Origin: Kribbibacterium absianum | Lineage (GTDB): Bacteria; Actinomycetota; Coriobacteriia; Coriobacteriales; Atopobiaceae | Direction: 5' to 3' | Assembly (NCBI RefSeq): GCF_030067705.1 | Contig: NZ_JASJEX010000001.1 | Span: 124,001 to 188,000 of the forward strand | DNA length: 64,000 bases | Shown here: positions 1-64,000 of the stretch, in pieces | Layout: each line of letters begins with the position of its first letter | How positions within the stretch are numbered: position 1 is the stretch's first letter | Program-made: the position numbers and the translations under genes | The notes under the pieces: model-generated | Told to the model about the DNA's origin: nothing | Seen by the model: the letters and a program-made list of their open reading frames with translations, nothing else | The model's database searches: none

Positions 1-243
1 GAGCTGGCTCGGATGACCGACTACCTCAACAGCGCGGTGGAGATGCTCGAGCCCATCCGCGAGTTCGCCGGATCTGCGGATCCCACGTTCCATCCCATCG
101 GAGACCTCGTCAACGTGATGCGCCCGGACCAGGTGCGCGAGAGCCTCGACCTCGAGGAGGCGCTGTACAACGCGGCGTCAACGCAGGGGCGCTACTTCCG
201 CGTGCCGGCGATCCTCCCTGGCACCGCTGAAGGGGGTATGTGA
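1..243 (+). CDS. gatC: GatC, aspartyl/glutamyl-tRNA amidotransferase subunit C (5' end outside window)
   Basis: The reading frame is open from base 1 and encodes the C-terminal 80 residues of GatC, the small subunit that holds GatA and GatB together in the tRNA-dependent amidotransferase (Glu-tRNA-Gln or Asp-tRNA-Asn to amidated forms). Family features visible are the run HPIGDLVNVMRPDQV, then SLDLEEALYNA, then the C-terminal YFRVPAIL. The family is about 95-100 residues, so roughly 15-20 N-terminal residues lie upstream; the Met at base 13 is probably internal. The stop overlaps the gatA start (TGATG), so translation is probably coupled. Confidence 0.9.
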   Translation, partial: ELARMTDYLNSAVEMLEPIREFAGSADPTFHPIGDLVNVMRPDQVRESLDLEEALYNAASTQGRYFRVPAILPGTAEGGM

Positions 244-1739
244 TGCCCAACATCGACCAGCTCTCCGCGCGCGCCATCGCCGACGGCGTCCGCAACGGCG
301 TCTGGAGCGCCACCGAGGTCGCCCAGGCCCAGCTGGACGCGACCGTCGCCCGCGACCAGGGCGTGAACGCGTTTCTCGAGATCACCTACGACCTCGCGCT
401 CAAGACGGCCGCCGAGACGGACCGCCTCCGGGCGGCCGGCGCCAAGCTCGGGCCTTTGGCGGGCGTGCCGGTGGCCTTCAAGGACAACCTCAACATGGTT
501 GGCAGCCACACGACCTGTGGCTCACGCATGCTCCAGTACTTCGACTCGCCCTACACGGCCACCTGCGTGCAGCGCCTGATCGACGCCGGCGCGACGCCGC
601 TCGGCAAGACCAACATGGACGAGTTCGCCTTCGGCTCCTCCACAGAGTCCAGCCACTTCGGCCCCACCCACAACCCGTGGGAGACCAACCACGTGCCCGG
701 CGGCTCCTCGGGCGGCTCCGCGGCCGCCGTTGCCGCCGGCGAGGCCACGGTGGCGCTCGGTTCCGACACCGGCGGCTCCATCCGTCAGCCGGCCAGCTTC
801 TGTGGCGTCGTGGGCCTCAAGCCCACCTACGGCGCAGTGAGCCGCTACGGCGTCGTCGCCTTCGGCTCCTCGCTCGACCAGGTGGGCCCGATGGCACGCT
901 CCGTCGAGGACGTCGCCCTCGTGATGAACGCCCTCACCGGGGCCGGCAAGGACCCGCGCGACACCACGAGCCAGGACGTGCCGGTGGACTTCCTCGAGCA
1001 CCTCGAGGACCCCATCGAGGGTCGCCGGGTGGGCGTCGTGCCGGCGATGATGGAAGCCGAGGGCCTCTCGCCCGAGATGCGCCACGCGATGTACGAGGCC
1101 CGGTGCGCCCTTGAGGACCAGGGCGCCGAGCTGGTCGAGGTGGACCTGCCGTCCCTCGCCGCCGCCATCAGCGCCTACTACGTGATCGGCCCCTGCGAGG
1201 CCTTCTCGAACCTGGCGCGCTTCGACGGCGTCCGCTACGGCTACCAGGAGCCGGGCTGCGCGACGCTGGCAGAGCAGACCTCGCTCTCCCGCGCCCACGG
1301 CTTCGGTGCGGAGGCCAAGCGTCGCCAGCTGCTCGGCGCGTACCTGCTCGCCAGCGGCGTGTACGACGAGTACTACATGCCCGCGCTCGAGGCCCGCACG
1401 CTCATCACCGAGGACTACCGCGCGGCCTTCGAGCAGTGCGACGTCCTTCTGATGCCGGTCGTCCCGCGCACCGCCTTCTGGCACGGCGAGATGAGCAACC
1501 CGACGGACATGTACCTCTCGGACCTGTTCACCATCTCGAGCAACATCGCCGGCAACGGCTCCATCTCCGTGCCGCTCGGCCTCGGCCGCGACACCAAGAT
1601 GCCCATCTCGGCGCAGCTCCAGGCGGCGCCGTTCCGTGACCGCACGCTGCTGACCTTTGCGCGCGCCCTCGAGCGCGCCCGCGGGACCGCCGGCTGGGTG
1701 GCCCCCGCGTTCGGCGGAAGGGAGGGGCGCCTTTCATGA
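243..1739 (+). CDS. gatA: GatA, tRNA amidotransferase amidase subunit
   Basis: Amidase-signature enzyme of 498 residues that releases ammonia from glutamine (or asparagine) for GatB. The catalytic Ser-cisSer-Lys triad is intact: Lys80 in VAFKDNLNMVG, Ser155 in GGSSGGS and nucleophile Ser179 in GSDTGGSIRQPASF. I chose ATG at 243, which is preceded by AGGGGG with a 6-nt spacer and overlaps the gatC stop; a GTG at 240 is in frame but too close to that site. Length fits the family (about 480-500). The stop overlaps the gatB start by four bases (ATGA), giving an operon gatC-gatA-gatB. Confidence 0.96.
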   Translation: MPNIDQLSARAIADGVRNGVWSATEVAQAQLDATVARDQGVNAFLEITYDLALKTAAETDRLRAAGAKLGPLAGVPVAFKDNLNMVGSHTTCGSRMLQYFDSPYTATCVQRLIDAGATPLGKTNMDEFAFGSSTESSHFGPTHNPWETNHVPGGSSGGSAAAVAAGEATVALGSDTGGSIRQPASFCGVVGLKPTYGAVSRYGVVAFGSSLDQVGPMARSVEDVALVMNALTGAGKDPRDTTSQDVPVDFLEHLEDPIEGRRVGVVPAMMEAEGLSPEMRHAMYEARCALEDQGAELVEVDLPSLAAAISAYYVIGPCEAFSNLARFDGVRYGYQEPGCATLAEQTSLSRAHGFGAEAKRRQLLGAYLLASGVYDEYYMPALEARTLITEDYRAAFEQCDVLLMPVVPRTAFWHGEMSNPTDMYLSDLFTISSNIAGNGSISVPLGLGRDTKMPISAQLQAAPFRDRTLLTFARALERARGTAGWVAPAFGGREGRLS

Positions 1740-4102
1740 GGTCGCTCACTGAGGTTCTCAAAGACTGGGAGGCCGTGATCGGCCTCGAGGTCCACACCGA
1801 GCTCACGACACTCGAGACCAAGATGTTCTGCGGTTGCCGCCTGTCCCATGGCGACGAGCCCAACCAGGACGTCTGCCCCGTGTGCCTGGGCATGCCCGGT
1901 GCGCTGCCGGTGCCCAACAAGGATGCCATCCGGTCGATCGTGAAGGCGGGTCTCGCCACCAACTGCGAGATCATGGAGCGGTCGATGTTCTACCGCAAGC
2001 ACTATTTCTATCCTGATATGGCCAAGAACTTCCAGACCACCCAGGGCCCCGTGGCGTTCTGCATGCACGGGCACCTCGACCTCGAGGTGACGGGCGAGGG
2101 GGCCGCCGAACGGCCGCGCGACTCCAAGAATGTCACCTGGACGGGCGACGCCTACGAGACGGACATCCGCATCCTCCGCATCCACATGGAGGAGGACGCC
2201 GCCAAGATGGTCCACGTGGGCGGGGAGGAGGGCCGCATCGCGAGCGCGACCGAGTCGCTCATCGACTACAACCGTTGCGGCACACCGCTCATCGAGCTGG
2301 TCACCGAGCCGGACCTCCGCACCCCGGAGGAGGCGCGCCTCTTCATGGAGAAGCTGCGCCGCATCTTCCTGACGCTCGGCATCTCCGACTGCTCGATGGA
2401 GAACGGCTCGATGCGTTGCGACGGCAACGTGTCGCTGCGCAAGCGCGGGAGCAAGGAGCTGGGCACCAAGACCGAGCTCAAGAACATCAACTCCTTCAAG
2501 TCGCTGCACGACGCCCTGGAGTACGAGATCCGTCGCCAGGCCGACGTGCTCGAGGCCGGCGGCACCGTGGCCCAGGAGACGCGCCACTGGGAGCCCTCCA
2601 AGAAGCGCACCGTGGTGATGCGCGTCAAGGAGACCGCGGACGACTATCGCCTGTTCCCGGATCCGGACCTGGCGCCGTTCGACCTTTCCCGCGCGTTCGT
2701 GGACGACTGCCGCGCCGAGATGCCCGAGCTGCCGGACGCCAAACGCGACCGCTACGTGAAGAACCTCGGCATCAAGCGTGCCGACGCCGCTCTGATCGCG
2801 AGCGACCCCGCCACGGCCGAGTACTTCGAGAAGGCCGTCGATGCGGCCGCTACGGAGGCCGGGCCCAAGGCCGCAGCCACCATCGCGAACCTCGTGGTCA
2901 ACGAGCTGGCCGCGCTGGTGAAGAACTTCGACGGCGGCTTTGCCGAGAGCCCCGTGAGCGCCGCGCACCTGGCGACGCTGGCGTCGATGCTTGCCAAGGG
3001 CGAGGTCAGCTCCACGGCCGGTCGCGAGGTGCTCGCCGCCGTGGCCGAGACGGGCAAGGCGCCCGAGGCCATCGTCGAGGAGCGCGGGCTGCGTCAGGTG
3101 ACGGACGACGGGGCGCTCGCGCCGATTGTGGCCGAGGTCATGGCGGCCTGCCCCGACCAGGTGCGCCAGTTCCGCGACGGCAACGCCAAGGTGGTCGGGT
3201 TCCTCGTGGGCCAGTGCATGAAGCGGGCGAAGGGCCAGGGCAACCCCAAGCGGTTCAACGAGCTGCTGGTGGAGGCCATGAGCGCCGAGCCGGCGGAGGC
3301 GAAGAAGCCCGCCGAGCCCAAGGCAGAGCCGAAGACGACCGAGGTCAAGACGGAGCCGAAGACGACCGAGGCCACGGCGCCCGCTCCCGCGAAGAAGGCT
3401 CCGGCCAAGAAGTCGACCGCGAAGAAGCCTGCCGCGAAGGCTGCTCCCGCCAAGGTCGAGGACGCGAAGACGGCGGCCGACGTCAAGGCCGCTAACGCCG
3501 ACAAGGCCGCCGCCGAGACGGTCGAGGCTCCGGCCAAGGAGTCAACGCCGGAGTCGGCCAAGAAGCCCGCGGCTCGCAAGCCCGCCGCCAAGCCCGCCGC
3601 GAAGAAGGCCACCACTCGCGCGGCCGCATCCAAGAAGACCGTCGAGAAGGCGACGTCCACGGCCGTCAAGACGCAGAAGGCGCAAGCGCAGGTCGCCTCT
3701 GCGGCGGCCGAGGTCAAGGCCGCGAAGGATGTCGAGCCCAGCGGCGAGGCCACCGAGGCGTCGGTGAAGACCCCGGCCAAGAAGACCGCGACGCGCAAGG
3801 CCCCTGCCAAGAAGGCCAATGCCGTCGAGGACACCAAGGCGACCGCAGGGGCCAAGAAGACTGCGGCGCCCGCGAAGAAGGCCACGGCGACCAAGACCGC
3901 TGCGCGGAAGGCGCCTGCGAAGAAGACCTCCGCGAGCAAGTCGGCCGGCGCAAAGACCTCGACTGCGAAGGCAACCGCTGCGAAGGCAACCGCTGAGTCG
4001 GCGGGCGCTGACGAGCCGAAGCGCACGCCCGCGCCCGCGAAGAAGGCCGACGCCACGAAAACGGCTCCCAAGACGACCACGACGGCGCGCAAGCGCTCGT
4101 AG
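1736..4102 (+). CDS. gatB: GatB, tRNA amidotransferase subunit B, with a long Lys/Ala/Pro-rich C-terminal tail
   Basis: Residues 1 to about 515 are a normal GatB: the N-terminal EAVIGLEVHTEL, the zinc-type cysteines MFCGCRLSHGDEPNQDVCPVC, YNRCGTPLIELVTEPD, and the YqeY-like tRNA-binding C-terminal domain ending in GNPKRFNELLVEAM. The family normally stops there (about 480-510 residues). Here the frame continues another 270 residues with repeated PAKK, APAKK, KKPAAK and TARK motifs, resembling eukaryotic-type histone H1 or HU/topoisomerase tails of actinobacteria. It is strongly basic and predicted disordered. There is no stop, start or RBS between the two parts, so it is read as one protein. 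The tail may bind RNA or DNA; that is inference. Confidence 0.93.
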   Translation: MRSLTEVLKDWEAVIGLEVHTELTTLETKMFCGCRLSHGDEPNQDVCPVCLGMPGALPVPNKDAIRSIVKAGLATNCEIMERSMFYRKHYFYPDMAKNFQTTQGPVAFCMHGHLDLEVTGEGAAERPRDSKNVTWTGDAYETDIRILRIHMEEDAAKMVHVGGEEGRIASATESLIDYNRCGTPLIELVTEPDLRTPEEARLFMEKLRRIFLTLGISDCSMENGSMRCDGNVSLRKRGSKELGTKTELKNINSFKSLHDALEYEIRRQADVLEAGGTVAQETRHWEPSKKRTVVMRVKETADDYRLFPDPDLAPFDLSRAFVDDCRAEMPELPDAKRDRYVKNLGIKRADAALIASDPATAEYFEKAVDAAATEAGPKAAATIANLVVNELAALVKNFDGGFAESPVSAAHLATLASMLAKGEVSSTAGREVLAAVAETGKAPEAIVEERGLRQVTDDGALAPIVAEVMAACPDQVRQFRDGNAKVVGFLVGQCMKRAKGQGNPKRFNELLVEAMSAEPAEAKKPAEPKAEPKTTEVKTEPKTTEATAPAPAKKAPAKKSTAKKPAAKAAPAKVEDAKTAADVKAANADKAAAETVEAPAKESTPESAKKPAARKPAAKPAAKKATTRAAASKKTVEKATSTAVKTQKAQAQVASAAAEVKAAKDVEPSGEATEASVKTPAKKTATRKAPAKKANAVEDTKATAGAKKTAAPAKKATATKTAARKAPAKKTSASKSAGAKTSTAKATAAKATAESAGADEPKRTPAPAKKADATKTAPKTTTTARKRS

Positions 4103-4119
4103 GAGCCCGATGGTTTGAA

Positions 4120-4158
4120 GAGGCGCCCACCTCGTCCTCGGGGTGGGCGTCTCGTTTT
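4120..4158 (+). terminator. Rho-independent terminator of the gatCAB operon
   Basis: A 12-bp stem (4120-4131 with 4142-4153, one G-U pair) with a 10-nt loop is followed by GTTTT. It starts 17 bases after the gatB stop. Confidence 0.85.
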
Positions 4159-4700
4159 GACCGGTGTCGCAACGTGCCGAGGGGGTCCCGGCCTTGCGCG
4201 GTGCGAGACCTGCGGCTGTTTGGCTCGTCGTGCGCCGTTCGTCTCGGCGACGTGCCCCGAATCGACGTTCTCGCGCCGATGGGTCGATAGGGTGCAAACT
4301 GTTCGATCCTTTGCCGCGTGGGGCTGCTCTTACGGCTCGGAATGCCCCTCTGTGCCCGTTCCTCGCCGATACGGGGTAAACCATTGAGCTCGTTGCCCCG
4401 TTTGGGGCATCTCGCGCGAAACCTCCGATTCGGGGCACCCCCCGCGCTCCCGTTGCCTGGCCTGCGAGCCGCGCGCTCGCGTGAAGCCCTCGGTTCAAGG
4501 CGCGCCCGGCGTCAAGCCTCTCAGCTGTGCGGGTTTTGTGGGCTCTTTGGCGCGGGGTCGCGGGCCCCGATGGGCAGCGGGTTGCTGTTCGGGCTTCCAT
4601 GCTGGTCGGTGACAGAACCTGCGGCCCGGTGACAGCTTTTGTCGGATTGATGGGACGCGTCGGGCAGACCCTGTGACGGCTTCTTTGGCAGGGTCGTCCC
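4159..4700. other. Intergenic region, no convincing gene
   Basis: About 540 bases with several short GC-rich inverted stretches (for example GCCCCGTTTGGGGC at 4395-4408). No ORF here has family similarity or a good RBS that I can recognise, and I see no tRNA fold. It contains one copy of a 77-bp repeat listed separately. The promoter of the next gene should lie near its 3' end, but no clear -35/-10 pair stands out. Confidence 0.5.
4365..4441 (+). repeat. 77-bp repeat, copy A (left of the lone nuclease gene)
   Basis: Matches 5867-5943 in the same orientation over exactly 77 bases without gaps; I count 53 identical positions, with both ends best conserved (GCCGAT.CGGGGT at the left and GATTCGGGGC.CCCC at the right). 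The two copies bracket the gene at 4701-5750. Confidence 0.6.
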
Positions 4701-5750
4701 ATGGATATGGTGATCTCACACGAAACAGCATTGCAGGCGGTCCGTCGTGGCGCGGTCGTTGGGGCGGAGGCGCCGTGCCCTGCGCTGCCGGAGAAGATTG
4801 GCGTTGAGGCGCTCCGGAGGGCGCGTCGCGCGCTCATCGAGGCCGGCCTTCTCGACCATGGTCAGACGATGCACGTGCTCCTCATGCCCGGTCAGAACCG
4901 CTCCCGGTGCCGCGGGGTCCAGACCCATCGCTGGACCGCTGACCGCCCGTTGCCCCTGAGAGAGCTTGGATGGGTGGGGCAGCCCGGCTCGGAGGGTGCC
5001 GTCCACCTGTTCATCGTTGACCCGAGGTTGCTCTTCGTTGAGATGGCGGCGTGCCTGTCCGATGTGAGCGCCATCCTCCTGGGATGGGAGCTTTGCGGCC
5101 GCTATGGCAAGGTGCTCCCAAACGACCCACGCGTGGGGCTGCGAGGGCGCGGGTTCGCCGCGCGCGATCCGCTCGTCACGCGCAAGGACCTCGAGTTGTT
5201 CTTGGCCTCGTTCCCGTCTGGCTTGGCCGGGGCCCGACGCGCACGACGCGCCGTGCGGTTCGTACAGGACCGCGCCCGTTCCCCGATGGAGGCCGCCGTG
5301 GCGCTCCTTCTGCTCGCGCCCGCTCGCATGGGCGGGTTCGGTCTGCCAGCCCCCTTGGTGAACGTCAGAATCCCCCTGAGGCCAAGGGCCGGCGCCCTCA
5401 CGCGGGAGCCCTTCTTCGAGGTCGATCTCTGCTGGCTCGAGCGTCGCGTCGTGGTGGAGTACAACGGGTTCGATTTCCACGACGGGGATCCGTCCAAGAG
5501 GGCCGCGGCTCGCGACGCCTTGCGGCGCAACGAGCTCCAGCAGCGCGGTGTCCGTGTGATTCAGCTCACGGGCACGGACGTTATGGATCCCGTGCGGTTC
5601 GAGCTCCACGCCCAGAACATCGCGCAGGCCCTGGGATGGCGGTTGCGCCTGGAGGCCAAGGGCTGGGCCGAGAGGTTCCGGGAGCTCCATGCGGCCGTCA
5701 TGGGCCTTGAATACGTGCCGCCGCTGGACTGCGACGACGCGATCATGTGA
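4701..5750 (+). CDS. Hypothetical protein with a C-terminal Vsr/DUF559-like nuclease fold
   Basis: A 349-residue protein. Residues 1-235 match no family I recognise; they are arginine-rich, lack membrane segments and include LGWVGQPGSEGAVHLFIVDP. Residues about 240-315 read EVDLCWLERRVVVEYNG followed by FHDGDPSKRAAARDALRRNEL and GVRVIQLTGTDV, the E/D...E.xG...D..R...L...G..V pattern of PD-(D/E)XK endonuclease-like (Vsr, DUF559) domains. Gut Coriobacteriia often carry such lone proteins; whether they cut DNA is unknown. Start is ATG 4701 with a weak AGGG upstream; ATG 4707 is an alternative. It stands alone, flanked by the 77-bp repeat copies. Confidence 0.7.
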   Translation: MDMVISHETALQAVRRGAVVGAEAPCPALPEKIGVEALRRARRALIEAGLLDHGQTMHVLLMPGQNRSRCRGVQTHRWTADRPLPLRELGWVGQPGSEGAVHLFIVDPRLLFVEMAACLSDVSAILLGWELCGRYGKVLPNDPRVGLRGRGFAARDPLVTRKDLELFLASFPSGLAGARRARRAVRFVQDRARSPMEAAVALLLLAPARMGGFGLPAPLVNVRIPLRPRAGALTREPFFEVDLCWLERRVVVEYNGFDFHDGDPSKRAAARDALRRNELQQRGVRVIQLTGTDVMDPVRFELHAQNIAQALGWRLRLEAKGWAERFRELHAAVMGLEYVPPLDCDDAIM

Positions 5751-5866
5751 GGCGTGCCCCGGATCGGCCTCTTCGCGCGGGCCTCCAAGAAGTGGGTAAA
5801 CCATCGCACCTTTTGCCTCGGACGCGCTCTTTTGCGGCAGCCGGTGCGGAAGTTTGCCGTGTAGGC

Positions 5867-5943
5867 GCCGATGCGGGGTCAACAGTTGCGCGATGTGCCC
5901 CGCATACGCCGCTACGCGCCAAGCTGCTGATTCGGGGCGCCCC
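5867..5943 (+). repeat. 77-bp repeat, copy B (right of the lone nuclease gene)
   Basis: Second copy of the repeat at 4365-4441, same orientation and same length. It overlaps the 3' end of the convergent yerC-like gene, so the last ten or so codons of that gene, including its stop, lie in repeat sequence. Confidence 0.6.
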
Positions 5944-6253
5944 GATCGTCGTCCTCGAGGTCCAGCGCCTTCACCACGGGCGCATAGCCGCCCTGGCCGG
6001 ACGCGAGCGTCCGCGACACACGGCTCACCGTTGTGGAGGAGGCCCCGGTGGCCTGTTGCACCTGGGTGTACGTCCGGCCTGCGGACAAGAGCCGAGCGAC
6101 GCGCAGCCGGCGGGCCATCTCCGTCACCTCGCGGGGTGTGCAAAGGTCGCTCAGCAAAGCGATGGCCTCTTGGCGCGTGTTCACGACCGCCATTGCTGCC
6201 GCGAGGAGCTTGAGGTCGGAATCGAGCGCTGAGCCTACGTCCGGTTTGTCCAT
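5912..6253 (-). CDS. YerC/YecD-family TrpR-like DNA-binding protein
   Basis: A 113-residue protein of the TrpR superfamily. Residues 27-90 hold the typical TRQEAIALLSDLCTPREVTEMARRL helix followed by the helix-turn-helix YTQVQQATGASSTTVSRVSRTL. YerC/YecD proteins are small transcriptional regulators, of which few targets are known. Its start ATG (6253) faces the membrane-protein gene at 6443, leaving a 189-base divergent intergenic region with an AT-rich patch at 6280-6325. The C-terminal DDDRGAPNQQLGA falls in repeat copy B and is probably not conserved. Confidence 0.85.
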   Translation of the reverse strand: MDKPDVGSALDSDLKLLAAAMAVVNTRQEAIALLSDLCTPREVTEMARRLRVARLLSAGRTYTQVQQATGASSTTVSRVSRTLASGQGGYAPVVKALDLEDDDRGAPNQQLGA

Positions 6254-6442
6254 AGATAACCGCCCGTTTCGTGGTTTTGGCTTACTTTAAATCAACAAGG
6301 CTGTTGAATATTCGAGAAACCATAGACGGACGGAATCGGTCCTTTGTCGGGGCGCGAGCGCCCTCGCGTTCCCGCGCACGGCTGGGTACGAGAAATGAGA
6401 ACATCGCACCACCGGCAGGCTGACCGACAAAGGGGGGACGCC

Positions 6443-6805
6443 ATGGCGTTCTTGGGAGAGTGGCTCGTCACGTTCGTCGCGACCATATGCGCGGTGAACC
6501 TCGTGCCCGGCATCGTGTCCGTGGGCGGCTGGGTGGGCCCTTTGGCCTGCGCCCTGGTGCTGTCGCTCATCAACATGTCCATCAAGCCCATCCTTCAGGC
6601 CATCGGGCTTCCGCTCAGCGTGTTGACGCTCGGGCTCTTCTACCTGATCGTGAACGCGCTTTTGCTGGAGCTCTCCAGCTGGCTCTCGTTCACGGTGCTC
6701 GGCGTCGGCATCTTCATCCAGAGCTTCTGGTCCGCGTTCCTCGGCGCGATCATCATCTCGCTCGTGAGCACGATCATCTCGGCCATCACCGGCCTGGGCA
6801 AGTAG
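6443..6805 (+). CDS. Phage holin family 4 / YvlD-like membrane protein
   Basis: A 120-residue integral membrane protein with four hydrophobic segments (about residues 4-25, 28-48, 55-80 and 88-117). The pattern NLVPGIVSVGGWVGPLACALVLSLINMSIKPIL matches PF04020 (YvlD-like, nicknamed phage holin 4_2), common in chromosomes of Gram-positive bacteria and not evidence of a prophage. ATG 6443 is preceded by AGGGGGG at 6431-6437. The stop is one base from the GTG start of the nuclease gene at 6807, so the two may be cotranscribed. Confidence 0.85.
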   Translation: MAFLGEWLVTFVATICAVNLVPGIVSVGGWVGPLACALVLSLINMSIKPILQAIGLPLSVLTLGLFYLIVNALLLELSSWLSFTVLGVGIFIQSFWSAFLGAIIISLVSTIISAITGLGK

Positions 6806-6806
6806 A

Positions 6807-8924
6807 GTGCCCGAATCGGAACCACAGGCCCTCTCCTGGCGCGCCCGTGGGCTCGCGCGGCTTTTTGTGCGCTGTGCCGAGGAGGTGCTGCGACTCAAGG
6901 AGCTGGGCGGTGACTGGCCGTTGGACGACCCTGCCGCGCCCCGGAGCGGCGTCGGCTTGGCACGTTGTGCGGCGTCCTGCGACTGGTCGTGGTGGCCCCC
7001 GACGGGGCTCGTGGACTTCCTGCTGAGCCCGCTCAGTGGGTTGCAGCCCGGTGTGGCTTGGCGCCTCGACGCGCAGTGGCGGGGCGATCGCTCGCTGTCG
7101 CCCAAGCGTGTGTTGGCTCGGCTCGGCTCGGTGGCCCGTGCCGAGGGGAACCCCTCGCTCGCGACCGCCGTCGCGTGTCTCGAGAAGGGGCGCATCGGAG
7201 CGGCGGCCGGCAGGCTGCTCGAGACGGTCGAGGACCCCGAGGCTCGCGCGGCCCTGGAGGCGGTCGCGCAGGTGGCCACCGAGCTTGCTGCGGACCACGT
7301 CACCGTGAGGACCGTGGGCGCGGAGGGCCTGGCCTCGGCGTTCCAGGCGGCGCTGGACGCATGGCCGGTACGGTATGCGGACGCTCCGGTGCTTGCGGCC
7401 GGGACGCCGGCTGTTGAGGCAACGACCTCGCCGCTGCCTGCGTCATTCCTGGTGACCCCTTCTCCGGGCACGGAGGCTTGGACGCTGTCGGCGTCGCAGA
7501 TCGAGTCGTACCTCGAGTGCCCGGGGAAATGGTTCGCGCTCCGCCGTCTCAAGGTTGGCGGCATTGACGCGGACGTCACGCCCCTGCAGGTGGGCACGTT
7601 CTCGCACCGCGTCCTGGAGCTGTGGGGCCAGGGGCTGTGGGGCGATAGCGACGCGGTGGCCAGTGTGCTCGAGACGGACGGCGGGGCCGTTCCGGAGCCG
7701 TTGGGGTCGTTGCCGCTGGACGAATGCGGTCGCGCGGCGTCCCGGGCATGGCTCGGCCGTTGCTGGGACGCGCACCTGGCCCATCAGGTGCTGTCCTGCC
7801 GCAGGGTCCAAGACCAGGCGCTGACCCCGCACACGGTCGGCGAGCTGGAGCGGCTGCTCGGGTCGGTGGGTCCGGACATCGACCGCGCGGCGGCCTTCGT
7901 CGCATCGTTTTGCGAGGTCTCGCCCTCGGGTTTCGAGGTGCGCTTCGGCCGGGGAGAGCAAGGCTCCACGCCCCACTATGCCGGCGTGCCGGTCGTGGGG
8001 TCCGCGGACCTGCTCTTGCGGGACGCCGACGGGCGCATCCTCGTGGTGGACTACAAGCACCGGAGCGACGTGACCGAGGAGTACGCGGCGTCGGCTGCTG
8101 CCCCGCGCCACATCCAGTCGCTCCTCTATGCGTCCGTGCTGGGTCGAGAGCCATTCTGTGGGGACTCGGCTGCTGCGCTGTTCCTTGGCATCGGGGACCC
8201 GTGCCACGTGGCGGGCACGAGCGCGGACGCCGTGCTCGCGGAGCTGCCGACCGACGAGGCCGTCGAGGGCGTTCCGGACTTCCCCGAGACGTGCGAGAGG
8301 GTCGAGCGCGCGGTCGCCGAGCGCGTGCAAAGCCTCCTGGCGGGCGACGTGGCACCCGACCCGCGTGACGCCGAGGCGTGTCGTTACTGCCCGGCCCTTG
8401 AATGCCCGCGCCGACTGGGCTCGCGGCCGTCCGCGACTGCTGACGACCCCGCGTCGGTGCTGCTGCCGCTGGTGCACGTGATGGCCCAGCCGGCCGACAC
8501 GCGCGCCGGGCTGTACCCGCTCCTGACCGGCCCGCTCTTTGGGCTCTCGGATGCGGACCTGCTCGTGCTCGCGACCGGCACCTGCGAGGAGACCGGGCTC
8601 CCTCAGGCGCGACGCTTGGACCGCGGCGTGCTGGCCGGGGAAGCGGGATTGCCAGCAGGGGCGAATCCAAGCCGGTGCGTGCGCCACGCCCTTGCGGTTC
8701 TCGGGCCCGTGCTGGGACGCACGGCTCCGGCACCTGTGTCCCGGCGCGTCGCGGACGTGCTGGCGCGGTCCACGTGGCTCGGCGGACTGGACGAGGAGGC
8801 CCGCGGGCGCGTCTTGGACGCCCTTGCGGCTCTTGACGCGCACGAAGGGTCCGGCCATGGCGTCGTCACGGCGCCTGCGGCCCTTGCGGCATGGCTTGAG
8901 CGCACGCGCGAGACGCGTCCGTAG
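6807..8924 (+). CDS. AddB-like PD-(D/E)XK nuclease, lacking the N-terminal helicase-like half
   Basis: A 705-residue protein whose C-terminal two thirds look like the nuclease half of AddB. Near residue 230 it has LSASQIESYLECPGKWFAL, then FSHRVLELW, then SADLLLRDADGRILVVDYKH (nuclease Asp and Asp-x-Lys at about 400-418), and CRYCPALECPRRL near 524-536; with the earlier Cys this makes the four-cysteine Fe-S arrangement of AddB nucleases. Full AddB is over 1100 residues and starts with UvrD-like domains; here only about 220 residues precede the nuclease and no Walker box is seen. No addA is found on either side. It could be a shortened but working nuclease, or a remnant. The start is GTG 6807. 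Confidence 0.72.
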   Translation: MPESEPQALSWRARGLARLFVRCAEEVLRLKELGGDWPLDDPAAPRSGVGLARCAASCDWSWWPPTGLVDFLLSPLSGLQPGVAWRLDAQWRGDRSLSPKRVLARLGSVARAEGNPSLATAVACLEKGRIGAAAGRLLETVEDPEARAALEAVAQVATELAADHVTVRTVGAEGLASAFQAALDAWPVRYADAPVLAAGTPAVEATTSPLPASFLVTPSPGTEAWTLSASQIESYLECPGKWFALRRLKVGGIDADVTPLQVGTFSHRVLELWGQGLWGDSDAVASVLETDGGAVPEPLGSLPLDECGRAASRAWLGRCWDAHLAHQVLSCRRVQDQALTPHTVGELERLLGSVGPDIDRAAAFVASFCEVSPSGFEVRFGRGEQGSTPHYAGVPVVGSADLLLRDADGRILVVDYKHRSDVTEEYAASAAAPRHIQSLLYASVLGREPFCGDSAAALFLGIGDPCHVAGTSADAVLAELPTDEAVEGVPDFPETCERVERAVAERVQSLLAGDVAPDPRDAEACRYCPALECPRRLGSRPSATADDPASVLLPLVHVMAQPADTRAGLYPLLTGPLFGLSDADLLVLATGTCEETGLPQARRLDRGVLAGEAGLPAGANPSRCVRHALAVLGPVLGRTAPAPVSRRVADVLARSTWLGGLDEEARGRVLDALAALDAHEGSGHGVVTAPAALAAWLERTRETRP

Positions 8925-9117
8925 ATTTCGGTTGGAAAACCAAAAAAACCTGACAGTGAGGCCTACCGTTTGGGCAAAGAGTGTCTTAAAATGCTCTGAA
9001 GCAGCTGGGCAACCGGTTTTCATTGGCGACCAATTGGCATACGTGGAAGCATGGGAACCGCTAACCCACAGGTGAGCAACCACATATCGAGAAACACCGC
9101 TCTGTTATGTTAGGATG

Positions 9118-9135
9118 CTATACATTCATGTAGAG
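9118..9135 (+). promoter_or_regulatory. Extended -10 promoter with an overlapping MarR-type inverted repeat
   Basis: TGCTATACAT contains an extended -10 element (TGN plus TATACA at 9119-9124) 38 bases before the marR start. CTATACAT/ATGTAGAG (9118-9125 and 9128-9135) form an inverted repeat with seven of eight bases matching and a 2-nt spacer. This suggests autoregulation by the encoded MarR protein. Confidence 0.5.
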
Positions 9136-9161
9136 CTATCCCTAAAAGGAGAGGGGGAGAG

Positions 9162-9611
9162 ATGACGACCGAACAGCTACCGGACGACGCCGGGCAGTCC
9201 ATGCGTCTCATCGTCGAGGGCACGCGCCTCCTGACCACTAGAATCCCGCTTCTCTTCGAACGGCGCACCGAGGGCATCACCTACCGTCAGTGGGAGGCCC
9301 TCAAGGTGATCCTCTCGGCCCGCACGCCCGAGATCTCGCTCTCCGACATCACGTCGTTCATGGGGTACAGCCGCCAGAACGTGAAGAAGCTCGTGGCCGG
9401 CCTCGAGAAGGCCGGCTATGTGACCCTTGAGCCGTCGCACATCGATGGTCGCGCGCTCCGGGTAGAGGCCACGCGCAAGGCCCGTTCGGCCGCGCCCGCG
9501 CTCGAGGCGGCCGAGCAGCGCATGCTCGGCGAGCTGTTCTCCGGCGTGGAGGACGAGGACCTCTCCACCGCTGGGCGCGCGATGAGCCGGATGATCTCCA
9601 ACGTGAGCTAG
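9162..9611 (+). CDS. MarR-family transcriptional regulator
   Basis: A 149-residue winged-helix protein. Residues 40-100 contain TYRQWEALKVIL, then the recognition region LSDITSFMGYSRQNVKKLVAGLEKAGYVTLEPSHIDGRALRVEAT, which fits the MarR wing. These are dimeric repressors or activators that respond to small molecules. AGGAGAGGGGGAG lies just before ATG 9162. The gene is followed by a strong terminator, so it is monocistronic. Its position upstream of the purine permease does not by itself make it the purine regulator. Confidence 0.88.
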   Translation: MTTEQLPDDAGQSMRLIVEGTRLLTTRIPLLFERRTEGITYRQWEALKVILSARTPEISLSDITSFMGYSRQNVKKLVAGLEKAGYVTLEPSHIDGRALRVEATRKARSAAPALEAAEQRMLGELFSGVEDEDLSTAGRAMSRMISNVS

Positions 9612-9636
9612 CCCTCCGGCACAGAGAGCCGAGAAG

Positions 9637-9660
9637 AGCCCCCGCCTGCGGGGGCTTTTT
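9637..9660 (+). terminator. Terminator after the marR gene
   Basis: AGCCCCCGC-CT-GCGGGGGCT is a perfect 9-bp stem with a 2-nt loop followed by TTTT. Confidence 0.9.
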
Positions 9661-9673
9661 GCTGCCAAGTGAG

Positions 9674-9688
9674 CAAACAAAAAGTCTG
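9674..9688 (+). promoter_or_regulatory. Candidate purine-regulon operator, site 1
   Basis: CAAAC-AAAAA-GTCTG: inverted repeat with a 5-nt spacer and one mismatch, containing the shared core ACAAAAAGT. It lies directly behind the marR terminator and 455 bases before the purine permease start, so it would act only if a promoter lies far upstream. Confidence 0.45.
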
Positions 9689-9972
9689 GTTCCTGGGCGC
9701 GGAACGACAAGCCCCGCAGTGCGGCGCTCTGCCCGTGTGCCTCTTCCGGCGAACGGTGTCGAGGCATCGTCAAGCGGAGCACCGCCAGATTACGGCGTGC
9801 GTCGTATACAAGGAAACATGCAGGTATAAAGACGGACAATTCCTGTATTCAGCACAAATGCCATAACTAAACGCTTAAGGAAAACTGAGATACCGCTGAG
9901 CCCCTCATTTTCGACCGGTTGGCCGGGTCGGCGCAAAAGAGCGGAGGTCTTTGGAATACAACCCCTGTCAAG

Positions 9973-9991
9973 AACAAACGATTTGTTTGTT
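9973..9991 (+). promoter_or_regulatory. Perfect 7-5-7 inverted repeat upstream of the purine permease
   Basis: AACAAAC-GATTT-GTTTGTT, 152 bases before the permease ATG. The half-site CAAAC and the 5-nt spacer are the same as in the site before ygeX (36258-36274), although the spacer sequence differs. It is probably a regulator binding site. Confidence 0.55.
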
Positions 9992-10143
9992 TCTTTCAAC
10001 TCCATTTCGATCTCTGTCATGAGTCCCAAAGGAGGTGGCACCGGCCGGAAGGCCCATCGGTCACGACGCGCCCGCGGCGCGCCAGCAGACAGGACGGGCC
10101 AGCAGAGACGAAAGACCGTCAAGCATCAGTGTTAGGAAGCGCC

Positions 10144-11526
10144 ATGGAAGAGAAACTGGACAAGTTCTTCCACCTCACCGAGCGTGGAACCACCGTCAAG
10201 ACCGAATGTCTCGCCGCCCTCACCACCTTCGTCACGGTGGCCTACGTCCTTGCGGTGAACCCGTCCGTCCTTGCCGACACCGGCATGGACCAAGGCGCGC
10301 TGTTCACGGCCACGTGCCTCGTCTGCATCATCGGCACGCTGCTGATGGGCTTCATCACCAACTTCCCGTTCTTCCTCGTGCCGTCGATGGGCCTGAACGC
10401 GTACTTCGCGTACACCATCGTCATCGGCATGGGCTACACGTGGCAGATGGCCCTGGCCGCGGTCGTGGTCGAAGGCGTCGTGTTCGCCGTCATCTCCCTC
10501 ACCAAGCTGCGCGACCTGCTCGCCGACGCCATCCCGCTGGCCCTCAAGAAGGCCATCACCGCAGGCATCGGCCTCTTCATCACGATCATCGGTCTCAAGG
10601 GCTCCGGCCTCTTGCAGCCCAACGAGAGCACCTACGTCTCGATGATCTCCTTCAACGGCACCGTGCAGAGCGGCACCTTCTCCACGATGGGCATCTGCGC
10701 GCTCCTCGCCCTCGTCGGCATCATCGTGACCGCCATCCTCATGGCCAAGAACGTCAAGGGCAACATCCTGATCGGCATCCTCGTCACCTGGGTGCTCGGC
10801 ATGCTCTGTGAGGCCACGGGCATCTACGTCCCGAACCCCGAGCTTGGGTACTACACGCTGTTCCCGGACTTCTCCAACGGGGTCGCCATCCCGTCCATGG
10901 CTCCCATCGCCTTCGCTGCCGACTTCTCCGACTGGGCCACGGTGGGCTTCGTCGCGGTCGTCATCGCCATCCTGTTCGCCTCCATCTTCGACACCCTCGG
11001 CACCCTGATCGGCACCGCCACCAAGGCCGGCCTCGCCGACAAGGAGGGCAACATCCCGGGCATCGGCGGCGGCCTGCTCGCCGAAGCCATCACCACCGTC
11101 ATCGCCGGCTTCCTCGGCTGCAGTCCCACCTGTGTCGCCGTCGAGTCCAACGCCGGCGTCGCCGAGGGCGGCCGCACCGGCCTGACCGCCGTCTTTGGCG
11201 CCGTGTTCTTCTTCATCGCGCTCTTCCTGAGCCCGATCTTCCTCGCCATCCCGTCCTTCGCGACCGCTCCCGCGCTCGTCATCGTCGGCTTCCTGATGAT
11301 CGGCGCCTGCTGTGCGATCAACTGGGACGACCCGTGCGAGGGCGTGCCCGCGTTCGTGACCCTCGTCGCCATGCCGTTCTTCTACAGCATCGCCGAGGGC
11401 GTCTTCCTGGGCGTCATCTCCTACACCCTCATCAACGCGTTCGCCGGCGGCGAGAAGGCCAAGAGCATCAGCCCGCTCCTTTGGGTGCTCTGCGTGCTCT
11501 TCATCATCAAGTACTTCTTCATCTAA
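10144..11526 (+). CDS. NCS2-family (AzgA/PbuG-type) purine permease
   Basis: A 460-residue inner-membrane proton symporter of the adenine/guanine/hypoxanthine branch. It starts FFHLTERGTTVKTECLAALTTFVTVAYVLAVNP, which is typical of AzgA/PbuG proteins, and has about 12-14 hydrophobic segments plus the motifs PSMGLNAYFAY and LGCSPTCVAVESNAGVAEGGRTGLT. I chose ATG 10144 with AGGAA five bases upstream; the frame is open further 5' but that extension is not family sequence. Guanine deaminase follows 121 bases later, so imported guanine can be deaminated directly. Confidence 0.92.
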   Translation: MEEKLDKFFHLTERGTTVKTECLAALTTFVTVAYVLAVNPSVLADTGMDQGALFTATCLVCIIGTLLMGFITNFPFFLVPSMGLNAYFAYTIVIGMGYTWQMALAAVVVEGVVFAVISLTKLRDLLADAIPLALKKAITAGIGLFITIIGLKGSGLLQPNESTYVSMISFNGTVQSGTFSTMGICALLALVGIIVTAILMAKNVKGNILIGILVTWVLGMLCEATGIYVPNPELGYYTLFPDFSNGVAIPSMAPIAFAADFSDWATVGFVAVVIAILFASIFDTLGTLIGTATKAGLADKEGNIPGIGGGLLAEAITTVIAGFLGCSPTCVAVESNAGVAEGGRTGLTAVFGAVFFFIALFLSPIFLAIPSFATAPALVIVGFLMIGACCAINWDDPCEGVPAFVTLVAMPFFYSIAEGVFLGVISYTLINAFAGGEKAKSISPLLWVLCVLFIIKYFFI

Positions 11527-11647
11527 CGGCTTCCGGGATCAATGACTCGGGTTCCCCGGCCCCGGGCCCGTCAAGGATCGGGGTCGGGGGACGTCCCAGA
11601 CCAGGACAACTCTCGCGCTCAATGTCACACAGAAAGGCGCATCAGCA

Positions 11648-12925
11648 ATGAGTGACAAGACCTTCGCCATCAAGGGCAACATCATTTGGAGCAAGGATCC
11701 CCAGACCCTCAACATCGTCGACGACGGCTACCTGGTGGTTCAGGACGGCATCTCGCAGGGCGTCTTCGAAGAGCTGCCCGAGCAGTTCGCCGACGTCGAG
11801 GTCAAGGACTACTCCGGCAAGCTTGTGATGCCAGGAATGACCGACCTTCACCTGCATGCGCCCCAGTACGCCTTCCGCGGGGTGGGCGGCGACATGGAGC
11901 TGCTCGACTGGCTCAACACCTACACGTTCCCCGAGGAGTCCAAGTACGCGGACCTCGAGTACGCGGACAAGGCCTACACCATCTTCGCCGACGACCTGAA
12001 GGACAGCCCGACCACCCGCGCCGTCGTGTTCGGCACGCTCCATGTGCCCGCCACCGAGCTCTTGATGGACAAGCTCGAGGAGACCGGCCTCAAGACCATG
12101 GTGGGCAAGGTCAACATGGACCGCAACAACAACCCGGAGCTCGACGAGTCCACCGAGGAGTCCATGGCGGCCACGAAGCAGTGGCTCGCCGACGTCAAGG
12201 AGAAGGGCTACAAGAACACGCAGCCCATCCTGACGCCGCGGTTCACGCCCAGCTGCACGGACGAGCTGATGGCGTGGATCGGCGACCTCAAGGAGCAGGA
12301 GGACCTGCCGCTGCAAAGCCACCTCTCCGAGAACCGCACCGAGGGCGCATGGGTCAAGGAGCTCGCCCCGTGGGCGCCCACCTACGGCGACACCTACAAG
12401 CACTTCAAGCAGCTGGACGGCAAGCCGGCCATCATGGCCCACTGCGTGTGGTGCCCGCCCGAGGAGGTCGAGATCCTCAAGGAGACCGGCACGTACGTGG
12501 CCCACTGCCCCAACTCCAACGCGTACCTCTCGAGCGGCATCGCCCCTATCCGCCACTATCTGGACGAGGGCATCAACGTGGGCCTCGGCACTGACATCGC
12601 CGGCGGGCCCGAGCTCAATATGTTCACGGTGATCGAAGAGGCGCTCAACGATTCCAAGCTGCGCTGGGTCTACGTGGACGAGAGCCTCAAGCCGCTCTCG
12701 CTGCCCGAGGGCTTCTATCTGGCCACCGTGGGCGGCGGTTCCTACTTTGGCAAGGTGGGCTCGTTTGACCCGGGCTACGAGGCCGACGTGCTCGTGCTGG
12801 ACGACTCCGACATCAAGACGCCCATCGACTACGGGACCGAGCAGCGCATCGAGCGCTACGTGTACAACGCGCAGGACGGTGGCAAGGTCGAGGCCAAGTT
12901 CGTCGCCGGCGAGCAGATCTTCTAA
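11648..12925 (+). CDS. guaD: Guanine deaminase
   Basis: A 425-residue amidohydrolase converting guanine to xanthine and ammonia in the cytoplasm. Metal and substrate motifs in order: PGMTDLHLHAPQYAFRG (about residues 62-78), PRFTPSC (about 197), QSHLSEN (about 223), AHCVW (about 262), HCPNSNAYLSSG (about 284) and GLGTDIAGG (about 312). These match bacterial guanine deaminases rather than the SsnA protein encoded at 16183. The product feeds the xanthine dehydrogenases downstream. RBS AAAGG near 11632 with a longish spacer. Confidence 0.9.
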   Translation: MSDKTFAIKGNIIWSKDPQTLNIVDDGYLVVQDGISQGVFEELPEQFADVEVKDYSGKLVMPGMTDLHLHAPQYAFRGVGGDMELLDWLNTYTFPEESKYADLEYADKAYTIFADDLKDSPTTRAVVFGTLHVPATELLMDKLEETGLKTMVGKVNMDRNNNPELDESTEESMAATKQWLADVKEKGYKNTQPILTPRFTPSCTDELMAWIGDLKEQEDLPLQSHLSENRTEGAWVKELAPWAPTYGDTYKHFKQLDGKPAIMAHCVWCPPEEVEILKETGTYVAHCPNSNAYLSSGIAPIRHYLDEGINVGLGTDIAGGPELNMFTVIEEALNDSKLRWVYVDESLKPLSLPEGFYLATVGGGSYFGKVGSFDPGYEADVLVLDDSDIKTPIDYGTEQRIERYVYNAQDGGKVEAKFVAGEQIF

Positions 12926-12995
12926 CTGCCCGCGAGGCAGCGTCGCCGAGCGTCTCTCGGGAGGGGTGGCTTGACGGCCCTCCCGTCACGCGAGA

Positions 12996-13021
12996 GCCGG
13001 GTCCCTCGGGGCCCGGCTTTT
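12996..13021 (+). terminator. Terminator after guaD
   Basis: GCCGGG(T)CCC pairs with GGGCCCGGC (one bulged T, 3-nt loop), followed by TTTT. Confidence 0.75.
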
Positions 13022-13096
13022 CGCGACGCAGGCGTCGCGCGCCCGCTGCGGTGGGACACTGGTGCCGTACCCGTTCGTCCCTCCAAGGAGGAGACC

Positions 13097-14368
13097 ATGA
13101 CAGATGTCGTCGCCCTGACCCAGCAGCTCGTTCGTATCGACAGCTCCGACCCCGGAGCCTACGAGGGCGAGATCGGGGCCTGGCTGCACGGGTGGCTCAA
13201 AGAGGCCATCGAGCGTCAGGGGCTCGGCGATGTGGCGACGCTGCGGACCCTCGAGGCGCTCCCCGGGCGCCGCTGCCTGATGGCCACGATCCCCGGCCGT
13301 GCCCAGGACGCGCTCGCGCTCGTGTGCCATCAGGACACGGTGACGCTCGGGGACGGCTGGAGCGAGGGCGTGGACCCTGTGGGCGGCGACGTGCGCGACG
13401 GTCAGCTCTGGGGTCGCGGCGCCTGCGACATGAAGGGCGGCATGGCCTGTGCGTTGCTCGCCTTCAAGGACGCGCTGGCCGAGACCGGCCGTCGGCGGTG
13501 GGAGGCGACGGCCCACGGTGCCTGCGCCTGTGGGCGCGACGAACAGGAACTTGCCGGTGAGGCTGCGTTCGAAGGAGCCGAGCCGTGGCTCCCCGAGCGC
13601 CCGCTCAAGCTGATCCTCACCGTGGACGAGGAGGACTTCATGCGCGGCATCGAGGCCGCGATCGACGCCGGCTGGGTGGGGGAGCGCGACTGGCTGCTGG
13701 ACACCGAGCCCACCGACGGCAAGGTGCGCGTGGCCCATAAGGGACGCCTGTGGTTCGAGTTCCATGCCGAGGGTGTCACGGCCCACGCGAGCACTCCCTG
13801 GCGTGGCGCGGACGCCGTGGCCGCGATGGCTCAGGCCATCGTGAGCCTGCGCACGTCGGTGCTGGCATTGCCCGAGCACCACGAGTTGGGGCGCACCACG
13901 ATCACCTTTGGACAGATCGAGGGGGGCTACCGCCCGTACGTGGTGCCCGACCAGTGCCGCTGCTGGGTGGACGTGCGGCATGTGCCACCGGCATCGTCCC
14001 AGCTGCTGAAAGGCCTTGCCGACGAGGCCTGCCGGACCGCGATGGAGGCCGTTCCTGGCACCGACGTGACCTACACGGTGACCGGCGACCGGCCGCCCGT
14101 GGAGCGCGACCCGGAGAGCGGGCTGGTCTCGGCCTTGGAGCGCGCCGCGGAGCAGGTGACCGGGGCGGCCGCGCCCATCGACGTGTTCACCGGCTACACG
14201 GACACGGCGGTGTGTGCGGGCCTCAACGGGAACCGCGAGATAGCCAGTTACGGCCCAGGCTCGCTGGAGGTGGCGCACAAGCCGGACGAGCACGTGCCGG
14301 TGCAGGACCTGCAGCGAGTGGCGGCGGTGTTCAAGCGCCTGGTGCTGGACGTCTGCTTCGATCAGTAG
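13097..14368 (+). CDS. M20-family zinc amidohydrolase/peptidase (ArgE/DapE/CPG2 type)
   Basis: A 423-residue protein with the M20 metal-binding pattern: CHQDTVTLGDGW (His-x-Asp near residue 76), GRGACDMKGGMA (bridging Asp near 111) and TVDEEDF (acidic pair near 176). The M20 dimerisation domain follows (HASTPWRGADAVAAM). The substrate is unknown; N-acyl or N-carbamoyl amino acids are common for the family, so a role on a ring-opening product is possible but unproven. ATG 13097 is preceded by AAGGAGGAG. An acetyltransferase gene follows 66 bases later. A His/Cys-rich insertion (HGACACGRDEQE, about residues 142-153) is unusual. Confidence 0.82.
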   Translation: MTDVVALTQQLVRIDSSDPGAYEGEIGAWLHGWLKEAIERQGLGDVATLRTLEALPGRRCLMATIPGRAQDALALVCHQDTVTLGDGWSEGVDPVGGDVRDGQLWGRGACDMKGGMACALLAFKDALAETGRRRWEATAHGACACGRDEQELAGEAAFEGAEPWLPERPLKLILTVDEEDFMRGIEAAIDAGWVGERDWLLDTEPTDGKVRVAHKGRLWFEFHAEGVTAHASTPWRGADAVAAMAQAIVSLRTSVLALPEHHELGRTTITFGQIEGGYRPYVVPDQCRCWVDVRHVPPASSQLLKGLADEACRTAMEAVPGTDVTYTVTGDRPPVERDPESGLVSALERAAEQVTGAAAPIDVFTGYTDTAVCAGLNGNREIASYGPGSLEVAHKPDEHVPVQDLQRVAAVFKRLVLDVCFDQ

Positions 14369-14434
14369 CGGGAGCGGGGGCGCCGGTCCCTGCTGCGCGC
14401 ACCGTGCCCCATAGGGGGCAGCGAAGGAGGATTC

Positions 14435-15010
14435 ATGGACATTCGAGAGTTCCGCGACTTGGTGACGAGCGGCCGACCGATCGAGCCGGGCACCCCGGCT
14501 CAGGCCTTCATGCGCGCGGTGTGCCAAGAGACCACGCGACTGGCCATCGAGCTCAACACCGTTTACCACACGCCCGACGAGGTGCGCCGGATCTTCTCCC
14601 AGATCATCGGCGAGCCGGTGGACGACAGCTTCCTGCTCTTCCCGCCGTTCAACGTGGACTTTGGCCGGGACACCCATGTGGGCGCGGGCGTGCTGGTCAA
14701 CTCCGGCTGCTTCTTCCAAGACCAGGGCGGCATCACGTTGGAGGACGGCGTGCTCATCGGGCAGCGCGTCACCATCGCCACGGTCAACCACCCTATGAAC
14801 GCGCAGCAACGCGCCAATCTGTTGCCCAAGCCGGTGCGCATCTGCAAGAACGCGTGGATCGGCTCGTGCGCCACCATCTGTCCAGGAGTCACGGTGGGCG
14901 AGGGCGCGGTGGTGGCGGCCGGCGCCGTGGTGCCCAAGGACGTGCCGCCCCTGACGGTGGTCGGCGGAGTGCCGGCGAAGACGGTCCGGCAGATTCAGCC
15001 GGGGGAGTAG
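14435..15010 (+). CDS. Maltose/galactoside-type O-acetyltransferase (left-handed beta helix)
   Basis: A 191-residue acetyl-CoA-dependent O-acetyltransferase of the LacA/Maa/NodL group. Hexapeptide repeats run from about residue 70 to 180; the catalytic-His segment TIATVNHPM lies near 113, and GSCATICPGVTVGEGAVVAAGAVV and the closing VVGGVPAKTVRQI are typical. GAAGGAGG lies ahead of ATG 14435. The natural acceptor is uncertain. Nothing links it functionally to purine breakdown except position. Confidence 0.87.
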   Translation: MDIREFRDLVTSGRPIEPGTPAQAFMRAVCQETTRLAIELNTVYHTPDEVRRIFSQIIGEPVDDSFLLFPPFNVDFGRDTHVGAGVLVNSGCFFQDQGGITLEDGVLIGQRVTIATVNHPMNAQQRANLLPKPVRICKNAWIGSCATICPGVTVGEGAVVAAGAVVPKDVPPLTVVGGVPAKTVRQIQPGE

Positions 15011-15029
15011 GGAGCACGGTTCGGGTCAC

Positions 15030-15085
15030 GGCCGGCTCGGGGTCGATCGCGCTGCATCCCTTCTGCGGTCGGCTCCGAGCCGGCC
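15030..15085. terminator. Large inverted repeat between convergent genes (probable bidirectional terminator)
   Basis: GGCCGGCTCGG (15030-15040) pairs perfectly with CCGAGCCGGCC (15075-15085) between the acetyltransferase gene (+) and the regulator gene (-). There is no clear T-tract on the plus strand. Confidence 0.55.
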
Positions 15086-15086
15086 G

Positions 15087-15728
15087 CTATGCCGTCCCCT
15101 TCTTTGCCTCATCTATATATGAGTACAGGGTGTACTTGGAGATGCCAAAGAACTCGCACACCTTGGGCCCGCTCTTGGTGACGAGGAACGCGCCGCTCTC
15201 GTTCAGGAACCCGATCGCCTTGACCTTGTCCTCCCGGGTCATGAACGCGACCGGCTTGCCCACGAGCCGCACCGACTGCTCGATCAGGTTGTCGAGCAGG
15301 TCGCTCACCGAGTTGGGGATCTCCACGGGCTTCTCGCCGCCCTGGTGGTCCGTGATCGAGGCGATGGTCTCGGACGCGGCCAGCAGCAGCGTGATGTCGA
15401 AGTTGATGCCGAACACGGCCACCGGCAGCCCGTTCTCGTCCCGGTAGAAGATCGTCGTGGACTTGAGGGTGCGGCCGTCCTCCGTGCGCGTGAGGTACGC
15501 GAGCCGGTCCTGGAGCTCCGGTGTGTCGTGCTGGAGCGCCTTGAGCACCACCTCGGAGGGCCCGTCGCTCACGGAGCGGCCGGTCACGTGGCCGTTCTCG
15601 AGGGTCACGATGGTGCTCTCATGCTCGGCGGCCGTGAGGTCGTGGACCACCACCTCGCAGTTGCTGCCGAACTCCGCGGCGACGCCCGCTGCGAGGTGCT
15701 TGAGGAAGTCCAGGTGCCGCTGTTCCAT
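15087..15728 (-). CDS. DauR/YheO-type transcriptional regulator (PAS plus HTH)
   Basis: A regulator of about 213 residues. The N-terminal half is a YheO-like PAS domain (HLAAGVAAEFGSNCEVVVHDL, then FYRDENGLPVAVFGINFDIT) and the C-terminal part is the HTH_22 type (FLNESGAFLVTKSGPKVCEFFGISKYTLYSYIDEAKK). Such proteins, like DauR, sense small metabolites. I prefer ATG 15728 with AGAGGCGG upstream; a GTG at 15755 adds nine residues. It is transcribed away from ssnA across a 427-base shared upstream region that contains operator-like repeats, which makes it the best local candidate to control the purine genes. No ligand can be named from sequence. Confidence 0.87.
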   Translation of the reverse strand: MEQRHLDFLKHLAAGVAAEFGSNCEVVVHDLTAAEHESTIVTLENGHVTGRSVSDGPSEVVLKALQHDTPELQDRLAYLTRTEDGRTLKSTTIFYRDENGLPVAVFGINFDITLLLAASETIASITDHQGGEKPVEIPNSVSDLLDNLIEQSVRLVGKPVAFMTREDKVKAIGFLNESGAFLVTKSGPKVCEFFGISKYTLYSYIDEAKKGTA

Positions 15729-15800
15729 CGTCAACCGCCTCTGTTCCACGGGCACTGCCCGTGCTCCGTCATTTGTTTGGCAACCATACTATCGAAGAGC

Positions 15801-15815
15801 GAAACAAAAGGTTTT
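15801..15815 (-). promoter_or_regulatory. Candidate operator in front of the PAS/HTH regulator gene
   Basis: GAAAC-AAAAG-GTTTT: AAAC/GTTT arms with the same 5-nt A-rich spacer as the ygeX site. It lies 73 bases upstream of the regulator start and would allow autoregulation. Confidence 0.45.
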
Positions 15816-16007
15816 TTGAAAAACAAACCGTTTGGCGAACGGAGTGATACCGTCGGCCGGGCGGCGGCTGGCCTTTCAGGGCGCGCTTGGACATCGTGTA
15901 CCAGGCGTGCGACCTCAGATTGGACAGCTGGGGCTCCGCTCACACCTCAAAACGACCGGCCACCGATCGGGAGAGGGGAGCCGGCCGTTCCTATAGCATG
16001 ATTGGTA

Positions 16008-16022
16008 CTGACAAAAAGTCAG
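16008..16022 (+). promoter_or_regulatory. Candidate purine-regulon operator before ssnA
   Basis: CTGAC-AAAAA-GTCAG is a perfect 5-5-5 inverted repeat containing the ACAAAAAGT core, 10 bases downstream of a TATAGC -10-like element (15992-15997). The preceding TTCCTAT sequence and the roughly 23-base distance to the core are the same as in front of ygeX. Confidence 0.6.
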
Positions 16023-16182
16023 GTTCGCATCCTGAGTGTCTAGGAAACCGGTGGCGTTTCGGCGTCCAGGCGCCGTAGTCCGCGAGAGCGGGCACCTGGC
16101 CGGGAGGGCATGAGAGGGCCCTGCGGTTCCCGGGTCTGACAACCGGTCGTAGCTGATCTGCGACGCTATGTGAGGAGGAGCA

Positions 16183-17538
16183 ATGCTTGTCGTAGCAAAC
16201 GGTCGCCTGATCACGCGCGACCCCGAGAACCCCTACATCGAGGACGGCGCGGTCGCCATCGAGGGCACCCAGGTGGCTGCGGTGGGCACCCGCGAGGAGA
16301 TCCTCGCCGCCTATCCCGACGCGGAGCTCGTGGACGCGCACAACGGCATCATCATGCCGGGCCTCGTCAACGTCCACACGCACATCTACTCCGGTCTCGC
16401 CCGCGGCCTCGCCATCAAGGGCTGCGACCCCCACAACTTCCTCGACAACCTCGAGATGCAGTGGTGGAACATCGACCGTCACCTCACGTTGGACGGCACC
16501 CGCGCCTGCGCCTGGGCCACCATCGTGGAGTCCATCCGCAACGGCGTGTCCACCATCTTCGACCACCACGCGAGCTATTGTGAGATCCCAGGCTCGCTGT
16601 TCGCGATCAAGGACGTGTGCCAGGAGGCCGGCATCCGCGCCTGCCTGTGCTACGAGGTCTCCGACCGTGACGGCCAGGAGAAGTGCGACCAGGGCATCCA
16701 GGAGAACGCGGACTTCGCCAACTGGGTGGCCGAGCAGTCGCCCGAGGACCGGTCCATGATCGCCGCGATGTTCGGCGGCCATGCCACTTTCACGCTCTCC
16801 GACGAGACCATGGACAAGATGCGCGAGGCCAACACGCAGGGCGTGGGCTACCACATCCATGTGGCCGAGGGCATGAACGACGTGTACGACTCCATCGAGA
16901 ACCAGGCGGGCATCCGTCCGGTGGAGCGCCTGCTCAACCACGGCCTCCTCGGCCCCAAGACCATGCTCGGCCACTGCATCCACGTGTCCCCGGCCGAGAT
17001 GGACATCCTCGCCGAGACGGGCACGATGGTGGAGAACAACCCGGCGTCCAACATGAACAACGCCGTGGGCTGCGCCCCGGTGCTCGAGTTCTTCCGTCGC
17101 GGCCTCTTGGTGGGCCTCGGCACCGACGCCTACACACACGACATGATCGAGTCCCTCAAGGACTTCATCATCATCCAGCGCCACAACGCGGCGATGCCCA
17201 ACGTGGGCTGGGTCGAGGACATGACGATGCTCTTCAAGAACAACCCGATCATCGCCGAGAAGAGCTTCCCGGGCACGAGGCTCGGCATGATCGCCCCGGG
17301 GGCCACGGCGGACGTCGTCACCTTCGACTACAACTTCTTCACGCCCTTCTCGGACGAGAACGTCGACGGCCACATCCTCTTCGGCCTCGAGGGCCGCGAC
17401 TGCCGGAACAACATCATCAACGGCCAGCTGGTCTACAAGGACCGCGAGTTCACGACCTTCGACCTGCCCGAGGTCACCGAGTTCATGCTCCAGGAGTCCA
17501 AGAAGCTCTGGGGCGACCTCAACGACCGCGAGTACTAG
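16183..17538 (+). CDS. ssnA: SsnA-type amidohydrolase of the purine/urate degradation cluster
   Basis: A 451-residue metal-dependent amidohydrolase of the chlorohydrolase/guanine-deaminase-like superfamily. Motifs: PGLVNVHTHIYSGLARG (metal His pair near residues 65-67), GYHIHVAEG (near 226), LGHCIHVSPAEMDIL (near 263), NNPASNMNNAVG (near 285) and GLGTDAYTHDM (near 311). It is longer and different in detail from the guanine deaminase at 11648 and matches SsnA, the conserved partner of YgfK, YgeX, YgeY and YgeW. Its exact substrate is not settled. ATG 16183 is preceded by GAGGAGGAG; ygfK follows 63 bases later. Confidence 0.9.
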   Translation: MLVVANGRLITRDPENPYIEDGAVAIEGTQVAAVGTREEILAAYPDAELVDAHNGIIMPGLVNVHTHIYSGLARGLAIKGCDPHNFLDNLEMQWWNIDRHLTLDGTRACAWATIVESIRNGVSTIFDHHASYCEIPGSLFAIKDVCQEAGIRACLCYEVSDRDGQEKCDQGIQENADFANWVAEQSPEDRSMIAAMFGGHATFTLSDETMDKMREANTQGVGYHIHVAEGMNDVYDSIENQAGIRPVERLLNHGLLGPKTMLGHCIHVSPAEMDILAETGTMVENNPASNMNNAVGCAPVLEFFRRGLLVGLGTDAYTHDMIESLKDFIIIQRHNAAMPNVGWVEDMTMLFKNNPIIAEKSFPGTRLGMIAPGATADVVTFDYNFFTPFSDENVDGHILFGLEGRDCRNNIINGQLVYKDREFTTFDLPEVTEFMLQESKKLWGDLNDREY

Positions 17539-17601
17539 ACCGGGACACCGTAAGGGCCTGCCGTGTGGAGGCGGCTGGCCTGGACCTTTTGAGAGGACAC
17601 C

Positions 17602-20598
17602 ATGAGCGACATCATGCGCCCCATCGGCTTTGACCACCTGATGACGTGGGTCATGGACGAGTACCGCACGCAGAAGACCATCTTCGGTCAGCAGCGCATC
17701 GTCCGCACCGACCCCGACCGTGCGTTCGCCATCTTCGACGAGAAGATCGAGACCCCCTTTGGCCCCGCCGCCGGCCCCAACTCCCAGCTGGCCCAGAACA
17801 TCATCTCTTGCTACGTGGATGGCGCCCGCTTCTTCGAGCTCAAGACCGTGCAGATCATGGACGGCGAGCAGCTGCGCGAGGCAGTGGCCAAGCCCTGCAT
17901 CCTCGCGCCGGACGAGTGCTACAACTGCGAGTGGTCCACGGAGCTCACCGTGGAGCAGGCCCAGGCCGAGTACATCAAGGCCTGGATCGCCTGCAAGGTG
18001 ATCGCCCGCGAGCTGGACCTCGGCGACCCCGACGGCTTCGTGTTCAACATGTCCGTGGGCTACGACTACGACGGCGTCTGCACGCCCAAGATCGACGGGT
18101 TCCTCAACGGCATGATGGACGCCACCACCACCGAGGCGTGGCAGAAGTCCATCGCCTGGCTCAAGGACAACGTCGAGCTGTTCGAGAACGTGGACGAGGC
18201 CTATATCGACAGCATCTCCCCGCGCGTCTCGAGCTCCGTCACCGAGTCCACGCTCCACGGCTGCCCGCCGGAGGAGATCGAGAAGATCGCCACGCACCTG
18301 ATCGAGGTCAAGGGCCTCAACACCTACGTCAAGTGCAACCCGACGCTCCTCGGCTATGAGTTCGCCCGCAAGACCCTCGACGAGTGCGGCTTCGACTACA
18401 TCGCGTTCGACGACCACCACTTCCTCGAGGACCTCCAGTGGGAGGACGCCGTCCCGATGTTCGAGCGGCTGCAGGCCCTCGCGTCCGAGAAGGGCCTCGA
18501 GTTCGGCGTCAAGCTCACCAACACCTTCCCGGTGGACGTGACCCGAGGCGAGCTGCCGAGCGAAGAGATGTACATGTCCGGCCGGAGCCTCTACCTGCTG
18601 TCCATCTCCCTGGCCGCCCGGATCGCCAAGCAGTTCAACGGCACGCTGCGGATCTCCTACTCCGGCGGCGCCGACGCCCAGAACATCGAGAAGCTGCTCA
18701 AGAGCGGCATCTGGCCCATCACGATGGCCACGACGATCCTCAAGCCGGGCGGCTACGAGCGCCTGTCGCAGATCACGGGCATCCTCGCCAACGTGCCGGG
18801 CGCGACGTTCGAGGGCGTGAACGTGGAGAAGGTCGAGGCCCTGGCCCTCGCCGCCCGCGAGAGCGACAAGTACGAGCACGCCATCAAGGCACTGCCCGAC
18901 CGCCACGTGCCCGGCGAGCTGCCGCTGCTCGACTGCTTCACCGCCCCGTGCCGTCACATCTGCCCGATCCACCAGGACATCCCGGGCTATCTGCGCGCCG
19001 TGGACGAGGCCCGCTACGAGGACGCCCTCAACATCATCCTCGAGCGCAACGCGCTGCCGTTCATGACCGGCACGCTGTGCCCGCACACCTGCACCAACCC
19101 CTGCATGCGCAACTACTACGACCAGCCGGTCCACATCCGCGAGGCCAAGCTCGAGGCCGCCCAGAAGGCCTTCGAGGAGGTGCTGCCCACGCTGGTCGCC
19201 AACGAGCCCACCGGCCCCAAGGTCGCAGTCATCGGCGGCGGCCCCGCGGGCCTCGCCGCCGCCTCGTTCCTGAGCCGTGCCGGCGCCGACGTCACCGTCA
19301 TGGAGCGCACCGGCAAGCTCGGCGGCATCGTGCGCCACGTGATCCCCGGCTTCCGCATCTCCGACGCCGACATCGACCACGACGTGAGCCTCTGCCTGGC
19401 CCACGGCGCCAAGGTGGAGACGGGCGTCTCCGTCGAGAGCGCCGCGGCCCTTAAGAACCTCGGCTACGACAAGGTCGTCATCGCCGCCGGCGCCTGGGCG
19501 CCCGGCCGCGAGGTGCTGCCGGAGGGCTCCACCATCGACGCCATCGAGTTCCTCGAGATGGCCAAGAAGGACCCGGAGTCCGTGTCCCTCGGCACCGACG
19601 TCGTCGTGATCGGCGGCGGCAACACCGCGATGGACGTGGCCCGCGCCGCGACGCGCATCGACGGCGTCAAGAACGTGCGCCTCGTGTACCGTCGCGACGC
19701 CGCCAACATGCCGGCCCAGGAGGAGGAGCTCCTCGACGCGCTGGCGGACGGTGTGGAGCTCTGCGCGCTGCTGAGCCCGGTCGCCCTGGCCGACGACGTC
19801 CTCACCTGCGACGTCATGGAGCTCGGCGAGCCCGACGCTTCCGGCCGCCGCCGTCCCGTCAAGACCGGCGAGCAGACCACCGTGCCGGCCACCGCGGTCA
19901 TCCGCGCCGTGGGCGAGCAGCTGGAGCGCAGCCTGTTCGAGAACTCCGGCATCGAGCTCACCGACCGCGGCCTTCCGAAGGTCGACTCCCACCTCATGAC
20001 CTCCGTCGACGGCGTGTACGTGGTGGGCGACGCCCGCCGCGGCCCCGCGACCATCGTCGAGGGCATCGCGGACGCGCAGGTCGTGGCCGAGGCCATCACC
20101 GGGTGCGCCTTCGACGGCAAGGGCGCGAGCAACATCGACCCCGAGTACGGGAAGAACCTCGCCACCCGCGGCGACCTGTGCCTCAGCTGCGACAAGTGCG
20201 CCACGAGCCGTTGCCTCGAGTGCCCGACCGTCTGCGAGACCTGCGTCGAGGTGTGCCCGAACCGCGCGAACATCGCGGTGCGCGTGGCCGGCGAGCGCCA
20301 GCGCCAGATCGTGCACGTGGACGGCATGTGCAACGAGTGCGGCAACTGCGCCGTGTTCTGCCCGTACCAGGGCGGCCGTCCCTACAAGGACAAGCTCACG
20401 GTCTTCTGGAGCGAGGAGGACCTCCACGACTCGGAGAACGAGGGCTTCCTCGCCCTTGAGGACGGGCGCTTCAAGGTCCGCCTCGACGGGGAGATCCGGG
20501 TCCACGACATCGACGACCCGGCCTGCGGGTTGCCGGAGGGCGTGCGGCGGCTGATCCAAGCCGTCCGCGACGATTACGGCTACTTGCTCTGCAAGTAG
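17602..20598 (+). CDS. ygfK: YgfK, iron-sulfur flavoprotein (annotated putative selenate reductase subunit)
   Basis: A 998-residue cytoplasmic electron-transfer protein. Residues 1-430 resemble a dihydroorotate/dihydropyrimidine dehydrogenase-like barrel. From about 450 comes the GltD-like part: CRHICPIHQDIPGYLR and CPHTCTNPCM cysteine clusters, FAD-binding VAVIGGGPAGLAAASFLSRAG at 541, and a second dinucleotide fold VVVIGGGNTAMDVARAATR at 667. A C-terminal ferredoxin-like region spans 860-920 (CLSCDKCATSRCLECP, CVEVCPNRAN, CNECGNCAVFCP). YgfK is a core gene of the anaerobic purine cluster and is thought to exchange electrons with the molybdenum hydroxylases; that partner assignment is inference. 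The length is typical. GAGAGGA precedes ATG 17602. Confidence 0.93.
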   Translation: MSDIMRPIGFDHLMTWVMDEYRTQKTIFGQQRIVRTDPDRAFAIFDEKIETPFGPAAGPNSQLAQNIISCYVDGARFFELKTVQIMDGEQLREAVAKPCILAPDECYNCEWSTELTVEQAQAEYIKAWIACKVIARELDLGDPDGFVFNMSVGYDYDGVCTPKIDGFLNGMMDATTTEAWQKSIAWLKDNVELFENVDEAYIDSISPRVSSSVTESTLHGCPPEEIEKIATHLIEVKGLNTYVKCNPTLLGYEFARKTLDECGFDYIAFDDHHFLEDLQWEDAVPMFERLQALASEKGLEFGVKLTNTFPVDVTRGELPSEEMYMSGRSLYLLSISLAARIAKQFNGTLRISYSGGADAQNIEKLLKSGIWPITMATTILKPGGYERLSQITGILANVPGATFEGVNVEKVEALALAARESDKYEHAIKALPDRHVPGELPLLDCFTAPCRHICPIHQDIPGYLRAVDEARYEDALNIILERNALPFMTGTLCPHTCTNPCMRNYYDQPVHIREAKLEAAQKAFEEVLPTLVANEPTGPKVAVIGGGPAGLAAASFLSRAGADVTVMERTGKLGGIVRHVIPGFRISDADIDHDVSLCLAHGAKVETGVSVESAAALKNLGYDKVVIAAGAWAPGREVLPEGSTIDAIEFLEMAKKDPESVSLGTDVVVIGGGNTAMDVARAATRIDGVKNVRLVYRRDAANMPAQEEELLDALADGVELCALLSPVALADDVLTCDVMELGEPDASGRRRPVKTGEQTTVPATAVIRAVGEQLERSLFENSGIELTDRGLPKVDSHLMTSVDGVYVVGDARRGPATIVEGIADAQVVAEAITGCAFDGKGASNIDPEYGKNLATRGDLCLSCDKCATSRCLECPTVCETCVEVCPNRANIAVRVAGERQRQIVHVDGMCNECGNCAVFCPYQGGRPYKDKLTVFWSEEDLHDSENEGFLALEDGRFKVRLDGEIRVHDIDDPACGLPEGVRRLIQAVRDDYGYLLCK

Positions 20599-20604
20599 GA
20601 AACC

Positions 20605-20638
20605 GGGACCGTTCACCTCGCAAAAGGTGAACGGTCCC
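20605..20638 (+). terminator. Hairpin after ygfK (terminator or processing stem)
   Basis: A perfect 14-bp stem (20605-20618 with 20625-20638) and 6-nt loop start 6 bases after the ygfK stop. Only a short CTT follows instead of a T-run, so it may attenuate or protect mRNA rather than stop it fully. Confidence 0.6.
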
Positions 20639-20744
20639 CTTCGTTACGGGGAGTCCCCGCGCTTCATGGAGTATCCAGACGCAGGCGAGCGGGGTTTCGA
20701 AGAGAATCAGACATCGTTCAAGTCCGATGTGATTGAGGAGAGAC

Positions 20745-23435
20745 ATGCCCGAGAGTTACACCATCACCGTCAACGGGCAGGTGCACGAGACGAGCGAGGA
20801 CAAGTCGCTGCTGCGGTACCTCCGCAACAACCTCAAGCTCAAGTCCGTCAAGGACGGCTGCTCCGAGGGCGCCTGCGGCACCTGCACGATCATCGTGGAC
20901 GGCAAGGCCACCCGTGCCTGCACGCTCACCACCAAGCGCGCCGACGGCAAGACCGTCGTCACCACCGAGGGGCTCACGCCCGAGGAGCGGGAGGCCTTCG
21001 TCTACGCGTTCGGCGTCAAGGGCGCCGTGCAGTGCGGCTTCTGCACCCCGGGCATGGTCATGAGCGGCAAGGCCCTCATCGACCAGAACCCGGACCCCAC
21101 CGAGGCCGAGATCAAGAAGGCCATCCGCGGCAACATCTGCCGCTGCACCGGCTACAAGAAGATCATCGAGGGCATCCAGCTTGCCGCCGCCATCCTCCGA
21201 GGCGACGAGGTCATCGACGAGGCCTTCGAGAAGGGCGACGAGGGCTTCGGCGTGGGCGACCGCGCGTTCCGGCTCGACGTCCGCGAGAAGGTGCTCGGCA
21301 CCGGCAAGTACCCCAACGACTTCGACGAGCGCGACTTCCCTGGCCTCGTGCACGCGGCGGCCGTGCGCTCGGTGCACCCGCGCGCCGTGGTCAAGAAGAT
21401 CCACTACAAGGAGGCCATGCAGGTCCCCGGCGTGATCACGGTGCTCACCGCCAAGGACGTCCCGGTGAACAAGGTGGGCCACCTGCAGCAGGACTGGGAC
21501 GTCATGATCGCCGAGGGCGACACCACCCGCTGCGTGGGGGACGCCATCGCGCTCGTCGTGGCCGAGACGCCCGACGCCGTGCGCATGGCCCGCGACGCGA
21601 TCCTTGTGGACTACGAGGTGCTCGAGCCGGTGCGCAACTGGGAGGAGGCCGCCGCCGAGGGCGCGCCTGCGATCCACGAGCACGCGCCCAACAACATCTG
21701 CCAGCAGCGCCACATCACCCGCGGCGACGCCAAGACCGCGCTCGCCAACTCCGCCTACACGGTCACGGAGACCTTCCACACGCCGTTCACCGAGCACGCG
21801 TTCCTCGAGCCGGAGTGCGCCGTGGCGTACCCGGAGGGCGACGGCGTGCACATCGTGACGACGGACCAGGGCGTCTACGACACCCGCCACGAGGTCGCGC
21901 ACATGTTTGGCTGGGACGACGAGCCCGAGCGCGTCGTGGTGGAGAACGCCCTCGTGGGCGGCGGCTTCGGAGGCAAGGAGGACGTGTCCGTCCAGCACCT
22001 CGCGGCCCTCGCCGCGCTCGCCGTGAACCGGCCGGTCAAGTGCCGCCTCACGCGCCAGGAGTCCATCAACTTCCACCCCAAGCGTCACAAGATGGACGCC
22101 ACCTTCACCGTGGGCTGCGACGAGAACGGCATGCTCACCGGCCTCGACTGCGACGTGTACTTCGACACCGGCGCCTATGCGTCCCTCTGCGGCCCGGTCC
22201 TCGAGCGCGCCTGCACCCACGCGCCCGGCCCGTACACCTACCAGAACACCGACATCCGCGGCTACGGCTACTACACCAACAACCCGCCCGCGGGCGCGTT
22301 CCGCGGCTTCGGCGTGTGCCAGACGGAGTTCGCCCTCGAGATGTGCCTCGACAAGCTTGCCGAGAAGGCCGGCCTCGACCCGTGGGAGATCCGCTACCGC
22401 AACGCCATCGAGCCGGGCAAGGCGCTCCCGAACGGCCAGATCGCCGACTGCTCCACGGCCCTCAAGGAGGCCCTGATCGCGGTCAAGGACGTGTACTACG
22501 CGAACAAGGACCACGCCGGCATCGCGTGCGCGATGAAGAACGCCGGCGTCGGCGTCGGCCTGCCGGACAAGGGCCGCGCCCGTATGATCGTGAACGACGG
22601 CGTCGTCGAGGTGTACTGCGCCGCCTCCGACATCGGCCAGGGCTGCAAGACGGTCTTCGCCCAGATGGCCTGCCAGTCCACCGGGCTCCCGTTGGAGAAG
22701 ATCCGCATGATGCCCGTCTCCACCAAGCTGGGTCCCGACTCCGGCACCACCTCCGGCTCGCGACAGACGCTCATCTCGGGCGAGGCCATCCGCATGGTGG
22801 GCGCGGACCTGGCCGCCGACCTGGCCACCGTGGGCGGCGACCTCTCCCAGCTCGAGGGCAAGGAGTACTACGAGGAGTTCTTCGACCCCACTGACAAGCT
22901 GGGCGCCGACGTTCCCAACCCCAAGAGCCATGTGGCCTACGGCTTCGCCGCGTCCGTGGCCGTGCTCGACGACGAGGGCTGGGTCGCCGAGATCCACCAG
23001 GCCCACGACTCCGGCAAGGTCGTGAACCCCATCGCGATCCAGGGGCAGATCGAGGGCGGCGTGCTCATGTCCATGGGCTACGCGCTCACCGAGAAGTTCC
23101 CGCTCAAGGACTGCGTGCCCACCGCCAAGTACGGCACCCTCGGCCTCTTCCGCGCGGACAAGATCCCCGAGATCGACGCGATCTACGTGGAGAAGGAGCA
23201 GCTGCTGCCGTTCGCCTACGGCTCCAAGGGCGTCGGCGAGATCTCATCGATCCCCACGGCCCAGGCCATCGCGGGGGCCTACTACGCCAAGGACGGCATG
23301 TTCCGCACCTCGCTGCCGCTGGCCGACACGCCCTATGCGCCGAAGCCCAAGCCGGCGAAGAAGAAGATGACGCCGGAGGAGATCCAGGCGGCGATCGCCG
23401 CCAAGAAGGCCGCCAAGGCCAAGAAGGCCGAGTAA
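20745..23435 (+). CDS. Selenium-type xanthine dehydrogenase, Fe-S and molybdopterin domains fused (XdhD-like)
   Basis: An 896-residue enzyme joining a two-cluster [2Fe-2S] domain (CSEGACGTC near residue 39, CGFCTPG near 97, CRCTGYKK near 130) to a molybdenum hydroxylase large subunit (GGGFGGKED near 405, GAFRGFGVCQTEFALE near 513, SDIGQGCKTV near 628, GSKGVGEIS near 825). It has no FAD domain, so it needs an electron partner; YgfK just upstream is the likely one. The family (selenium-dependent xanthine dehydrogenase) carries a labile selenium at molybdenum, not selenocysteine. I chose ATG 20745 with GAGGAG; TTG 20733 is less likely. The last 30 residues (PKPAKKKMTPEE... AKKAAKAKKAE) form an extra Lys/Ala tail. 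Confidence 0.9.
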   Translation: MPESYTITVNGQVHETSEDKSLLRYLRNNLKLKSVKDGCSEGACGTCTIIVDGKATRACTLTTKRADGKTVVTTEGLTPEEREAFVYAFGVKGAVQCGFCTPGMVMSGKALIDQNPDPTEAEIKKAIRGNICRCTGYKKIIEGIQLAAAILRGDEVIDEAFEKGDEGFGVGDRAFRLDVREKVLGTGKYPNDFDERDFPGLVHAAAVRSVHPRAVVKKIHYKEAMQVPGVITVLTAKDVPVNKVGHLQQDWDVMIAEGDTTRCVGDAIALVVAETPDAVRMARDAILVDYEVLEPVRNWEEAAAEGAPAIHEHAPNNICQQRHITRGDAKTALANSAYTVTETFHTPFTEHAFLEPECAVAYPEGDGVHIVTTDQGVYDTRHEVAHMFGWDDEPERVVVENALVGGGFGGKEDVSVQHLAALAALAVNRPVKCRLTRQESINFHPKRHKMDATFTVGCDENGMLTGLDCDVYFDTGAYASLCGPVLERACTHAPGPYTYQNTDIRGYGYYTNNPPAGAFRGFGVCQTEFALEMCLDKLAEKAGLDPWEIRYRNAIEPGKALPNGQIADCSTALKEALIAVKDVYYANKDHAGIACAMKNAGVGVGLPDKGRARMIVNDGVVEVYCAASDIGQGCKTVFAQMACQSTGLPLEKIRMMPVSTKLGPDSGTTSGSRQTLISGEAIRMVGADLAADLATVGGDLSQLEGKEYYEEFFDPTDKLGADVPNPKSHVAYGFAASVAVLDDEGWVAEIHQAHDSGKVVNPIAIQGQIEGGVLMSMGYALTEKFPLKDCVPTAKYGTLGLFRADKIPEIDAIYVEKEQLLPFAYGSKGVGEISSIPTAQAIAGAYYAKDGMFRTSLPLADTPYAPKPKPAKKKMTPEEIQAAIAAKKAAKAKKAE

Positions 23436-23640
23436 GGACCTGGGCGCCCGACCCGGAGCAGAGGCCGGGCGCCCGCACCCCGCGAGAGGGACGATGGGGT
23501 CCGCGAGACTGAAGGGGCCTCAAGAGGAAGACCCTTTCGAGGACAATCGAAGACGACGACCCATCGCGTAAGGGCCGCCAGCCACAGAACCGAGCGCCCA
23601 CGGTAGCTGGGCGAGGACACGTTGGAGGAAGGTCGATGGA
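23436..23640. other. Spacer between the fused xanthine dehydrogenase and the four-gene xdh set
   Basis: Contains a GC-rich hairpin (GGGCGCCCG near 23443 with CCGGGCGCCC near 23466-23475). No promoter stands out, and the ACAAAAAGT motif is absent. The RBS GGAGGAAGG lies at 23623-23631. Confidence 0.4.
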
Positions 23641-25974
23641 ATGAGCAAGTTCAAGGAGGTCGGACGGCCGCTGGCTCGTGTTGACGCCAAAGACAAGGTC
23701 ACCGGCCGTGCGAAGTATTGTTACGACCTGCTGCCCCAGGACCACCTGGTGGCGAAGATGGTCCTGGCGACCATCGGCAACGGCAAGGTGCTCTCCATCG
23801 ACACCTCCGAGGCCGAGCGCGTGCCGGGCGTCGTCGGCGTTTTCACCTGCTTCGATCCCGAGCTGCCCAAGACGCCCTTCGGCACGGCCGGTCACCCCTG
23901 GTCCTGCGACCCAGGCCACCAGGACATCCAGGACCGTTGGATCCTCACGGACCGCGTCCGCCAGTACGGCGACGTGATCGCGGCCGTCGTGGCGGAGGAC
24001 ACCGTGGCGGCCGACCGCGCCGTGCGCGCCGTGAAGGTGGAGTACGAGGAGTACCCGCTCGAGCTCACGCGCCACGAGGCCGTCGACCATCCAGAGGACT
24101 ACCCGCCCCTCCATGAGGCGCGTCCCAACAACATCATCGCCCACGTCGACAACCGCACCGAGGTCGCCGGCGGCTACGATACCATCGAGGAGATCCTCGA
24201 GGACCCGTCTCTGCACCACACGCACGTCGAGGTCACGACGCCGCGCCAGTCGCAGGCGCACATCGAGCTCTGCCTCTCCTACGCCTACGCCGAGGGCGAC
24301 CGCATCACCGTCGTGAGTTCCACGCAGCTGCCGCACATCTGCCGGCGCATCGTGGCCCAGGCGCTCGAGCGGCCGTGGGGCGACATCCGCGTGATCAAGC
24401 CCTACATCGGCGGTGGCTTCGGCAACAAGCAGGACATCCTCTACGAGCCCCTCAACGCGTGGCTCTGCGAGAAGGTGGGCGGCCGCTGCGTGCTGCTCGA
24501 GCTCACGCGCGAGGAGGTCTTCGCCTACACGCGCTCGCGCCAGCCCAAGGAGTGCCACCTGGACGCCGCCTGGGACGACGACATGAACCTCAAGGCGCGC
24601 AAGCTGGAGGGCTGGTCCAACCAGGGCGCCTACGCCGCCCACGGGCATGCGCTGATGGCGAACACCGCCAACAGCTTCCGCCAGGAGTACTCGGGCGTCG
24701 AGCTGGCGCACCACGGCATCGCGACGACGTTCTACTCCAACGAGACCACGGCCGGCGCCATGCGCGCCTACGGCGTGCCCGAGGGCAACTGGGCGGCCGA
24801 GGTGCTCATGAGCGACATCGCCCATGACATGGGCTGGGACGGCTGCGACTTCCGTCTGAAGAACTTCATGAAGCTCGGCTACCGCGACCCCTTCTGGCCG
24901 GGGCCCCTCTGCTGCTACTCGCGCGGCATCGAGGAGTGCGTGGCCAAGGGCAAGGAGCTCATCGGCTGGGACGAGAAGCAGAAGGCTTACAAGGACCAGA
25001 CCGGGCCCATCCGGCACGGCGTGGGCGTCGCGCTCTTCAGCTACAAGACGTCGGTCGCCGGCCTCTCGCTCGAGACCTCCAACGTGCGCATGAACCTCGC
25101 CCAGGACGGCTCCGTGATGCTGCAGATGGGCGCGACTGAGATCGGCCAGGGCGCGGACACCGTCTTCTCCCAGATGGCGGCCGAGACCATCGGCATCCCG
25201 ACGGAGATGGTGCACATCGTCTCGCAGCAGGACACGGACGTGACGCCCTACGACTCCGGCGCCTACGCGTCCCGCCAGAGCTACGTGGCCGGCACCGCGT
25301 GCAAGAAGGTGGCCGAGGAGCTGCGGCAGGAGATCCTCGACTACGCGCACTTCCTGTTCCCCAAGCAGCAGATGCCCTACGACCTCCGCGACGGCGTGAT
25401 CTATGACATCGCCGGCAACGCCGTGACCACGATCGGCGAGGTGGCCATCCAGGCCTACTACCACCCGACCAACGCGAAGCAGATTCAGGCGCAGGACGGC
25501 ATCAACGTCCAAGAGAACACGTTCGCGATGGGCGCGTGCTTCGTGGACCTCACGGTGGACATCCCGATGGCGACCGTGACCTTGAACAACATCGTGGAGA
25601 TTCACGACTCCGGCACCGTGCTCAACCCCAAGACCGCCGAGCAACAGGTTCACGGCGGCATCGGGCAGTCCGCTGGCATGGCCCTCTCGGAGGAGCTCCT
25701 CACCAACCCCAAGGACGGCTCCATCCGCAACAACAACCTGCTCGACTACAAGATCCCGACGGCCATGGACCTGCCGGACCTCACCGCCGGGTTCGTGGAG
25801 ACGTACGACCCCACCGGCCCCTACGGCAACAAGGCGCTCGGCGAGTGCCCGTGCATACCGGCCGCCCCGGCGATCCGGGACGCCATCCTCAATGCAACCG
25901 GCGTGAAGTTCTACGACGCGCCCATGACCCCTCAGCGGCTGTTCGAGGGATTCAAGAAGGAGGGTTTGATCTAG
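23641..25974 (+). CDS. Xanthine dehydrogenase molybdopterin-binding subunit, copy 1
   Basis: A 777-residue large subunit of a three-subunit molybdenum hydroxylase, oxidising a purine such as hypoxanthine or xanthine. The N-terminus VGRPLARVDAKDKVTGRAKYCYDLLP is the small Mo-subunit domain. Molybdenum-pocket motifs include KPYIGGGFGNKQD (near residue 255), TTAGAMRAYGVPEGNWAAE (near 365), ATEIGQGADTVFSQMA (near 498), QQVHGGIGQSAGMAL and PYGNKALGECPCIPAAPAIRDAI (near 728). It begins the set xdhA1-xdhB-xdhC-xdhA2, all within 0-10 bases or overlapping. It is about two-thirds identical by eye to the protein at 27374 and shares the unusual YEPLNAWLCEKVGGRCVLLE segment. Confidence 0.92.
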   Translation: MSKFKEVGRPLARVDAKDKVTGRAKYCYDLLPQDHLVAKMVLATIGNGKVLSIDTSEAERVPGVVGVFTCFDPELPKTPFGTAGHPWSCDPGHQDIQDRWILTDRVRQYGDVIAAVVAEDTVAADRAVRAVKVEYEEYPLELTRHEAVDHPEDYPPLHEARPNNIIAHVDNRTEVAGGYDTIEEILEDPSLHHTHVEVTTPRQSQAHIELCLSYAYAEGDRITVVSSTQLPHICRRIVAQALERPWGDIRVIKPYIGGGFGNKQDILYEPLNAWLCEKVGGRCVLLELTREEVFAYTRSRQPKECHLDAAWDDDMNLKARKLEGWSNQGAYAAHGHALMANTANSFRQEYSGVELAHHGIATTFYSNETTAGAMRAYGVPEGNWAAEVLMSDIAHDMGWDGCDFRLKNFMKLGYRDPFWPGPLCCYSRGIEECVAKGKELIGWDEKQKAYKDQTGPIRHGVGVALFSYKTSVAGLSLETSNVRMNLAQDGSVMLQMGATEIGQGADTVFSQMAAETIGIPTEMVHIVSQQDTDVTPYDSGAYASRQSYVAGTACKKVAEELRQEILDYAHFLFPKQQMPYDLRDGVIYDIAGNAVTTIGEVAIQAYYHPTNAKQIQAQDGINVQENTFAMGACFVDLTVDIPMATVTLNNIVEIHDSGTVLNPKTAEQQVHGGIGQSAGMALSEELLTNPKDGSIRNNNLLDYKIPTAMDLPDLTAGFVETYDPTGPYGNKALGECPCIPAAPAIRDAILNATGVKFYDAPMTPQRLFEGFKKEGLI

Positions 25975-25977
25975 GCC

Positions 25978-26868
25978 ATGTATGACATCGTTTATTACCA
26001 CGAGGCCGAGAGCGTGCAGGACGCGGTGAGGGCCCTGACCGAGCATCCCGAGGCTCGCGTCATCGCGGGAGGCACCGACGTCCTGGTCCAGATCCGCGAG
26101 GGCCGCTTCGGGCCCTGCGAGCTGGTCTCCATCCACGAGCTGCGCGACGAGCTCTGGGGCGTGACGCTCGACGAGGACGAGACCATCTGCATCGGCCCCA
26201 TCACCTGGTTCCATGCCGTGAACACCGACCCCATCTGCCAGGAGCGCATCCCGGTGCTGTGCGACGCGTGCGACACCCCGGGTGGCCCGCAGCTGCGCGT
26301 GTCCGGCACGGTGGGCGGCAACCTGTGCAACGGCATCACGTCCGCCGACACCGCGTCCACGTTCTTCGCGTTCGGCGCCGAGCTGGTGCTGGAGGGGCCG
26401 AACGGCCGCCGCGTGGTGCCCATCGAGAAGTGGTACGCGGGGCCCGGCAAGACCGTGCGCGAGCAGAACGAGGTGCTCGTCCAGATCCGCATCCCCAAGA
26501 GCCACTACGAGGGCTTCACCGGCGAGTACATCAAGTACGGCAAGCGTCGCGCGCTCGAGATCGCGACGATGGGCTGCTGCTGTCTGGTGAAGCTGGCCGA
26601 CGACCACGAGACCATCGAGGACGTGCGCTTCGCGTACGGCGTGGCGGGCCCCAACCCGTGCCGGTCCGAGGCCGCCGAGAACATCGCCCGCGGGAAGACC
26701 GTCGCCGAGGCCGCCCCGCTCGTGGGCGAGGCCGCGCTCGAGGACCTGCACCCGCGCGACTCCTGGCGCGCGTCCAAGGACTTCCGCGAGCAACTGATCA
26801 AAGAGATGACGAAGCGCGCGCTCGTTGAGGCCGCTGCCAAGGGAGGTTCGACCGCATCATGGAAATGA
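25978..26868 (+). CDS. Xanthine dehydrogenase FAD-binding subunit
   Basis: A 296-residue FAD domain protein of the CO dehydrogenase/xanthine dehydrogenase type. It has the FAD pyrophosphate loop VIAGGTDVLVQIREG near residue 37 and the second flavin motif LRVSGTVGGNLCNGITSADTA near 107, followed by the C-terminal CODH flavoprotein domain (YGVAGPNPCRSEAAE). It passes electrons from the Fe-S subunit to the final acceptor. It starts three bases after the stop of the Mo subunit; the AGGAGGG is rather far upstream (14 bases). Its 3' end overlaps the Fe-S gene by 10 bases. Confidence 0.92.
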   Translation: MYDIVYYHEAESVQDAVRALTEHPEARVIAGGTDVLVQIREGRFGPCELVSIHELRDELWGVTLDEDETICIGPITWFHAVNTDPICQERIPVLCDACDTPGGPQLRVSGTVGGNLCNGITSADTASTFFAFGAELVLEGPNGRRVVPIEKWYAGPGKTVREQNEVLVQIRIPKSHYEGFTGEYIKYGKRRALEIATMGCCCLVKLADDHETIEDVRFAYGVAGPNPCRSEAAENIARGKTVAEAAPLVGEAALEDLHPRDSWRASKDFREQLIKEMTKRALVEAAAKGGSTASWK

Positions 26869-27374
26869 GGATCCTCAGCTGCACCGTCAATGGCAAGCCG
26901 GTCCAGGTGGGCTACGACGTCCGCGAGTGCCTGCTCGACACCCTGCACGACCGGCTCGGCCTCACGTCCGTGAAGCGCGGGTGCGAGGTGGGGGAGTGCG
27001 GCGCCTGCACCGTCCTTATCGACGGCGTGGCCACGGACACCTGTCTCTACCTGACCGCCTGGGCCGAGGGAAAGACCATCGAGACCGTGGAGGGGCTGCA
27101 GGCCCCGGACGGCACGCTCGACGTGGTGCAGCAGGCCTTTGTGGACGAGTTCGCCGTCCAGTGCGGGTTCTGCATCCCGGGCCTCATCATGTCCGCCGAG
27201 GAGATGGTGCGGTCGGGCAAGACCTTCACGCGCGATGAGATCCGCAAGTGCCTGTCCGGCCACCTGTGCCGCTGCACCGGCTACCAGAACATCGTGAACG
27301 CGGTCGAGAAGGCGACCAACCTCGTGAACGGCATGGTGGGTGAGGAGGCAAGCGGGACCGAGGAGGTGGCCTGA
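26859..27374 (+). CDS. Xanthine dehydrogenase [2Fe-2S] subunit
   Basis: A 171-residue protein with two [2Fe-2S] clusters. The plant-ferredoxin-like N-terminal cluster is RGCEVGECGACTVLIDG...DTC (residues about 43-65) and the helical second cluster is QCGFCIPGLIMSA with CRCTGYQNIVNAV (about 105-145). All eight cysteines are present. ATG 26859 overlaps the FAD gene and ATG 26865 is an alternative two codons later. The stop overlaps the start of the second Mo subunit (TGATG), so the Fe-S subunit is probably shared by both large subunits. Confidence 0.92.
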   Translation: MEMRILSCTVNGKPVQVGYDVRECLLDTLHDRLGLTSVKRGCEVGECGACTVLIDGVATDTCLYLTAWAEGKTIETVEGLQAPDGTLDVVQQAFVDEFAVQCGFCIPGLIMSAEEMVRSGKTFTRDEIRKCLSGHLCRCTGYQNIVNAVEKATNLVNGMVGEEASGTEEVA

Positions 27375-29770
27375 TGGCGCTCATCAACCCGGCGCCGCCC
27401 GCCGACTCACTGGCTCCCGAGAGGGCCGGGGCCGCTCGCTTCACGCAGGTCGGCAAACCGGTCACCCGCATCGACGCGGTGGACAAGGTGACGGGGCGCG
27501 CCAAGTTCACGTACGACCTACTGCCCACGGACCATCTCGTGGCCAAGGTGGTGCGCTCCACCATCGCGAGCGGCCGCGTGCTCTCCTTCGATCTGGACGA
27601 GGCGTTGGCCGAGCCCGGTGTGGTGGCGATCTTCACCTGTCTTGACGAGGGGCTGCCCACCTACCAGTTCGCGAGCCCCGGGCACCCGTGGGTCGTGGAC
27701 CCGGAGGAGCGCGGCGACATCGAGGACCGCACGCTCATGGACTCCCGCGTGCGCCAGTACGGCGACACCATCGGCGTGCTTGTGGCCGAGGACACCGTGG
27801 CGGCCGAGCGCGCCCTGCGCAAGATCAAGGTGGAGTACGAGGAATATCCGGTCGTCTTCACCTACGAGCAGTCCCAGGACCCGGACTACGCGCCGCCCAT
27901 CCACGAGGAGTGCCCCAACAACGTCCAGGCGGACTGGCTCACCGAGGTGGGCGTCGAGGAGGCCGGCTACTCGTCGATGGAGGAGCTGCTGCACGACCCG
28001 CAGTACCACAGCGGCAGCTACCACATGAGGACACCGCGCCAGCAGCAGGCGCACATCGAGCTCTGCCTGTCGTTCTGTTACGAGGAGAACGGCCAGATCG
28101 TCTGCGTCACCTCGACGCAGATCCCCCACATCGTGCGCCGCGTGATTGGCCAGGCGCTCGAGATCCCCTGGGGCGACGTGCGCGTGATCAAGCCCTTCGT
28201 GGGCGGCGGCTTCGGCAACAAGCAGGACGTCCTGTACGAGCCGCTCAACGCCTGGGTGTGCCACAAGCTCGGCGGCCGCTGCGTGCTGCTCGAGCTCACC
28301 CGTGAGGAGGTCTTCGAGCAAACCCGCTCCCGGCAGCCGAAGGACTACTACGGCGAGGCCTGCTGGGACGACGACATGAACCTCGTGGCCCGCAGCTGCG
28401 AGGGGTTCTCGAACTCGGGCGGCTACGCGAGCCACGGCCAGGCGATCATCGCCAACGGCCTCGGGTCGTTCCGGTTCATGTACTCGGGGCAGGAGAAGGC
28501 CTGCCGCACCCGGGCGCTCACGTTCTACTCCAACCAGGCCACGGCCGGGGCCATGCGCGCCTACGGCGTGCCCGAGGCGACCTGGGCGGCCGAGTGCATG
28601 GTGAGCGACATCGCCCACGACATGGGCTGGGACGGCGCGGACTTCCGCGCCAAGAACGCCATCAAGCTGGGCTACGAGGACGTCACCTGGCCCGCCCCGC
28701 TCATCTGCCAGTCGAACGGCATCCAAGAGTGCATCGAGCGGGGCCGCGAGCTTATCGGCTGGGACGAGAAGAAACGGCGCTACGCCAACGAGACGGGACC
28801 GGTACGCCATGGCGTGGGCATGTCGCTGCTCTGCTACAAGTGCTCCGTCGGCGGCCTCGAGCTCGAGACGGCGAGCGCGCGCATGACGCTCAACCAGGAC
28901 GGGTCGGTGGTGCTGACGCTCGGCGCGACCGAGATCGGCCAGGGCTGCGACACGGTCATGTGCCAGATGTGCGCCGAGGTGCTGGGCGTCCCGGTGGAGA
29001 AGGTGCACATCGTCAGCACCCAGGACACCAACATCAGCCCCTACGGCGCGGGCGCCTACGCCAGCCGCCAGACGTACGTGACCGGCATGACCATCAAGCA
29101 GGTGGGCGCCGAGTTCAAGGCGAAGATCCTGGACTACGCGCGCTACCTCAAGCCCTACTACAACGGGCAGGACCTCGACATCGCGGACAGTTGGGTGGTC
29201 GACGCGGCCGGGCGTCGGGTGATCAGCCTGGAAGAGCTCTCGACGATCGCCTACTACGACCGCAAGCGCTCCGACCAGATCGAGGCCTCGGGCACCACCG
29301 AGGAGGACGTGAACTCCTTCTGCCTCGGCGCCTGCTTCGTAGACGTGACGGTGGACATACCGATGGCCACCGTGACCGTGAACCAGATCGTCCAAGTGCA
29401 CGACTCCGGGCAGATCATCAACCCCAAGACGGCCGAGCAGCAGGTGCACGGCGGCATCGCGCAGTCGCTCGGCATGGGGCTCTACGAGGAGCTCATCGAG
29501 GACCCCGCGACGGGCAAGACCCGCAACGGAAACCTGCTCGACTACAAGATCCCGACGACGATGGACGTGCCGGACCTGACGGCCGAGTTCGTCGAGACCT
29601 GGGACCCGACGGGGCCCTTTGGCAACAAGTCGCTCGGCGAGCCGCCATGCATCCCGTGCGCGCCGGCCATCCGCGACGCGGTGCTCGACGCGACCGGGGT
29701 GAAGTTCTACGAGGCGCCGATGACGCAGCAGCGCCTCTTCGAAGGCTTCAAGGCCGCCGGGCTCCTGTAG
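27374..29770 (+). CDS. Xanthine dehydrogenase molybdopterin-binding subunit, copy 2
   Basis: A 798-residue paralogue of the subunit at 23641, with the same motif order (KPFVGGGFGNKQD, TAGAMRAYGVPEATWAAE, ATEIGQGCDTVMCQM, QQVHGGIAQSLGMGL, PFGNKSLGEPPCIPCAPAIRDAV). It has a 20-residue N-terminal extension (ALINPAPPADSLAPERAGA) not seen in copy 1. Differences near the active site (GCDTVMCQM against GADTVFSQM, SLGEPPC against ALGECPC) suggest different substrates. The start ATG overlaps the Fe-S gene stop. A transposase element begins 6 bases after the stop codon, so any original downstream operon gene is separated from it. Confidence 0.92.
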   Translation: MALINPAPPADSLAPERAGAARFTQVGKPVTRIDAVDKVTGRAKFTYDLLPTDHLVAKVVRSTIASGRVLSFDLDEALAEPGVVAIFTCLDEGLPTYQFASPGHPWVVDPEERGDIEDRTLMDSRVRQYGDTIGVLVAEDTVAAERALRKIKVEYEEYPVVFTYEQSQDPDYAPPIHEECPNNVQADWLTEVGVEEAGYSSMEELLHDPQYHSGSYHMRTPRQQQAHIELCLSFCYEENGQIVCVTSTQIPHIVRRVIGQALEIPWGDVRVIKPFVGGGFGNKQDVLYEPLNAWVCHKLGGRCVLLELTREEVFEQTRSRQPKDYYGEACWDDDMNLVARSCEGFSNSGGYASHGQAIIANGLGSFRFMYSGQEKACRTRALTFYSNQATAGAMRAYGVPEATWAAECMVSDIAHDMGWDGADFRAKNAIKLGYEDVTWPAPLICQSNGIQECIERGRELIGWDEKKRRYANETGPVRHGVGMSLLCYKCSVGGLELETASARMTLNQDGSVVLTLGATEIGQGCDTVMCQMCAEVLGVPVEKVHIVSTQDTNISPYGAGAYASRQTYVTGMTIKQVGAEFKAKILDYARYLKPYYNGQDLDIADSWVVDAAGRRVISLEELSTIAYYDRKRSDQIEASGTTEEDVNSFCLGACFVDVTVDIPMATVTVNQIVQVHDSGQIINPKTAEQQVHGGIAQSLGMGLYEELIEDPATGKTRNGNLLDYKIPTTMDVPDLTAEFVETWDPTGPFGNKSLGEPPCIPCAPAIRDAVLDATGVKFYEAPMTQQRLFEGFKAAGLL

Positions 29771-29776
29771 CACCCA

Positions 29777-29845
29777 CCCTCCTGGGGTGCCACGCACCCC
29801 AGGAGGTTTCCTCCCGAGGTGCCACGCATCCCAGGAGGTTGCGTG
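29777..29845 (+). repeat. Left inverted end of the RAYT element
   Basis: 69 bases with two tandem 23-nt units; five mismatches to the reverse complement of 30712-30780. Confidence 0.8.
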
Positions 29846-29955
29846 TTGTACGTGTTGCGATTCATGGCGATTTTCCGAAATCTGAAACGCTGTCGAAATA
29901 GAGGGACACTACCGGTACCATCAACCCTCACTCCAGGTGTCGGGAGGAGGGACCC

Positions 29956-30709
29956 ATGGGCAGGAAACCTGCGGCGTTGTCCAACAGCGGCGTGTACCAC
30001 ATCGTGTTCAAAGGCGCGAACGCCCAGGACATCTTCTACGGCGACGACGACCGCCTCGAGTTCCTCAGCCGCCTCCAATGGGTCCTTGGCAAGTACAACG
30101 CCTCGGCCCTCGCATGGGCGCTCATGGACAACCACGTGCACCTGGTGCTCGACTGCGGGACAACCGATCCGGCACTGCTCCAGCACGACCTCGCGGGCCC
30201 CTACGCCCGGTCGTTCAACCTCCGCTACGGGCGCGTGGATCCGTTGTTCGCAGAGCGGCCGTTTCGAGAGGGGGTCGAGGACCAGTCGTACCTGTACGCG
30301 GTCGTCCGCTACGTGCACTGGAACCGGGCGGTGGCGGGCCTCGCTGCAGGTCTCGAGGACCGTTGGACGAGCTATCGCGAGGTCCTCGCCGGGGAGGGCA
30401 TTGTCGACGTCGCGCGCCTCTTGGACGTCTTTGGGTGCGTCGAGGAGTTCGTTCGTTTCCACGAGTCTGGGCTTGGCGGCCACGACGCGCCCTTGGCGCG
30501 GTCGGACCAAGGGCTGCTCACCGACGAGCAGCTCATTCGTTACCACGAACGTCGGTGGGGGGGGGGAGAGCTTCGCGACGGCGGTCCGGTGGACGAAAGC
30601 CGAGCGGGACGAACGCATTCGCGAGCTGAAGAGGATCGGCGCGCTCAACAAGCAGCTGCAGCGGGTCACGGGGTTGAGCGAGTACAAGGTGAAGTCGGTG
30701 CGCCTATAA
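29956..30709 (+). pseudogene. REP-associated tyrosine transposase (Y1_Tnp) interrupted by a 10-G tract
   Basis: The N-terminal 200 residues are a Y1 (HUH) transposase of the REP-associated type: SNSGVYHIVFKGAN, the HUH-type ALMDNHVHLVL near residue 57, and YLYAVVRYVHWNRAVAGL near 114. At 30557-30566 there is a run of ten G. Read straight through, the frame continues to 30726 with a C-terminus unlike the family. With one G fewer it joins ESFATAVRWTKAERDERIRELKRIGALNK and TGLSEYKVKSVRL, the expected Chr/HTH-like tail, ending at 30709. So it is either inactivated or switchable by slippage. ATG 29956 follows GGAGGAGGG. Confidence 0.8.
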
Positions 30710-30711
30710 GA

Positions 30712-30780
30712 CACGCAACCTCCTGAGGTGCGTGGCACCTGGGGAGGAAACCTCCTCGGGTGCGTGGCACCACAGGAGGG
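30712..30780 (-). repeat. Right inverted end of the RAYT element
   Basis: Reverse-complement partner of 29777-29845 (64 of 69 positions match). It begins three bases after the transposase stop. Confidence 0.8.
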
Positions 30781-31105
30781 AGGGGCAGATGGTTGCGAGT
30801 CGTTAGGTGGCTCAGAGAATAACCCGACAAACATCGGGATTATCGGCCTGAAGCGCAAACGATGCCGTTTCCAAGATGATGCCGTTCGTCCCTGCTTTCC
30901 TCTCGTTGACCGGACGGATGGTCAGGCGGCCTCACTTTTTGTCTCCAGTGAGATTTCGGAACGACTAAAGTGACGCAGCAAGGGGAGTCCCCTGAGTCCC
31001 GACGAGTAGAATTCACCGGACACAGAGGGTCCACAAGCCCAACGCGCGCTTTAGCAGCAAGACAGCACCTCCTGGCTCTTTCAAAGGCACAGAAAGGCGG
31101 TCTCT
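30781..31105. promoter_or_regulatory. Upstream region of the nucleoside ABC transporter operon
   Basis: 325 bases without a gene. It contains the ACAAAAAGT motif on the minus strand (30934-30942) and an inverted repeat CTCACT...AGTGAG (30931-30936 with 30947-30952). A TTGTCT at 30939 could be a -35 element but no well-spaced -10 is clear. The RBS AGAAAGGCGG is at 31091-31100. Confidence 0.5.
30930..30947 (-). promoter_or_regulatory. Candidate purine-regulon operator before the ABC transporter
   Basis: On the minus strand it reads GAGACAAAAAGTGAGGC, sharing GACAAAAAGT and AGG with the ssnA site. The inverted symmetry is poor here (only the inner AC/GT pair), but it lies inside the CTCACT/AGTGAG repeat. 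Confidence 0.4.
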
Positions 31106-32614
31106 ATGGCGGAAATGCTCAGGATGGAGGGGATCAGCAAACAGTTCGGGACGTTCTTCGCCAACCACGATGTCAACCTCGACATCCAAGAGGGCGAGGT
31201 CCACACGCTGCTCGGTGAGAACGGCGCGGGGAAGTCCACCCTGATGAACGTGCTGATCGGTCTCTACCAGCCCACTGCGGGCAAGATCCTCTGGCGCGGG
31301 AAGGAGGAGCGGATCTCGAGCCCCGCGCGCGCCGTGGAGCTGGGCATCGGCATGGTGCACCAGCACTTCATGCTCATCGAGGCCATGACCGGCTTCGAGA
31401 ACATCATTCTCGGCTCCAAGGTCAACCCCTCCTTCACCATCCAGGAGTCCAAGGACAAGAAGAAGATCCAAGAGCTCATGGACCGCTACGGCCTCGAGGT
31501 GGACCTCGACGTCCCTGTGGGCGAGATGTCCATCGGCATGCAGCAGCGCGTGGAGATCCTCAAGGTCCTCTACCGCGGCGCCGAGCTGCTGATCCTCGAC
31601 GAGCCCACGGCCGTCCTCACGGACCAGGAGGTGGAGGGCCTCTTCGACATCATGCGCTCCCTCACCAGCGAGGGGAAGTCCGTGATCTTCATCTCCCACA
31701 AGATGCGCGAGGTCACAAAGATCTCGGACCGCGTCACGGTGCTCCGCGCCGGTGAGTCCGTTGAGACCCTCAAGATGTCCGAGACCAACGGCCAGGAGCT
31801 CTCGGACCTCATGATCGGGCACCGGTTCGTCGAGAGCGTCTACGACAAGGTGGTCGCGGCGGACAAGCCCATGCTCGAGCTCAAGGGCGTCTCGTACCAC
31901 CCGAACGAGAAGCACGGCGGCCTCAAGGACGTCACGCTCACCGTCAACGCCGGCGAGGTCCTCGGCGTCGCGGGCATCGACGGCAACGGCCAGTCCCAGC
32001 TCGCGGCCCTCATCGCCGGCCTCATCGCGCCCGAAGAGGGCGAGGTCTGGCGCAACGGCCAGCGCGTCTCCATCTACAGCCCCGACGACTTCATCGAGAA
32101 CGGCCTCGCTGACATCCCCGAGGACCGCAACAAGATGGGCCTCGTCGGCGACATGACCGTGGCCCAGAACCTCATCCTCAAGGAGACCACCTCCGACAAG
32201 TTCTCCTACGGCCATGGCCTGTGGCTCAAGACGGGCGCCATCCAGGAGTACGCGAACGAGAAGAAGCAAGAGAACGACATCCGCTGCACCTCGGTCAACC
32301 AGACGGTGCGCAGTCTGTCCGGCGGCAACCAGCAGAAGGTCATCCTGGCCCGTGAGCTGGAGGGCAACCCGCCGATCCTCATCGCGGTGTACCCCACCCG
32401 CGGCCTCGACATCGGTGCCACGAACTTCATCCATGACCGCGTGATCGCCGCCCGAGACGGAGGCTGCGCGGTGATCCTCATCAGCGCGGACTTCGACGAG
32501 GTGCTCAAGCTGTCGGACCGCATCGTCGTCCTGTTCGAGGGCCAGGTCATGGGCGAGTACCCCGGGGTCAACCCTCCCATCGACCAGATCTCGCTCGCTA
32601 TGGCCGGCAAATAG
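31106..32614 (+). CDS. Nucleoside ABC transporter ATP-binding protein (two ATPase domains)
   Basis: A 502-residue cytoplasmic ATPase with two ABC domains, as in NupO/YufO and sugar transporters. Domain 1 has Walker A LLGENGAGKSTLMN (near residue 36), signature MSIGMQQRVEILK and Walker B LLILDEPTAVLTDQE. Domain 2 has the relaxed Walker A GVAGIDGNGQSQL (near 288), signature SLSGGNQQKVILAREL and the degenerate Walker B LIAVYPTRGLDIGA (Tyr-Pro in place of Asp-Glu), which is normal in this family. It powers the two permeases encoded next and works with the BMP lipoprotein at 34886. The likely cargo is purine nucleosides or bases, given the neighbours. Confidence 0.92.
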   Translation: MAEMLRMEGISKQFGTFFANHDVNLDIQEGEVHTLLGENGAGKSTLMNVLIGLYQPTAGKILWRGKEERISSPARAVELGIGMVHQHFMLIEAMTGFENIILGSKVNPSFTIQESKDKKKIQELMDRYGLEVDLDVPVGEMSIGMQQRVEILKVLYRGAELLILDEPTAVLTDQEVEGLFDIMRSLTSEGKSVIFISHKMREVTKISDRVTVLRAGESVETLKMSETNGQELSDLMIGHRFVESVYDKVVAADKPMLELKGVSYHPNEKHGGLKDVTLTVNAGEVLGVAGIDGNGQSQLAALIAGLIAPEEGEVWRNGQRVSIYSPDDFIENGLADIPEDRNKMGLVGDMTVAQNLILKETTSDKFSYGHGLWLKTGAIQEYANEKKQENDIRCTSVNQTVRSLSGGNQQKVILARELEGNPPILIAVYPTRGLDIGATNFIHDRVIAARDGGCAVILISADFDEVLKLSDRIVVLFEGQVMGEYPGVNPPIDQISLAMAGK

Positions 32615-32626
32615 GAGGGCAGGGAT

Positions 32627-33799
32627 ATGGCAACAGAAGCAACGGCCCAGGCGCCCAAGGCGCCCAAGGTCAACAAGTTCGGCGTGTTCCAGCGCGACAA
32701 GATTATCAGCATCATCGTGCCGATCGTCTCGATCTTCCTGGCGTTCGTCGTCGGCGGCATCGTTGTGCTCTGCCTCGGCAAGAACCCCATCGAGGGCTAT
32801 GGGTACCTGTTCTCAGGCGCCCTCGGCAACGCCGGGCGCGTCGCCCAATCGCTGCAGTCCGCGTGCCCGCTCATCTTCACGGCCCTCGCGGTGTCGTTCG
32901 CGTACAAGTGCGGCGTCTTCAACCTGGGCGGCGAGGGCCAGTTCATCCTCGGCGCCTGCGCGACGATGTTCGTGCTCGAGACCACTGGGGTCGAGGGCGT
33001 CCCTGGCATTTTGCTCGGCATCCTCGTCGGCATCATCGCCGGCGGCCTGTGGGGCCTGCTCCCCGGCGTCATGAAGATCACGCGCGGCCTCAACGAGCTC
33101 ATCACCACGATCATGCTCAACTACGTCGCCACGCTGCTCATGAACTTCATGTACTCCAAGGTGCTGCACGACCCGGACTCCGGCAACCTGCAGACCATGG
33201 CCGTGGCGGACAGCGTCGTGCTGCCCAAGATCGACCGCCTGCACATCGGCGTGATCATCGCGATCCTCATGGCCGTCGCCGTCTGGTACGTCATTTATAA
33301 GACGAGCTTCGGCTTCAAGATCCGCGCCGTCGGCATCAACCCCACGGCGGCCAAGGTGGCCGGCTTCCCCGTGAAGCGCCTCGTGCTGCTCTCCTTCGTG
33401 ATCTCCGGCGCCATCGCGGGCTTCGGTGGGTCGGTGGACCTGCTCGGCCGCCAGTACCGCCTGATGACGGGCTTCGGCAGCGGCTTCGGCTTCTCGGGCG
33501 TCGCCATCGCCCTCATCGCGCAGCTCAACCCCATCGGCTCCATGGCGGTGGCGCTCTTCTTCGGCATGCTCACCACTGGCGCCTCCTCGATGCAGGTGGG
33601 CATCGGCGTGCCGAGCGCCATCCTCGACATCATCCGCGCGCTCATCATCATCTTCGCCGTGGCCGGCATGGCCATGATGAAGCTGCCGACCTTCAAGAAC
33701 CTGCTCAACCGCCGGCCCATGGACCAGGAGGGCCTCATGCCCCCGACTGACACCAAGGGCGACGACGGGTCGAGCCTCAAGCCGGAGGTGAGCGAGTAA
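32627..33799 (+). CDS. Nucleoside ABC transporter permease (NupP/YufP type)
   Basis: A 390-residue membrane permease of the BPD_transp_2 (branched-chain amino acid/ribose type) family with about 9-10 hydrophobic helices and the motif FNLGGEGQFILGACATM near residue 98, followed by GLWGLLPGVMKITRGLNELITTIMLNY. The N-terminal 20 residues are an Ala/Pro/Lys-rich cytoplasmic leader. ATG 32627 follows GGAGGG. The stop overlaps the next permease start by one base. Confidence 0.92.
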   Translation: MATEATAQAPKAPKVNKFGVFQRDKIISIIVPIVSIFLAFVVGGIVVLCLGKNPIEGYGYLFSGALGNAGRVAQSLQSACPLIFTALAVSFAYKCGVFNLGGEGQFILGACATMFVLETTGVEGVPGILLGILVGIIAGGLWGLLPGVMKITRGLNELITTIMLNYVATLLMNFMYSKVLHDPDSGNLQTMAVADSVVLPKIDRLHIGVIIAILMAVAVWYVIYKTSFGFKIRAVGINPTAAKVAGFPVKRLVLLSFVISGAIAGFGGSVDLLGRQYRLMTGFGSGFGFSGVAIALIAQLNPIGSMAVALFFGMLTTGASSMQVGIGVPSAILDIIRALIIIFAVAGMAMMKLPTFKNLLNRRPMDQEGLMPPTDTKGDDGSSLKPEVSE

Positions 33800-34734
33800 T
33801 GGAAGCCTTCCTCAGCTCGATGCCAGAGATCCTGGCCACCACCATTCGCATGACGGTGCCGCTGCTCTTCGTGGCGCTCGGCGAGCTCTTCTCGGAGCGT
33901 GCCGGCCTCGTGAACATCGGTCTCGACGGCCTGATGACCATCGGCGCCTTCACCGGCTTCGTCGTGGGGTACCAGACGGGCAACCTGTGGCTCGGCGTGC
34001 TGTGCGGAGCGGTGGCCGGCATAGCCGTGAACATGATCTACGCGTTCTGCACGGTGAACCTCTGCGTGGACCAGACGGTCATGGGCATGGCGATCAACAT
34101 CCTTGCCCCCGGCATAGCCACCTTTGCCTACAAGGTGGTCTTCGGTGACGGCTCCACGCTCGTGCAGGGCGTCACGATGGACAAGGTGGCGATCCCGCTG
34201 CTCTCGGACATCCCGGTCATCGGCAACGCCATCTTCAACCAGACGCTGCTCGCGTACCTGTGCTACCTGCTCGTGCCGCTGTGCTGGTTCTACTTCGCCC
34301 GCACGCGCTCCGGCCTCAACTTCCGGTCCGTGGGCGAGAACCCCCAGGCCGCCGAGACCCTCGGCATCAACGCCGTCCAGATGAAGTACCTGGCGTCCAT
34401 CGTCTGCGGCGCCCTCGCCGGCATGGGCGGCGCGTTCCTCACCACCTGCTACACGTCCACCTACGCCACCGGCGTCGTGGCCGGCCGCGGCTTCATCGCC
34501 CTGGCGGCGGTGATCTTCGGCCGCTGGAGCGCCGTCGGCATCCTCGGGTCCACGCTGCTCTTCGGCTTCTTCGACGCCGTGCAGATCAGCCTGCAGATCG
34601 CGGTCCCCGACATCTCCTACCAGTTCTTCGCGATGATCCCGTACGTGTTCACCATCGTCGCCCTGTTCTTCTTCAACGCGCAGAAGGGCGGCCCGAAGGC
34701 CAACGGAAAGCCCTACTTCCGAGAAGAACGGTGA
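33799..34734 (+). CDS. Nucleoside ABC transporter permease (NupQ/YufQ type)
   Basis: A 311-residue permease, partner of the one at 32627. It has FSERAGLVNIGLDGLMTIGAFTG near residue 33, the coupling helix GLNFRSVGENPQAAETLGINA near 172 and about eight hydrophobic segments. It overlaps the upstream stop by one base (TAATG) and is followed 151 bases later by the binding-protein gene. Confidence 0.92.
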   Translation: MEAFLSSMPEILATTIRMTVPLLFVALGELFSERAGLVNIGLDGLMTIGAFTGFVVGYQTGNLWLGVLCGAVAGIAVNMIYAFCTVNLCVDQTVMGMAINILAPGIATFAYKVVFGDGSTLVQGVTMDKVAIPLLSDIPVIGNAIFNQTLLAYLCYLLVPLCWFYFARTRSGLNFRSVGENPQAAETLGINAVQMKYLASIVCGALAGMGGAFLTTCYTSTYATGVVAGRGFIALAAVIFGRWSAVGILGSTLLFGFFDAVQISLQIAVPDISYQFFAMIPYVFTIVALFFFNAQKGGPKANGKPYFREER

Positions 34735-34885
34735 GCCTCGTCCACCGGCCGGTCGGACGTGTCGGCTGGTGGACTCCTTCAGTTTGGGTTACCGTTGAGG
34801 TAGCTGTCATCTGGCAACATCCGGCGCGGGGTGCCGGTCGTAGAGAGCGGGGCCGCGTCGCGACCCCACGATAGGAGGGAACGGT

Positions 34886-35908
34886 ATGAGCAAGTTCAAG
34901 AAGTGGCTCACGATGGGCATGTGCGCGCTGCTCGCATGCTTCGTCGCGGTCGGCCTCGTTGCTTGCGGAGGCTCCGGCGACTCGGGCTCGGGCGACTCCG
35001 GCGACGCGGGCGGCTCCGACGGCACCGGCAAGAAGGTCGCGATGATCCTCGACGGCCCCGTCAACGACGGCGGCTGGGGTGCCAGCTGCTATGACGCCAT
35101 GTGCGCGGCCGCCAAGGACCACGGCTGGACCACCGCCTACAGCGAGTCCGTGGACCAGGCCGACTGGGTCACCGTCATGCAGGACTACGTGGACCAGGGC
35201 TACGACCTCGTCATCGCCCCGGGCAACCAGTACACCTCCGCGGTCGAGGACTGCGCCAAGGCCAACCCTGACGCCAAGTTCTGCATCTTCAACGACGACG
35301 TCACCGACTACGACAACATCGAGTGCACGATGCCCGACACCGTGCAGATCGGCGAGGTGGCCGGCGTGATGGCGGGCCTGCTCTCCACCACCAACAACAT
35401 CGGCTTCATCGGCGCCATGGAGCTCGACACCACCCTCAACAAGATCCAGGGCTACACCGAGGCCGCCCAGAAGGTGAACCCGGACGCCAAGGTGACCGTG
35501 GCCTACGCCAACAGCTTCTCCGACGCCGCAAAGGGCAAGGAGCTGGCCACCAACATGATCAACTCCAACAACGTCGACGTGATGTTCGGCGACGCCTCCA
35601 TCGTCGACACCGGCGCGCGCGAGGCCCTCGAGGCCGCCGGCGCCGGCCACTACGACATCGGCCAGCCGGGCAATATCGGCTCCGAGGACAACGCGATCAT
35701 CGCCGTGTCCGTCGTGACCGACAACGCCAAGATGACCAACCAGGTGCTCGACGACGTCGAGAACGACACCTTCGGCAAGAAGACCATCAAGGGCGACCTG
35801 GCGAACGGCTGCGTCTACGCCGGCACCATCTCCACCAAGATCTGCGACCAGGAGACCATCGACAAGTTCAACGAGTACGTCGAGCAGATCAAGAACGGCA
35901 CCTTCTAA
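34886..35908 (+). CDS. BMP-family nucleoside-binding lipoprotein
   Basis: A 340-residue extracellular binding protein. Residues 1-27 form a lipoprotein signal peptide with the lipobox LVAC (lipidated Cys27), followed by a Gly/Ser/Asp linker. The mature part starts KVAMILDGPVNDGGWGASCYDAM and has the Bmp/PnrA-like segments DLVIAPGNQYTSAVEDCAKANPDAKF and NNIGFIGAMELDTTLNKIQGYTEAAQ. PnrA-type proteins bind purine nucleosides, consistent with the location between purine genes. ATAGGAGGG precedes ATG 34886. It ends the four-gene transporter operon, closed by a terminator. Confidence 0.92.
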   Translation: MSKFKKWLTMGMCALLACFVAVGLVACGGSGDSGSGDSGDAGGSDGTGKKVAMILDGPVNDGGWGASCYDAMCAAAKDHGWTTAYSESVDQADWVTVMQDYVDQGYDLVIAPGNQYTSAVEDCAKANPDAKFCIFNDDVTDYDNIECTMPDTVQIGEVAGVMAGLLSTTNNIGFIGAMELDTTLNKIQGYTEAAQKVNPDAKVTVAYANSFSDAAKGKELATNMINSNNVDVMFGDASIVDTGAREALEAAGAGHYDIGQPGNIGSEDNAIIAVSVVTDNAKMTNQVLDDVENDTFGKKTIKGDLANGCVYAGTISTKICDQETIDKFNEYVEQIKNGTF

Positions 35909-35937
35909 GGGACAGTCCCGTTCAGCTCTACCAGGAA

Positions 35938-35973
35938 GGGCGGCGCCGCTCACGGAGCGGGCGCCGCCCTTTT
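35938..35973 (+). terminator. Terminator of the ABC transporter operon
   Basis: GGGCGGCGCC (35938-35947) pairs perfectly with GGCGCCGCCC (35960-35969), followed by TTTT. Confidence 0.9.
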
Positions 35974-36220
35974 GCCTATCTCGAGAGGCCGCCCCGTGCT
36001 GTCGCGCGTAGGCTCAAGGGCGGCAGGGGCGTTTCTCGTCGGCTTGTTCTTGTGCCAAAGCCATGGCGAGAACCTGCAGGTGATTTAGGAGATAGGGCAC
36101 CGGATGCGTTCGCCGTTCAAGTCGCCACAGGACTTTCTGAGTGTCAGCTGTCGTTCGCGGCGCTCTAGCTACCGCCCACCGACAAGGGCGTGGTCCCAAA
36201 GAGGTGATTCCGCGTCTCGC

Positions 36221-36249
36221 TTGCATTCGCAAGGGCGCTTCCTATGATT
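36221..36249 (+). promoter_or_regulatory. Sigma-70-type promoter of ygeX
   Basis: -35 TTGCAT (36221-36226), a 17-base spacer, -10 TATGAT (36244-36249). The expected transcription start, near 36256, abuts the inverted repeat at 36258, as for a repressor that blocks initiation. Confidence 0.65.
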
Positions 36250-36257
36250 AAGCTGTC

Positions 36258-36274
36258 CAAACAAAAAGTTTGGT
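36258..36274 (+). promoter_or_regulatory. Perfect 6-5-6 operator candidate before ygeX
   Basis: CCAAAC-AAAAA-GTTTGG, the most symmetric copy of the shared motif, placed at about +2 to +18 of the predicted transcript and 42 bases before the ATG. Confidence 0.7.
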
Positions 36275-36316
36275 CGCGGAAGCAACTCATCGGCACGCGC
36301 CGGGAAAGGACACTCC

Positions 36317-37540
36317 ATGGAGGAGAGCACGCTTCGTTGGACCCTCAACACGATGCCGGCTTCGGAGGACAAGAACCTTCCGGTGATGTCGCTCGAGAAC
36401 GTCGCCAAGGCGCGCGCGTTCCACGAGAGCTTCCCGCAGTACGCCGTCACCCCGCTCGCCGACCTTGAGGGGATGGCCGGCAACCTCGGCCTCGCCGGCC
36501 TCTACGTGAAGGACGAGAGCTACCGCTTCGGCCTCAACGCGTTCAAGGTGCTCGGCGGCTCCTTCGCCATGGCCCGCTACATCGCGCAGCAGACCGGCAA
36601 GGACGTCTCCGAGACGGACTTCGACTACCTGACGTCGGACGAGCTGGCCAACGACTTCGGCCAGGCCACGTTCTTCACCGCCACCGACGGCAACCACGGC
36701 CGTGGCGTGGCGTGGGCGGCCCAGAAGCTCGGCCAGAAGGCCGTCGTGCACATGCCCAAGGGCACCGTCGCCACCCGCAAGGAGAACATCGCCAAGCTCG
36801 GCGCCGACGTGACCATCGAGGAGCTCAACTACGACGACTGCGTGCGCCTGGCCGCCAAGGAGGCCGACGAGACCGAGCGCGGCGTCATCGTCCAGGACAC
36901 CGCCTGGGACGGTTACGAGGAGATCCCCTCCTGGATCATGCAGGGCTACGGCACGATGAGCTCCGAGGCCACCGAGCAGCTTCGCGCCCTTGAGGTCAAC
37001 CGCCCGACGCACGTCTTCGTGCAGGCCGGCGTGGGCTCCCTCGCCAGCTCCGTGGTGGGCTACTTCGTCAACAAGTTCCCCAGCTGCCCGCCCAAGTTCG
37101 TGATCATGGAGGCCGGCGCGGCCGACTGCCTCTACCAGGGCGCTGTGGCCGCTGACGGCGACCCGCGCATCGTGGGCGGCGACCTCGAGACCATCATGGC
37201 GGGCCTGGCCTGCGGCGAGCCCAACACCATCGGCTGGGACATCCTGCGCAACCACGCGACAGCGTTCCTCAGCTGCCCGGACTGGATGGCCGCCAAGGGC
37301 ATGCGCATGCTGGCCGCGCCGGTGAAGGGCGACCCGGCGGTGACCTCCGGCGAGTCCGGCGCCATCGGCATGGGCGTCATCGCGACCGTGATGACCGACC
37401 CGGCCTACGCCGAGCTCAAGGACGCGCTCGGCCTGGACGAGAGCTCCCAGGTGCTGCTCTTCTCGACCGAGGGCGACACCGACCCCGTGCGCTACCACGA
37501 GATCGTGTGGAACGGCGCGTACCCGAGCACGGGCGAGTAG
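36317..37540 (+). CDS. ygeX: Diaminopropionate ammonia-lyase
   Basis: A 407-residue PLP enzyme splitting 2,3-diaminopropionate to pyruvate and two ammonia. The PLP lysine is Lys77 in GLNAFKVLGG; the phosphate-binding and fold motifs TATDGNHGRGVAWAA (near 119) and VFVQAGVGSLASSVVGYF (near 234) follow, and the length matches the Escherichia coli enzyme (398). In the anaerobic purine cluster it handles the three-carbon diamine left from the ring. The first of three neighbouring genes ygeX-ygeY-ygeW, with 134- and 211-base gaps. It is probably induced by purines through the operator immediately upstream. Confidence 0.94.
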   Translation: MEESTLRWTLNTMPASEDKNLPVMSLENVAKARAFHESFPQYAVTPLADLEGMAGNLGLAGLYVKDESYRFGLNAFKVLGGSFAMARYIAQQTGKDVSETDFDYLTSDELANDFGQATFFTATDGNHGRGVAWAAQKLGQKAVVHMPKGTVATRKENIAKLGADVTIEELNYDDCVRLAAKEADETERGVIVQDTAWDGYEEIPSWIMQGYGTMSSEATEQLRALEVNRPTHVFVQAGVGSLASSVVGYFVNKFPSCPPKFVIMEAGAADCLYQGAVAADGDPRIVGGDLETIMAGLACGEPNTIGWDILRNHATAFLSCPDWMAAKGMRMLAAPVKGDPAVTSGESGAIGMGVIATVMTDPAYAELKDALGLDESSQVLLFSTEGDTDPVRYHEIVWNGAYPSTGE

Positions 37541-37549
37541 CTAACGCTG

Positions 37550-37584
37550 CGAGGGGCGCCGGCTGCGGGCCGGGCGTCCCTCGT
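37550..37584 (+). terminator. GC-rich hairpin between ygeX and ygeY
   Basis: CGAGGG.CGCCGGC pairs with GCCGGGCGTCCCTCG around a short loop, followed by only TT. It could be a partial terminator or an mRNA-processing stem that sets different levels of the two genes. Confidence 0.5.
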
Positions 37585-37674
37585 TATGACGAACCTGCGG
37601 CGCTCTCTGGCCGCAGGGGCCCGCACCCGTTGAGGGCGCCCCGGCACGAGGGGCGCGAAGAGTAGGAGGACGCA

Positions 37675-39063
37675 GTGGCAGAGAAGCAGCTCGACTACGA
37701 CAAGATCAAGGAGGCCGCCAAGGCGTACGGCCCCGACATGACCGCGTTCCTGCGCGCCATGATCTCCCACCCCAGCGAGAGCTGCGAGGAGAAAGAGGTC
37801 GTGGAGTGCATCAAGGCCGAGATGGAGAAGCTCGGCTTCGACGAGGTGGTCGTCGACGGCCTCGGCAACGTCATCGGCTACATGGGCACCGGCGACAAGA
37901 TCATCGCCATCGACTCCCACATCGACACCGTGGGCATCGGCAACATCGAGAACTGGGAGGCCGACCCCTACAAGGGCTACGAGACCGAGGACCTGATCTA
38001 CGGTCGCGGCGGCTCCGACCAGGAGGGCGGCATGGCGTCCGCCACCTACGCGGCGAAGATCATGAAGGACATGGGCCTCATCCCCGAGGGCTACAAGATC
38101 ATGGTCGTGGGCTCCGTGCAGGAGGAAGACTGCGACGGCATGTGCTGGCAGTACATCTACAACATCGACAAGGTCCGTCCTGAGTTCGTGATCTCCACCG
38201 AGCCCACCGACGGCGGCATCTACCGCGGGCACCGCGGCCGCATGGAGATCCGCGTGGACGTGCGCGGCACCTCCTGCCACGGCTCCGCCCCCGACCGCGG
38301 CGACAACGCCATCTACAAGATGGCCGACATCATCGCCAACGTGCGCGACCTCAACAACAACGGCTGCGACGAGTCCACCGAGATCCGCGGCCTCGTGAAG
38401 ATGCTCGACCCCAAGTACAACCCGGAGCACTGGGAGGACGCGCGCTTCCTCGGCCGCGGCACCTGCACCGTGTCCCAGATCTACTTCACGAGCCCGAGCC
38501 GCTGCGCCGTCGCCGACTCCTGCTCCATCTCCATCGACCGCCGTATGACCGCCGGTGAGACCTACAAGAGCTGCCTCAAGGAGATCGAGGACCTGCCGGC
38601 CGTCAAGAAGTACGGCGAGGACGTGACCGTCTCCATGTACATGTACGACCGTCCTTCCTGGACCGGCGAGGTGTACGAGACCGAGGCCTACTTCCCGACG
38701 TGGATCAACAAGGCCGACGCCCCGCACGTGAAGGCCATGGTGGAGGCGCACCACAACCTCTTCGGCGACACCCGCATCGGGCCGGACGTGGCCATGGGCC
38801 TGCGCAACCGTCCGCTGCTCGACAAGTGGACCTTCTCCACGAACTGCGTGTCGATCCAGGGCCGCTACGGCATCCCGTGCGTGGGCTTCGGCCCCGGCGC
38901 CGAGTCCCAGGCCCATGCCCCCAACGAGGTCACCTACAAGCAGGACCTCGTGACCGCGGCCGCGATGTACGTCGCCGGCATCAACCTGTACGAGCCGCCC
39001 GCGGCCGGCGAGACCAGCGCGACCGAGTTCCGCGCCGAGCTCACGGACAACGTGATTCGCTAG
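37675..39063 (+). CDS. ygeY: YgeY-family M20 hydrolase of the purine cluster
   Basis: A 462-residue zinc hydrolase, named for its link to selenium metabolism genes. M20 motifs: [12 protein letters not shown] (metal His near residue 80), [13 protein letters not shown] (bridging Asp near 111), [11 protein letters not shown] (acidic pair near 147) and [16 protein letters not shown] (near 174). In the described pathway it would open an amide or ureido bond of a purine ring product before YgeX acts; the exact reaction is inferred. The start is GTG 37675 with AGGAGG upstream. Two His/Asp ligands downstream (HAPNEVTY near 419) complete the site. Confidence 0.92.
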
Positions 39064-39240
39064 TTCGCCCGGCACCGACGGCCCGGGGACACAAGGGTCT
39101 CCGTTTCAAGGGATAGGTCACTCCGGACCTCACACCCTGGCGCCTCCTTCTCGCGACTTGAGCCGGCTGCCTTCTCGGCGCAGAGTCTCGGGCGCGACGC
39201 CCCTCCACGGGCATTCTCTGAACCATGCGAGTAAGTTTGT

Positions 39241-39260
39241 GCGGTGCTCCGCACCGCTTT
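39241..39260 (+). promoter_or_regulatory. Small hairpin with T-run just before the ygeW RBS
   Basis: GCGGTGC-TCC-GCACCGC followed by TTTG, ending 17 bases before the ygeW ATG. It has terminator geometry but a short stem, so it could be an attenuator or an mRNA 5' end. Confidence 0.45.
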
Positions 39261-39274
39261 GAGAAAGGAAACAC

Positions 39275-40471
39275 ATGGACGCCCAGCTCCAGAAGCTCAT
39301 CGACAAGCTCGACACCCTCGACTTCTCCGACATGTACGAGGGCGACTTCTACCTCACGTGGGAGAAGTCCCAGGACGACATCGAGGCCGTCGTGACCGTG
39401 GCCAACGCGCTCCGCAACCTCCGCGAGCGCAACATCTCGCCGCGCATCTTCGACTCGGGCCTCGGCATCTCCGTGTTCCGCGACAACTCCACGCGCACCC
39501 GCTTCTCCTTCGCCTCCGCCTGTAACATGCTCGGCCTGGCCGTCCAGGACCTGGACGAGAAGAAGTCCCAGATCGCTCACGGCGAGACCGTGCGCGAGAC
39601 CGCCACGATGGTGTCCTTCATGGCCGACGTCATCGGCATCCGCGACGACATGTACATCGGCGAGGGCAACAAGTACATGCACGAGTTCATGGACTCCATC
39701 ATCGAGTCCAAGGGCGACGGCGTGCTCGCCCAGAAGCCGACCCTCGTGAGCCTCCAGTGCGACATCGACCACCCGACGCAGTCCATGGCCGACCTGCTCT
39801 ACATCGCCGAGAAGTTCGGCGGCCTTGAGAACCTCAAGGGCAAGAAGATCGCCATGTCCTGGGCCTACAGCCCCTCCTATGCGAAGCCGCTGTCCGTGCC
39901 GCAGGCCATCGTGGGCCTCATGACCCGCTTCGGCATGGACGTCGTGCTCGCGCACCCCGAGGGCTACGACATCATGCCCGAGGTGGAGCAGGTCGCCGCC
40001 AAGAACGCCGCCGCCTCCGGTGGCACCTTCACCAAGACGAACGACATGGCCGAGGCCTTCAAGGACGCCGACATCGTGATCCCGAAGAGCTGGGCGCCGT
40101 TCGTCGGCATGGAGGAGCGCACGAAGCTCTACGCCGCCGGCGACTTCGACGGCATCGACGCCCTCGAGCAGCGCCTCCTCGAGCAGAACAAGCAGCACAT
40201 GGACTGGGTCACCACCCCCGAGCTCATGGGCCTCACCAACAACGCCATCTACATGCACCCGCTGCCCGCCGACATCGAGGGCGTCAGCTGCGAGCACGGC
40301 GAGGTCACCAACGACGTCTTCGAGGCGCACCGCGTGGGCATGTACCGCGAGGCCTCCTTCAAGCCGTACGCCATTGCTGCCATGATCTTCCTGGCCAAGT
40401 GCAAGGACGTCCAGGGCGCTCTCAAGGCCCTCGACGCGCAGGACAAGCAGCGCCTGATGACCGTCAAGTAA
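39275..40471 (+). CDS. ygeW: Knotted transcarbamoylase YgeW
   Basis: A 398-residue member of the aspartate/ornithine carbamoyltransferase superfamily. The carbamoyl-phosphate motif STRTR is at residues 72-76 (FRDNSTRTRFSF); DHPTQSMADLL lies near 167 and the carbamoyl-phosphate-closing HPLPAD near 329. YgeW is a knotted transcarbamoylase whose acceptor was long unknown; in the purine cluster it is thought to run phosphorolytically to give carbamoyl phosphate. No carbamate kinase gene is in this window to use that product. AGAAAGGAAACAC precedes ATG 39275. It ends the ygeX-Y-W group and has a strong terminator. Confidence 0.94.
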   Translation: MDAQLQKLIDKLDTLDFSDMYEGDFYLTWEKSQDDIEAVVTVANALRNLRERNISPRIFDSGLGISVFRDNSTRTRFSFASACNMLGLAVQDLDEKKSQIAHGETVRETATMVSFMADVIGIRDDMYIGEGNKYMHEFMDSIIESKGDGVLAQKPTLVSLQCDIDHPTQSMADLLYIAEKFGGLENLKGKKIAMSWAYSPSYAKPLSVPQAIVGLMTRFGMDVVLAHPEGYDIMPEVEQVAAKNAAASGGTFTKTNDMAEAFKDADIVIPKSWAPFVGMEERTKLYAAGDFDGIDALEQRLLEQNKQHMDWVTTPELMGLTNNAIYMHPLPADIEGVSCEHGEVTNDVFEAHRVGMYREASFKPYAIAAMIFLAKCKDVQGALKALDAQDKQRLMTVK

Positions 40472-40494
40472 GCTTGGCCCCATAGAACGGTCTG

Positions 40495-40533
40495 GGAGCC
40501 CGTCACGGAACTCCTCCGTGGCGGGCTCCTTTT
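40495..40533 (+). terminator. Terminator after ygeW
   Basis: GGAGCCCG..ACGGA pairs with TCCGT..CGGGCTCC (two-base internal mismatch), followed by TTTT. Confidence 0.88.
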
Positions 40534-40636
40534 GTGGCGCTGCACCTGAAAGCCGGCTGCGCCCCTGGGTGCAGAGTCGGCTGGCTCTGAGTACGATGTT
40601 GCTCGATGCATGACCGATGAGCAGGGAGGAGGGTCT

Positions 40637-41587
40637 ATGGAGCCCCGGATTCGCGTGATGGTGGGCGGCGAGGACGGCGAGCGGTTCTTCGGCGACGGGC
40701 CCTGCAGGCTCCTTGAGGAGCTCGCGCGCCTCGGCAGCCTGTCGGCGGCCGCGCGGTCGCTCGGGATGAGCTACTCCAAGGCCACCCGCATTGTGAACCG
40801 CGCCGAGCAGGAACTGGGATTCAAGCTCACGGCGCGCCGTGTGGGCGGCGAGGGCGGCGGTTCCTCCGAGCTCACCCCACAGGGCGCGGAGTTCCTCGAC
40901 CGTTATCGCGCCTGGCGGCGCTCGGTCGAGCGCGACGCGCAGGCGTCGTTCCGGGCCTGCTTCGCCGGTCTGCAGGGCCAGCCGTTGCCCGCCTGCGTGG
41001 TGTTGGCCGCCGGCCGCTCCGAGCGGTTCGGGTCCCAGAAGCTGCTCGCGACGCTCGCTGACGAGCCGGTGCTGTGGCACACCCTCGACGCCGTGCCACG
41101 CGACTGCTTCGAGCTGGTCGTGGTCGCAGCCGAGCCGGCGGTCGTCGATGCCGTGTGCCGGTGGGCGGAGGCGCGGAACGCGACGCCGACGATCGCGGCG
41201 CCCGCGGGCCCCGACCAGTCCGATTCGATGCGCGCGGGCCTCGACGCGTGCGAGCGGTGCAGCTCGGCGGTGTTCGTGCCCGGCGACCAGGCGCTGCTCA
41301 GCGACGAGAGCCTCCGCTCCGTGGCCGCTGCTCTTGCCGAGCACCCCGGCCGCGTCGTTCGGCTCGGCTGGCACGGGGAGGGCCGGAGCCCGGTGGCCTT
41401 TCCGTCCGGCACCTACCGCGCCCTCCGCACGGTACAGGGTGACGTGGGTGGCAGCGCCCTGCTCAAGGCCCGCCCGGACCTGGTGGCCGACGCCGTGGTC
41501 GTCGAGGCCGGCGACCCGCGCGAGCTGCTCGATTGCGACACCCCCGACGCGCTGGAGGCTATGGCCAACGCGCTCGGGGCCTCCTGA
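40637..41587 (+). CDS. Fusion of a ModE-type DNA-binding domain with a MocA-like nucleotidyltransferase
   Basis: A 316-residue protein. Residues 20-90 form a ModE/LysR-type winged helix (LLEELARLGSLSAAARSLGMSYSKATRIVNRAEQELGFKL...LTPQGAEFLDRY). Residues about 118-316 are a MobA/MocA-type NTP transferase with the signature VVLAAGRSERFGSQKLLATL and the metal motif VFVPGDQALLS. MocA cytidylylates molybdopterin for xanthine dehydrogenases; ModE senses molybdate. The fusion may couple cofactor maturation to gene control. I chose ATG 40637 with GGAGGAGGG; ATG 40610 adds nine residues. It precedes the permease gene by 86 bases and is probably part of its operon. Confidence 0.85.
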   Translation: MEPRIRVMVGGEDGERFFGDGPCRLLEELARLGSLSAAARSLGMSYSKATRIVNRAEQELGFKLTARRVGGEGGGSSELTPQGAEFLDRYRAWRRSVERDAQASFRACFAGLQGQPLPACVVLAAGRSERFGSQKLLATLADEPVLWHTLDAVPRDCFELVVVAAEPAVVDAVCRWAEARNATPTIAAPAGPDQSDSMRAGLDACERCSSAVFVPGDQALLSDESLRSVAAALAEHPGRVVRLGWHGEGRSPVAFPSGTYRALRTVQGDVGGSALLKARPDLVADAVVVEAGDPRELLDCDTPDALEAMANALGAS

Positions 41588-41673
41588 CGAAGACAGACTC
41601 GGGCGCTCGTTGGGCGCCCGGGCGAACCACAAGGCCCCTCCAGGAAGGGCCCTTGCAAAAGAAAGAGAGACCC

Positions 41674-43239
41674 ATGGCAGAGAACACCGGCGCTGCGGCG
41701 CCTCCGGCTGCGGACGCGCCCAAGGCGTCCGTCTTCACGCGGGACGGCTTCCCGCCTCTCGGCGAGCTTGTCCCGAACGCGCTCCAGCATGTGCTGGCCT
41801 GCTTCGCCGGCGTGATCACGCCGGCGATGATCCTGTCGGTGATGTGCGGCCTGTCGCAGGAGGAGCAGTCCATCGTGATCCAGATGGCGCTCATCCTCTC
41901 CGCCCTCGACACGATCCTCCAGCAGTTCCCGCTCTTCGGGAAGTTCGGCGCGAACCTGCCCATCGTCACCGGCGTGAGCTATGCGTTCCTGATGCCGCTC
42001 CAGGCCATCGGCGTCGAGCTCGGCTTCAGCGCGGTGCTCGGCTGCCAGATCGTCGGCGGCATCATGTCGATGATCTTCGGCTTCTGCTACGACAAGGTCT
42101 CGCGCATCTTCCCGCCCATCGTCACCGGCACGGTGATCTTCGCCATCGGCGTCAGCCTGTACCCCACGGCCATCAAGTACATGGCCGGCGGCGCGGGCAG
42201 CGAGATCTTCGGCTCCGCCGGCGCCTGGGCCGTGGGCCTCTCCACCTTCGCGATCGTGTTCGTGCTGCAGACCTTCGCCAAGGGCGTGTTCAAGATCGGC
42301 GCCATCTTCTTCGGCATCATCGCCGGCTGCCTCATCGCGATCCCCTTTGGCTACATCGACCCGTCGGGCATCGCCGGCGCCAGCTGGTTCAGCCTGCCCC
42401 GGTTCATGCCGTTCCCGATCGAGTTCGACTTCGCCGCCTGTGTGACCATCGCCATCGTGTACGTGATGGTGGGCGTGCAGCTCATCGGCGACCTCGCGGC
42501 CGCCACCTCTGGCTCGATGGACCGCATGCCCACCGACCACGAGTACGGCGGCTCCCTTCGCGCCCAAGGCCTCGTGTCCGTCGTGAGCGCGTTCTTCGGC
42601 GGCCTGCCCACGAGCGCCTTCGGCCAGAACGTCGGCATCATCGTGTCCACCAAGGCCATCAACCGCTGGGTGTTCGTCGGCGCGGCGGCCGTCTTCGCGG
42701 TTGCCGGTCTCTGCCCCAAGCTCATGGCTGTGCTCATGATGATCCCGGACCCCGTCATCGGCGGCGCCACGATCAGCGTGTTCGGCACCATCACGCTGAA
42801 CGGCATCCGCATCCTTGTGAAGGACGGCCTCACGCCGCGCTCCTGCACGATCTTCGGCATCTCGGTGGCCTTCGGCCTCGGCATCTACCAGGTCACCGGC
42901 TGCCTGGCCGGCTTCCCCGACTGGGTGACCACGATCTTCGCCACGAGCGCCATCACCCCGTGCGCCATCATGGCGATCATCCTCAACACGGTGCTCCCGC
43001 CGGAGGAGCCTCAGAACCCGGTCGCGACCGAGATGGTCGAGGCGGCCGAAGAGGCCCTCGAGCGCGAGGACGAGGGGCTGCCCGAGCCGATGGAGCCCGA
43101 GATCCTCAAGAAGGGCGAGAAGGCCGGCGGCCCGTTGCCCGTGACCGAGGAGGTCGCCGAGCGCGCCGCCCGGGAGCGCGGCGACGGCGACCGTCGGGCG
43201 CCGGGCACCGATACGACCGATGCCGGGTCCGGTCACTAG
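41674..43239 (+). CDS. NCS2-family xanthine/uracil-type permease
   Basis: A 521-residue nucleobase symporter with about 12-14 hydrophobic helices. The family signature is GQNVGIIVSTKAINRW near residue 316 (Q-N-x-G-x4-T-K), and the N-terminal substrate helix region FAGVITPAMILS is present. The Lys after the Thr and the context favour xanthine or urate over uracil, though this is not proven. The hydrophilic C-terminus (residues 450-521, acidic and Gly/Arg-rich) is longer than usual. ATG 41674; its RBS (AAGAAAGAGAG) is weak. It differs from the AzgA-type permease at 10144, so two NCS2 branches serve the pathway. Confidence 0.92.
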   Translation: MAENTGAAAPPAADAPKASVFTRDGFPPLGELVPNALQHVLACFAGVITPAMILSVMCGLSQEEQSIVIQMALILSALDTILQQFPLFGKFGANLPIVTGVSYAFLMPLQAIGVELGFSAVLGCQIVGGIMSMIFGFCYDKVSRIFPPIVTGTVIFAIGVSLYPTAIKYMAGGAGSEIFGSAGAWAVGLSTFAIVFVLQTFAKGVFKIGAIFFGIIAGCLIAIPFGYIDPSGIAGASWFSLPRFMPFPIEFDFAACVTIAIVYVMVGVQLIGDLAAATSGSMDRMPTDHEYGGSLRAQGLVSVVSAFFGGLPTSAFGQNVGIIVSTKAINRWVFVGAAAVFAVAGLCPKLMAVLMMIPDPVIGGATISVFGTITLNGIRILVKDGLTPRSCTIFGISVAFGLGIYQVTGCLAGFPDWVTTIFATSAITPCAIMAIILNTVLPPEEPQNPVATEMVEAAEEALEREDEGLPEPMEPEILKKGEKAGGPLPVTEEVAERAARERGDGDRRAPGTDTTDAGSGH

Positions 43240-43249
43240 CGTCACAGTG

Positions 43250-43324
43250 GGGACAAAGGTGCCAGACGCCTTTGTCCCTCTTCTCGTTTCAGCGCGGGAC
43301 AAAGGTGCCGGAGCCCTTTGTCCC
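43250..43324. repeat. Two tandem 29-nt palindromes upstream of the hydantoinase gene
   Basis: GGGACAAAGG...CCTTTGTCCC occurs twice (43250-43278 and 43296-43324). Both have perfect 10-bp arms and 9-nt loops that themselves differ. They could stop transcription from the permease gene or be a small repeat family. Confidence 0.75.
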
Positions 43325-43348
43325 GTTTCGTTCACGAAGGAGTTGCTC

Positions 43349-44773
43349 ATGCCAGCGAAGCTCATCAAGGGCGGCAGGCTCGTCACGCCGGCCGGCCTCA
43401 TCAACGGCGACGTCCTGATCGTCGACGACAAGATCGCCCGCATCGCGCCCGAGGGGCTCGCGGAAGGGGAGACCCCGCGCGACGCCGAGGTCTTCGACGC
43501 GTCCGGCTGCTACGTCTACCCCGGCTTCATCGACGCGCACACCCACATGCAGTGCTGGACCGGCATGGACTGGACCGCCGACTCCTTCGAGACGGGCACG
43601 CGCGCTGCGGCCTGCGGCGGCACCACGACCATCGTGGACTACGCCACGCAGGACCGCGGGATGACGATGCCGGAGGCCCTGGCCGAGTGGCACAAGCGCG
43701 CCGACGGCACCTGCACCGCCAACTACGGCTTCCACATGGCCATCGCGGAGTGGAACGGCCAGACCAAGGCGGACATCCCGCTCATGTTCGAGGAGGGCGT
43801 CTCGTCCTTCAAGACGTACTTCGCCTACGACCACCTCAAGCTGGACGACGCCCAGACCCTCGACGTGCTCGAGACCATCAAGCCGTACGGCGGCATCCTC
43901 TGCGTGCACTGCGAGAACGGCACCGTGGTGAACGAGCTGCAGAGGCGCGTGTTCGACGCCGGCGTCACGGGGCCCGAGGGGCACCCGCTGAGCCGCCCGG
44001 ACGAGGTGGAGGCGGAGGCCATCGCGCGTCTCGGCTACCTTGCCGAGCTGTCCGGCGCGAGGGTCAACGTCGTGCACGTGTCCACCGAGGAGGGCCTCAA
44101 GGCCGCGACCGCGGCGCGCGACCGCGGCGTGGACGTGGCCATCGAGAGCTGCCCGCAGTACATGATCCTCGACGAGAGCCACTACCTGGAGCCCGACTTC
44201 CGCGGCGCCAAGTACGTGATGAGCCCGCCGCTCCGCCAGCAGAGCGACCTGTCCGCGCTCTGCGAGGGGGTGCTCGAAGGCGACGTGGACACCATCGCGA
44301 CCGATCACTGCTCGTTCAACTTCTTCGGACAGAAGGACCGCGGCATCGGCGACTTCCGCAAGATCCCGAACGGCGGCCCGGGCGTGGAGCATCGTCCGGT
44401 GCTGATCATGAACCTGTTCGAGGACGAGCTGGGCCCGGAGGACTTCTGCCGCCTGATGTCCGAGAACCCGGCGCGCGTGTTCGGCATGTACCCGCGCAAG
44501 GGCGCCCTGGTGGAGGGCGCTGACGCGGACGTGTGCGTGTGGGACCCGGACGTCGAGTGGACCATCTCGATGAAGAACCAGCACCAGGCCGTGGACTACA
44601 CGCCGTACGAGGGCTACGACGTGCACGGCCAGCCGCGCCAGGTGTTCGTGAACGGCGAGCTGGCGGTGGAGCACGGCGAGCCGACCGGTACGCTGCCCGG
44701 CCGTTACGTGCCGCGCGAGGGCGCGCCGGCCACGGTGACCGCGAAGGCGGGCAACTGTCGCTGCATCTGGTAG
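43349..44773 (+). CDS. Dihydropyrimidinase/hydantoinase-type amidohydrolase (HyuA/YgeZ-like)
   Basis: A 474-residue cyclic-amidohydrolase with a binuclear metal site. HTH metal motif is DAHTHM (His64, His66), the carboxylated lysine is Lys155 in SSFKTYFAYD, and later ligands are VHCENGT (near 187), VHVSTEEG (near 243) and ATDHCSFN (near 317). It hydrolyses a cyclic ureide ring. In this cluster the substrate is probably a hydantoin-like or dihydropyrimidine-like intermediate made from reduced purines; that is inferred. ATG 43349 is preceded by AAGGAG. Its position after the permease suggests coupled uptake and hydrolysis. Confidence 0.9.
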   Translation: MPAKLIKGGRLVTPAGLINGDVLIVDDKIARIAPEGLAEGETPRDAEVFDASGCYVYPGFIDAHTHMQCWTGMDWTADSFETGTRAAACGGTTTIVDYATQDRGMTMPEALAEWHKRADGTCTANYGFHMAIAEWNGQTKADIPLMFEEGVSSFKTYFAYDHLKLDDAQTLDVLETIKPYGGILCVHCENGTVVNELQRRVFDAGVTGPEGHPLSRPDEVEAEAIARLGYLAELSGARVNVVHVSTEEGLKAATAARDRGVDVAIESCPQYMILDESHYLEPDFRGAKYVMSPPLRQQSDLSALCEGVLEGDVDTIATDHCSFNFFGQKDRGIGDFRKIPNGGPGVEHRPVLIMNLFEDELGPEDFCRLMSENPARVFGMYPRKGALVEGADADVCVWDPDVEWTISMKNQHQAVDYTPYEGYDVHGQPRQVFVNGELAVEHGEPTGTLPGRYVPREGAPATVTAKAGNCRCIW

Positions 44774-44817
44774 GGCTGCAGAATCCACGGGGCGTCCGTG
44801 CTGGCACGGTGGGTTGG

Positions 44818-44853
44818 GCGGGGCGAGGCCGTCGGGTCTCGCCCCGCTTTCTC
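44818..44853 (+). terminator. Terminator after the hydantoinase gene
   Basis: GCGGGGCGAG (44818-44827) pairs perfectly with CTCGCCCCGC (44838-44847) and is followed by TTTCTCTT. Confidence 0.85.
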
Positions 44854-44929
44854 TTCCTCCCTCGTGGCCCTACACTGGGCGCGTCGAATTGAGGGGCCGC
44901 GCTGCCCCTCCCGTGGAAGGAGCCGCGAG

Positions 44930-46030
44930 ATGGAGAAGATCTACAACAGCCCGTCCAAGTACATCCAGGGGCCCGGTGCGCTCGGCAGCCTCGGGTCGTT
45001 CGTGGCGACGCGCGGCACGAAGGCGCTGGCCATTGCGACCGCCTCCGGCGAGCGGCGCATCGGCGACACCGTGCGCGCCGGCTTCGACGGCGTGGACGCC
45101 ACGGTGACCTTCGACGCCTTTGGGGGCGAGTGCTCCAAGACCGAGGTCGCGCGGCTGCGTCAGGTGGTGCAGGAGGGCGGCTTCGACGTGGTCTGCGGTA
45201 TCGGCGGCGGGAAGGCGCTCGACACCGCCAAGGCCGTGGCCTACTACGAGAAGCTGCCGGTGATCATCTGCCCCACCATTGCGAGCTCCGACGCGCCCTG
45301 CTCGGCACTGTCCGTGCTCTACACGGACGACGGCGCCTTTGACGAGTACCTTTTCCTGCCGAGCAACCCGGACATGGTGATCATGGATACCACGGTGATC
45401 GCCGCCTCGCCGGTGCGGCTCACCGTCTCCGGTATGGGCGACGCGCTCGCCACGTGGTTCGAGGCCAAGGCCTGCGCGGACTCCGACGCCGGCACGTGCG
45501 CCGGCGGCAAGTCGACGCTGGCGGCGCTCGCGCTCGCGGAGCTCTGCTACAAGACCCTCATGGCCGACGGCGAGAAGGCGAAGGTCGCCCTCGACGCCGG
45601 CGCCTGCACCCTGGCCGTGGAGCGCGTGATCGAGGCGAACACGCTGCTCAGCGGCATCGGCTTCGAGTCGAGCGGCCTCGCCTGCGCGCACGCGGTGCAC
45701 AACGGCCTCACGAGCCTGCCCGGCACGCATGCCTACTACCACGGCGAGAAGGTGGCCTTCGGCACGCTCGTGCAGCTCGTGCTCGAGGACGCCGACCAGG
45801 ACCTGCTGGCCGAGGTGCTCGACTTCTGCTGCGCGATCGGCCTGCCGGTGACGCTCGGGCAGATCGGCGCCGGTGACGCGACCGACGAGCAGCTGCTCGC
45901 CGTTGCCGAGGCCGCCTGTGCGCCGGACGACACGATGGGCAACATGCCGTTCGAGGTCACGCCGGAGATGGTGGTGAACGCGATCAAGGGCGCGGACGCG
46001 CTCGGCCGCGTGTGGCTCGCCGAGGAGTAG
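44930..46030 (+). CDS. gldA: Glycerol dehydrogenase
   Basis: A 366-residue NAD-dependent, zinc-containing glycerol dehydrogenase, oxidising glycerol to dihydroxyacetone. Zinc ligands sit at the expected numbers Asp171 (SGMGDAL), His254 (CAHAVHNG) and His271 (YYHGEK). The NAD loop is CGIGGGKALDTAKAVAY near residue 90. ATG 44930 has GGAAGGAG upstream. It lies behind the hydantoinase terminator, so its expression is probably separate from the purine genes. Confidence 0.92.
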   Translation: MEKIYNSPSKYIQGPGALGSLGSFVATRGTKALAIATASGERRIGDTVRAGFDGVDATVTFDAFGGECSKTEVARLRQVVQEGGFDVVCGIGGGKALDTAKAVAYYEKLPVIICPTIASSDAPCSALSVLYTDDGAFDEYLFLPSNPDMVIMDTTVIAASPVRLTVSGMGDALATWFEAKACADSDAGTCAGGKSTLAALALAELCYKTLMADGEKAKVALDAGACTLAVERVIEANTLLSGIGFESSGLACAHAVHNGLTSLPGTHAYYHGEKVAFGTLVQLVLEDADQDLLAEVLDFCCAIGLPVTLGQIGAGDATDEQLLAVAEAACAPDDTMGNMPFEVTPEMVVNAIKGADALGRVWLAEE

Positions 46031-46044
46031 CGAAACCTGCGATT

Positions 46045-46069
46045 GTGCAATTGGGGACGGAGCATTTTG
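46045..46069 (+). repeat. Partial copy of the TGCAAAAGGGGAC-type repeat
   Basis: GTGCAATTGGGGACGGAGC matches one arm of the inverted pair at 57199-57280; the partner arm is lost. Confidence 0.4.
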
Positions 46070-46240
46070 TCAGGTAGTTGTGCACGTGATATCTGGTAGC
46101 CGGACATCACCCGTTGGGCCTTGATGCGCGGTTTGGCAGCGGGACGCGGCCGAAGGGTCGCGTCCCGTTGTTCTTGTCGCCAAACTCCCAGGCTTTTTGG
46201 GCATAATTAACCCATGCAATTCCCAGAATCTGGAGGAGCC

Positions 46241-46549
46241 ATGCCCACCTGCGTCCCTATCAGCGACCTCAAGAACACGACGGCCTTTGCGGAGACCGTG
46301 GCGAATGCGGACGAGCCGGTCATCGTGACCAAGAACGGCCATGAGGTGTTCGTGTGCCTCGACGCCCAGAAGTTTCGAGAGTATCGGCTCGTGCCTAAGG
46401 AGGACTACGAAGCAGAGCTCGCGCGCGAAAGGGCACTCGAGGAGCGGGTGGTAGCTCGCGTGAGAGAGAGCATCGCGCAAATCGATGGTGGTCAGATCAT
46501 CGCCAATGACGAGGCGATGAAGCTCACGAGAGAGCGTTATGGCTGGTAG
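46241..46549 (+). CDS. Phd/YefM-family antitoxin
   Basis: A 102-residue antitoxin of a type II toxin-antitoxin pair. The N-terminal DNA-binding dimer domain reads CVPISDLKNTTAFAETVANADEPVIVTKNGHEVFVCLDAQKF (residues 4-45), typical of Phd/YefM; the charged C-terminal helix (EDYEAELARERALEERVVARVRESI) would wrap the toxin. GGAGG lies before ATG 46241; an upstream ATG 46214 lacks one. It overlaps the toxin gene by 11 bases, giving coupled translation, and is probably autoregulated by the complex. Confidence 0.85.
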   Translation: MPTCVPISDLKNTTAFAETVANADEPVIVTKNGHEVFVCLDAQKFREYRLVPKEDYEAELARERALEERVVARVRESIAQIDGGQIIANDEAMKLTRERYGW

Positions 46550-46859
46550 GGCGGTCTGGTCGCCTGAGGCGCTGCAGGGCTGGTTTGAGGTTCTGGATTA
46601 CCGGCTGGAGCAGGCTGGCTCCGAATCTACGCGCTCGCTCAGCGACGCCCCCGCCGGTCGCGTCGCTCTCATTGTCCAACAGCCGGAGCTCTATGGCTTT
46701 TCCCGCCTGCCTGAGTTGCGCGCCCTGGGCGTTCGCGCGTCGTTCGTCGAGAATTGCGTGATCCTCTATCGGGCAGGCGGAGCCTCGGTGGCCATTCTCT
46801 TGGTTGCTGACGCGCGGATTGACTACGCGGCCCACGTGCGCGGCGCGGGGCAGGACTGA
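46539..46859 (+). CDS. RelE/ParE-family toxin
   Basis: A 106-residue partner of the antitoxin upstream. The ParE/RelE-like fold is suggested by WSPEALQGWFEVLDYRLEQAG, PELYGFSRLPELRALGVRASFVENCVILYR and AILLVADARIDYAAHVRG (residues about 7-103). ParE types block gyrase and RelE types cut mRNA; this cannot be decided from sequence. It starts inside the antitoxin gene. Confidence 0.8.
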   Translation: MAGRAVWSPEALQGWFEVLDYRLEQAGSESTRSLSDAPAGRVALIVQQPELYGFSRLPELRALGVRASFVENCVILYRAGGASVAILLVADARIDYAAHVRGAGQD

Positions 46860-46865
46860 GCCAAT

Positions 46866-46894
46866 GTGCAAAAGGGGACTGTCCCCTTTTGCAC
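46866..46894. repeat. Perfect 29-nt palindrome after the toxin gene
   Basis: Arms GTGCAAAAGGGGAC and its complement around a single T, then ACGTCCCCTTTTTT. It starts 7 bases behind the toxin stop and probably acts as a terminator. Confidence 0.75.
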
Positions 46895-47013
46895 ACGTCC
46901 CCTTTTTTCGGAGCACGCCGAGCCTGTTCTTTTGGTTGGCGACGCGTGAATTGACCGTGTGGCCCGCTTGCGTGGAAGAGGCAGAAGCGGCCGATCGGCT
47001 CGATTCAAGGGCT

Positions 47014-47781
47014 CTAGAGCTGCACGGCCCACTCGCCGTACTCGAACCTTCCTGAGCCGTGACGGAGCAGGCCGCAGCCGGCAAGATCTACGAGCGCATC
47101 GCGCACCTCGGACAGGAGCTCTGGGCGCACCTCCAGGCCGTGGTGCGCGGGGAGCACGCGTTTGACCGGAAGTCCTGCCACGCGCCGCAGCGACGCAAGA
47201 TAGGCGAGCGGGTCAGTGGAGGGGAAGTCCGCGCGCAGCGTTCCCAAATACACGAGGTCCCCGGTGAACAGATAGCCACGCTCCGGCTCCCAGAAACACA
47301 GATGGCCGGGGGAATGGCCGGGCGTGTGGAGCGCTTGGACGGCGCGGCACCCCAGGTCGATCCAGTCATCGTCGTTGAGCAGCCGGGAAGGCTCGCCCTG
47401 GAACACACGGTATCGGTCGATGTCGAAGCCGTTCGGAGCGTCAAGCCCTTCGAGAAGCATCGCCCGGATGCGTTGTTCCGGAAGCGGGAACCTGCCTCGG
47501 AGCCAATCCAGCTCCGCCTCGGGAGCGCAAAAGCTCGGGAAGCTGCCAAGGCTGCCGATGTGGTCCCAGTGGACGTGTGTTGTGACGGCCGTTGTGGGCA
47601 AATCTGTGAGCCGGGACACGGGCTCCGCGATGTCGAGCACGCCGAGCCCGGTGTCGATGAGGAGCGCCCGATCGCGTCCACGCAGCACATAGGAGTGGGT
47701 CTCCTCGGGATGGCCGTACTCGCTGATGACCCACGTGTCGTGGTCAATCGGCTCGACGGTGAACCAGTCTTCTCGGTTCAT
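47014..47781 (-). CDS. Metallo-beta-lactamase-fold hydrolase
   Basis: A 255-residue MBL-fold enzyme. The dinuclear metal motif TTHVHWDH is at residues 67-74 (His69, His71, Asp73, His74); further ligands are HTPGHSPGH near 152, YLFTGDLVY near 170 and the final PAHHG near 211. The substrate is unknown; relatives include glyoxalase II-like thioesterases and lactonases. It is convergent with the toxin gene and alone on its strand. There is no clear strong RBS other than AAGCA upstream of ATG 47781. Confidence 0.85.
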   Translation of the reverse strand: MNREDWFTVEPIDHDTWVISEYGHPEETHSYVLRGRDRALLIDTGLGVLDIAEPVSRLTDLPTTAVTTHVHWDHIGSLGSFPSFCAPEAELDWLRGRFPLPEQRIRAMLLEGLDAPNGFDIDRYRVFQGEPSRLLNDDDWIDLGCRAVQALHTPGHSPGHLCFWEPERGYLFTGDLVYLGTLRADFPSTDPLAYLASLRRVAGLPVKRVLPAHHGLEVRPELLSEVRDALVDLAGCGLLRHGSGRFEYGEWAVQL

Positions 47782-48166
47782 AGGTGCTTCCCCTCGTTGT
47801 ATGCGACAAAACCCGAGCGAACCGCGTCACAAGGCTCGGGCGCGTCAAATGAAGCGTAGGCCATCGCAGTCGAGGAGCCCCAGGCCAGCTGGGCCTCTCT
47901 GTGGAGCGGTCGTGCATAACCAACGAAACCGCCCGCCGAAATGCTCCGTCTCCATTGTCAGCGGCAATGTGCAAAAGGGGACTGTCCCTTTTTGCACATG
48001 CTCTCTTGAATCAAACTGAATTACTTGGAAGTTTCATGGAAGTGGCAGCGCCGTAAGCGTGTCCCTTACATCGCGTTACCGAAACACCCAGGCAACCAGT
48101 TGCGAGCATTCTCCCAGCTAGCGGCGCTAGCAGCGGGGCCGGCGCCACGAGCGTGAGGAGGATGCC
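47782..48166. other. Intergenic region before amtB
   Basis: 385 bases containing a 29-nt palindrome (47969-47997) and otherwise no recognisable gene. The amtB RBS (GTGAGGAGG at 48153-48161) is at the end. No clear promoter pair was found. Confidence 0.5.
47969..47997. repeat. 29-nt palindrome, second copy
   Basis: Same unit as 46866-46894 with one changed base in the right arm. Confidence 0.7.
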
Positions 48167-49420
48167 ATGTTCGACACTGGCGACACCGCCTTCATACTGA
48201 TTTGCGCGTTTCTCGTATTCATCATGACGTTGGGCATCTCGTTCTTTTACGGCGGCATGGTTCGTCGAAAGAACGTGGGCGACACGATGCTGCTCTGCAC
48301 ATCGGTGGCCGGGCTGATCTCCGTGCTCTGGATCGTCGTCGGCTACAGCCTGGTGTTTGGAAGCGGGTTCAGCGTGGACGGCGTCGCGAACGCGGTGCTC
48401 GGCGGCCTCGACAAGTGCTTTTTGACGGGCGTCACCATCGACACGGCCTGGGGCACTATCCCCGAGTTCGTGTGGGCGCTCTACCAGGGCATGTTCGCGC
48501 TCATCACGGTCGCGATCATCTCCGGTGCCATCGTCGAACGCATGCGCTTCTCGAGCTTTCTCGTCTTCATCGGCGCGTGGATGCTGATCGTGTACTGCCC
48601 GCTCGCGCATATGGTGTGGGGCGGCGGCTGGATTGACAGTGTCCTCGGCGCCCACGACTTCGCCGGCGGCGACGTCGTGCACATCAGCTCCGGCGTCTCG
48701 GCGCTCGTGCTGGCCATGATCTTGGGCCCGCGCTTCGGCAACGGCCGCCTCAACTACCAGCCGCACAACGTGCCGTTCGTGCTGCTCGGCACGCTGTTCC
48801 TGTGGCTCGGCTGGTTCGGCTTCAACGCGGGTTCCGCAGGCGCCGCCAACGGCCAGGCCGGCCTTGCGTTCGCGACCACCAACACCGCCGCAGCCGCCGC
48901 GATGCTCGCCTGGATGGCCTGCGAGAAGCTCGCGACCGGCAAGGTCACGCTGTTCGGCGCGTGCTCGGGAGCGGTCGCGGGTCTCGTCGCCGTGACGCCG
49001 AGCGCCGGCTATGTGGACGTCTGGGCGTCCCTTGTGATCGGTGCGCTCGTCGCGGTCGTGTGCTACTTCGCCGTGAGCAAGCTCAAGCCGCGCATGGGCT
49101 ACGACGACGCCCTCGACGCCTTTGGCGTGCACGGCGTCGGCGGCATGGTGGGCACCGTGCTCACCGGCGTGTTCGCGAACCCGGTTCTGGGCGGCTTCGC
49201 AGGCCTTCTGTACGGCGACCCGATGCAGGTGGTGCGCCAGCTGGGCTCCGTGCTCTTCGTGGTCGTGTGGGCCGGCGGCCTGACGTTCGTGATTGCCAAG
49301 GCCGTGGAGCGCGTGGGTCACGGGCTGCGCGTGAGCCACGACCAGGAGGAGGTGGGCCTCGACATGGCCACCCACGGCGAGCCGAGCTACCCGGCCTATC
49401 AGGGCATGGACCTGCACTAA
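48167..49420 (+). CDS. amtB: Ammonium transporter AmtB
   Basis: A 417-residue trimeric membrane ammonium channel with 11 hydrophobic segments. Signature segments include FFYGGMVRRKNVGDTML (near residue 26), GGDVVHISSGVSALVLAM (pore His near 169) and DDALDAFGVHGVGGMVGTVLTGV (second pore His near 321). Start ATG 48167 with GTGAGGAGG. glnK follows 27 bases later, the standard amtB-glnK pair in which the PII protein plugs the channel when nitrogen is plentiful. It fits a genome that gains and releases ammonia from purines. Confidence 0.94.
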   Translation: MFDTGDTAFILICAFLVFIMTLGISFFYGGMVRRKNVGDTMLLCTSVAGLISVLWIVVGYSLVFGSGFSVDGVANAVLGGLDKCFLTGVTIDTAWGTIPEFVWALYQGMFALITVAIISGAIVERMRFSSFLVFIGAWMLIVYCPLAHMVWGGGWIDSVLGAHDFAGGDVVHISSGVSALVLAMILGPRFGNGRLNYQPHNVPFVLLGTLFLWLGWFGFNAGSAGAANGQAGLAFATTNTAAAAAMLAWMACEKLATGKVTLFGACSGAVAGLVAVTPSAGYVDVWASLVIGALVAVVCYFAVSKLKPRMGYDDALDAFGVHGVGGMVGTVLTGVFANPVLGGFAGLLYGDPMQVVRQLGSVLFVVVWAGGLTFVIAKAVERVGHGLRVSHDQEEVGLDMATHGEPSYPAYQGMDLH

Positions 49421-49447
49421 TCCGAGACGGGCGAAAGGGACTGTGAG

Positions 49448-49795
49448 ATGAAGCGGATTGAGGCAATCGTCCGACCGGAGCGCACGAGCCGTGTGCGCGA
49501 CGCGCTGGTGGCGGCCGGGGCGGCGGGCATGACGGTGACGCAGGTGCAGGGCATGGGAAGCCTCCATGGGTTTCTTGAAGAGGGCGTCACGGATGTGACG
49601 CAGGTGCTGCCGAAGACGCGGATCGACATCGTCTGCCGCGACGAGGACGTCGAGCGCTTTGTGGAGGCGGTCATCGGCGCGGCGCGCACCGGCGAGCCGG
49701 GGGACGGCAAGGTCTTTGTGAGCCCGGTAGAGGAGGCCGTGCGCATCCGTAACGGCAAGCGGGGCGACAACGCGCTCGTGGCGGAGGAGCTCTAG
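49448..49795 (+). CDS. glnK: PII-type nitrogen regulator (GlnK-like), T-loop tyrosine missing
   Basis: A 115-residue PII trimer protein. The start MKRIEAIVRPERTSRVRDALVAAG, the B-loop TGEPGDGKVFVSPVEEAVRIRNGKRG (residues about 78-103) and LPKTRIDIVC are typical. The T-loop reads GMGSLHGFLEEGVTDVTQVLPK, about two residues shorter than in Escherichia coli GlnK and without the Tyr51 that is uridylylated or adenylylated. Control is thus probably only by ATP/ADP/2-oxoglutarate binding. GTGAG is a weak RBS, so translation may be coupled to amtB. Confidence 0.9.
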   Translation: MKRIEAIVRPERTSRVRDALVAAGAAGMTVTQVQGMGSLHGFLEEGVTDVTQVLPKTRIDIVCRDEDVERFVEAVIGAARTGEPGDGKVFVSPVEEAVRIRNGKRGDNALVAEEL

Positions 49796-49798
49796 CCC

Positions 49799-49875
49799 GG
49801 ACGCTTCGGAGAGAGCCATTTGTCCACGCTCCGACTAGCTGGAGCGTGGACAATTCGCTTTGACCGAAGCGTCCA
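49799..49875. repeat. 35-nt REP repeat, inverted pair left of RAYT 2
   Basis: Two units face each other (49799-49832 inverted, 49841-49875 direct) with an 8-nt gap. Consensus core GTGGACAA....GCT...CCGAAGCGTCC. Such inverted doublets of REP units are called REPINs when they move with a RAYT transposase. Confidence 0.8.
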
Positions 49876-49880
49876 GAACG

Positions 49881-50642
49881 TTAGGCTGCCTCCCTCAGAA
49901 GCTCAGCGCTCAGGCTCTTTGACACCCCGGTGACCAGCCCGATCTGTCGGCAGGACAGGCCGGCCTCTGCCAGGGACTGGAGCGCTGCGGCGCGCTCGAC
50001 CCTCGGCAGCCCCATGACCTGAAGAGGCTCGAGGGGGAACAGCGCGAGGCGGGCGCGCTCGAGCACCTCTGCAAGGGGCGCTTGGCGCAGCGACCCCTCG
50101 AGCTTGAGGCAGCTCGGGTCCGTCTCGTCCCTCCAGTGCATCGCGAGGAAGTTCTCCAGGGAGCCCGCCATCTCCAAGATCGGGCGCGTGTCGCAGATGA
50201 ACCCGCCGTTGAGGTACTCGTCGAAGCTGCTCCACCGGTACGAGAGGCCGTCCGTGAGGCCTCCGGCCAAGGGGTTCCGGTGCACGTAGACCACGGTTGC
50301 CAGCAGCTGCTCGTCGGACGTGAGCTCCACGCGCTTGAACGGCCCTTGGAACAGGTGGCCTGAGCGTTCGTAGCGTTGGTTGAACTCGAACGCGTACGTG
50401 GAGTCGGCCCACTGCATCGCGCGGCTGATGTTAGTGCGGGGCCCCGTCACAACCCAGTGGGAGTGGTTGTCCATCAGAGCCCAGCAAAGGATCGAGCAGT
50501 CGCGCTTGGCCATCGCGCCGTGCACGAAATCCAAGTATCGGGCGCGGTCGTCGTCCTTCTCAAAAAGGATGTGCTTGCCGACCCCGCGCGTCATGATGTG
50601 CAGGAAAGCGGGGTCGTTCGCGGTGTCGGTTCTGATGCGCAT
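49881..50642 (-). CDS. REP-associated tyrosine transposase (RAYT 2)
   Basis: A 253-residue single-strand DNA transposase of the Y1_Tnp/HUH class. Motifs: AFLHIMTRGVGKHILFEKDDDR (residues about 14-35), the metal-binding ALMDNHSHWVVTG near 54, and LLATVVYVHRNPLAGGLTDG near 114 with the candidate catalytic Tyr. The C-terminal part (AALQSLAEAGLSCRQIGLVTGVSKSLSAELLREA) is a helix-turn-helix. ATG 50642 is preceded by AAAGGAGG, so the start is firm. It is flanked on both sides by its probable substrate repeats (49799-49875 and 50799-50866). It appears intact. Confidence 0.85.
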   Translation of the reverse strand: MRIRTDTANDPAFLHIMTRGVGKHILFEKDDDRARYLDFVHGAMAKRDCSILCWALMDNHSHWVVTGPRTNISRAMQWADSTYAFEFNQRYERSGHLFQGPFKRVELTSDEQLLATVVYVHRNPLAGGLTDGLSYRWSSFDEYLNGGFICDTRPILEMAGSLENFLAMHWRDETDPSCLKLEGSLRQAPLAEVLERARLALFPLEPLQVMGLPRVERAAALQSLAEAGLSCRQIGLVTGVSKSLSAELLREAA

Positions 50643-50964
50643 GGCAGCCTCCTTTGATGAGGGTGCCGTGCGTCTGAGATGCGGTTGAGGTCGGACACCC
50701 GTGACGAGGGTGCGGACAGTGATTCGACCATTGTGGACAGCGGAGCGCGCGAGGCCCCTGAAACGAAGGGACTTCAGGAACTCTGCAGAAGATGTTCGGG
50801 AGCGTGGACAAACGGCTCTCTCCGAAGCGTCCAACCGTGGACAAACGGCTCTCTCCGAAGCGTCCGCGGGCCGACGCACCCCGTTGCCCTTTCGAGGCCC
50901 CGTCCCTCGATTTGTGCCGTGCTAGGATGGGCGCGTCCTGAACGTGTTCCCTAAGGAGAGTTTC
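50643..50964. other. Intergenic region between RAYT 2 and ridA
   Basis: 322 bases holding the two direct REP units (50799-50866) and the ridA RBS (AAGGAG at 50953-50958). No other gene is visible. Confidence 0.5.
50799..50866 (+). repeat. 35-nt REP repeat, two tandem units right of RAYT 2
   Basis: Units at 50799-50833 and about 50836-50866 read GGACAAACGGCTCTCTCCGA and are nearly identical, in direct orientation. Confidence 0.8.
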
Positions 50965-51348
50965 ATGAACAACCAGGCCATCGCCACCAGCAACGCCCCC
51001 GCCGCCATCGGCCCCTACAGCCAGGCCATCAAGGCCGAGGGCGTCTCGATCAACGTGAGCGGCCAGCTGCCGATCGACCCGGCCACCGGTGAGTTCGCCG
51101 GCGACGACATCGCCTCCCAGACCCGCCAGTCCCTCACCAACGTGCAGAACATCCTGGCCGAGGCCGGCGCCTCGATGGCCGATGTGGTGGAGACGGTCGT
51201 CCTTCTCACCGACATCAACGAGTTCGCCGCGATGAACGAGGTCTACGCCGAGTTCTTCTCCGAGCCGTTCCCCGCCCGCGCCGCTTTCGCCGTCGTCGCC
51301 CTGCCCAAGGGCGCGAAGGTCGAGATCAAGGCCGTTGCCCGCGTCTAG
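50965..51348 (+). CDS. ridA: RidA, enamine/imine deaminase
   Basis: A 127-residue RidA/YjgF protein that hydrolyses reactive enamines such as 2-aminoacrylate released by PLP lyases. Features are AIGPYSQAIKAEGVSINVSGQLPIDPATGE (residues 13-42), ASMADVVETVVLLTDIN (near 74) and FPARAAFAVVALPKGAKVEIKAVA with the substrate-binding Arg near 107. It could scavenge intermediates from YgeX, encoded 13 kb upstream; that link is inference. ATG 50965 follows AAGGAG. Confidence 0.93.
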   Translation: MNNQAIATSNAPAAIGPYSQAIKAEGVSINVSGQLPIDPATGEFAGDDIASQTRQSLTNVQNILAEAGASMADVVETVVLLTDINEFAAMNEVYAEFFSEPFPARAAFAVVALPKGAKVEIKAVARV

Positions 51349-51519
51349 CTCCGCCGCGTGTGGCGCCTCGGGCTCCGTGGGGGCTCGGGGCGCATTTTCA
51401 TGTCTCGGTGTCAGCTCATCTGCGGACGTCTGCCCGCGCTCGATGCGCCGGTGCCAGCGTCCATCGTGACCCGCCCGAACAGCAACGATGCCGTGCTCGT
51501 CGACGCCAGGGCCCCTACC

Positions 51520-51879
51520 TCACCCGACCGTTGCGCCGAAGGGGAAGAGCGCGAGCTTGGCCATCTTGAAGATCTGCAGCCCAAAGGGGATGCCCACCAC
51601 GGTGAGACAGAAGAGGGCGCCGAGCACGACGTAGGCCAGGGCCTCCCAGAGTCCCGCGAGGAAGAACCAGAAGACGTTGGCCACCAGGGAAGGGGCGCCG
51701 CCGCCATAGGTGATGGTCTTTCCAAAAGGGGCGAGGGTGAGGGCGGCCATCTTGAAGGCCTGGCGGCCAAGAGGTATCCCGATGATCGTGATGGAGAAGA
51801 CGAGGCCGGCCACCGCCCAGCCGAGGGCCGTCCAGATTCCTCCGAGCAAGATCCAGACGATGTTGCCGATGGTGTGCAT
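51520..51879 (-). CDS. YccF-domain membrane protein
   Basis: A 119-residue protein with two copies of the YccF (DUF307) inner-membrane motif: NIVWILLGGIWTALGWAVAGLVFSITIIGIPLGRQAFKMA and VFWFFLAGLWEALAYVVLGALFCLTVVGIPFGLQIFKMA, each with GIP..xQ.FK. Four membrane segments are expected. Function is unknown. Start ATG 51879 with AAGGA upstream; the frame is open further but lacks family sequence. Confidence 0.85.
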   Translation of the reverse strand: MHTIGNIVWILLGGIWTALGWAVAGLVFSITIIGIPLGRQAFKMAALTLAPFGKTITYGGGAPSLVANVFWFFLAGLWEALAYVVLGALFCLTVVGIPFGLQIFKMAKLALFPFGATVG

Positions 51880-52122
51880 GGAGGTCCTTTCGCGAGTCGC
51901 AGACGACCGCCGCCGGCGTCGTGCCCAGCGCACGATTCTGGGCACGACGGCCCTGTCGACGGTGTGGGGCGCGCCCCTCTCTGTAAGGGCGGTGAAATGG
52001 CAACTGTAGGCAACGGCGGGGGTCTCCGCAAGAATCCCGTGCCTTATCGCAGGCCTCTTCCGGCCGCGGGTCGGCGGTGCCTGGGCGCGGCCACGCTCGG
52101 TGTTCCGTCTGGCGTGGCGCCG

Positions 52123-52743
52123 TCACAGCGTCCCTGCGTAGAGGTAACACTCCATGACCCCGGTGGCGCGCCCCTTCGTCCCCGGGATATCGATGGTCCT
52201 CGCGCCGATGCGGGAGAACCCGCGGCGCTCGTAGAACTGCCACGTGCAGGCGTCGTCGGTGTAGAGGTACAGGTTGCGCCCGCGGGCGCGGTCGCGAAGC
52301 GCGTCGAGGAGCGCTGTGCCCACACCGCGCGCTCCGGAATCGGGGTCGGCCGCCAGGAAGAGCAGCTCTCCGTCCACGTCATGACGCTCTCGGTAGGCGG
52401 CGAGCATCTCGGCGTTGGCGCGGTCGTAGGCGCTCTCTGTCCCGGTGGCCAGCAGACGTTCTGCAACGCCGTACACCCTCTGGTACAGGCGCTGGCACCA
52501 CGAGAGTCCGAGCGGCGCCTCATCGTCCAGGCGGGCCAGGAGCGCGCCTAGGAACCGATCGCCCTCGCCGTAGGCTCCCAGCGCGATCGTCGCCTGGGCG
52601 AGTTCCTGGTAGAGGAAGCTTCGGGCGTACAGGCGAGCCAGCCACACGTTCGGCACGTACCGGCCGAAGTGCATGCCTGTGCGGGCGAACTCAACGAGCG
52701 CGGTGTGGTCCTGCGGGCGCAGGGACGCGATTCGGATAGCCAT
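52123..52743 (-). CDS. GNAT-family N-acetyltransferase
   Basis: A 206-residue acetyl-CoA-dependent acetyltransferase. The GNAT pyrophosphate loop DSGARGVGTALLDALRDRA lies near residue 135 and the C-terminal YLYTDDACTWQFYERRGFSRIGARTIDIPG near 158. The long N-terminal helical part (residues 1-110) is typical of this actinobacterial subgroup. Substrate unknown. It is divergent from the TetR gene, with 139 bases between the two starts, so the regulator may control it. Confidence 0.83.
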   Translation of the reverse strand: MAIRIASLRPQDHTALVEFARTGMHFGRYVPNVWLARLYARSFLYQELAQATIALGAYGEGDRFLGALLARLDDEAPLGLSWCQRLYQRVYGVAERLLATGTESAYDRANAEMLAAYRERHDVDGELLFLAADPDSGARGVGTALLDALRDRARGRNLYLYTDDACTWQFYERRGFSRIGARTIDIPGTKGRATGVMECYLYAGTL

Positions 52744-52882
52744 TGGGTCTCCCTTCCGTCGAGGGCCTTTCTTTCCTCGAGCCTAAAGGGAAGCCGCGGA
52801 CGATACTATGGGCAAAACACTGATGAGGTGTCGCTTACACGACAGTTGTGGCGCCATCTGTCGAGAGACCAGAGGAGATTCC

Positions 52883-53485
52883 GTGAACCCCGACGACCGC
52901 CGCTCGCGCCGCACCCGGGCCGCGCTTCAGGAGGCCCTTGTGCGCCTTCTGGCCGAGAAGCCGCTGGAGGCCGTGACCGTTCGCGAGCTTGCCGAGGCGG
53001 CGGATGTGCACCGGGCGACCTTTTACAGCCATTACCAGGACATCTACGATCTCCATGCACAGGTCCAGAGCGCCCTGGTCGCACAGATTGAGGAGCTGGT
53101 CTCGGGTTGGGAACTGTCCTACGGGGAGTTCTACGCGCGGTTGGTGAGGGCGGTCCGCGAGCGTCCGGACCTCTTCCGGCTCGTCCTGACGGGATCCGGC
53201 TCACCGGCCACGTCCTCCGAACTGGCGGCCTACCTCGAGCGCCGGTATCTCGAGGTGTGGTGCATGGAAGTGGGCAGGGAGAGGCCGACCCAGGCCATGG
53301 CCCTCGCGGCGGCCTTCCAGGTGACAGGTCTGCTCGCCGTGCTCGGCCGTTGGGTTGAGGGCGGGTTCACGGAGCCCGAGGAGGGCATCTCGCGCCTTTT
53401 GGCCGGACTTGAGGAGGCCACGGACCGCGTGGTCGAGGAGCGGGGCGCGGCTCTCGAACCTGCGACGGGTTTGGGGCGTCGCTGA
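52883..53485 (+). CDS. TetR/AcrR-family transcriptional regulator
   Basis: A 200-residue regulator. The N-terminal HTH reads RRTRAALQEALVRLLAEKPLEAVTVRELAEAADVHRATFYSHYQDIYDL (residues 8-56), a textbook TetR domain; the C-terminal ligand domain resembles TetR_C_7/DhaS-like (LAAYLERRYLEVW). I chose GTG 52883 because AGAGGAG lies six bases before it; upstream ATGs lack family sequence. It is probably an autorepressor acting on its own promoter and the divergent acetyltransferase gene. Confidence 0.86.
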   Translation: MNPDDRRSRRTRAALQEALVRLLAEKPLEAVTVRELAEAADVHRATFYSHYQDIYDLHAQVQSALVAQIEELVSGWELSYGEFYARLVRAVRERPDLFRLVLTGSGSPATSSELAAYLERRYLEVWCMEVGRERPTQAMALAAAFQVTGLLAVLGRWVEGGFTEPEEGISRLLAGLEEATDRVVEERGAALEPATGLGRR

Positions 53486-53821
53486 GGCGCGGCCGCTGTG
53501 GTGCGTCTCGGATTCTCCCATCGCGGATCCCAGATCGGGCCCACGCGAGGGCGCGTGCCCTTTAGCAGTTGTGGAGACGGAGGCACTCGCGGGGCGTCCG
53601 GAAATGAAAAGCCATGGATGTGTCCATAACCCGAGGGTCCCGAGGCATCCTCAGGACGGCCGGAACCAGGCTTGGAAGGCCGAATGAGGAGCGAATCGGC
53701 ATCCACCGATATCAATGGGTGCCGAATGTGGAGGCGCTCCTCCGGCCTCCCCGGTTTTGTTCAGGCGCGTTGCTACCATGGGGACAGATCCGCACTGACG
53801 GTTCCCAATCGAGGGGGTCCC
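53486..53821. other. Intergenic region with a large imperfect palindrome
   Basis: 336 bases without a gene. From about 53672 to 53752 it holds opposed arms such as GGCCGAATGAGGAGCG against CGCTCCTCCGGCC and GGCATCCACC against GGGTGCC, giving a hairpin of roughly 80 nt. Function unknown. Confidence 0.45.
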
Positions 53822-54172
53822 ATGCCTGTGATTCACACCCGTACCTCCGTGGCGGTCACCGACGAGCAGCGCGAGGCGCTGAAGACCGCGTACGGGCAGG
53901 TCATCGAATGCGTGCCCGGCAAGAGCGAGCAGTGGCTCATGTGCCTCTTCGACGACGAGGTGCCGATGTCCATGGCCGGGCGCTTTGAGGAGCCCTGCGC
54001 CTATGTGACGGTGGACGTGTTCGCGCGCTCGGACGTCGACCCCGGCGTGTGGCAAGAGATGACCCCGCAGATCTGCGACGTGCTCCAGGGCGTGCTCGGC
54101 ATCGACCCGGCGCGCGTGTACATCAAGTACGGGCGGAGCGCGGACTTCGGCTGGAACGGCATGAACTTCTAA
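53822..54172 (+). CDS. MIF-like tautomerase superfamily protein
   Basis: A 116-residue protein of the tautomerase/MIF superfamily. Pro2 (catalytic after removal of Met1) starts PVIHTRTSVAVTDEQREALKTAYGQVI, and later SEQWLMCLFDDEVPMSMAGRFEEPCAYVTVDVF and the C-terminal PARVYIKYGRSADFGWNGMNF fit MIF proteins (about 115 residues). Bacterial members may act as keto-enol tautomerases; the substrate is unknown. GAGGGGG lies before ATG 53822. Two REP units follow the stop. Confidence 0.88.
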   Translation: MPVIHTRTSVAVTDEQREALKTAYGQVIECVPGKSEQWLMCLFDDEVPMSMAGRFEEPCAYVTVDVFARSDVDPGVWQEMTPQICDVLQGVLGIDPARVYIKYGRSADFGWNGMNF

Positions 54173-54174
54173 AC

Positions 54175-54250
54175 GAGCGTGGACAATTCGCTTTGACCGA
54201 AGCGTCCACACGACCGAGCGTGGACAAATGGCTTTGACCGAAGCGTCCAC
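54175..54250 (+). repeat. 35-nt REP repeat, two direct units
   Basis: Units at 54175-54209 and 54216-54250, 41-base period, 32 of 35 positions identical by eye, between the tautomerase and carboxypeptidase genes. Confidence 0.85.
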
Positions 54251-54263
54251 AGAGGGGGCAACC

Positions 54264-55703
54264 ATGGCTGAGGAGCACGTGGCCGCGACACCTGAGAAGG
54301 CCGCCGCGGCGTCCAAGACGTTCACCTGGCGCGCCGGCGAGCAGGCGCTCCAGTACGATGCGACGGCCGAGACCGTCGAGTGCCTGGCGCGCGACGGCGC
54401 GAAGCTGGGCGACATGTTCTGCCTGTCCTTCGTGGTGCCGAGGAACCCGAACGCCCCGCGCCCGGTGACGTTCTGCTACAACGGCGGGCCGGGTTCCTCG
54501 AGCGTGCCCATCGACTTCGGCGGGTTCGGCCCGCGCATCTTGGCGGAGAGCCCCGACCTGGCACACCTGTCGACGCCGTGGCCGGTCGTCGACAACCCGC
54601 ACACGCCGCTGCCGGTCACGGACCTCGTCTTCATGGACGCGCTCGGCACCGGCTACTCCACCGTCGAGAAGGGCAAGGAGGCCGAGGTCTGGTGCGTCGA
54701 CGGCGACGCCAAGGCCTTCGCCGCCGGCATCGCCGCATGGCTCACGGCGCACGGGCGCTGGGGCTCGCCGGTGTACCTGATGGGGGAGAGCTACGGCACG
54801 GTGCGCAACGCGGTGCTCGTGCGCATGCTGCAGGAACAGGGAGTGGGCGTGGCCGGTGTGGTCATGGTGTCCGCGCTCTTCGACTGGTCGCAGACGCTGC
54901 CCGGCAACGTGCTGTACTACGCGGGGCTGCTGCCCACCTATGCGGCCTGCGCGCAGTGGTTCGGCCGCGCGGGCCAGGGCGAGGACCCCGATGAGTTCTT
55001 TGAGCGCGCGTGCCGATGGGCCGGGGAGCAGCTCGCACCGGCGCTGTTGCTCGGCGACGCCGTGGCGCCGGAGCGCGAGCGGGAACTGGCCGGCCAGATG
55101 GCCGAGCTCGTGGGCGTATCGGAGCAGTGGCTGCTCGAGCGGCACCTTCGCGTCGAGCTGGAGGACTTCCGCCAGGAGCTGCTGCGCGACGAGGGCAAGG
55201 TGGTCGGGAGGCTCGACATGCGCCACTGGACGTGGCTCGACCAGCCGGTGCAGCTCAACGGTGACCACATCGCCGCAGAGGACCCAGCCGACGATGCGAC
55301 CAACTCCGCCTGCGTTGCGGCGTTCCGGGCGTTCCTCCAGGAGCTGGGGTACGAGGGCCCGTCCGTGTACCTGGACAACAACTACGAGAAGGTCAACAAG
55401 GACTGGAAGTTCGCGCACCAGGCGCCGGGCGTGCTCGACACTGGCATGGCGCCCAACGTTGCCTACGACCTGGCGACCGCGATGCGCCGTGCCCCGCGCA
55501 TGCGCGTGTGCCTGATCGGCGGCCGCTACGACGCCGCGACCCCCTGGTGGAACGTGGAGCAGACGCTGGCGAACCTCTATCTGCCGACGGAGCTCAAGGC
55601 CAACATCGAGGGGCACCTCTACGGGTGCGGCCATATGGCCTACTACGACGCGGACACCAACGCGGCGATGGGCGCGATGCTGCGCGACTGGTATCAAAAG
55701 TAA
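54264..55703 (+). CDS. Serine carboxypeptidase-like (S10) protein
   Basis: A 479-residue alpha/beta-hydrolase of peptidase family S10. FCYNGGPGSSSVPIDFGGFGP near residue 71 forms the oxyanion region; the catalytic triad is Ser176 (GESYGT), Asp423 (GGRYDAATP) and His457 (GCGHMAYY). No signal peptide is seen: the protein starts MAEEHVAATPEKAAAAS, so it is predicted cytoplasmic, unlike most eukaryotic S10 enzymes. Start ATG 54264 with AGAGGGGG upstream; REP units lie directly before it. Confidence 0.87.
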   Translation: MAEEHVAATPEKAAAASKTFTWRAGEQALQYDATAETVECLARDGAKLGDMFCLSFVVPRNPNAPRPVTFCYNGGPGSSSVPIDFGGFGPRILAESPDLAHLSTPWPVVDNPHTPLPVTDLVFMDALGTGYSTVEKGKEAEVWCVDGDAKAFAAGIAAWLTAHGRWGSPVYLMGESYGTVRNAVLVRMLQEQGVGVAGVVMVSALFDWSQTLPGNVLYYAGLLPTYAACAQWFGRAGQGEDPDEFFERACRWAGEQLAPALLLGDAVAPERERELAGQMAELVGVSEQWLLERHLRVELEDFRQELLRDEGKVVGRLDMRHWTWLDQPVQLNGDHIAAEDPADDATNSACVAAFRAFLQELGYEGPSVYLDNNYEKVNKDWKFAHQAPGVLDTGMAPNVAYDLATAMRRAPRMRVCLIGGRYDAATPWWNVEQTLANLYLPTELKANIEGHLYGCGHMAYYDADTNAAMGAMLRDWYQK

Positions 55704-55706
55704 AAT

Positions 55707-55735
55707 GTGAATTTAGGGACAGTCCCTTTTTGCAC
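55707..55735. repeat. Decayed 29-nt palindrome after the carboxypeptidase gene
   Basis: The right arm GTCCCTTTTTGCAC is intact and the left arm has several changes compared with 46866-46894. It starts 3 bases after the stop. Confidence 0.55.
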
Positions 55736-55796
55736 ACGCCCGGTCGTGGAGCGGTGCTTCCGGGAACCGTCTCGGGCTGCGCGCAGAGGGGGAGCG

Positions 55797-56768
55797 ATGC
55801 TCAAGAAGGTCGCGATCGCGGCGGGCGTCACCGCCGGGGTCATGGTCGCTGCGGCGAACCTGCTGTACGACGCGCTCCTCGTGCCGGCGAGCCCTCTCTC
55901 TGTGCGCAGGTTCTTCGAGAGGGACGCGGTCGCGGCGAGCCGTCCGATGGACACGACGGGGCTCGGACCTGACGCCCAGGCCTGGCAGGAGCACCGTGCC
56001 CGCGCGCTGGAGTGGCTCGACGCCGGCACGTTCGAGGAGCTGACCTTGCGCGCCCCAGACGGCCCGGTGCTCTGCGGCCGTCTCTATCCGGCCGACCTGC
56101 CCACGCACCGTTGCGCGGTGCTCTGCCATGGGTACGTCGGGAGCCCCGGCAACCTGGCAGGCACGGCGCTGCGGTTTCACGACGAGGGCTGGAACGTCCT
56201 GATGCCGTGGATGCGCGGCCACGGGCAGAGCGAAGGCAAGAGCCTCACGGTCGGCGCCAAGGAGAGCCGAGACGTGCTCGGCTGGGTGCGGCGCCTGGTG
56301 AATCGGGACGGGGAGGCCGAGGTCCTCGTCTTCGGCAGTTCCATGGGCGGCGCGAGCGTGATGCAGCTAGCGGGCATGGAGCTGCCGAAGAACGTGCGGG
56401 CCATCGTCTCGGACTGCGGATTCTCGTCGCTCCGTGAGCTGATGGGCGAGGAATTCGGCCCCGCGATCCTCCCCGAGCTGCCGCTGATCGATGCCACGTG
56501 CCGGTTGCGGGGAGGCTTCTCCATCGACGACGTGAACGCGGTCGAGGCGGTGTCCCACGCCAGCGTGCCGATGCTCTTCATCCATGGGGCGGCCGACGAG
56601 CTCGTCCCGCCCGCGATGCTCGACGAGGTGTACGAGGCCTGCGCGTCGCCGCGCAAGCGCCGGCTGCTGGTGCCGGACGCGCCGCACGCTCAGTCGGTGA
56701 CGGCCCATCCCGCGCTTTACTGGCGCGAGATGGACGCGTTCATCGCCGACGCGTGGGACGCGGCATAG
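55797..56768 (+). CDS. Alpha/beta-hydrolase, membrane-anchored
   Basis: A 323-residue hydrolase. Residues 5-27 (VAIAAGVTAGVMVAAANLLYDAL) form an N-terminal anchor or uncleaved signal. The fold follows: CHGYVGSPGNLAG near 103, nucleophile Ser182 in FGSSMGGAS, acid Asp in FIHGAADELVPPAM near 264 and His in PDAPHAQS near 297. Similar to YqkD/BAAT-like or Bem46-like esterases; the substrate is unknown. GAGGGGGAG precedes ATG 55797. Confidence 0.85.
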   Translation: MLKKVAIAAGVTAGVMVAAANLLYDALLVPASPLSVRRFFERDAVAASRPMDTTGLGPDAQAWQEHRARALEWLDAGTFEELTLRAPDGPVLCGRLYPADLPTHRCAVLCHGYVGSPGNLAGTALRFHDEGWNVLMPWMRGHGQSEGKSLTVGAKESRDVLGWVRRLVNRDGEAEVLVFGSSMGGASVMQLAGMELPKNVRAIVSDCGFSSLRELMGEEFGPAILPELPLIDATCRLRGGFSIDDVNAVEAVSHASVPMLFIHGAADELVPPAMLDEVYEACASPRKRRLLVPDAPHAQSVTAHPALYWREMDAFIADAWDAA

Positions 56769-56817
56769 GGCGCGCAGCGAGTCACCACCCGTCGGGTTTT
56801 GAATCGTCGACAGCATG

Positions 56818-56849
56818 AGGCCCCGGGCGCTGAGAGGAACGCCCGGGCA
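56818..56849 (+). terminator. Hairpin after the alpha/beta-hydrolase gene
   Basis: GCCCCGGGCG pairs with CGCCCGGGC around a short loop; no T-run follows, so termination strength is doubtful. Confidence 0.5.
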
Positions 56850-57017
56850 CTAAAGGAGGAGATCCGACGAGCGAATGCGCGGCGACGGAAAAGGATGCGC
56901 ACTGATGGAGGAGCTCGTCTGACCAAGCAAAATGTTAACTAGGCTAACCGGTGGCGCAACCCCGCATTTTTCGGAGTGCCCGAGAGGTATGCTTCTCCCA
57001 CCGAGAGAGGAGTTGTT

Positions 57018-57197
57018 ATGAACTTCATGACCAACGTCATCGCCGTCTACGGCCTTATGTACCTCGTGGGCATCGCGCTGCTTGCGCTCTTGATTTACTG
57101 GGTGGTCAAGAAGGCCATCAAGGACGCCTATCACGAGATGGCCGAGGAGCACGCGGAAGCGCACGGGCACGAGCACTGCTGCAACCACGACGAGTGA
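57018..57197 (+). CDS. Small membrane protein with a His/Cys-rich tail
   Basis: A 59-residue protein with one membrane helix (residues about 9-32, VYGLMYLVGIALLALLIYWVV), a short charged stretch KKAIKDAYHEMAEEHAEAH and the tail GHEHCCNHDE. The His and Cys residues look like a metal-binding tail on the cytoplasmic side. I do not recognise the family. GAGAGGAG lies before ATG 57018; a -10-like TATGCT is at 56987. Nothing in the neighbours explains it. Confidence 0.7.
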   Translation: MNFMTNVIAVYGLMYLVGIALLALLIYWVVKKAIKDAYHEMAEEHAEAHGHEHCCNHDE

Positions 57198-57198
57198 C

Positions 57199-57280
57199 CT
57201 GCAAAAGGGGACGGAGCAATTCTGCAGGTCCGGCAGATGCCGGTAGAAAACCTGCAAAAGCGCTCCGTCCCCATTTGCAG
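57199..57280. terminator. Inverted repeat between convergent genes
   Basis: CTGCAAAAGGGGACGGAGC (57199-57217) pairs with 57262-57280 with a single mismatch, between the small membrane gene (+) and the desulfidase-like gene (-). It shares its core with the 29-nt palindromes. Confidence 0.65.
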
Positions 57281-58579
57281 CTACTTGTTGGCCATGATGT
57301 CGAGCATGACGGCATCTGCGTCGGCCATGCCCTCGCGCGCCAGGCGCGCCACGTTGCCCATGGCCTCCTCGGGCGTCTCGGCGCCGATGCCGTCGCTCGC
57401 GCGGATCACGCGCCCGCTTGCGCCCATAGCTGCGGCGAGGACGGCGGCGTGGCTCGCGACGGCCAGCTTCATGCCGCAGCTGGGCTTCGCGCCGTCGCAG
57501 ACCATGCCGGCGATGGTGCCGCACATGGTCCGCACCGTCCGGCCGATGCCCTCGGCGTCCGCACCCATCAGGTAGGCCATGCCGCACGCGGCCGCCGTGC
57601 TCGCCGCCATGCCGCAGGTGCACATCGCCGTGAGCTTGCCCACCCGGCCGTTGGCCCAGGTGTTCACGAGGTGCCCGAGCGCGAGCGCGCGCAACGTCTG
57701 CTCGGCGGTCGCGCCCACCTCGGCGGCGGTCTCGGTGATGGGCAGCACGACGGCGAGCCCCTTGGAGCCCGCGCCGGCGCTGCTCATCACCGTACAGGGC
57801 GCGCCGTCCAGGCGGCTCTCAATGCCCGAGGCCACCTTGAGCACGATGCGGTCGCTGAGCCCCTTCCCAAAGACGCCGGTCGCCGCGCCGTCCGCCAGGG
57901 TCTGCCCGATCCCCACGGGGGACGGGCCCTCGGCCGCCCGGGCGGCCACCGCTTCGTTCATCTCGATCCCGTCGGCGAGAAACGCGAGGTCGGCGACGTC
58001 GCAACGCTCCGCGAGCGCGAGAATGCCGGCCAGGTCGAGCGCGACGACCTCCGCCGCCAGCTGCGCGTGCCTCTCCGCCGAGAGGGGCGCGCCGTCGGGG
58101 CCGTCGTCTGACGGTGGCAGCGGAGCGTTGTCCACTGCGCGTTCGATCACGCGCGTGTGCGCGCCCGATATCACGGTGCGCGCCACGTGACCGTCCGCGT
58201 CGGTGACCTCTGCCGCCGCGTAGACGCCGGGATGATCGGGGTCGATGGTCACGTGCGTCGCGGCCGCGAGCGCCTGCGCCTTGCGCGCGACGTCCGCGTC
58301 GATGGCCGAGAAGACCTCGAGCCCCAGCTCCGGCCGCGCGATCAGCGCACCGAGCGCGGCCGCGTGGTCCATGCCCGTCTCGGCGTAGCGCGGGATGCCC
58401 ACGGAGCGGCCGTTCTTGAAGAGCTGCGGGCTCACGGCGAGCTCGATCGCCACGGGCTCGGACGTCAGGCGGCTGGCGGCGTCGGCCGCCGCGATGGCAG
58501 CGCAGGCGGGTTCGGTGCAGCCGAGCGACGGGGCGACGTCGGCGCGGAGCAGAGCAATGATGTCGGCGGGCGTGAGCAT
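57281..58579 (-). CDS. UPF0597/CyuA-type cysteine desulfidase or Fe-S serine dehydratase-like protein
   Basis: A 432-residue enzyme of the family that includes L-cysteine desulfidase (CyuA/YhaM) and resembles the alpha subunit of Fe-S serine dehydratases. Key sites are SLGCTEPACAAIAAADA near residue 18, the SDH-alpha-like domain MSSAGAGSKGLAVVLPI near 260-290, MCTCGMAASTAAACGMAYLMGA near 320 and CDGAKPSCGMKLAVA near 365, giving cysteines for a [4Fe-4S] cluster. It would release sulfide, ammonia and pyruvate from cysteine. ATG 58579 follows AAGGAG. Confidence 0.86.
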   Translation of the reverse strand: MLTPADIIALLRADVAPSLGCTEPACAAIAAADAASRLTSEPVAIELAVSPQLFKNGRSVGIPRYAETGMDHAAALGALIARPELGLEVFSAIDADVARKAQALAAATHVTIDPDHPGVYAAAEVTDADGHVARTVISGAHTRVIERAVDNAPLPPSDDGPDGAPLSAERHAQLAAEVVALDLAGILALAERCDVADLAFLADGIEMNEAVAARAAEGPSPVGIGQTLADGAATGVFGKGLSDRIVLKVASGIESRLDGAPCTVMSSAGAGSKGLAVVLPITETAAEVGATAEQTLRALALGHLVNTWANGRVGKLTAMCTCGMAASTAAACGMAYLMGADAEGIGRTVRTMCGTIAGMVCDGAKPSCGMKLAVASHAAVLAAAMGASGRVIRASDGIGAETPEEAMGNVARLAREGMADADAVMLDIMANK

Positions 58580-58689
58580 GGTGCTCCTTGTCAGCGAGGG
58601 AGTGCCCGCCGGGGATGCTGGGCGGACTGTCCAGATTGTAATGGTCGGCTGGGGCCGCGGGGTCGCATTGTCGGCCCGACGCGCTGCCC

Positions 58690-58800
58690 TGGACGCTTCG
58701 GTCAAAGCGATTTGTCCACGCTGCAGCCGAGTGAAGCGTGGACGATCGGCTCTGACCCAAGCGTCCAACCGTGGACAATGGGCTCTGACCCAAGCGTTCA
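58690..58800. repeat. 35-nt REP repeat, three units
   Basis: One inverted (58690-58722) and two direct units (58735-58767, 58768-58800) upstream of the MocA-HTH gene. The direct units have the variant GACCCAAGCGT. Confidence 0.8.
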
Positions 58801-58837
58801 CGCAAGGGGTACCCTGCTGAGGGAGAAAAGAGGGGAT

Positions 58838-59761
58838 ATGACCGACAAACGCGTGGCTGCATGCATCGCGGCAGGGGAGAGCCTCTGGGCGAACCCGCTC
58901 GTGCCGGTGGGCGACGTCAGCGCGGTTCGCCGCGCGGTGATCGCGTTTCAACAGGCGGGGGCGTTCCCGCTCGTCGTCGTCACGGACCGTGACGACAAAG
59001 ACCTCAAGGCCCACCTGGCCAACCGCGGCATCGTGTTCCTGCGCCACGACGAGCCGGGTCCCCACGAGCTCTTTGACTCCGTCAAGCTCGGGTTCTCGTT
59101 CCTTGCCCCCATGTGCGACTACGTGGCCTTCGCGCCGGTCAACACGCCGGTCTTCTCGGTGGACACGGTCCGGCGGCTCGTGGAGGCTTGCGAGCAGACC
59201 GCCCAGCCCTCCTATCAGGGCCACTCGGGGCATCCGGTGGTCGTGAGCTCGGAGGCGGTGCCGGAGGTGCTCGCGTACCAAGGGCCGGCTGGCCTGCGCG
59301 GCGCGATCCGTTCCCTGTCCGGGCGCCGGTGGGTGGATGTGGACGAGGAGTCAGTCACGGCGACGGTCTTTGACGACGACGTGATCGAGCGAGCCCTTCC
59401 CGCGAACGACGCCCAGTTGGTGCGACCCGTCATCAGGATGACCCTCGAGCGGGACGAGGCGTTCTGCGACGAGCGCACAAAGCTCCTGCTCTTCCTCGTT
59501 GAGCAGACCGGCAACTTGCGGCGCTCCTGCGACCTCATGGCGCTCTCCTACGCCAAAGGCTGGAGTCTCGTGAACGAGCTGGAGGACGCCGTGGGCTTCG
59601 CTGTCGTGAACCGTCGACGGGGCGGCGCCCAGGGCGGGGCGACCCAGCTGACGGACCAGGGCGCGCGCTTCCTGCACGCGTACCTTCGGCTCGAGCGGGG
59701 GGTGCTCGAGCACGCCCAGCGGCGTTTCGACGAGGAGCTGGCCGGCATCCTGAGGGGCTGA
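58838..59761 (+). CDS. Degenerate MocA-like domain fused to a C-terminal ModE-type HTH
   Basis: A 307-residue protein with the opposite domain order from the protein at 40637. Residues 1-200 resemble a MobA/MocA nucleotidyltransferase (VVTDRDD, FAPVNTPVFSVDTVRRLV, GHPVVVSSE), but the nucleotide signature LAAGxSxRMGxxK is changed to IAAGESLWANPLVPVG, lacking the Arg and Lys. Residues 210-300 form a ModE/LysR winged helix (KLLLFLVEQTGNLRRSCDLMALSYAKGWSLVNELEDAVGF...LTDQGARFLHAY). It may sense cofactor or nucleotide without catalysis and control the molybdenum operon that starts 145 bases downstream. RBS GAGGGGAT is weak-to-moderate. Confidence 0.78.
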   Translation: MTDKRVAACIAAGESLWANPLVPVGDVSAVRRAVIAFQQAGAFPLVVVTDRDDKDLKAHLANRGIVFLRHDEPGPHELFDSVKLGFSFLAPMCDYVAFAPVNTPVFSVDTVRRLVEACEQTAQPSYQGHSGHPVVVSSEAVPEVLAYQGPAGLRGAIRSLSGRRWVDVDEESVTATVFDDDVIERALPANDAQLVRPVIRMTLERDEAFCDERTKLLLFLVEQTGNLRRSCDLMALSYAKGWSLVNELEDAVGFAVVNRRRGGAQGGATQLTDQGARFLHAYLRLERGVLEHAQRRFDEELAGILRG

Positions 59762-59847
59762 GGCGGCCGCCCGGCGGGTTCCCGCTTTAGTCCGCTGGGG
59801 AGTTCTACGGACGAATAAGTTGCACGGTACAAGCGGTCGACTCACCC

Positions 59848-59877
59848 TAGACACCGTTAGGTTTTCCAGAACATAAC
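59848..59877 (+). promoter_or_regulatory. Promoter of the second molybdenum-hydroxylase operon
   Basis: -35 TAGACA (59848-59853), spacer 17-18, -10 ACATAA/CATAAC (59871-59877). CCTA...TAGG (59846-59861) forms a small inverted repeat over the -35 region, a possible site for the upstream HTH protein. Confidence 0.5.
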
Positions 59878-59905
59878 GCTTTGACAAGCCGAGAAAGGGG
59901 TTGCC

Positions 59906-60574
59906 TTGTCGGCCGATCAGCTGCGCCTATTCGCTGTGGTGTGCGTCGCGGGGCGGTCCCGGCGCATGGGGGCGTTCAAGCCTCTGTTGCCAGTGTGCGG
60001 GCGACCGATGGTTCAACAATCGATAGCTTCCGCGCTTCTCGGGGGCGCCTCGGGCGTGGTGTGCGTGACCGGCCATCGGGCTGAGGACGTGGAGGCCGTC
60101 GTCACGGAGGCCTTCGGGGACCGCGTAATCGTGGCCCGCAACGAGGCCCACGCGACGACGGACATGCTCCGCTCCATCCAGGTGGGCTGCGCGGCGCTGC
60201 CGAACTGCGACGCCTTTTATCTGCTGCCCGGCGACATGCCCGTTGTGCGCCCCCGCACGTTCAGGGTGCTCGCGGACGCTTGGGACGAGCGGCGCTCCGG
60301 TGTGTGCTTCCCCACGCTGGACGGCCATCGCAAGCACCCGCCGCTGATCGACGCCCGCCTCGCCCCGGCCATCCGTGCCTATCAGGGCGAACAAGGCCTC
60401 CGCGGCTTCTGGAACGCCCATCAGGCCCTCTGTCGGGACGTCCCCGTGACCGACCCCGGCACCTGGGTGGACCTCGACACGGCACAGGATTACCTGTCGT
60501 GCATAGCAAGGCTCAACCATCGAGCGAAGGAACAGGAGGTAGACGAGTGGAGAACATCAGCCGTCCCGTGGTGA
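59906..60574 (+). CDS. MocA-family molybdenum cofactor nucleotidyltransferase
   Basis: A 222-residue NTP transferase. The signature VVCVAGRSRRMGAFKPLLPVCGRPMVQQ (residues about 10-37) is the intact L-A-G-x-S-x-R-M-G-x-x-K pattern of MobA/MocA, and FYLLPGDMPVVRPRTF near 101 is the metal site; HPPLIDARLAPAI near 148 is typical of MocA. It cytidylylates molybdopterin for hydroxylases such as xanthine dehydrogenase. The start is TTG 59906 with AAAGGGG, an uncommon but plausible choice. It overlaps the next gene by 28 bases. Confidence 0.85.
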   Translation: MSADQLRLFAVVCVAGRSRRMGAFKPLLPVCGRPMVQQSIASALLGGASGVVCVTGHRAEDVEAVVTEAFGDRVIVARNEAHATTDMLRSIQVGCAALPNCDAFYLLPGDMPVVRPRTFRVLADAWDERRSGVCFPTLDGHRKHPPLIDARLAPAIRAYQGEQGLRGFWNAHQALCRDVPVTDPGTWVDLDTAQDYLSCIARLNHRAKEQEVDEWRTSAVPW

Positions 60575-62587
60575 AGAAGGACCACGAGGCAAAGATGTCC
60601 GGTCGCGCCGTGTACGTGTGCGACTACCCGGACGAGGGCTTGCTGACCGGCAAGCTCGTTCGGTCCAGCCGTCCCAAGGCCAAGATCCTCGAGGTCCGGG
60701 TGCCCACGCTGCCCGAGGGCTACGCGTGGATCGACCGCACCTGCGTGCCCGGCGAGAACCGCGTGCAGATCGTCAAGGACGACACGCCGGTCTTCGCCAA
60801 CGAGGTCGTCGAGTTCATCGGCGAGACCATCGGCATGGTGGTGGGCCCCGACCCCGCGAAGGTGGCCGAGCTGGCTTCCCAAGTGGATGTGGCTTACGAG
60901 GACCTCGAGCCCTGCCTCGACGTTCTCGAGAGCGATGTCGCGTTCTTTGAGTACGAGTTCGGCCACGGGGACCTGGACGCGGCCTTTGCCGATGCCGACA
61001 AGGTCTATCAGGAGACCTTCCGCACCGGCGCCCAGGAGCAGGCCTACCTCGAGACCCAGGCCATGGTCGCCGAGCCCGAGGAGAGCGGGCGCATGTTCGT
61101 GCACGGCTCGATGCAGTGCGCGTACTACGTCCACGGCGCCGTGATGAAGGCGCTCGGCGTCGGCCCCGACCAGGTCCACGTGTTCCAGGACGTGACCGGC
61201 GGCGGTTTCGGTGGCAAGGAGGCCTTCCCGTCGATTCTCGCGTGCCAGGTGGCCGTGGCCGCCCGCACGGTGAACAAGCCGGTGCGCGTCGTGTTCGAAC
61301 GCCGCGAGGACATGGAGTTCACGTCCAAGCGCCACCCGTCCGTCAACACCTACAAGGTGGCCGTCAAGGACGGCCGCGTGACGGCCATGGACATCGAGGT
61401 GGTCTTCGATGCCGGCGCGTACACCACGCTCTCCGCCGTCGTGCTCCAGCGTGGCATCATCGCCGCCCCGGGCGTCTACGACGTGCCGAACGTGCACGTG
61501 CACGGCCGCGCGATGAAGACCAACTCGAGCCCGTCCGGCGCGTACCGCGGCTTCGGCGCGCCGCAGACGTTCTTCTCGGTCGAGCTGATGATGGACCACA
61601 TCGCCCGCGACCTCGGCGTCGACTCTTTGACGTTCAAGGAGTCCATGCTCGTCAAACAGGGCGACAAGACCTCCACGGACGGCCTCTATCACTTCCCAGT
61701 GCCGCTACCGCCGGGGCATCGGCATGAGCCTGTACTTCCACGGCGCCGGCTTCACGGGCACGGGCGAGCGCGACACGATCAAGGCCACCGCCAAGCTCCA
61801 CAAGTACCCGGACGGCACCGTCGAGGTGCTCGCCTCCAACGGCGAGATCGGCCAGGGCCTTCGCACGACGTTCCCCAAGATCGTCGCGAACGAGCTCAAC
61901 ATCCCGCTCGAGAAGGTCTTCTACAACCATCCGGACACGGCGCGCGTGCCCGACTCCGGCCCCACGGTGGCATCGCGCTCGCTGATGACGGTGGGCGAGC
62001 TGCTGCGCCACGCGGCCGTCAAGCTCCGCAGCGATTGGAAAGAGGGCGAGGACCAGGTCGTCACCGAGCACTACAAGCAGCCGGATTTCATGATCGACTT
62101 CGACATGGCGACCTTCTCGGGCGACGCGTACCCCACCTACGCCTGGGGCGTCAACGCCATCGAGGTGGAGCTGGACACCTACACCGGCCTCGTGAAGATC
62201 CTCGGCGCCTACGGCAACTTCGATGTGGGCACGCCGATCGATTGGAACATCGTGATGGGCCAGATGGAGGGCGGGTTCCTTCAGGGCATCGGCTACGCCT
62301 CCATCGAGCAGATCGGCTACGACAAGACCGGGCGCATCCGCAACCGCTCCTTCTCGGACTATCTGATCCCGACCGCGATGGACGTGCCGAACATGCAGTG
62401 CCTGCTGCACGTCGAGAAGTACCCCTACGGCCCCTACGGCGCCAAGGGCGCGGGCGAGCTGCCGCTGGTGGGCGCCGCGGGCGCGTACGTGGAGGCCATG
62501 GAGCAGGCCCTCGGCAACGTCGAGCTGCACCACGCGCCGTTCACTGCAGAGGACGCAATCGCTGAGCTGGGAAAGGAGGCGGAGTAG
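60547..62587 (+). pseudogene. Molybdenum hydroxylase large subunit, broken by an internal deletion and frameshift
   Basis: GTG 60547 (AGGAGGT upstream) starts a purine-hydroxylase Mo subunit (SGRAVYVCDYPDEGLLTGKLVRSS, then DVTGGGFGGKEAFPSIL near 218, GAYRGFGAPQTFFSVELMMDHI near 335). At about 61700 the frame passes from DGLYHFPVPLP into unrelated sequence. The true continuation, YRRGIGMSLYFHGAGFTG, is one frame over from 61706 and runs intact to 62587 (NGEIGQGLRTTF, YGPYGAKGAGELPLVGAAGAY). Compared with the two intact copies in this window, a linker of about 30-60 residues is missing at the junction. No RBS precedes the internal ATG 61724. It is probably inactive. Confidence 0.82.
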
Positions 62588-62589
62588 CG

Positions 62590-63063
62590 ATGGATGAGAT
62601 CCGCTTCACGTTGAACGGCGAGGCCGTGGCCTACGACGGCAGCGCGGCCGACCGCCTGTTGGACGTCCTGCGCGACGTCTACGACGACCGCTCTGTCAAG
62701 TGTGGCTGCAAGGAAGGGGAGTGCGGAGCCTGCGCCGTCCTCATCGACGGCGAGCTGGTCAACTCCTGCATGGTGGCCATGGGCGCCGTGGATGGCTCGG
62801 CGGTGGTCACGCTCGAGGGCTACCGCGAGACGGACCGCTTTCGGGCGCTCGACAAGGCATTCGCCGAGGTGACGGCCGTGCAGTGCGGCTACTGCATCCC
62901 GGGCATGGTGTTGGCCGCCGAGGCGACGCTGGCCAAGCACCCGCACCCGACGGACGACCAGATCCGCGAGGGCCTGAGCGGCAACCTGTGCCGCTGCACC
63001 GGTTACAACGCCATCGCCCAGGCGGTGGCCAACGCCGCAGAGGAGGCGAACGGGCTATGGTAG
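62590..63063 (+). CDS. Molybdenum hydroxylase [2Fe-2S] subunit
   Basis: A 157-residue two-cluster Fe-S protein: CGCKEGECGACAVLIDGELVNSC (residues about 38-60) and QCGYCIPGMVLAAEA with LSGNLCRCTGYNAIAQAV (about 98-145). All cluster cysteines are present. It starts 3 bases after the broken large subunit and overlaps the FAD subunit start, so the operon structure remains although the partner is damaged. It might serve another large subunit. Confidence 0.9.
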   Translation: MDEIRFTLNGEAVAYDGSAADRLLDVLRDVYDDRSVKCGCKEGECGACAVLIDGELVNSCMVAMGAVDGSAVVTLEGYRETDRFRALDKAFAEVTAVQCGYCIPGMVLAAEATLAKHPHPTDDQIREGLSGNLCRCTGYNAIAQAVANAAEEANGLW

Positions 63064-63893
63064 ACGGCTTTGTCCCCACGACGGTGGAAGAGGCTCTGGA
63101 GCTCAAGGCCAAGTTTCCTGAGCTGGTGCCCTATGCGGGCGGCACGGACCTGATGGTGGAGAACCGCCCCGAGGTGGACTATCTGTTCCTGAACAGGCTC
63201 TGCGACCTCAAGCACGTGACCGAGGACGACGAGCACATCCGGATCGGCTCGGGCGTGACGTTCACCAAGGCCATCGCCGACCCGCTCGTGCCGCAGGTGA
63301 TGAAGGACGCGCTCGTCAAGATCGCGGCGCCGGCCATCCGCAACGCCGGCACCTTTGGGGGCAACCTCGGCAACGGCAGCGCGAAGGCCGACTCGGTGCT
63401 CGTGGAGTACGCGCTCGGCGCGCTGATCCGGGTGGGGTCGGTGGATGGCGACCGCACCGTCCCGGTGCATGAGTTCTACCGGGGGCGCAAGCAGCTCGAC
63501 CTCGCCCCGAACGAGCTGATCCTCGAGGTGCTGCTGCCCAAGGCCAACCTCGGCCCCTACTACTACGAGAAGGTGGGCGGCCGCCGTGCCCTCGCCATCT
63601 CGCGGGTGGCGTTCTGCGGCGTGCTCACGACCGAGGCGAACGCGGACGGCAACGAGGTGATCCGGTCCATCTCGCCCTCCTTCGGCGCGGTGTCCGGCAC
63701 GGTCCTTCGGTTCCCGGAGTTGGAGAGGCAGTTCGAGGGCCTGACGCGGGAGCAGGCCGCGAAGCAGCGGCTGAGCTTTGTGACCGCCTATGAGGACCAC
63801 CTGAAGCTGACGGAGGGCCGCGTTTCGGCCGCCTACCGCCGGCAGGTGTGCCTCAACTTGCTGGGCGCGTTCCTGGACGCGGTCGGCATCTAG
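63057..63893 (+). CDS. Molybdenum hydroxylase FAD-binding subunit
   Basis: A 278-residue FAD subunit. It has the flavin loop VPYAGGTDLMVENRPEV near residue 22, the second flavin motif AIRNAGTFGGNLGNGSAKADSVLVEYALGA near 95, and a CODH-type C-terminal domain (YYYEKVGGRRALAISRVAFCGVL). ATG 63057 overlaps the Fe-S gene stop. It shows low similarity to the FAD subunit at 25978, consistent with a separate origin of this locus. Confidence 0.9.
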   Translation: MVDGFVPTTVEEALELKAKFPELVPYAGGTDLMVENRPEVDYLFLNRLCDLKHVTEDDEHIRIGSGVTFTKAIADPLVPQVMKDALVKIAAPAIRNAGTFGGNLGNGSAKADSVLVEYALGALIRVGSVDGDRTVPVHEFYRGRKQLDLAPNELILEVLLPKANLGPYYYEKVGGRRALAISRVAFCGVLTTEANADGNEVIRSISPSFGAVSGTVLRFPELERQFEGLTREQAAKQRLSFVTAYEDHLKLTEGRVSAAYRRQVCLNLLGAFLDAVGI

Positions 63894-63897
63894 CGGC

Positions 63898-63960
63898 TGG
63901 ACGCTTCGGTCAAAGCCATTTGTCCACGGTTGGACAGTGGGCTTTGACCGAAGCGTCCAC
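63898..63960. repeat. 35-nt REP repeat, inverted pair
   Basis: Units at 63898-63929 (inverted) and 63930-63960 (direct), head to head, directly after the FAD subunit stop. Confidence 0.8.
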
Positions 63961-63988
63961 AGTGTAAGGATTGATGAGAAAGAGAGAG

Positions 63989-63998
63989 CCATGTACAC
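63989..63998 (+). CDS. Possible start of the next gene (cut by the window end)
   Basis: ATG 63989 follows GAGAAAGAGAG and reads Met-Tyr-Thr before the sequence ends. Nothing more can be said. Confidence 0.3.
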
Positions 63999-64000
63999 CA

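Follow-up and report, generated by a model that had tools for sequence, protein, structure and literature searches.

The 64,000-nucleotide stretch of DNA analysed here (the window) very probably carries a unit of the TIRYT/RAYT type (a TIRtron or REPtron), with a Y1 transposase gene between inverted double-palindrome ends, whose doublets have spread non-autonomously and which has itself settled behind xdhD, a xanthine dehydrogenase-like gene. The window is part of contig C1; the genome measures 2.18 Mb and comprises 7 contigs. The element and its neighbours comprise the following features:

27374..29770, + strand: upstream gene, molybdopterin-binding xanthine dehydrogenase-like subunit (xdhD), from Pfam; stop 7 nt before the first unit
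29773..29846, + strand: left terminal inverted repeat, 74 nt, two 29-nt units in tandem (29778-29806 and 29810-29838)
29956..30566, + strand: Y1 (HUH) transposase, catalytic part, from Pfam Y1_Tnp; NHVH (N59, H60, H62) and Y119 from alignment
30557..30566, + strand: G10 tract where the frame is lost; the sole G/C run of at least 8 in the DNA examined
30560..30709, + strand: conserved transposase C-terminal segment in the other frame, from the relatives' profile; TAA at 30707-30709
30711..30784, - strand: right terminal inverted repeat, 74 nt, units 30719-30747 and 30751-30779
31106..32614, + strand: downstream gene, ABC transporter ATPase, from Pfam; a conserved neighbour, used for finding empty sites

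Ends of the element and the transposase gene

The first-pass annotation had described 69-base inverted ends (29777-29845 and 30712-30780), and these do match at 64 of 69 positions; the full 74-nt arms match in inverted orientation at 68 of 74. The inverted-repeat extension score of the element was 56, compared with at most 11 in 20 shuffles. Each end had also been read as two tandem 23-nt units, but a unit scan rejected this length. Each arm instead consists of two near-palindromes of 29 nt (unit CCTCCnnnGGTGCCACGCACCnnnGGAGG) separated by a fixed 3-nt linker, giving a period of 32 nt.

As single-stranded DNA, both arms fold better than all 200 of their shuffles (z of -5.6 for the left arm and -6.8 for the right). 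Such folding would suit an alternative that we regard as improbable, in which selection maintains the doublets as ordinary 3'-end hairpins (as terminators or to protect mRNA), with two of them merely carried by the transposase gene. However, a terminator scan of both ends gave no match, and the four end units pair at just 10-13 of 13 stem positions. The doublet family also conserves more than pairing needs, namely the unit sequence, including a central CAC, and the linker length.

A single Y1 gene lies between the ends, as had been proposed (Pfam Y1_Tnp, 29.2 bits; cut-off 23). N59, H60 and Y119 are invariant across 9 aligned proteins, while the Y motif is Y-VHW-N-R and not Y---NP, with NR replacing NP. 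The best named protein relative (L049) is 37% identical, a weak pointer to an organism that probably belongs in or close to the Eggerthellaceae. The protein falls below the cut-off of the NCBIfam model NF047646 REP_Tyr_transpos (31 bits vs 80), and a PDB search with it returned 0 matches. Pfam likewise gave 0 matches for the C-terminal piece, which thus has no Pfam HTH.

The ATG frame stays open over 29956-30726, and its last part is unlike the family. The conserved C-terminal segment scores 25.1 bits against the relatives' profile (hmmsearch) in the other frame and -1.2 bits in the ATG frame, and the two frames meet at 30557-30566; the gene therefore appears to lose its frame in a stretch of ten Gs. 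A second run of at least 8 Gs or Cs was not found, whether in the window, in some 272 kb of further loci from the same genome (partly overlapping) or in the loci of 29 relatives. The frame break may mean that the gene is dead, that it can be switched or that the sequence contains an error. As the C-terminus is out of frame at this tract, the transposase system is probably now inactive, or only intermittently active. We think it unlikely that the tract is a contingency switch, in which slippage would toggle the C-terminal part of the transposase and some of the cells would show bursts of doublet spread behind stop codons. A literature search for tyrosine transposases with homopolymer phase variation found nothing.

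Dispersed doublets and the insertion site

The first-pass annotation had suggested looking for solo units in the genome, and they are present. Outside the element, the doublet occurs at 16 solo places with 33 units, which together with the four units in the arms makes 37. Of the 16 places, 14 are doublets (7 tandem and 7 inverted, the latter 6 FR and 1 RF), one is a triplet and one a single unit; one of the 14 doublets has an extra single unit 20 nt away. The linker is 3 nt inside every doublet. A further listed unit, the 38th (C2:422201, 5 mismatches), was a chance match and was removed. GTAG occurs in only one of 36 outer 14-nt flanks of the units, and there it belongs to the stop region of xdhD.

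The similarity between two of the solo doublets (C2:428088 and C2:449359) extends to about 31 nt of sequence beyond the doublet, as though flanking DNA had been copied along or duplicated DNA lay alongside. Doublet-family units also stand beside units of a second repeat family (L038, below) in mixed clusters at C3:122512-122917 and C3:127706.

The doublet family is restricted to this lineage: it is present in 1 of 140 genomes of the taxonomic family, its own, and was not found in the other 139, none of which belongs to the same genus. This absence is a further point against ordinary 3'-end hairpins.

The start of the element had been placed 6 bases past the upstream stop, which agrees with the TAG at 29768-29770. 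We compared 27 relatives' loci around the ATPase gene, all from other genera. Two of these (G020 and G022) have an unoccupied site: the xdhD orthologue is followed by a gap of 221 nt in G020 and 226 nt in G022, then by the ATPase gene (82% and 81%, respectively), and the transposase is absent. Their xdhD genes are 73-74% identical to the upstream gene, while the remaining ATPase loci have distant molybdoenzyme relatives upstream (23-26%) or none. The host part of the gap in our genome (7 + 321 nt) aligns to the gaps of G020 and G022 over 12-27 nt beside the ATPase gene only; the exact junction is unreadable because the relatives' intergenic DNA has diverged. In the window, 25012-25956 is a tandem paralogue of the xdh-like subunit, with 72% DNA identity to the end of 27374-29770.

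Judging from these comparisons, the element most likely inserted behind xdhD in this lineage, in line with the earlier suggestion that it had entered this region. The first-pass annotation would have taken it as immobile if all relatives shared it at this place and no other copies existed; both the insertion and the spread of the ends have support, since two relatives lack the element and the doublet is found at 16 other places. The annotation had also held that the element divides an operon from the transporter, a reading that the relatives do not support, as the two genes are already 221-226 nt apart in G020 and G022.

Could the element instead be ancestral here and lost from the relatives? 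The compared genomes are of other genera, which leaves room for such a history, but both relatives that keep the gene pair do so without the element, and both also lack the repeat family. We consider this decidedly unlikely. A classical IS200-like insertion sequence, moving as a whole 1-kb unit, would equally have a gene between inverted ends and be missing from the site in two relatives. However, there is one full-length copy in the genome, and the other copies are ends alone. In addition, by its length and putative C-terminal extension the protein comes nearer to TnpA-Y1 subclass 2.1 (median 238 aa) than to the IS200 transposases (152 aa), going by Table 1 of Quentin et al. (2018, PMC6006769), and an IS200-like origin is very improbable. 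As the full unit is present once, its movement as a whole, as distinct from that of its ends, is inferred only from comparing the occupied site with the empty ones.

Under the preferred reading of a TIRYT/RAYT-type unit, the transposase would most likely have bound and cut the single-stranded hairpins of the ends, and could have pasted the doublet elsewhere by strand transfer. In this way, we propose, the doublet with its 32-nt period would have reached at least 16 places as a non-autonomous unit, most of them immediately after stop codons. The transposase-bearing copy itself would have settled behind xdhD in this lineage, although the order of these events is one that we infer.

Other Y1 genes and known systems

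The genome contains six Y1 genes, and a protein match to the transposase was found in 83 of 140 genomes of the taxonomic family, its own included. We surveyed 35 loci, 29 from relatives (out of many more matches) and six from this genome. Inverted terminal repeats were found at 32 of the 35 (an earlier, narrower test had given 30 of 34) and not at L039, L092 and L099. At least two units stand at both ends in 9 of the 32 loci with inverted ends, including this element, L038 and L107. The view that long, paired terminal copies are unusual for such genes therefore does not hold among these loci, and such ends are known from the RAYT and TIRYT literature.

The other RAYTs of the genome have different repeat families, two of which are shown to be dispersed: in the loci examined, the L038 family (family 2) occupies at least 48 merged places and the L041 family (family 3) at least 41. 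At least three of the six Y1 genes thus have their own dispersed repeat family. The L038 gene, a second RAYT-type gene, lies in the window itself (49799-50865, - strand) and has its own double-unit inverted ends. The window also holds solo copies of the L038 family (54178-54248 and 58691-58799) and of the L041 family (46866-46894, 47969-47997 and 55707-55735). The sixth Y1 gene (L107:1499-2251) has inverted doublets as ends; its HUH motif looks degenerate, reading NHTD in place of the N-H-x-H of the others.

TIRYTs are described as RAYT-like genes bounded by long terminal inverted repeats, and copies of these repeats occur in the genome as dimers and clusters (Di Nocera et al., 2013, PMC3733652). 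The element agrees with this description in its RAYT-like gene between terminal inverted repeats unrelated to GTAG REPs, in its dimeric or clustered genomic copies, and in the presence of several different such genes in one genome. It differs in the frame break at G10 and in its units, which lack the GGGGWSAS motif that is frequent, though not universal, in TIRYT repeats; this motif is present in many relatives' repeats and in family 3 of this genome.

Subclass 2.1 of TnpA-Y1 probably corresponds to the TIRYTs (Quentin et al., 2018, PMC6006769), and the element shares its NHVH motif, low copy number and distant paralogues within a genome. A C-terminal HTH-like extension, as in the subclass, may also be present: the C-terminal segment matches the relatives' profile, but has no Pfam HTH and is out of frame. 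In that paper's account of the subclass, no REP-like sequences were found near the genes, whereas here the ends are palindromic and dispersed in the genome. Our data thus bear on the printed statement that subclass 2.1 genes lack REP-like repeats nearby.

By the definition of Nunvar et al. (2010, PMC2817692), every RAYT stands between two inverted REPs, and this transposase gene is likewise flanked by inverted palindromes. As described for REPINs (Bertels and Rainey, 2011, PMC3116915), the doublet is the probable replicative unit and each RAYT has its own repeat family. However, the element has no GTAG foot and has a 3-nt linker. Of the 14 solo doublets, 7 are inverted, the orientation of REPIN doublets, and 7 are tandem. 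With IS200/IS605 elements it shares the Y1 HUH catalytic domain, but here the full unit is single-copy, the protein longer, and the ends long and symmetrical.

The element has the main TIRYT features and is another member of the RAYT/TIRYT kind, without GGGGWSAS or a GTAG foot. It adds a well-populated case, probably outside the proteobacteria, with six genes in one 2.2-Mb genome. A literature search for RAYTs in Eggerthella found nothing.

Placement beside stop codons

An initial count put 13 of 17 doublet-family places within 12 nt of a gene stop. This placement is the other point in favour of ordinary 3'-end hairpins, and it persists when the length of the intergenic gap is controlled for. 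When insertion positions were drawn at random within the intergenic gap of each place, 4.0 of the 15 usable places were expected to have a stop within 13 nt, and 11 were observed (P 2e-6; 3 of 18 places were left out). The same control gave 20 of 48 places near a stop for the L038 family (8.2 expected) and 24 of 39 for the L041 family (14.9 expected; 2 of 41 skipped). All three repeat families adjoin stop codons more often than chance predicts.

These stop distances are approximate, as the genes were called by a codon-usage caller trained on five genes of the window; it recovered its five training genes, one with a shifted start. Because the gene calls may miss genes, the length-controlled test took the place of a simpler noncoding control (6.5% and 4.0% of placements). 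An apparent difference in stop distance between family 2 (1/29) and families 1 and 3 (13/17) was an artefact of BLAST hit borders, which scanning for units and controlling for intergenic length removed.

Di Nocera et al. (2013, PMC3733652) already report that GTAG REPs often provide a stop codon through their termini, which makes the present findings on stop codons an extension rather than a first observation. Together with the G10 break, the stop-codon bias of three families offers concrete tests of how repeats choose their sites and how the transposase is controlled.

Nine places of the L041 family are at distance 1 from the stop, a TGA that overlaps the unit's conserved GAT foot, and 5 places use a TAG inside the unit as the stop. 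At C1:37692, C2:65102 and C2:424780, for example, the predicted gene frames run into the unit and stop at its internal TAG.

Follow-up and report, generated by a model that had tools for sequence, protein, structure and literature searches.

The locus analyzed here raises the question of whether a molybdenum hydroxylase gene that is spread over two reading frames is a real gene loss in the organism, an artefact of the genome assembly, or a working enzyme made in two pieces. The gene lies in a 64,000-nucleotide stretch of the Kribbibacterium absianum genome, and this whole stretch is referred to as the window. Positions 60547-62587 were identified by open reading frame analysis and ortholog alignment as one large subunit of the xanthine oxidase family, with its parts in two frames. 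A sequence-only reading of the window had described this subunit as broken, either by a recent loss or by a deletion introduced in sequencing or assembly. The present analysis supports that claim and favors a real, fairly recent loss. The gene is very probably a pseudogene: the catalytic (Mo-binding) subunit of a three-subunit xanthine-oxidase-family hydroxylase, broken by a deletion, in a selenium-dependent molybdenum hydroxylase (SDMH) locus. The features of the locus are collected in Table 1.

Table 1 Features of the broken large-subunit gene and its partner genes (window positions).
Feature	Position	Strand	Basis or remark
MocA/YgfJ-like molybdenum cofactor cytidylyltransferase, uninterrupted, overlaps the start of the broken gene	59906..60574	+	TIGR03310 E=3.3e-34, NF045665 E=5.9e-50
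Large subunit, upstream part, Ald_Xan_dh_C and MoCoBD_1 domains, in frame up to PVPLP	60547..61710	+	388 codons; ortholog alignment and Pfam
Deletion junction GCCGCTACCG, fits the upstream (V)PLP and the downstream (G)RYR codons	61701..61710	+	83 nt short compared with 21 orthologs
Off-frame run-on of the upstream frame, without stop	61711..62565	+	tail of ~284 residues
Large subunit, downstream part, MoCoBD_2 domain and KGAGE motif, other frame	61724..62587	+	287 codons
2Fe-2S subunit, intact	62590..63063	+	0/51 invariant columns violated
FAD subunit, intact over full length	63066..63893	+	ortholog alignment

The upstream frame matches the orthologs through the last residue of the PVPLP motif. 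The downstream frame, from the ATG at 61724 to the stop codon at 62585-62587, matches them from MSLYFHG to the end. The position of the frame switch was also determined without alignment, via a codon-usage Viterbi scan that was trained on the other genes of the window and used no homolog information. The scan placed the switch at 61696-61712. In the upstream part, the GC content at codon positions 1, 2, and 3 was 0.67, 0.40, and 0.93, respectively, and a correct frame has about 0.65, 0.41, and 0.94. When the upstream frame was read beyond the junction, these values became 0.42, 0.95, and 0.63. This pattern is the signature of a frame error and agrees with the Viterbi switch.

There is no stop codon at the break, and the upstream frame remains open to 62565, giving a predicted protein of 672 residues. 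The three domains Ald_Xan_dh_C, MoCoBD_1, and MoCoBD_2 were all detected by Pfam, but they are spread over the two frames, and MoCoBD_2 was absent from the 672-residue reading. An intact ortholog (L011) carries all three domains on one polypeptide, whereas the broken gene does not. The same domains are shared by the family of XdhA, PucD, and bovine XO chain C, and here the genes for MocA, the Fe-S subunit, and the FAD subunit are adjacent. Unlike in those proteins, an 83-nt deletion breaks the coding sequence and shifts its frame. The intact ortholog of the large subunit scored below every NCBIfam equivalog cut-off.

The size of the deletion was measured against orthologs from 18 loci of other species, together with genomes from the same family and from the same order. 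The relatives searched numbered 100 and were all from outside the genus. The spacing between PVPLP and MSLYFHG was 96 nt (32 codons) in 21/21 orthologs, each with a single uninterrupted frame and no stops, and 13 nt in the broken gene. Thus, 83 nt are missing, and since 83 leaves a remainder of 2 when divided by 3, the deletion is out of frame. The sequence-only reading had placed a frame change at about 61700-61706 and had noted a missing linker in comparison with intact copies. The first is borne out by the Viterbi scan and the GC content by codon position, and the second by the linker lengths.

The lost segment corresponds to ...MIDEVDxACDxRRKHKEYxxPQTG... in the ortholog alignment, and several of its residues are invariant or nearly so. 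It covers about residues 389-415 of the intact ortholog, in whose AlphaFold model (mean pLDDT 72, pTM 0.74) helices are found at residues 387-398 and 400-407, within blocks with pLDDT above 90. The deletion thus takes out two confidently predicted helices. A search of the genome for a displaced linker or a second intact copy of the gene returned neither, and the other matches to the linker region were 26-40% identical. Similarly, no close paralog of the downstream part was found in the genome; the best match was 37% identical and covered part of the downstream half. Within the window, the paralogous copies share only about 30-37% identity with the downstream half. Orthologs from other genomes therefore serve as the useful intact reference.

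The missing linker bears directly on the idea that a full-length protein is recovered by programmed frameshifting or recoding. The strong codon bias and the conserved motifs are kept in both frames, which speaks for such a mechanism. However, even a perfect frame change would leave the product short of about 28 conserved linker residues. The arrangement occurs in no ortholog, and a slippery heptamer was not seen by eye at the junction. Recoding is extremely improbable on this evidence.

The junction itself suggests how the 83 nt would have been lost. The bases CCA GTG CCG CTA CCG encode PVPLP in the upstream frame, and the same junction bases read CGC TAC CGC CGG GGC ATC GGC, or RYRRGIG, in the downstream frame. 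Either side of the break can thus account for as many as ten bases, GCCGCTACCG at 61701-61710. The Val-Pro-Leu-Pro codons and, 83 nt further, the Gly-Arg-Tyr-Arg codons may look much alike in a GC-rich genome (GCCGCTnCC), and they are mutually out of frame. The segment between them may have been lost by slippage between two such short, imperfect direct repeats. The Leu codon CTA at the junction is rare here: it makes up 3 of the 524 Leu codons counted for training, with pseudocounts. Its presence suggests that the junction base derives from the Tyr codon TAC of the downstream copy. The ancestral repeats were then probably imperfect (GCCGCTnCC). The full 10-nt repeat was found in none of the orthologs, and partial matches at the 83-nt offset were common. 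Judged from the protein motifs and the relatives, short-repeat slippage is the likely cause. The short out-of-frame deletion, the possible repeat at the junction, and the intact flanking genes are shared with bacterial pseudogenes that arose by slippage. The one departure from typical cases is an upstream frame that happens to remain open, in a GC-rich genome.

A deletion at a short repeat could also be produced in the computer. The real gene may be intact, and 83 nt may have been dropped by collapse of the short repeat or by mixing of haplotypes from a mixture of strains. The genome is a draft of 7 contigs, and the intact partners and the absence of other decay are what a working gene would show. 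However, any repeat at the junction would span no more than 10 nt, far shorter than the usual assembly k-mers or reads, and the contamination estimate is 0.3% with a completeness of 99.78%. The codon-usage scan was extended to 278 kb of the genome with 218 coding segments; it is blind to frameshifts that reach a stop within about 60 nt. The switch in the large subunit was the sole long-running one in this sample. Its run-on is 853 nt, and no other switch had an upstream frame continuing for more than about 65 nt. A single long-running switch in 278 kb makes an error-ridden assembly unlikely, and a generally frameshift-ridden assembly was rejected on this basis. The same count argues against a local error, which we consider unlikely. 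A real deletion in the organism is favored because the lesion spans 83 nt rather than one or two bases, lies in non-repetitive coding sequence, and may bear the mark of a short repeat; losses of this size are not typical of base-level sequencing errors.

If the deletion is real, the two parts might still work as separate chains. Eubacterium barkeri nicotinate dehydrogenase is a Mo-Se enzyme in which the substrate/Moco domain is naturally split into the L and M chains (PMC5746545). The two halves of the broken gene correspond to NdhL and NdhM (PDB 3hrd, chains A and B), and the point of division is almost identical (PMC5746545). In the alignment, residue 14 of NdhM falls on residue 7 of the downstream half, and NdhM begins only a few residues from the break, which indicates that a split at such a point is tolerable in principle. 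The downstream open reading frame also opens with an in-frame ATG and keeps the main motifs. A working large subunit of this kind would consist of an N-terminal chain and a C-terminal chain translated from the ATG at 61724. However, NdhL and NdhM are a natural split with two proper genes, whereas here two separately terminated chains with a complete linker were not found. The upstream chain runs on without a stop into the long off-frame tail, the 83 nt of conserved linker helices are gone, and 0/21 orthologs are split. Before the ATG at 61724 there is no clear ribosome-binding site, only GGGG. A shorter-query search aimed at aligning the linker with NdhL did not have 3hrd among its matches. 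Tested against 3hrd, a natural split was judged unlikely for its missing linker, absent stop, long tail, and unsplit orthologs, and a working two-polypeptide subunit is accordingly rated very improbable. Slightly less probable still is that the deletion itself yielded a newly split Mo(-Se) hydroxylase that still functions, its C-terminal chain being initiated internally. If true, it would be a fresh example of how the nicotinate-dehydrogenase-type L/M split could arise.

The pseudogene reading agrees with what is left of the active site. In the xanthine oxidase family, the active site draws on both halves of the large subunit, with GGFGGKE and AYRGFG in the upstream half and GQG and the catalytic Glu of KGAGE in the downstream half. 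No single chain of the broken gene carries both. Translation from the normal start would give the 672-residue protein with its last ~284 residues off-frame. Such a product, without the second Moco-binding domain and the catalytic glutamate, would almost certainly be an inactive enzyme. The frame is intact in the relatives, and a full-length product cannot be restored from the broken gene. Because the upstream frame ends only shortly before the Fe-S gene begins at 62590, the break need not interfere with translation of the genes that follow.

The loss is probably fairly recent because there is no other visible decay in the operon. No second lesion was found in about 2 kb, and the codon bias is undegraded, with GC3 values of 0.93 and 0.95. 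In a count made to look for relaxed selection, invariant columns of the large subunit were violated at 2/125 positions upstream and 5/128 downstream. The downstream number exceeds that of most orthologs, and one ortholog is higher, with 7; it may reflect an older relaxation or merely a divergent lineage. The case looks like ordinary gene loss, with no new biological system.

The sequence-only reading had also regarded the Fe-S, FAD, and MocA genes as functional, and all three were confirmed to be uninterrupted against their orthologs. Both E-values of the MocA gene are below the curated cut-offs, and MocA orthologs occupy the same place in other loci. The Fe-S and FAD subunit genes directly adjoin the large subunit. 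The fused selenium-dependent xanthine dehydrogenase (XDH) gene downstream aligns with its orthologs and has no stops. Several other loci repeat the order MocA, large subunit, Fe-S subunit, FAD subunit, and fused Se-dependent XDH. Among the genomes with an intact version of the operon are one from the same family (L057) and several others.

Further downstream are genes for a double-cubane-cluster reductase, YedF, an EF2568-like cysteine desulfurase/selenocysteine lyase family protein, SelD, YqeC, and YqeB, the last three above the NCBIfam cut-offs in L055. The SDMH loci of E. faecalis and C. difficile and their recognized marker genes have been described (PMC2276186, PMC11448449). The Se-dependent XDH, YedF, the EF2568-like protein, SelD, YqeC, and YqeB are shared with these loci and are directly downstream here. 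Unlike in E. faecalis and C. difficile, an extra three-subunit hydroxylase precedes the fused Se-XDH, and this is the one that is broken. The downstream markers suggest that the broken enzyme may have been a Mo-Se hydroxylase. The locus marks a conserved two-hydroxylase Mo/Se operon in which one hydroxylase is a fresh natural knock-out and the other is intact. Annotators should be warned that this strain is not to be credited with the first hydroxylase of the operon, despite the presence of all partner genes.

Several other features were observed around these genes. The double-cubane-cluster anaerobic reductase gene (L055:10634-12052; NF040772, above the cut-off) is situated between the Se-dependent XDH and YedF/SelD/YqeC/YqeB. 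Another molybdenum hydroxylase locus, the first in the window (20733-29770), contains a fused Se-dependent XDH of 900 aa together with two large subunits of the XdhA type. All three are uninterrupted and above the NCBIfam cut-offs. At 58832-59761, adjoining the Mo hydroxylase operon, a MocA-like (NTP transferase, DVU_1551-like) domain is fused to a ModE-type molybdate-responsive DNA-binding domain. Both domain matches are below the curated cut-offs, and the fusion is a possible cofactor-linked regulator.

A repeat containing TTTGACCGAAGCGTCCA was found at window positions 49859, 54192, 54233, 58690, 58751, 63898, and 63943, which is 7 copies compared with 0.02 expected. The genome contains 80 copies with up to 1 mismatch, and the reversed control pattern gave 0. 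The copies are often in inverted or tandem pairs, many spaced by 33 or 45 nt, and one pair is directly behind the FAD gene. This interspersed repeat is a REP-like family. In the codon-usage scan, the coding signal at 46030-48150 was weak and inconsistent on both strands, and this region is possibly foreign or decayed DNA.
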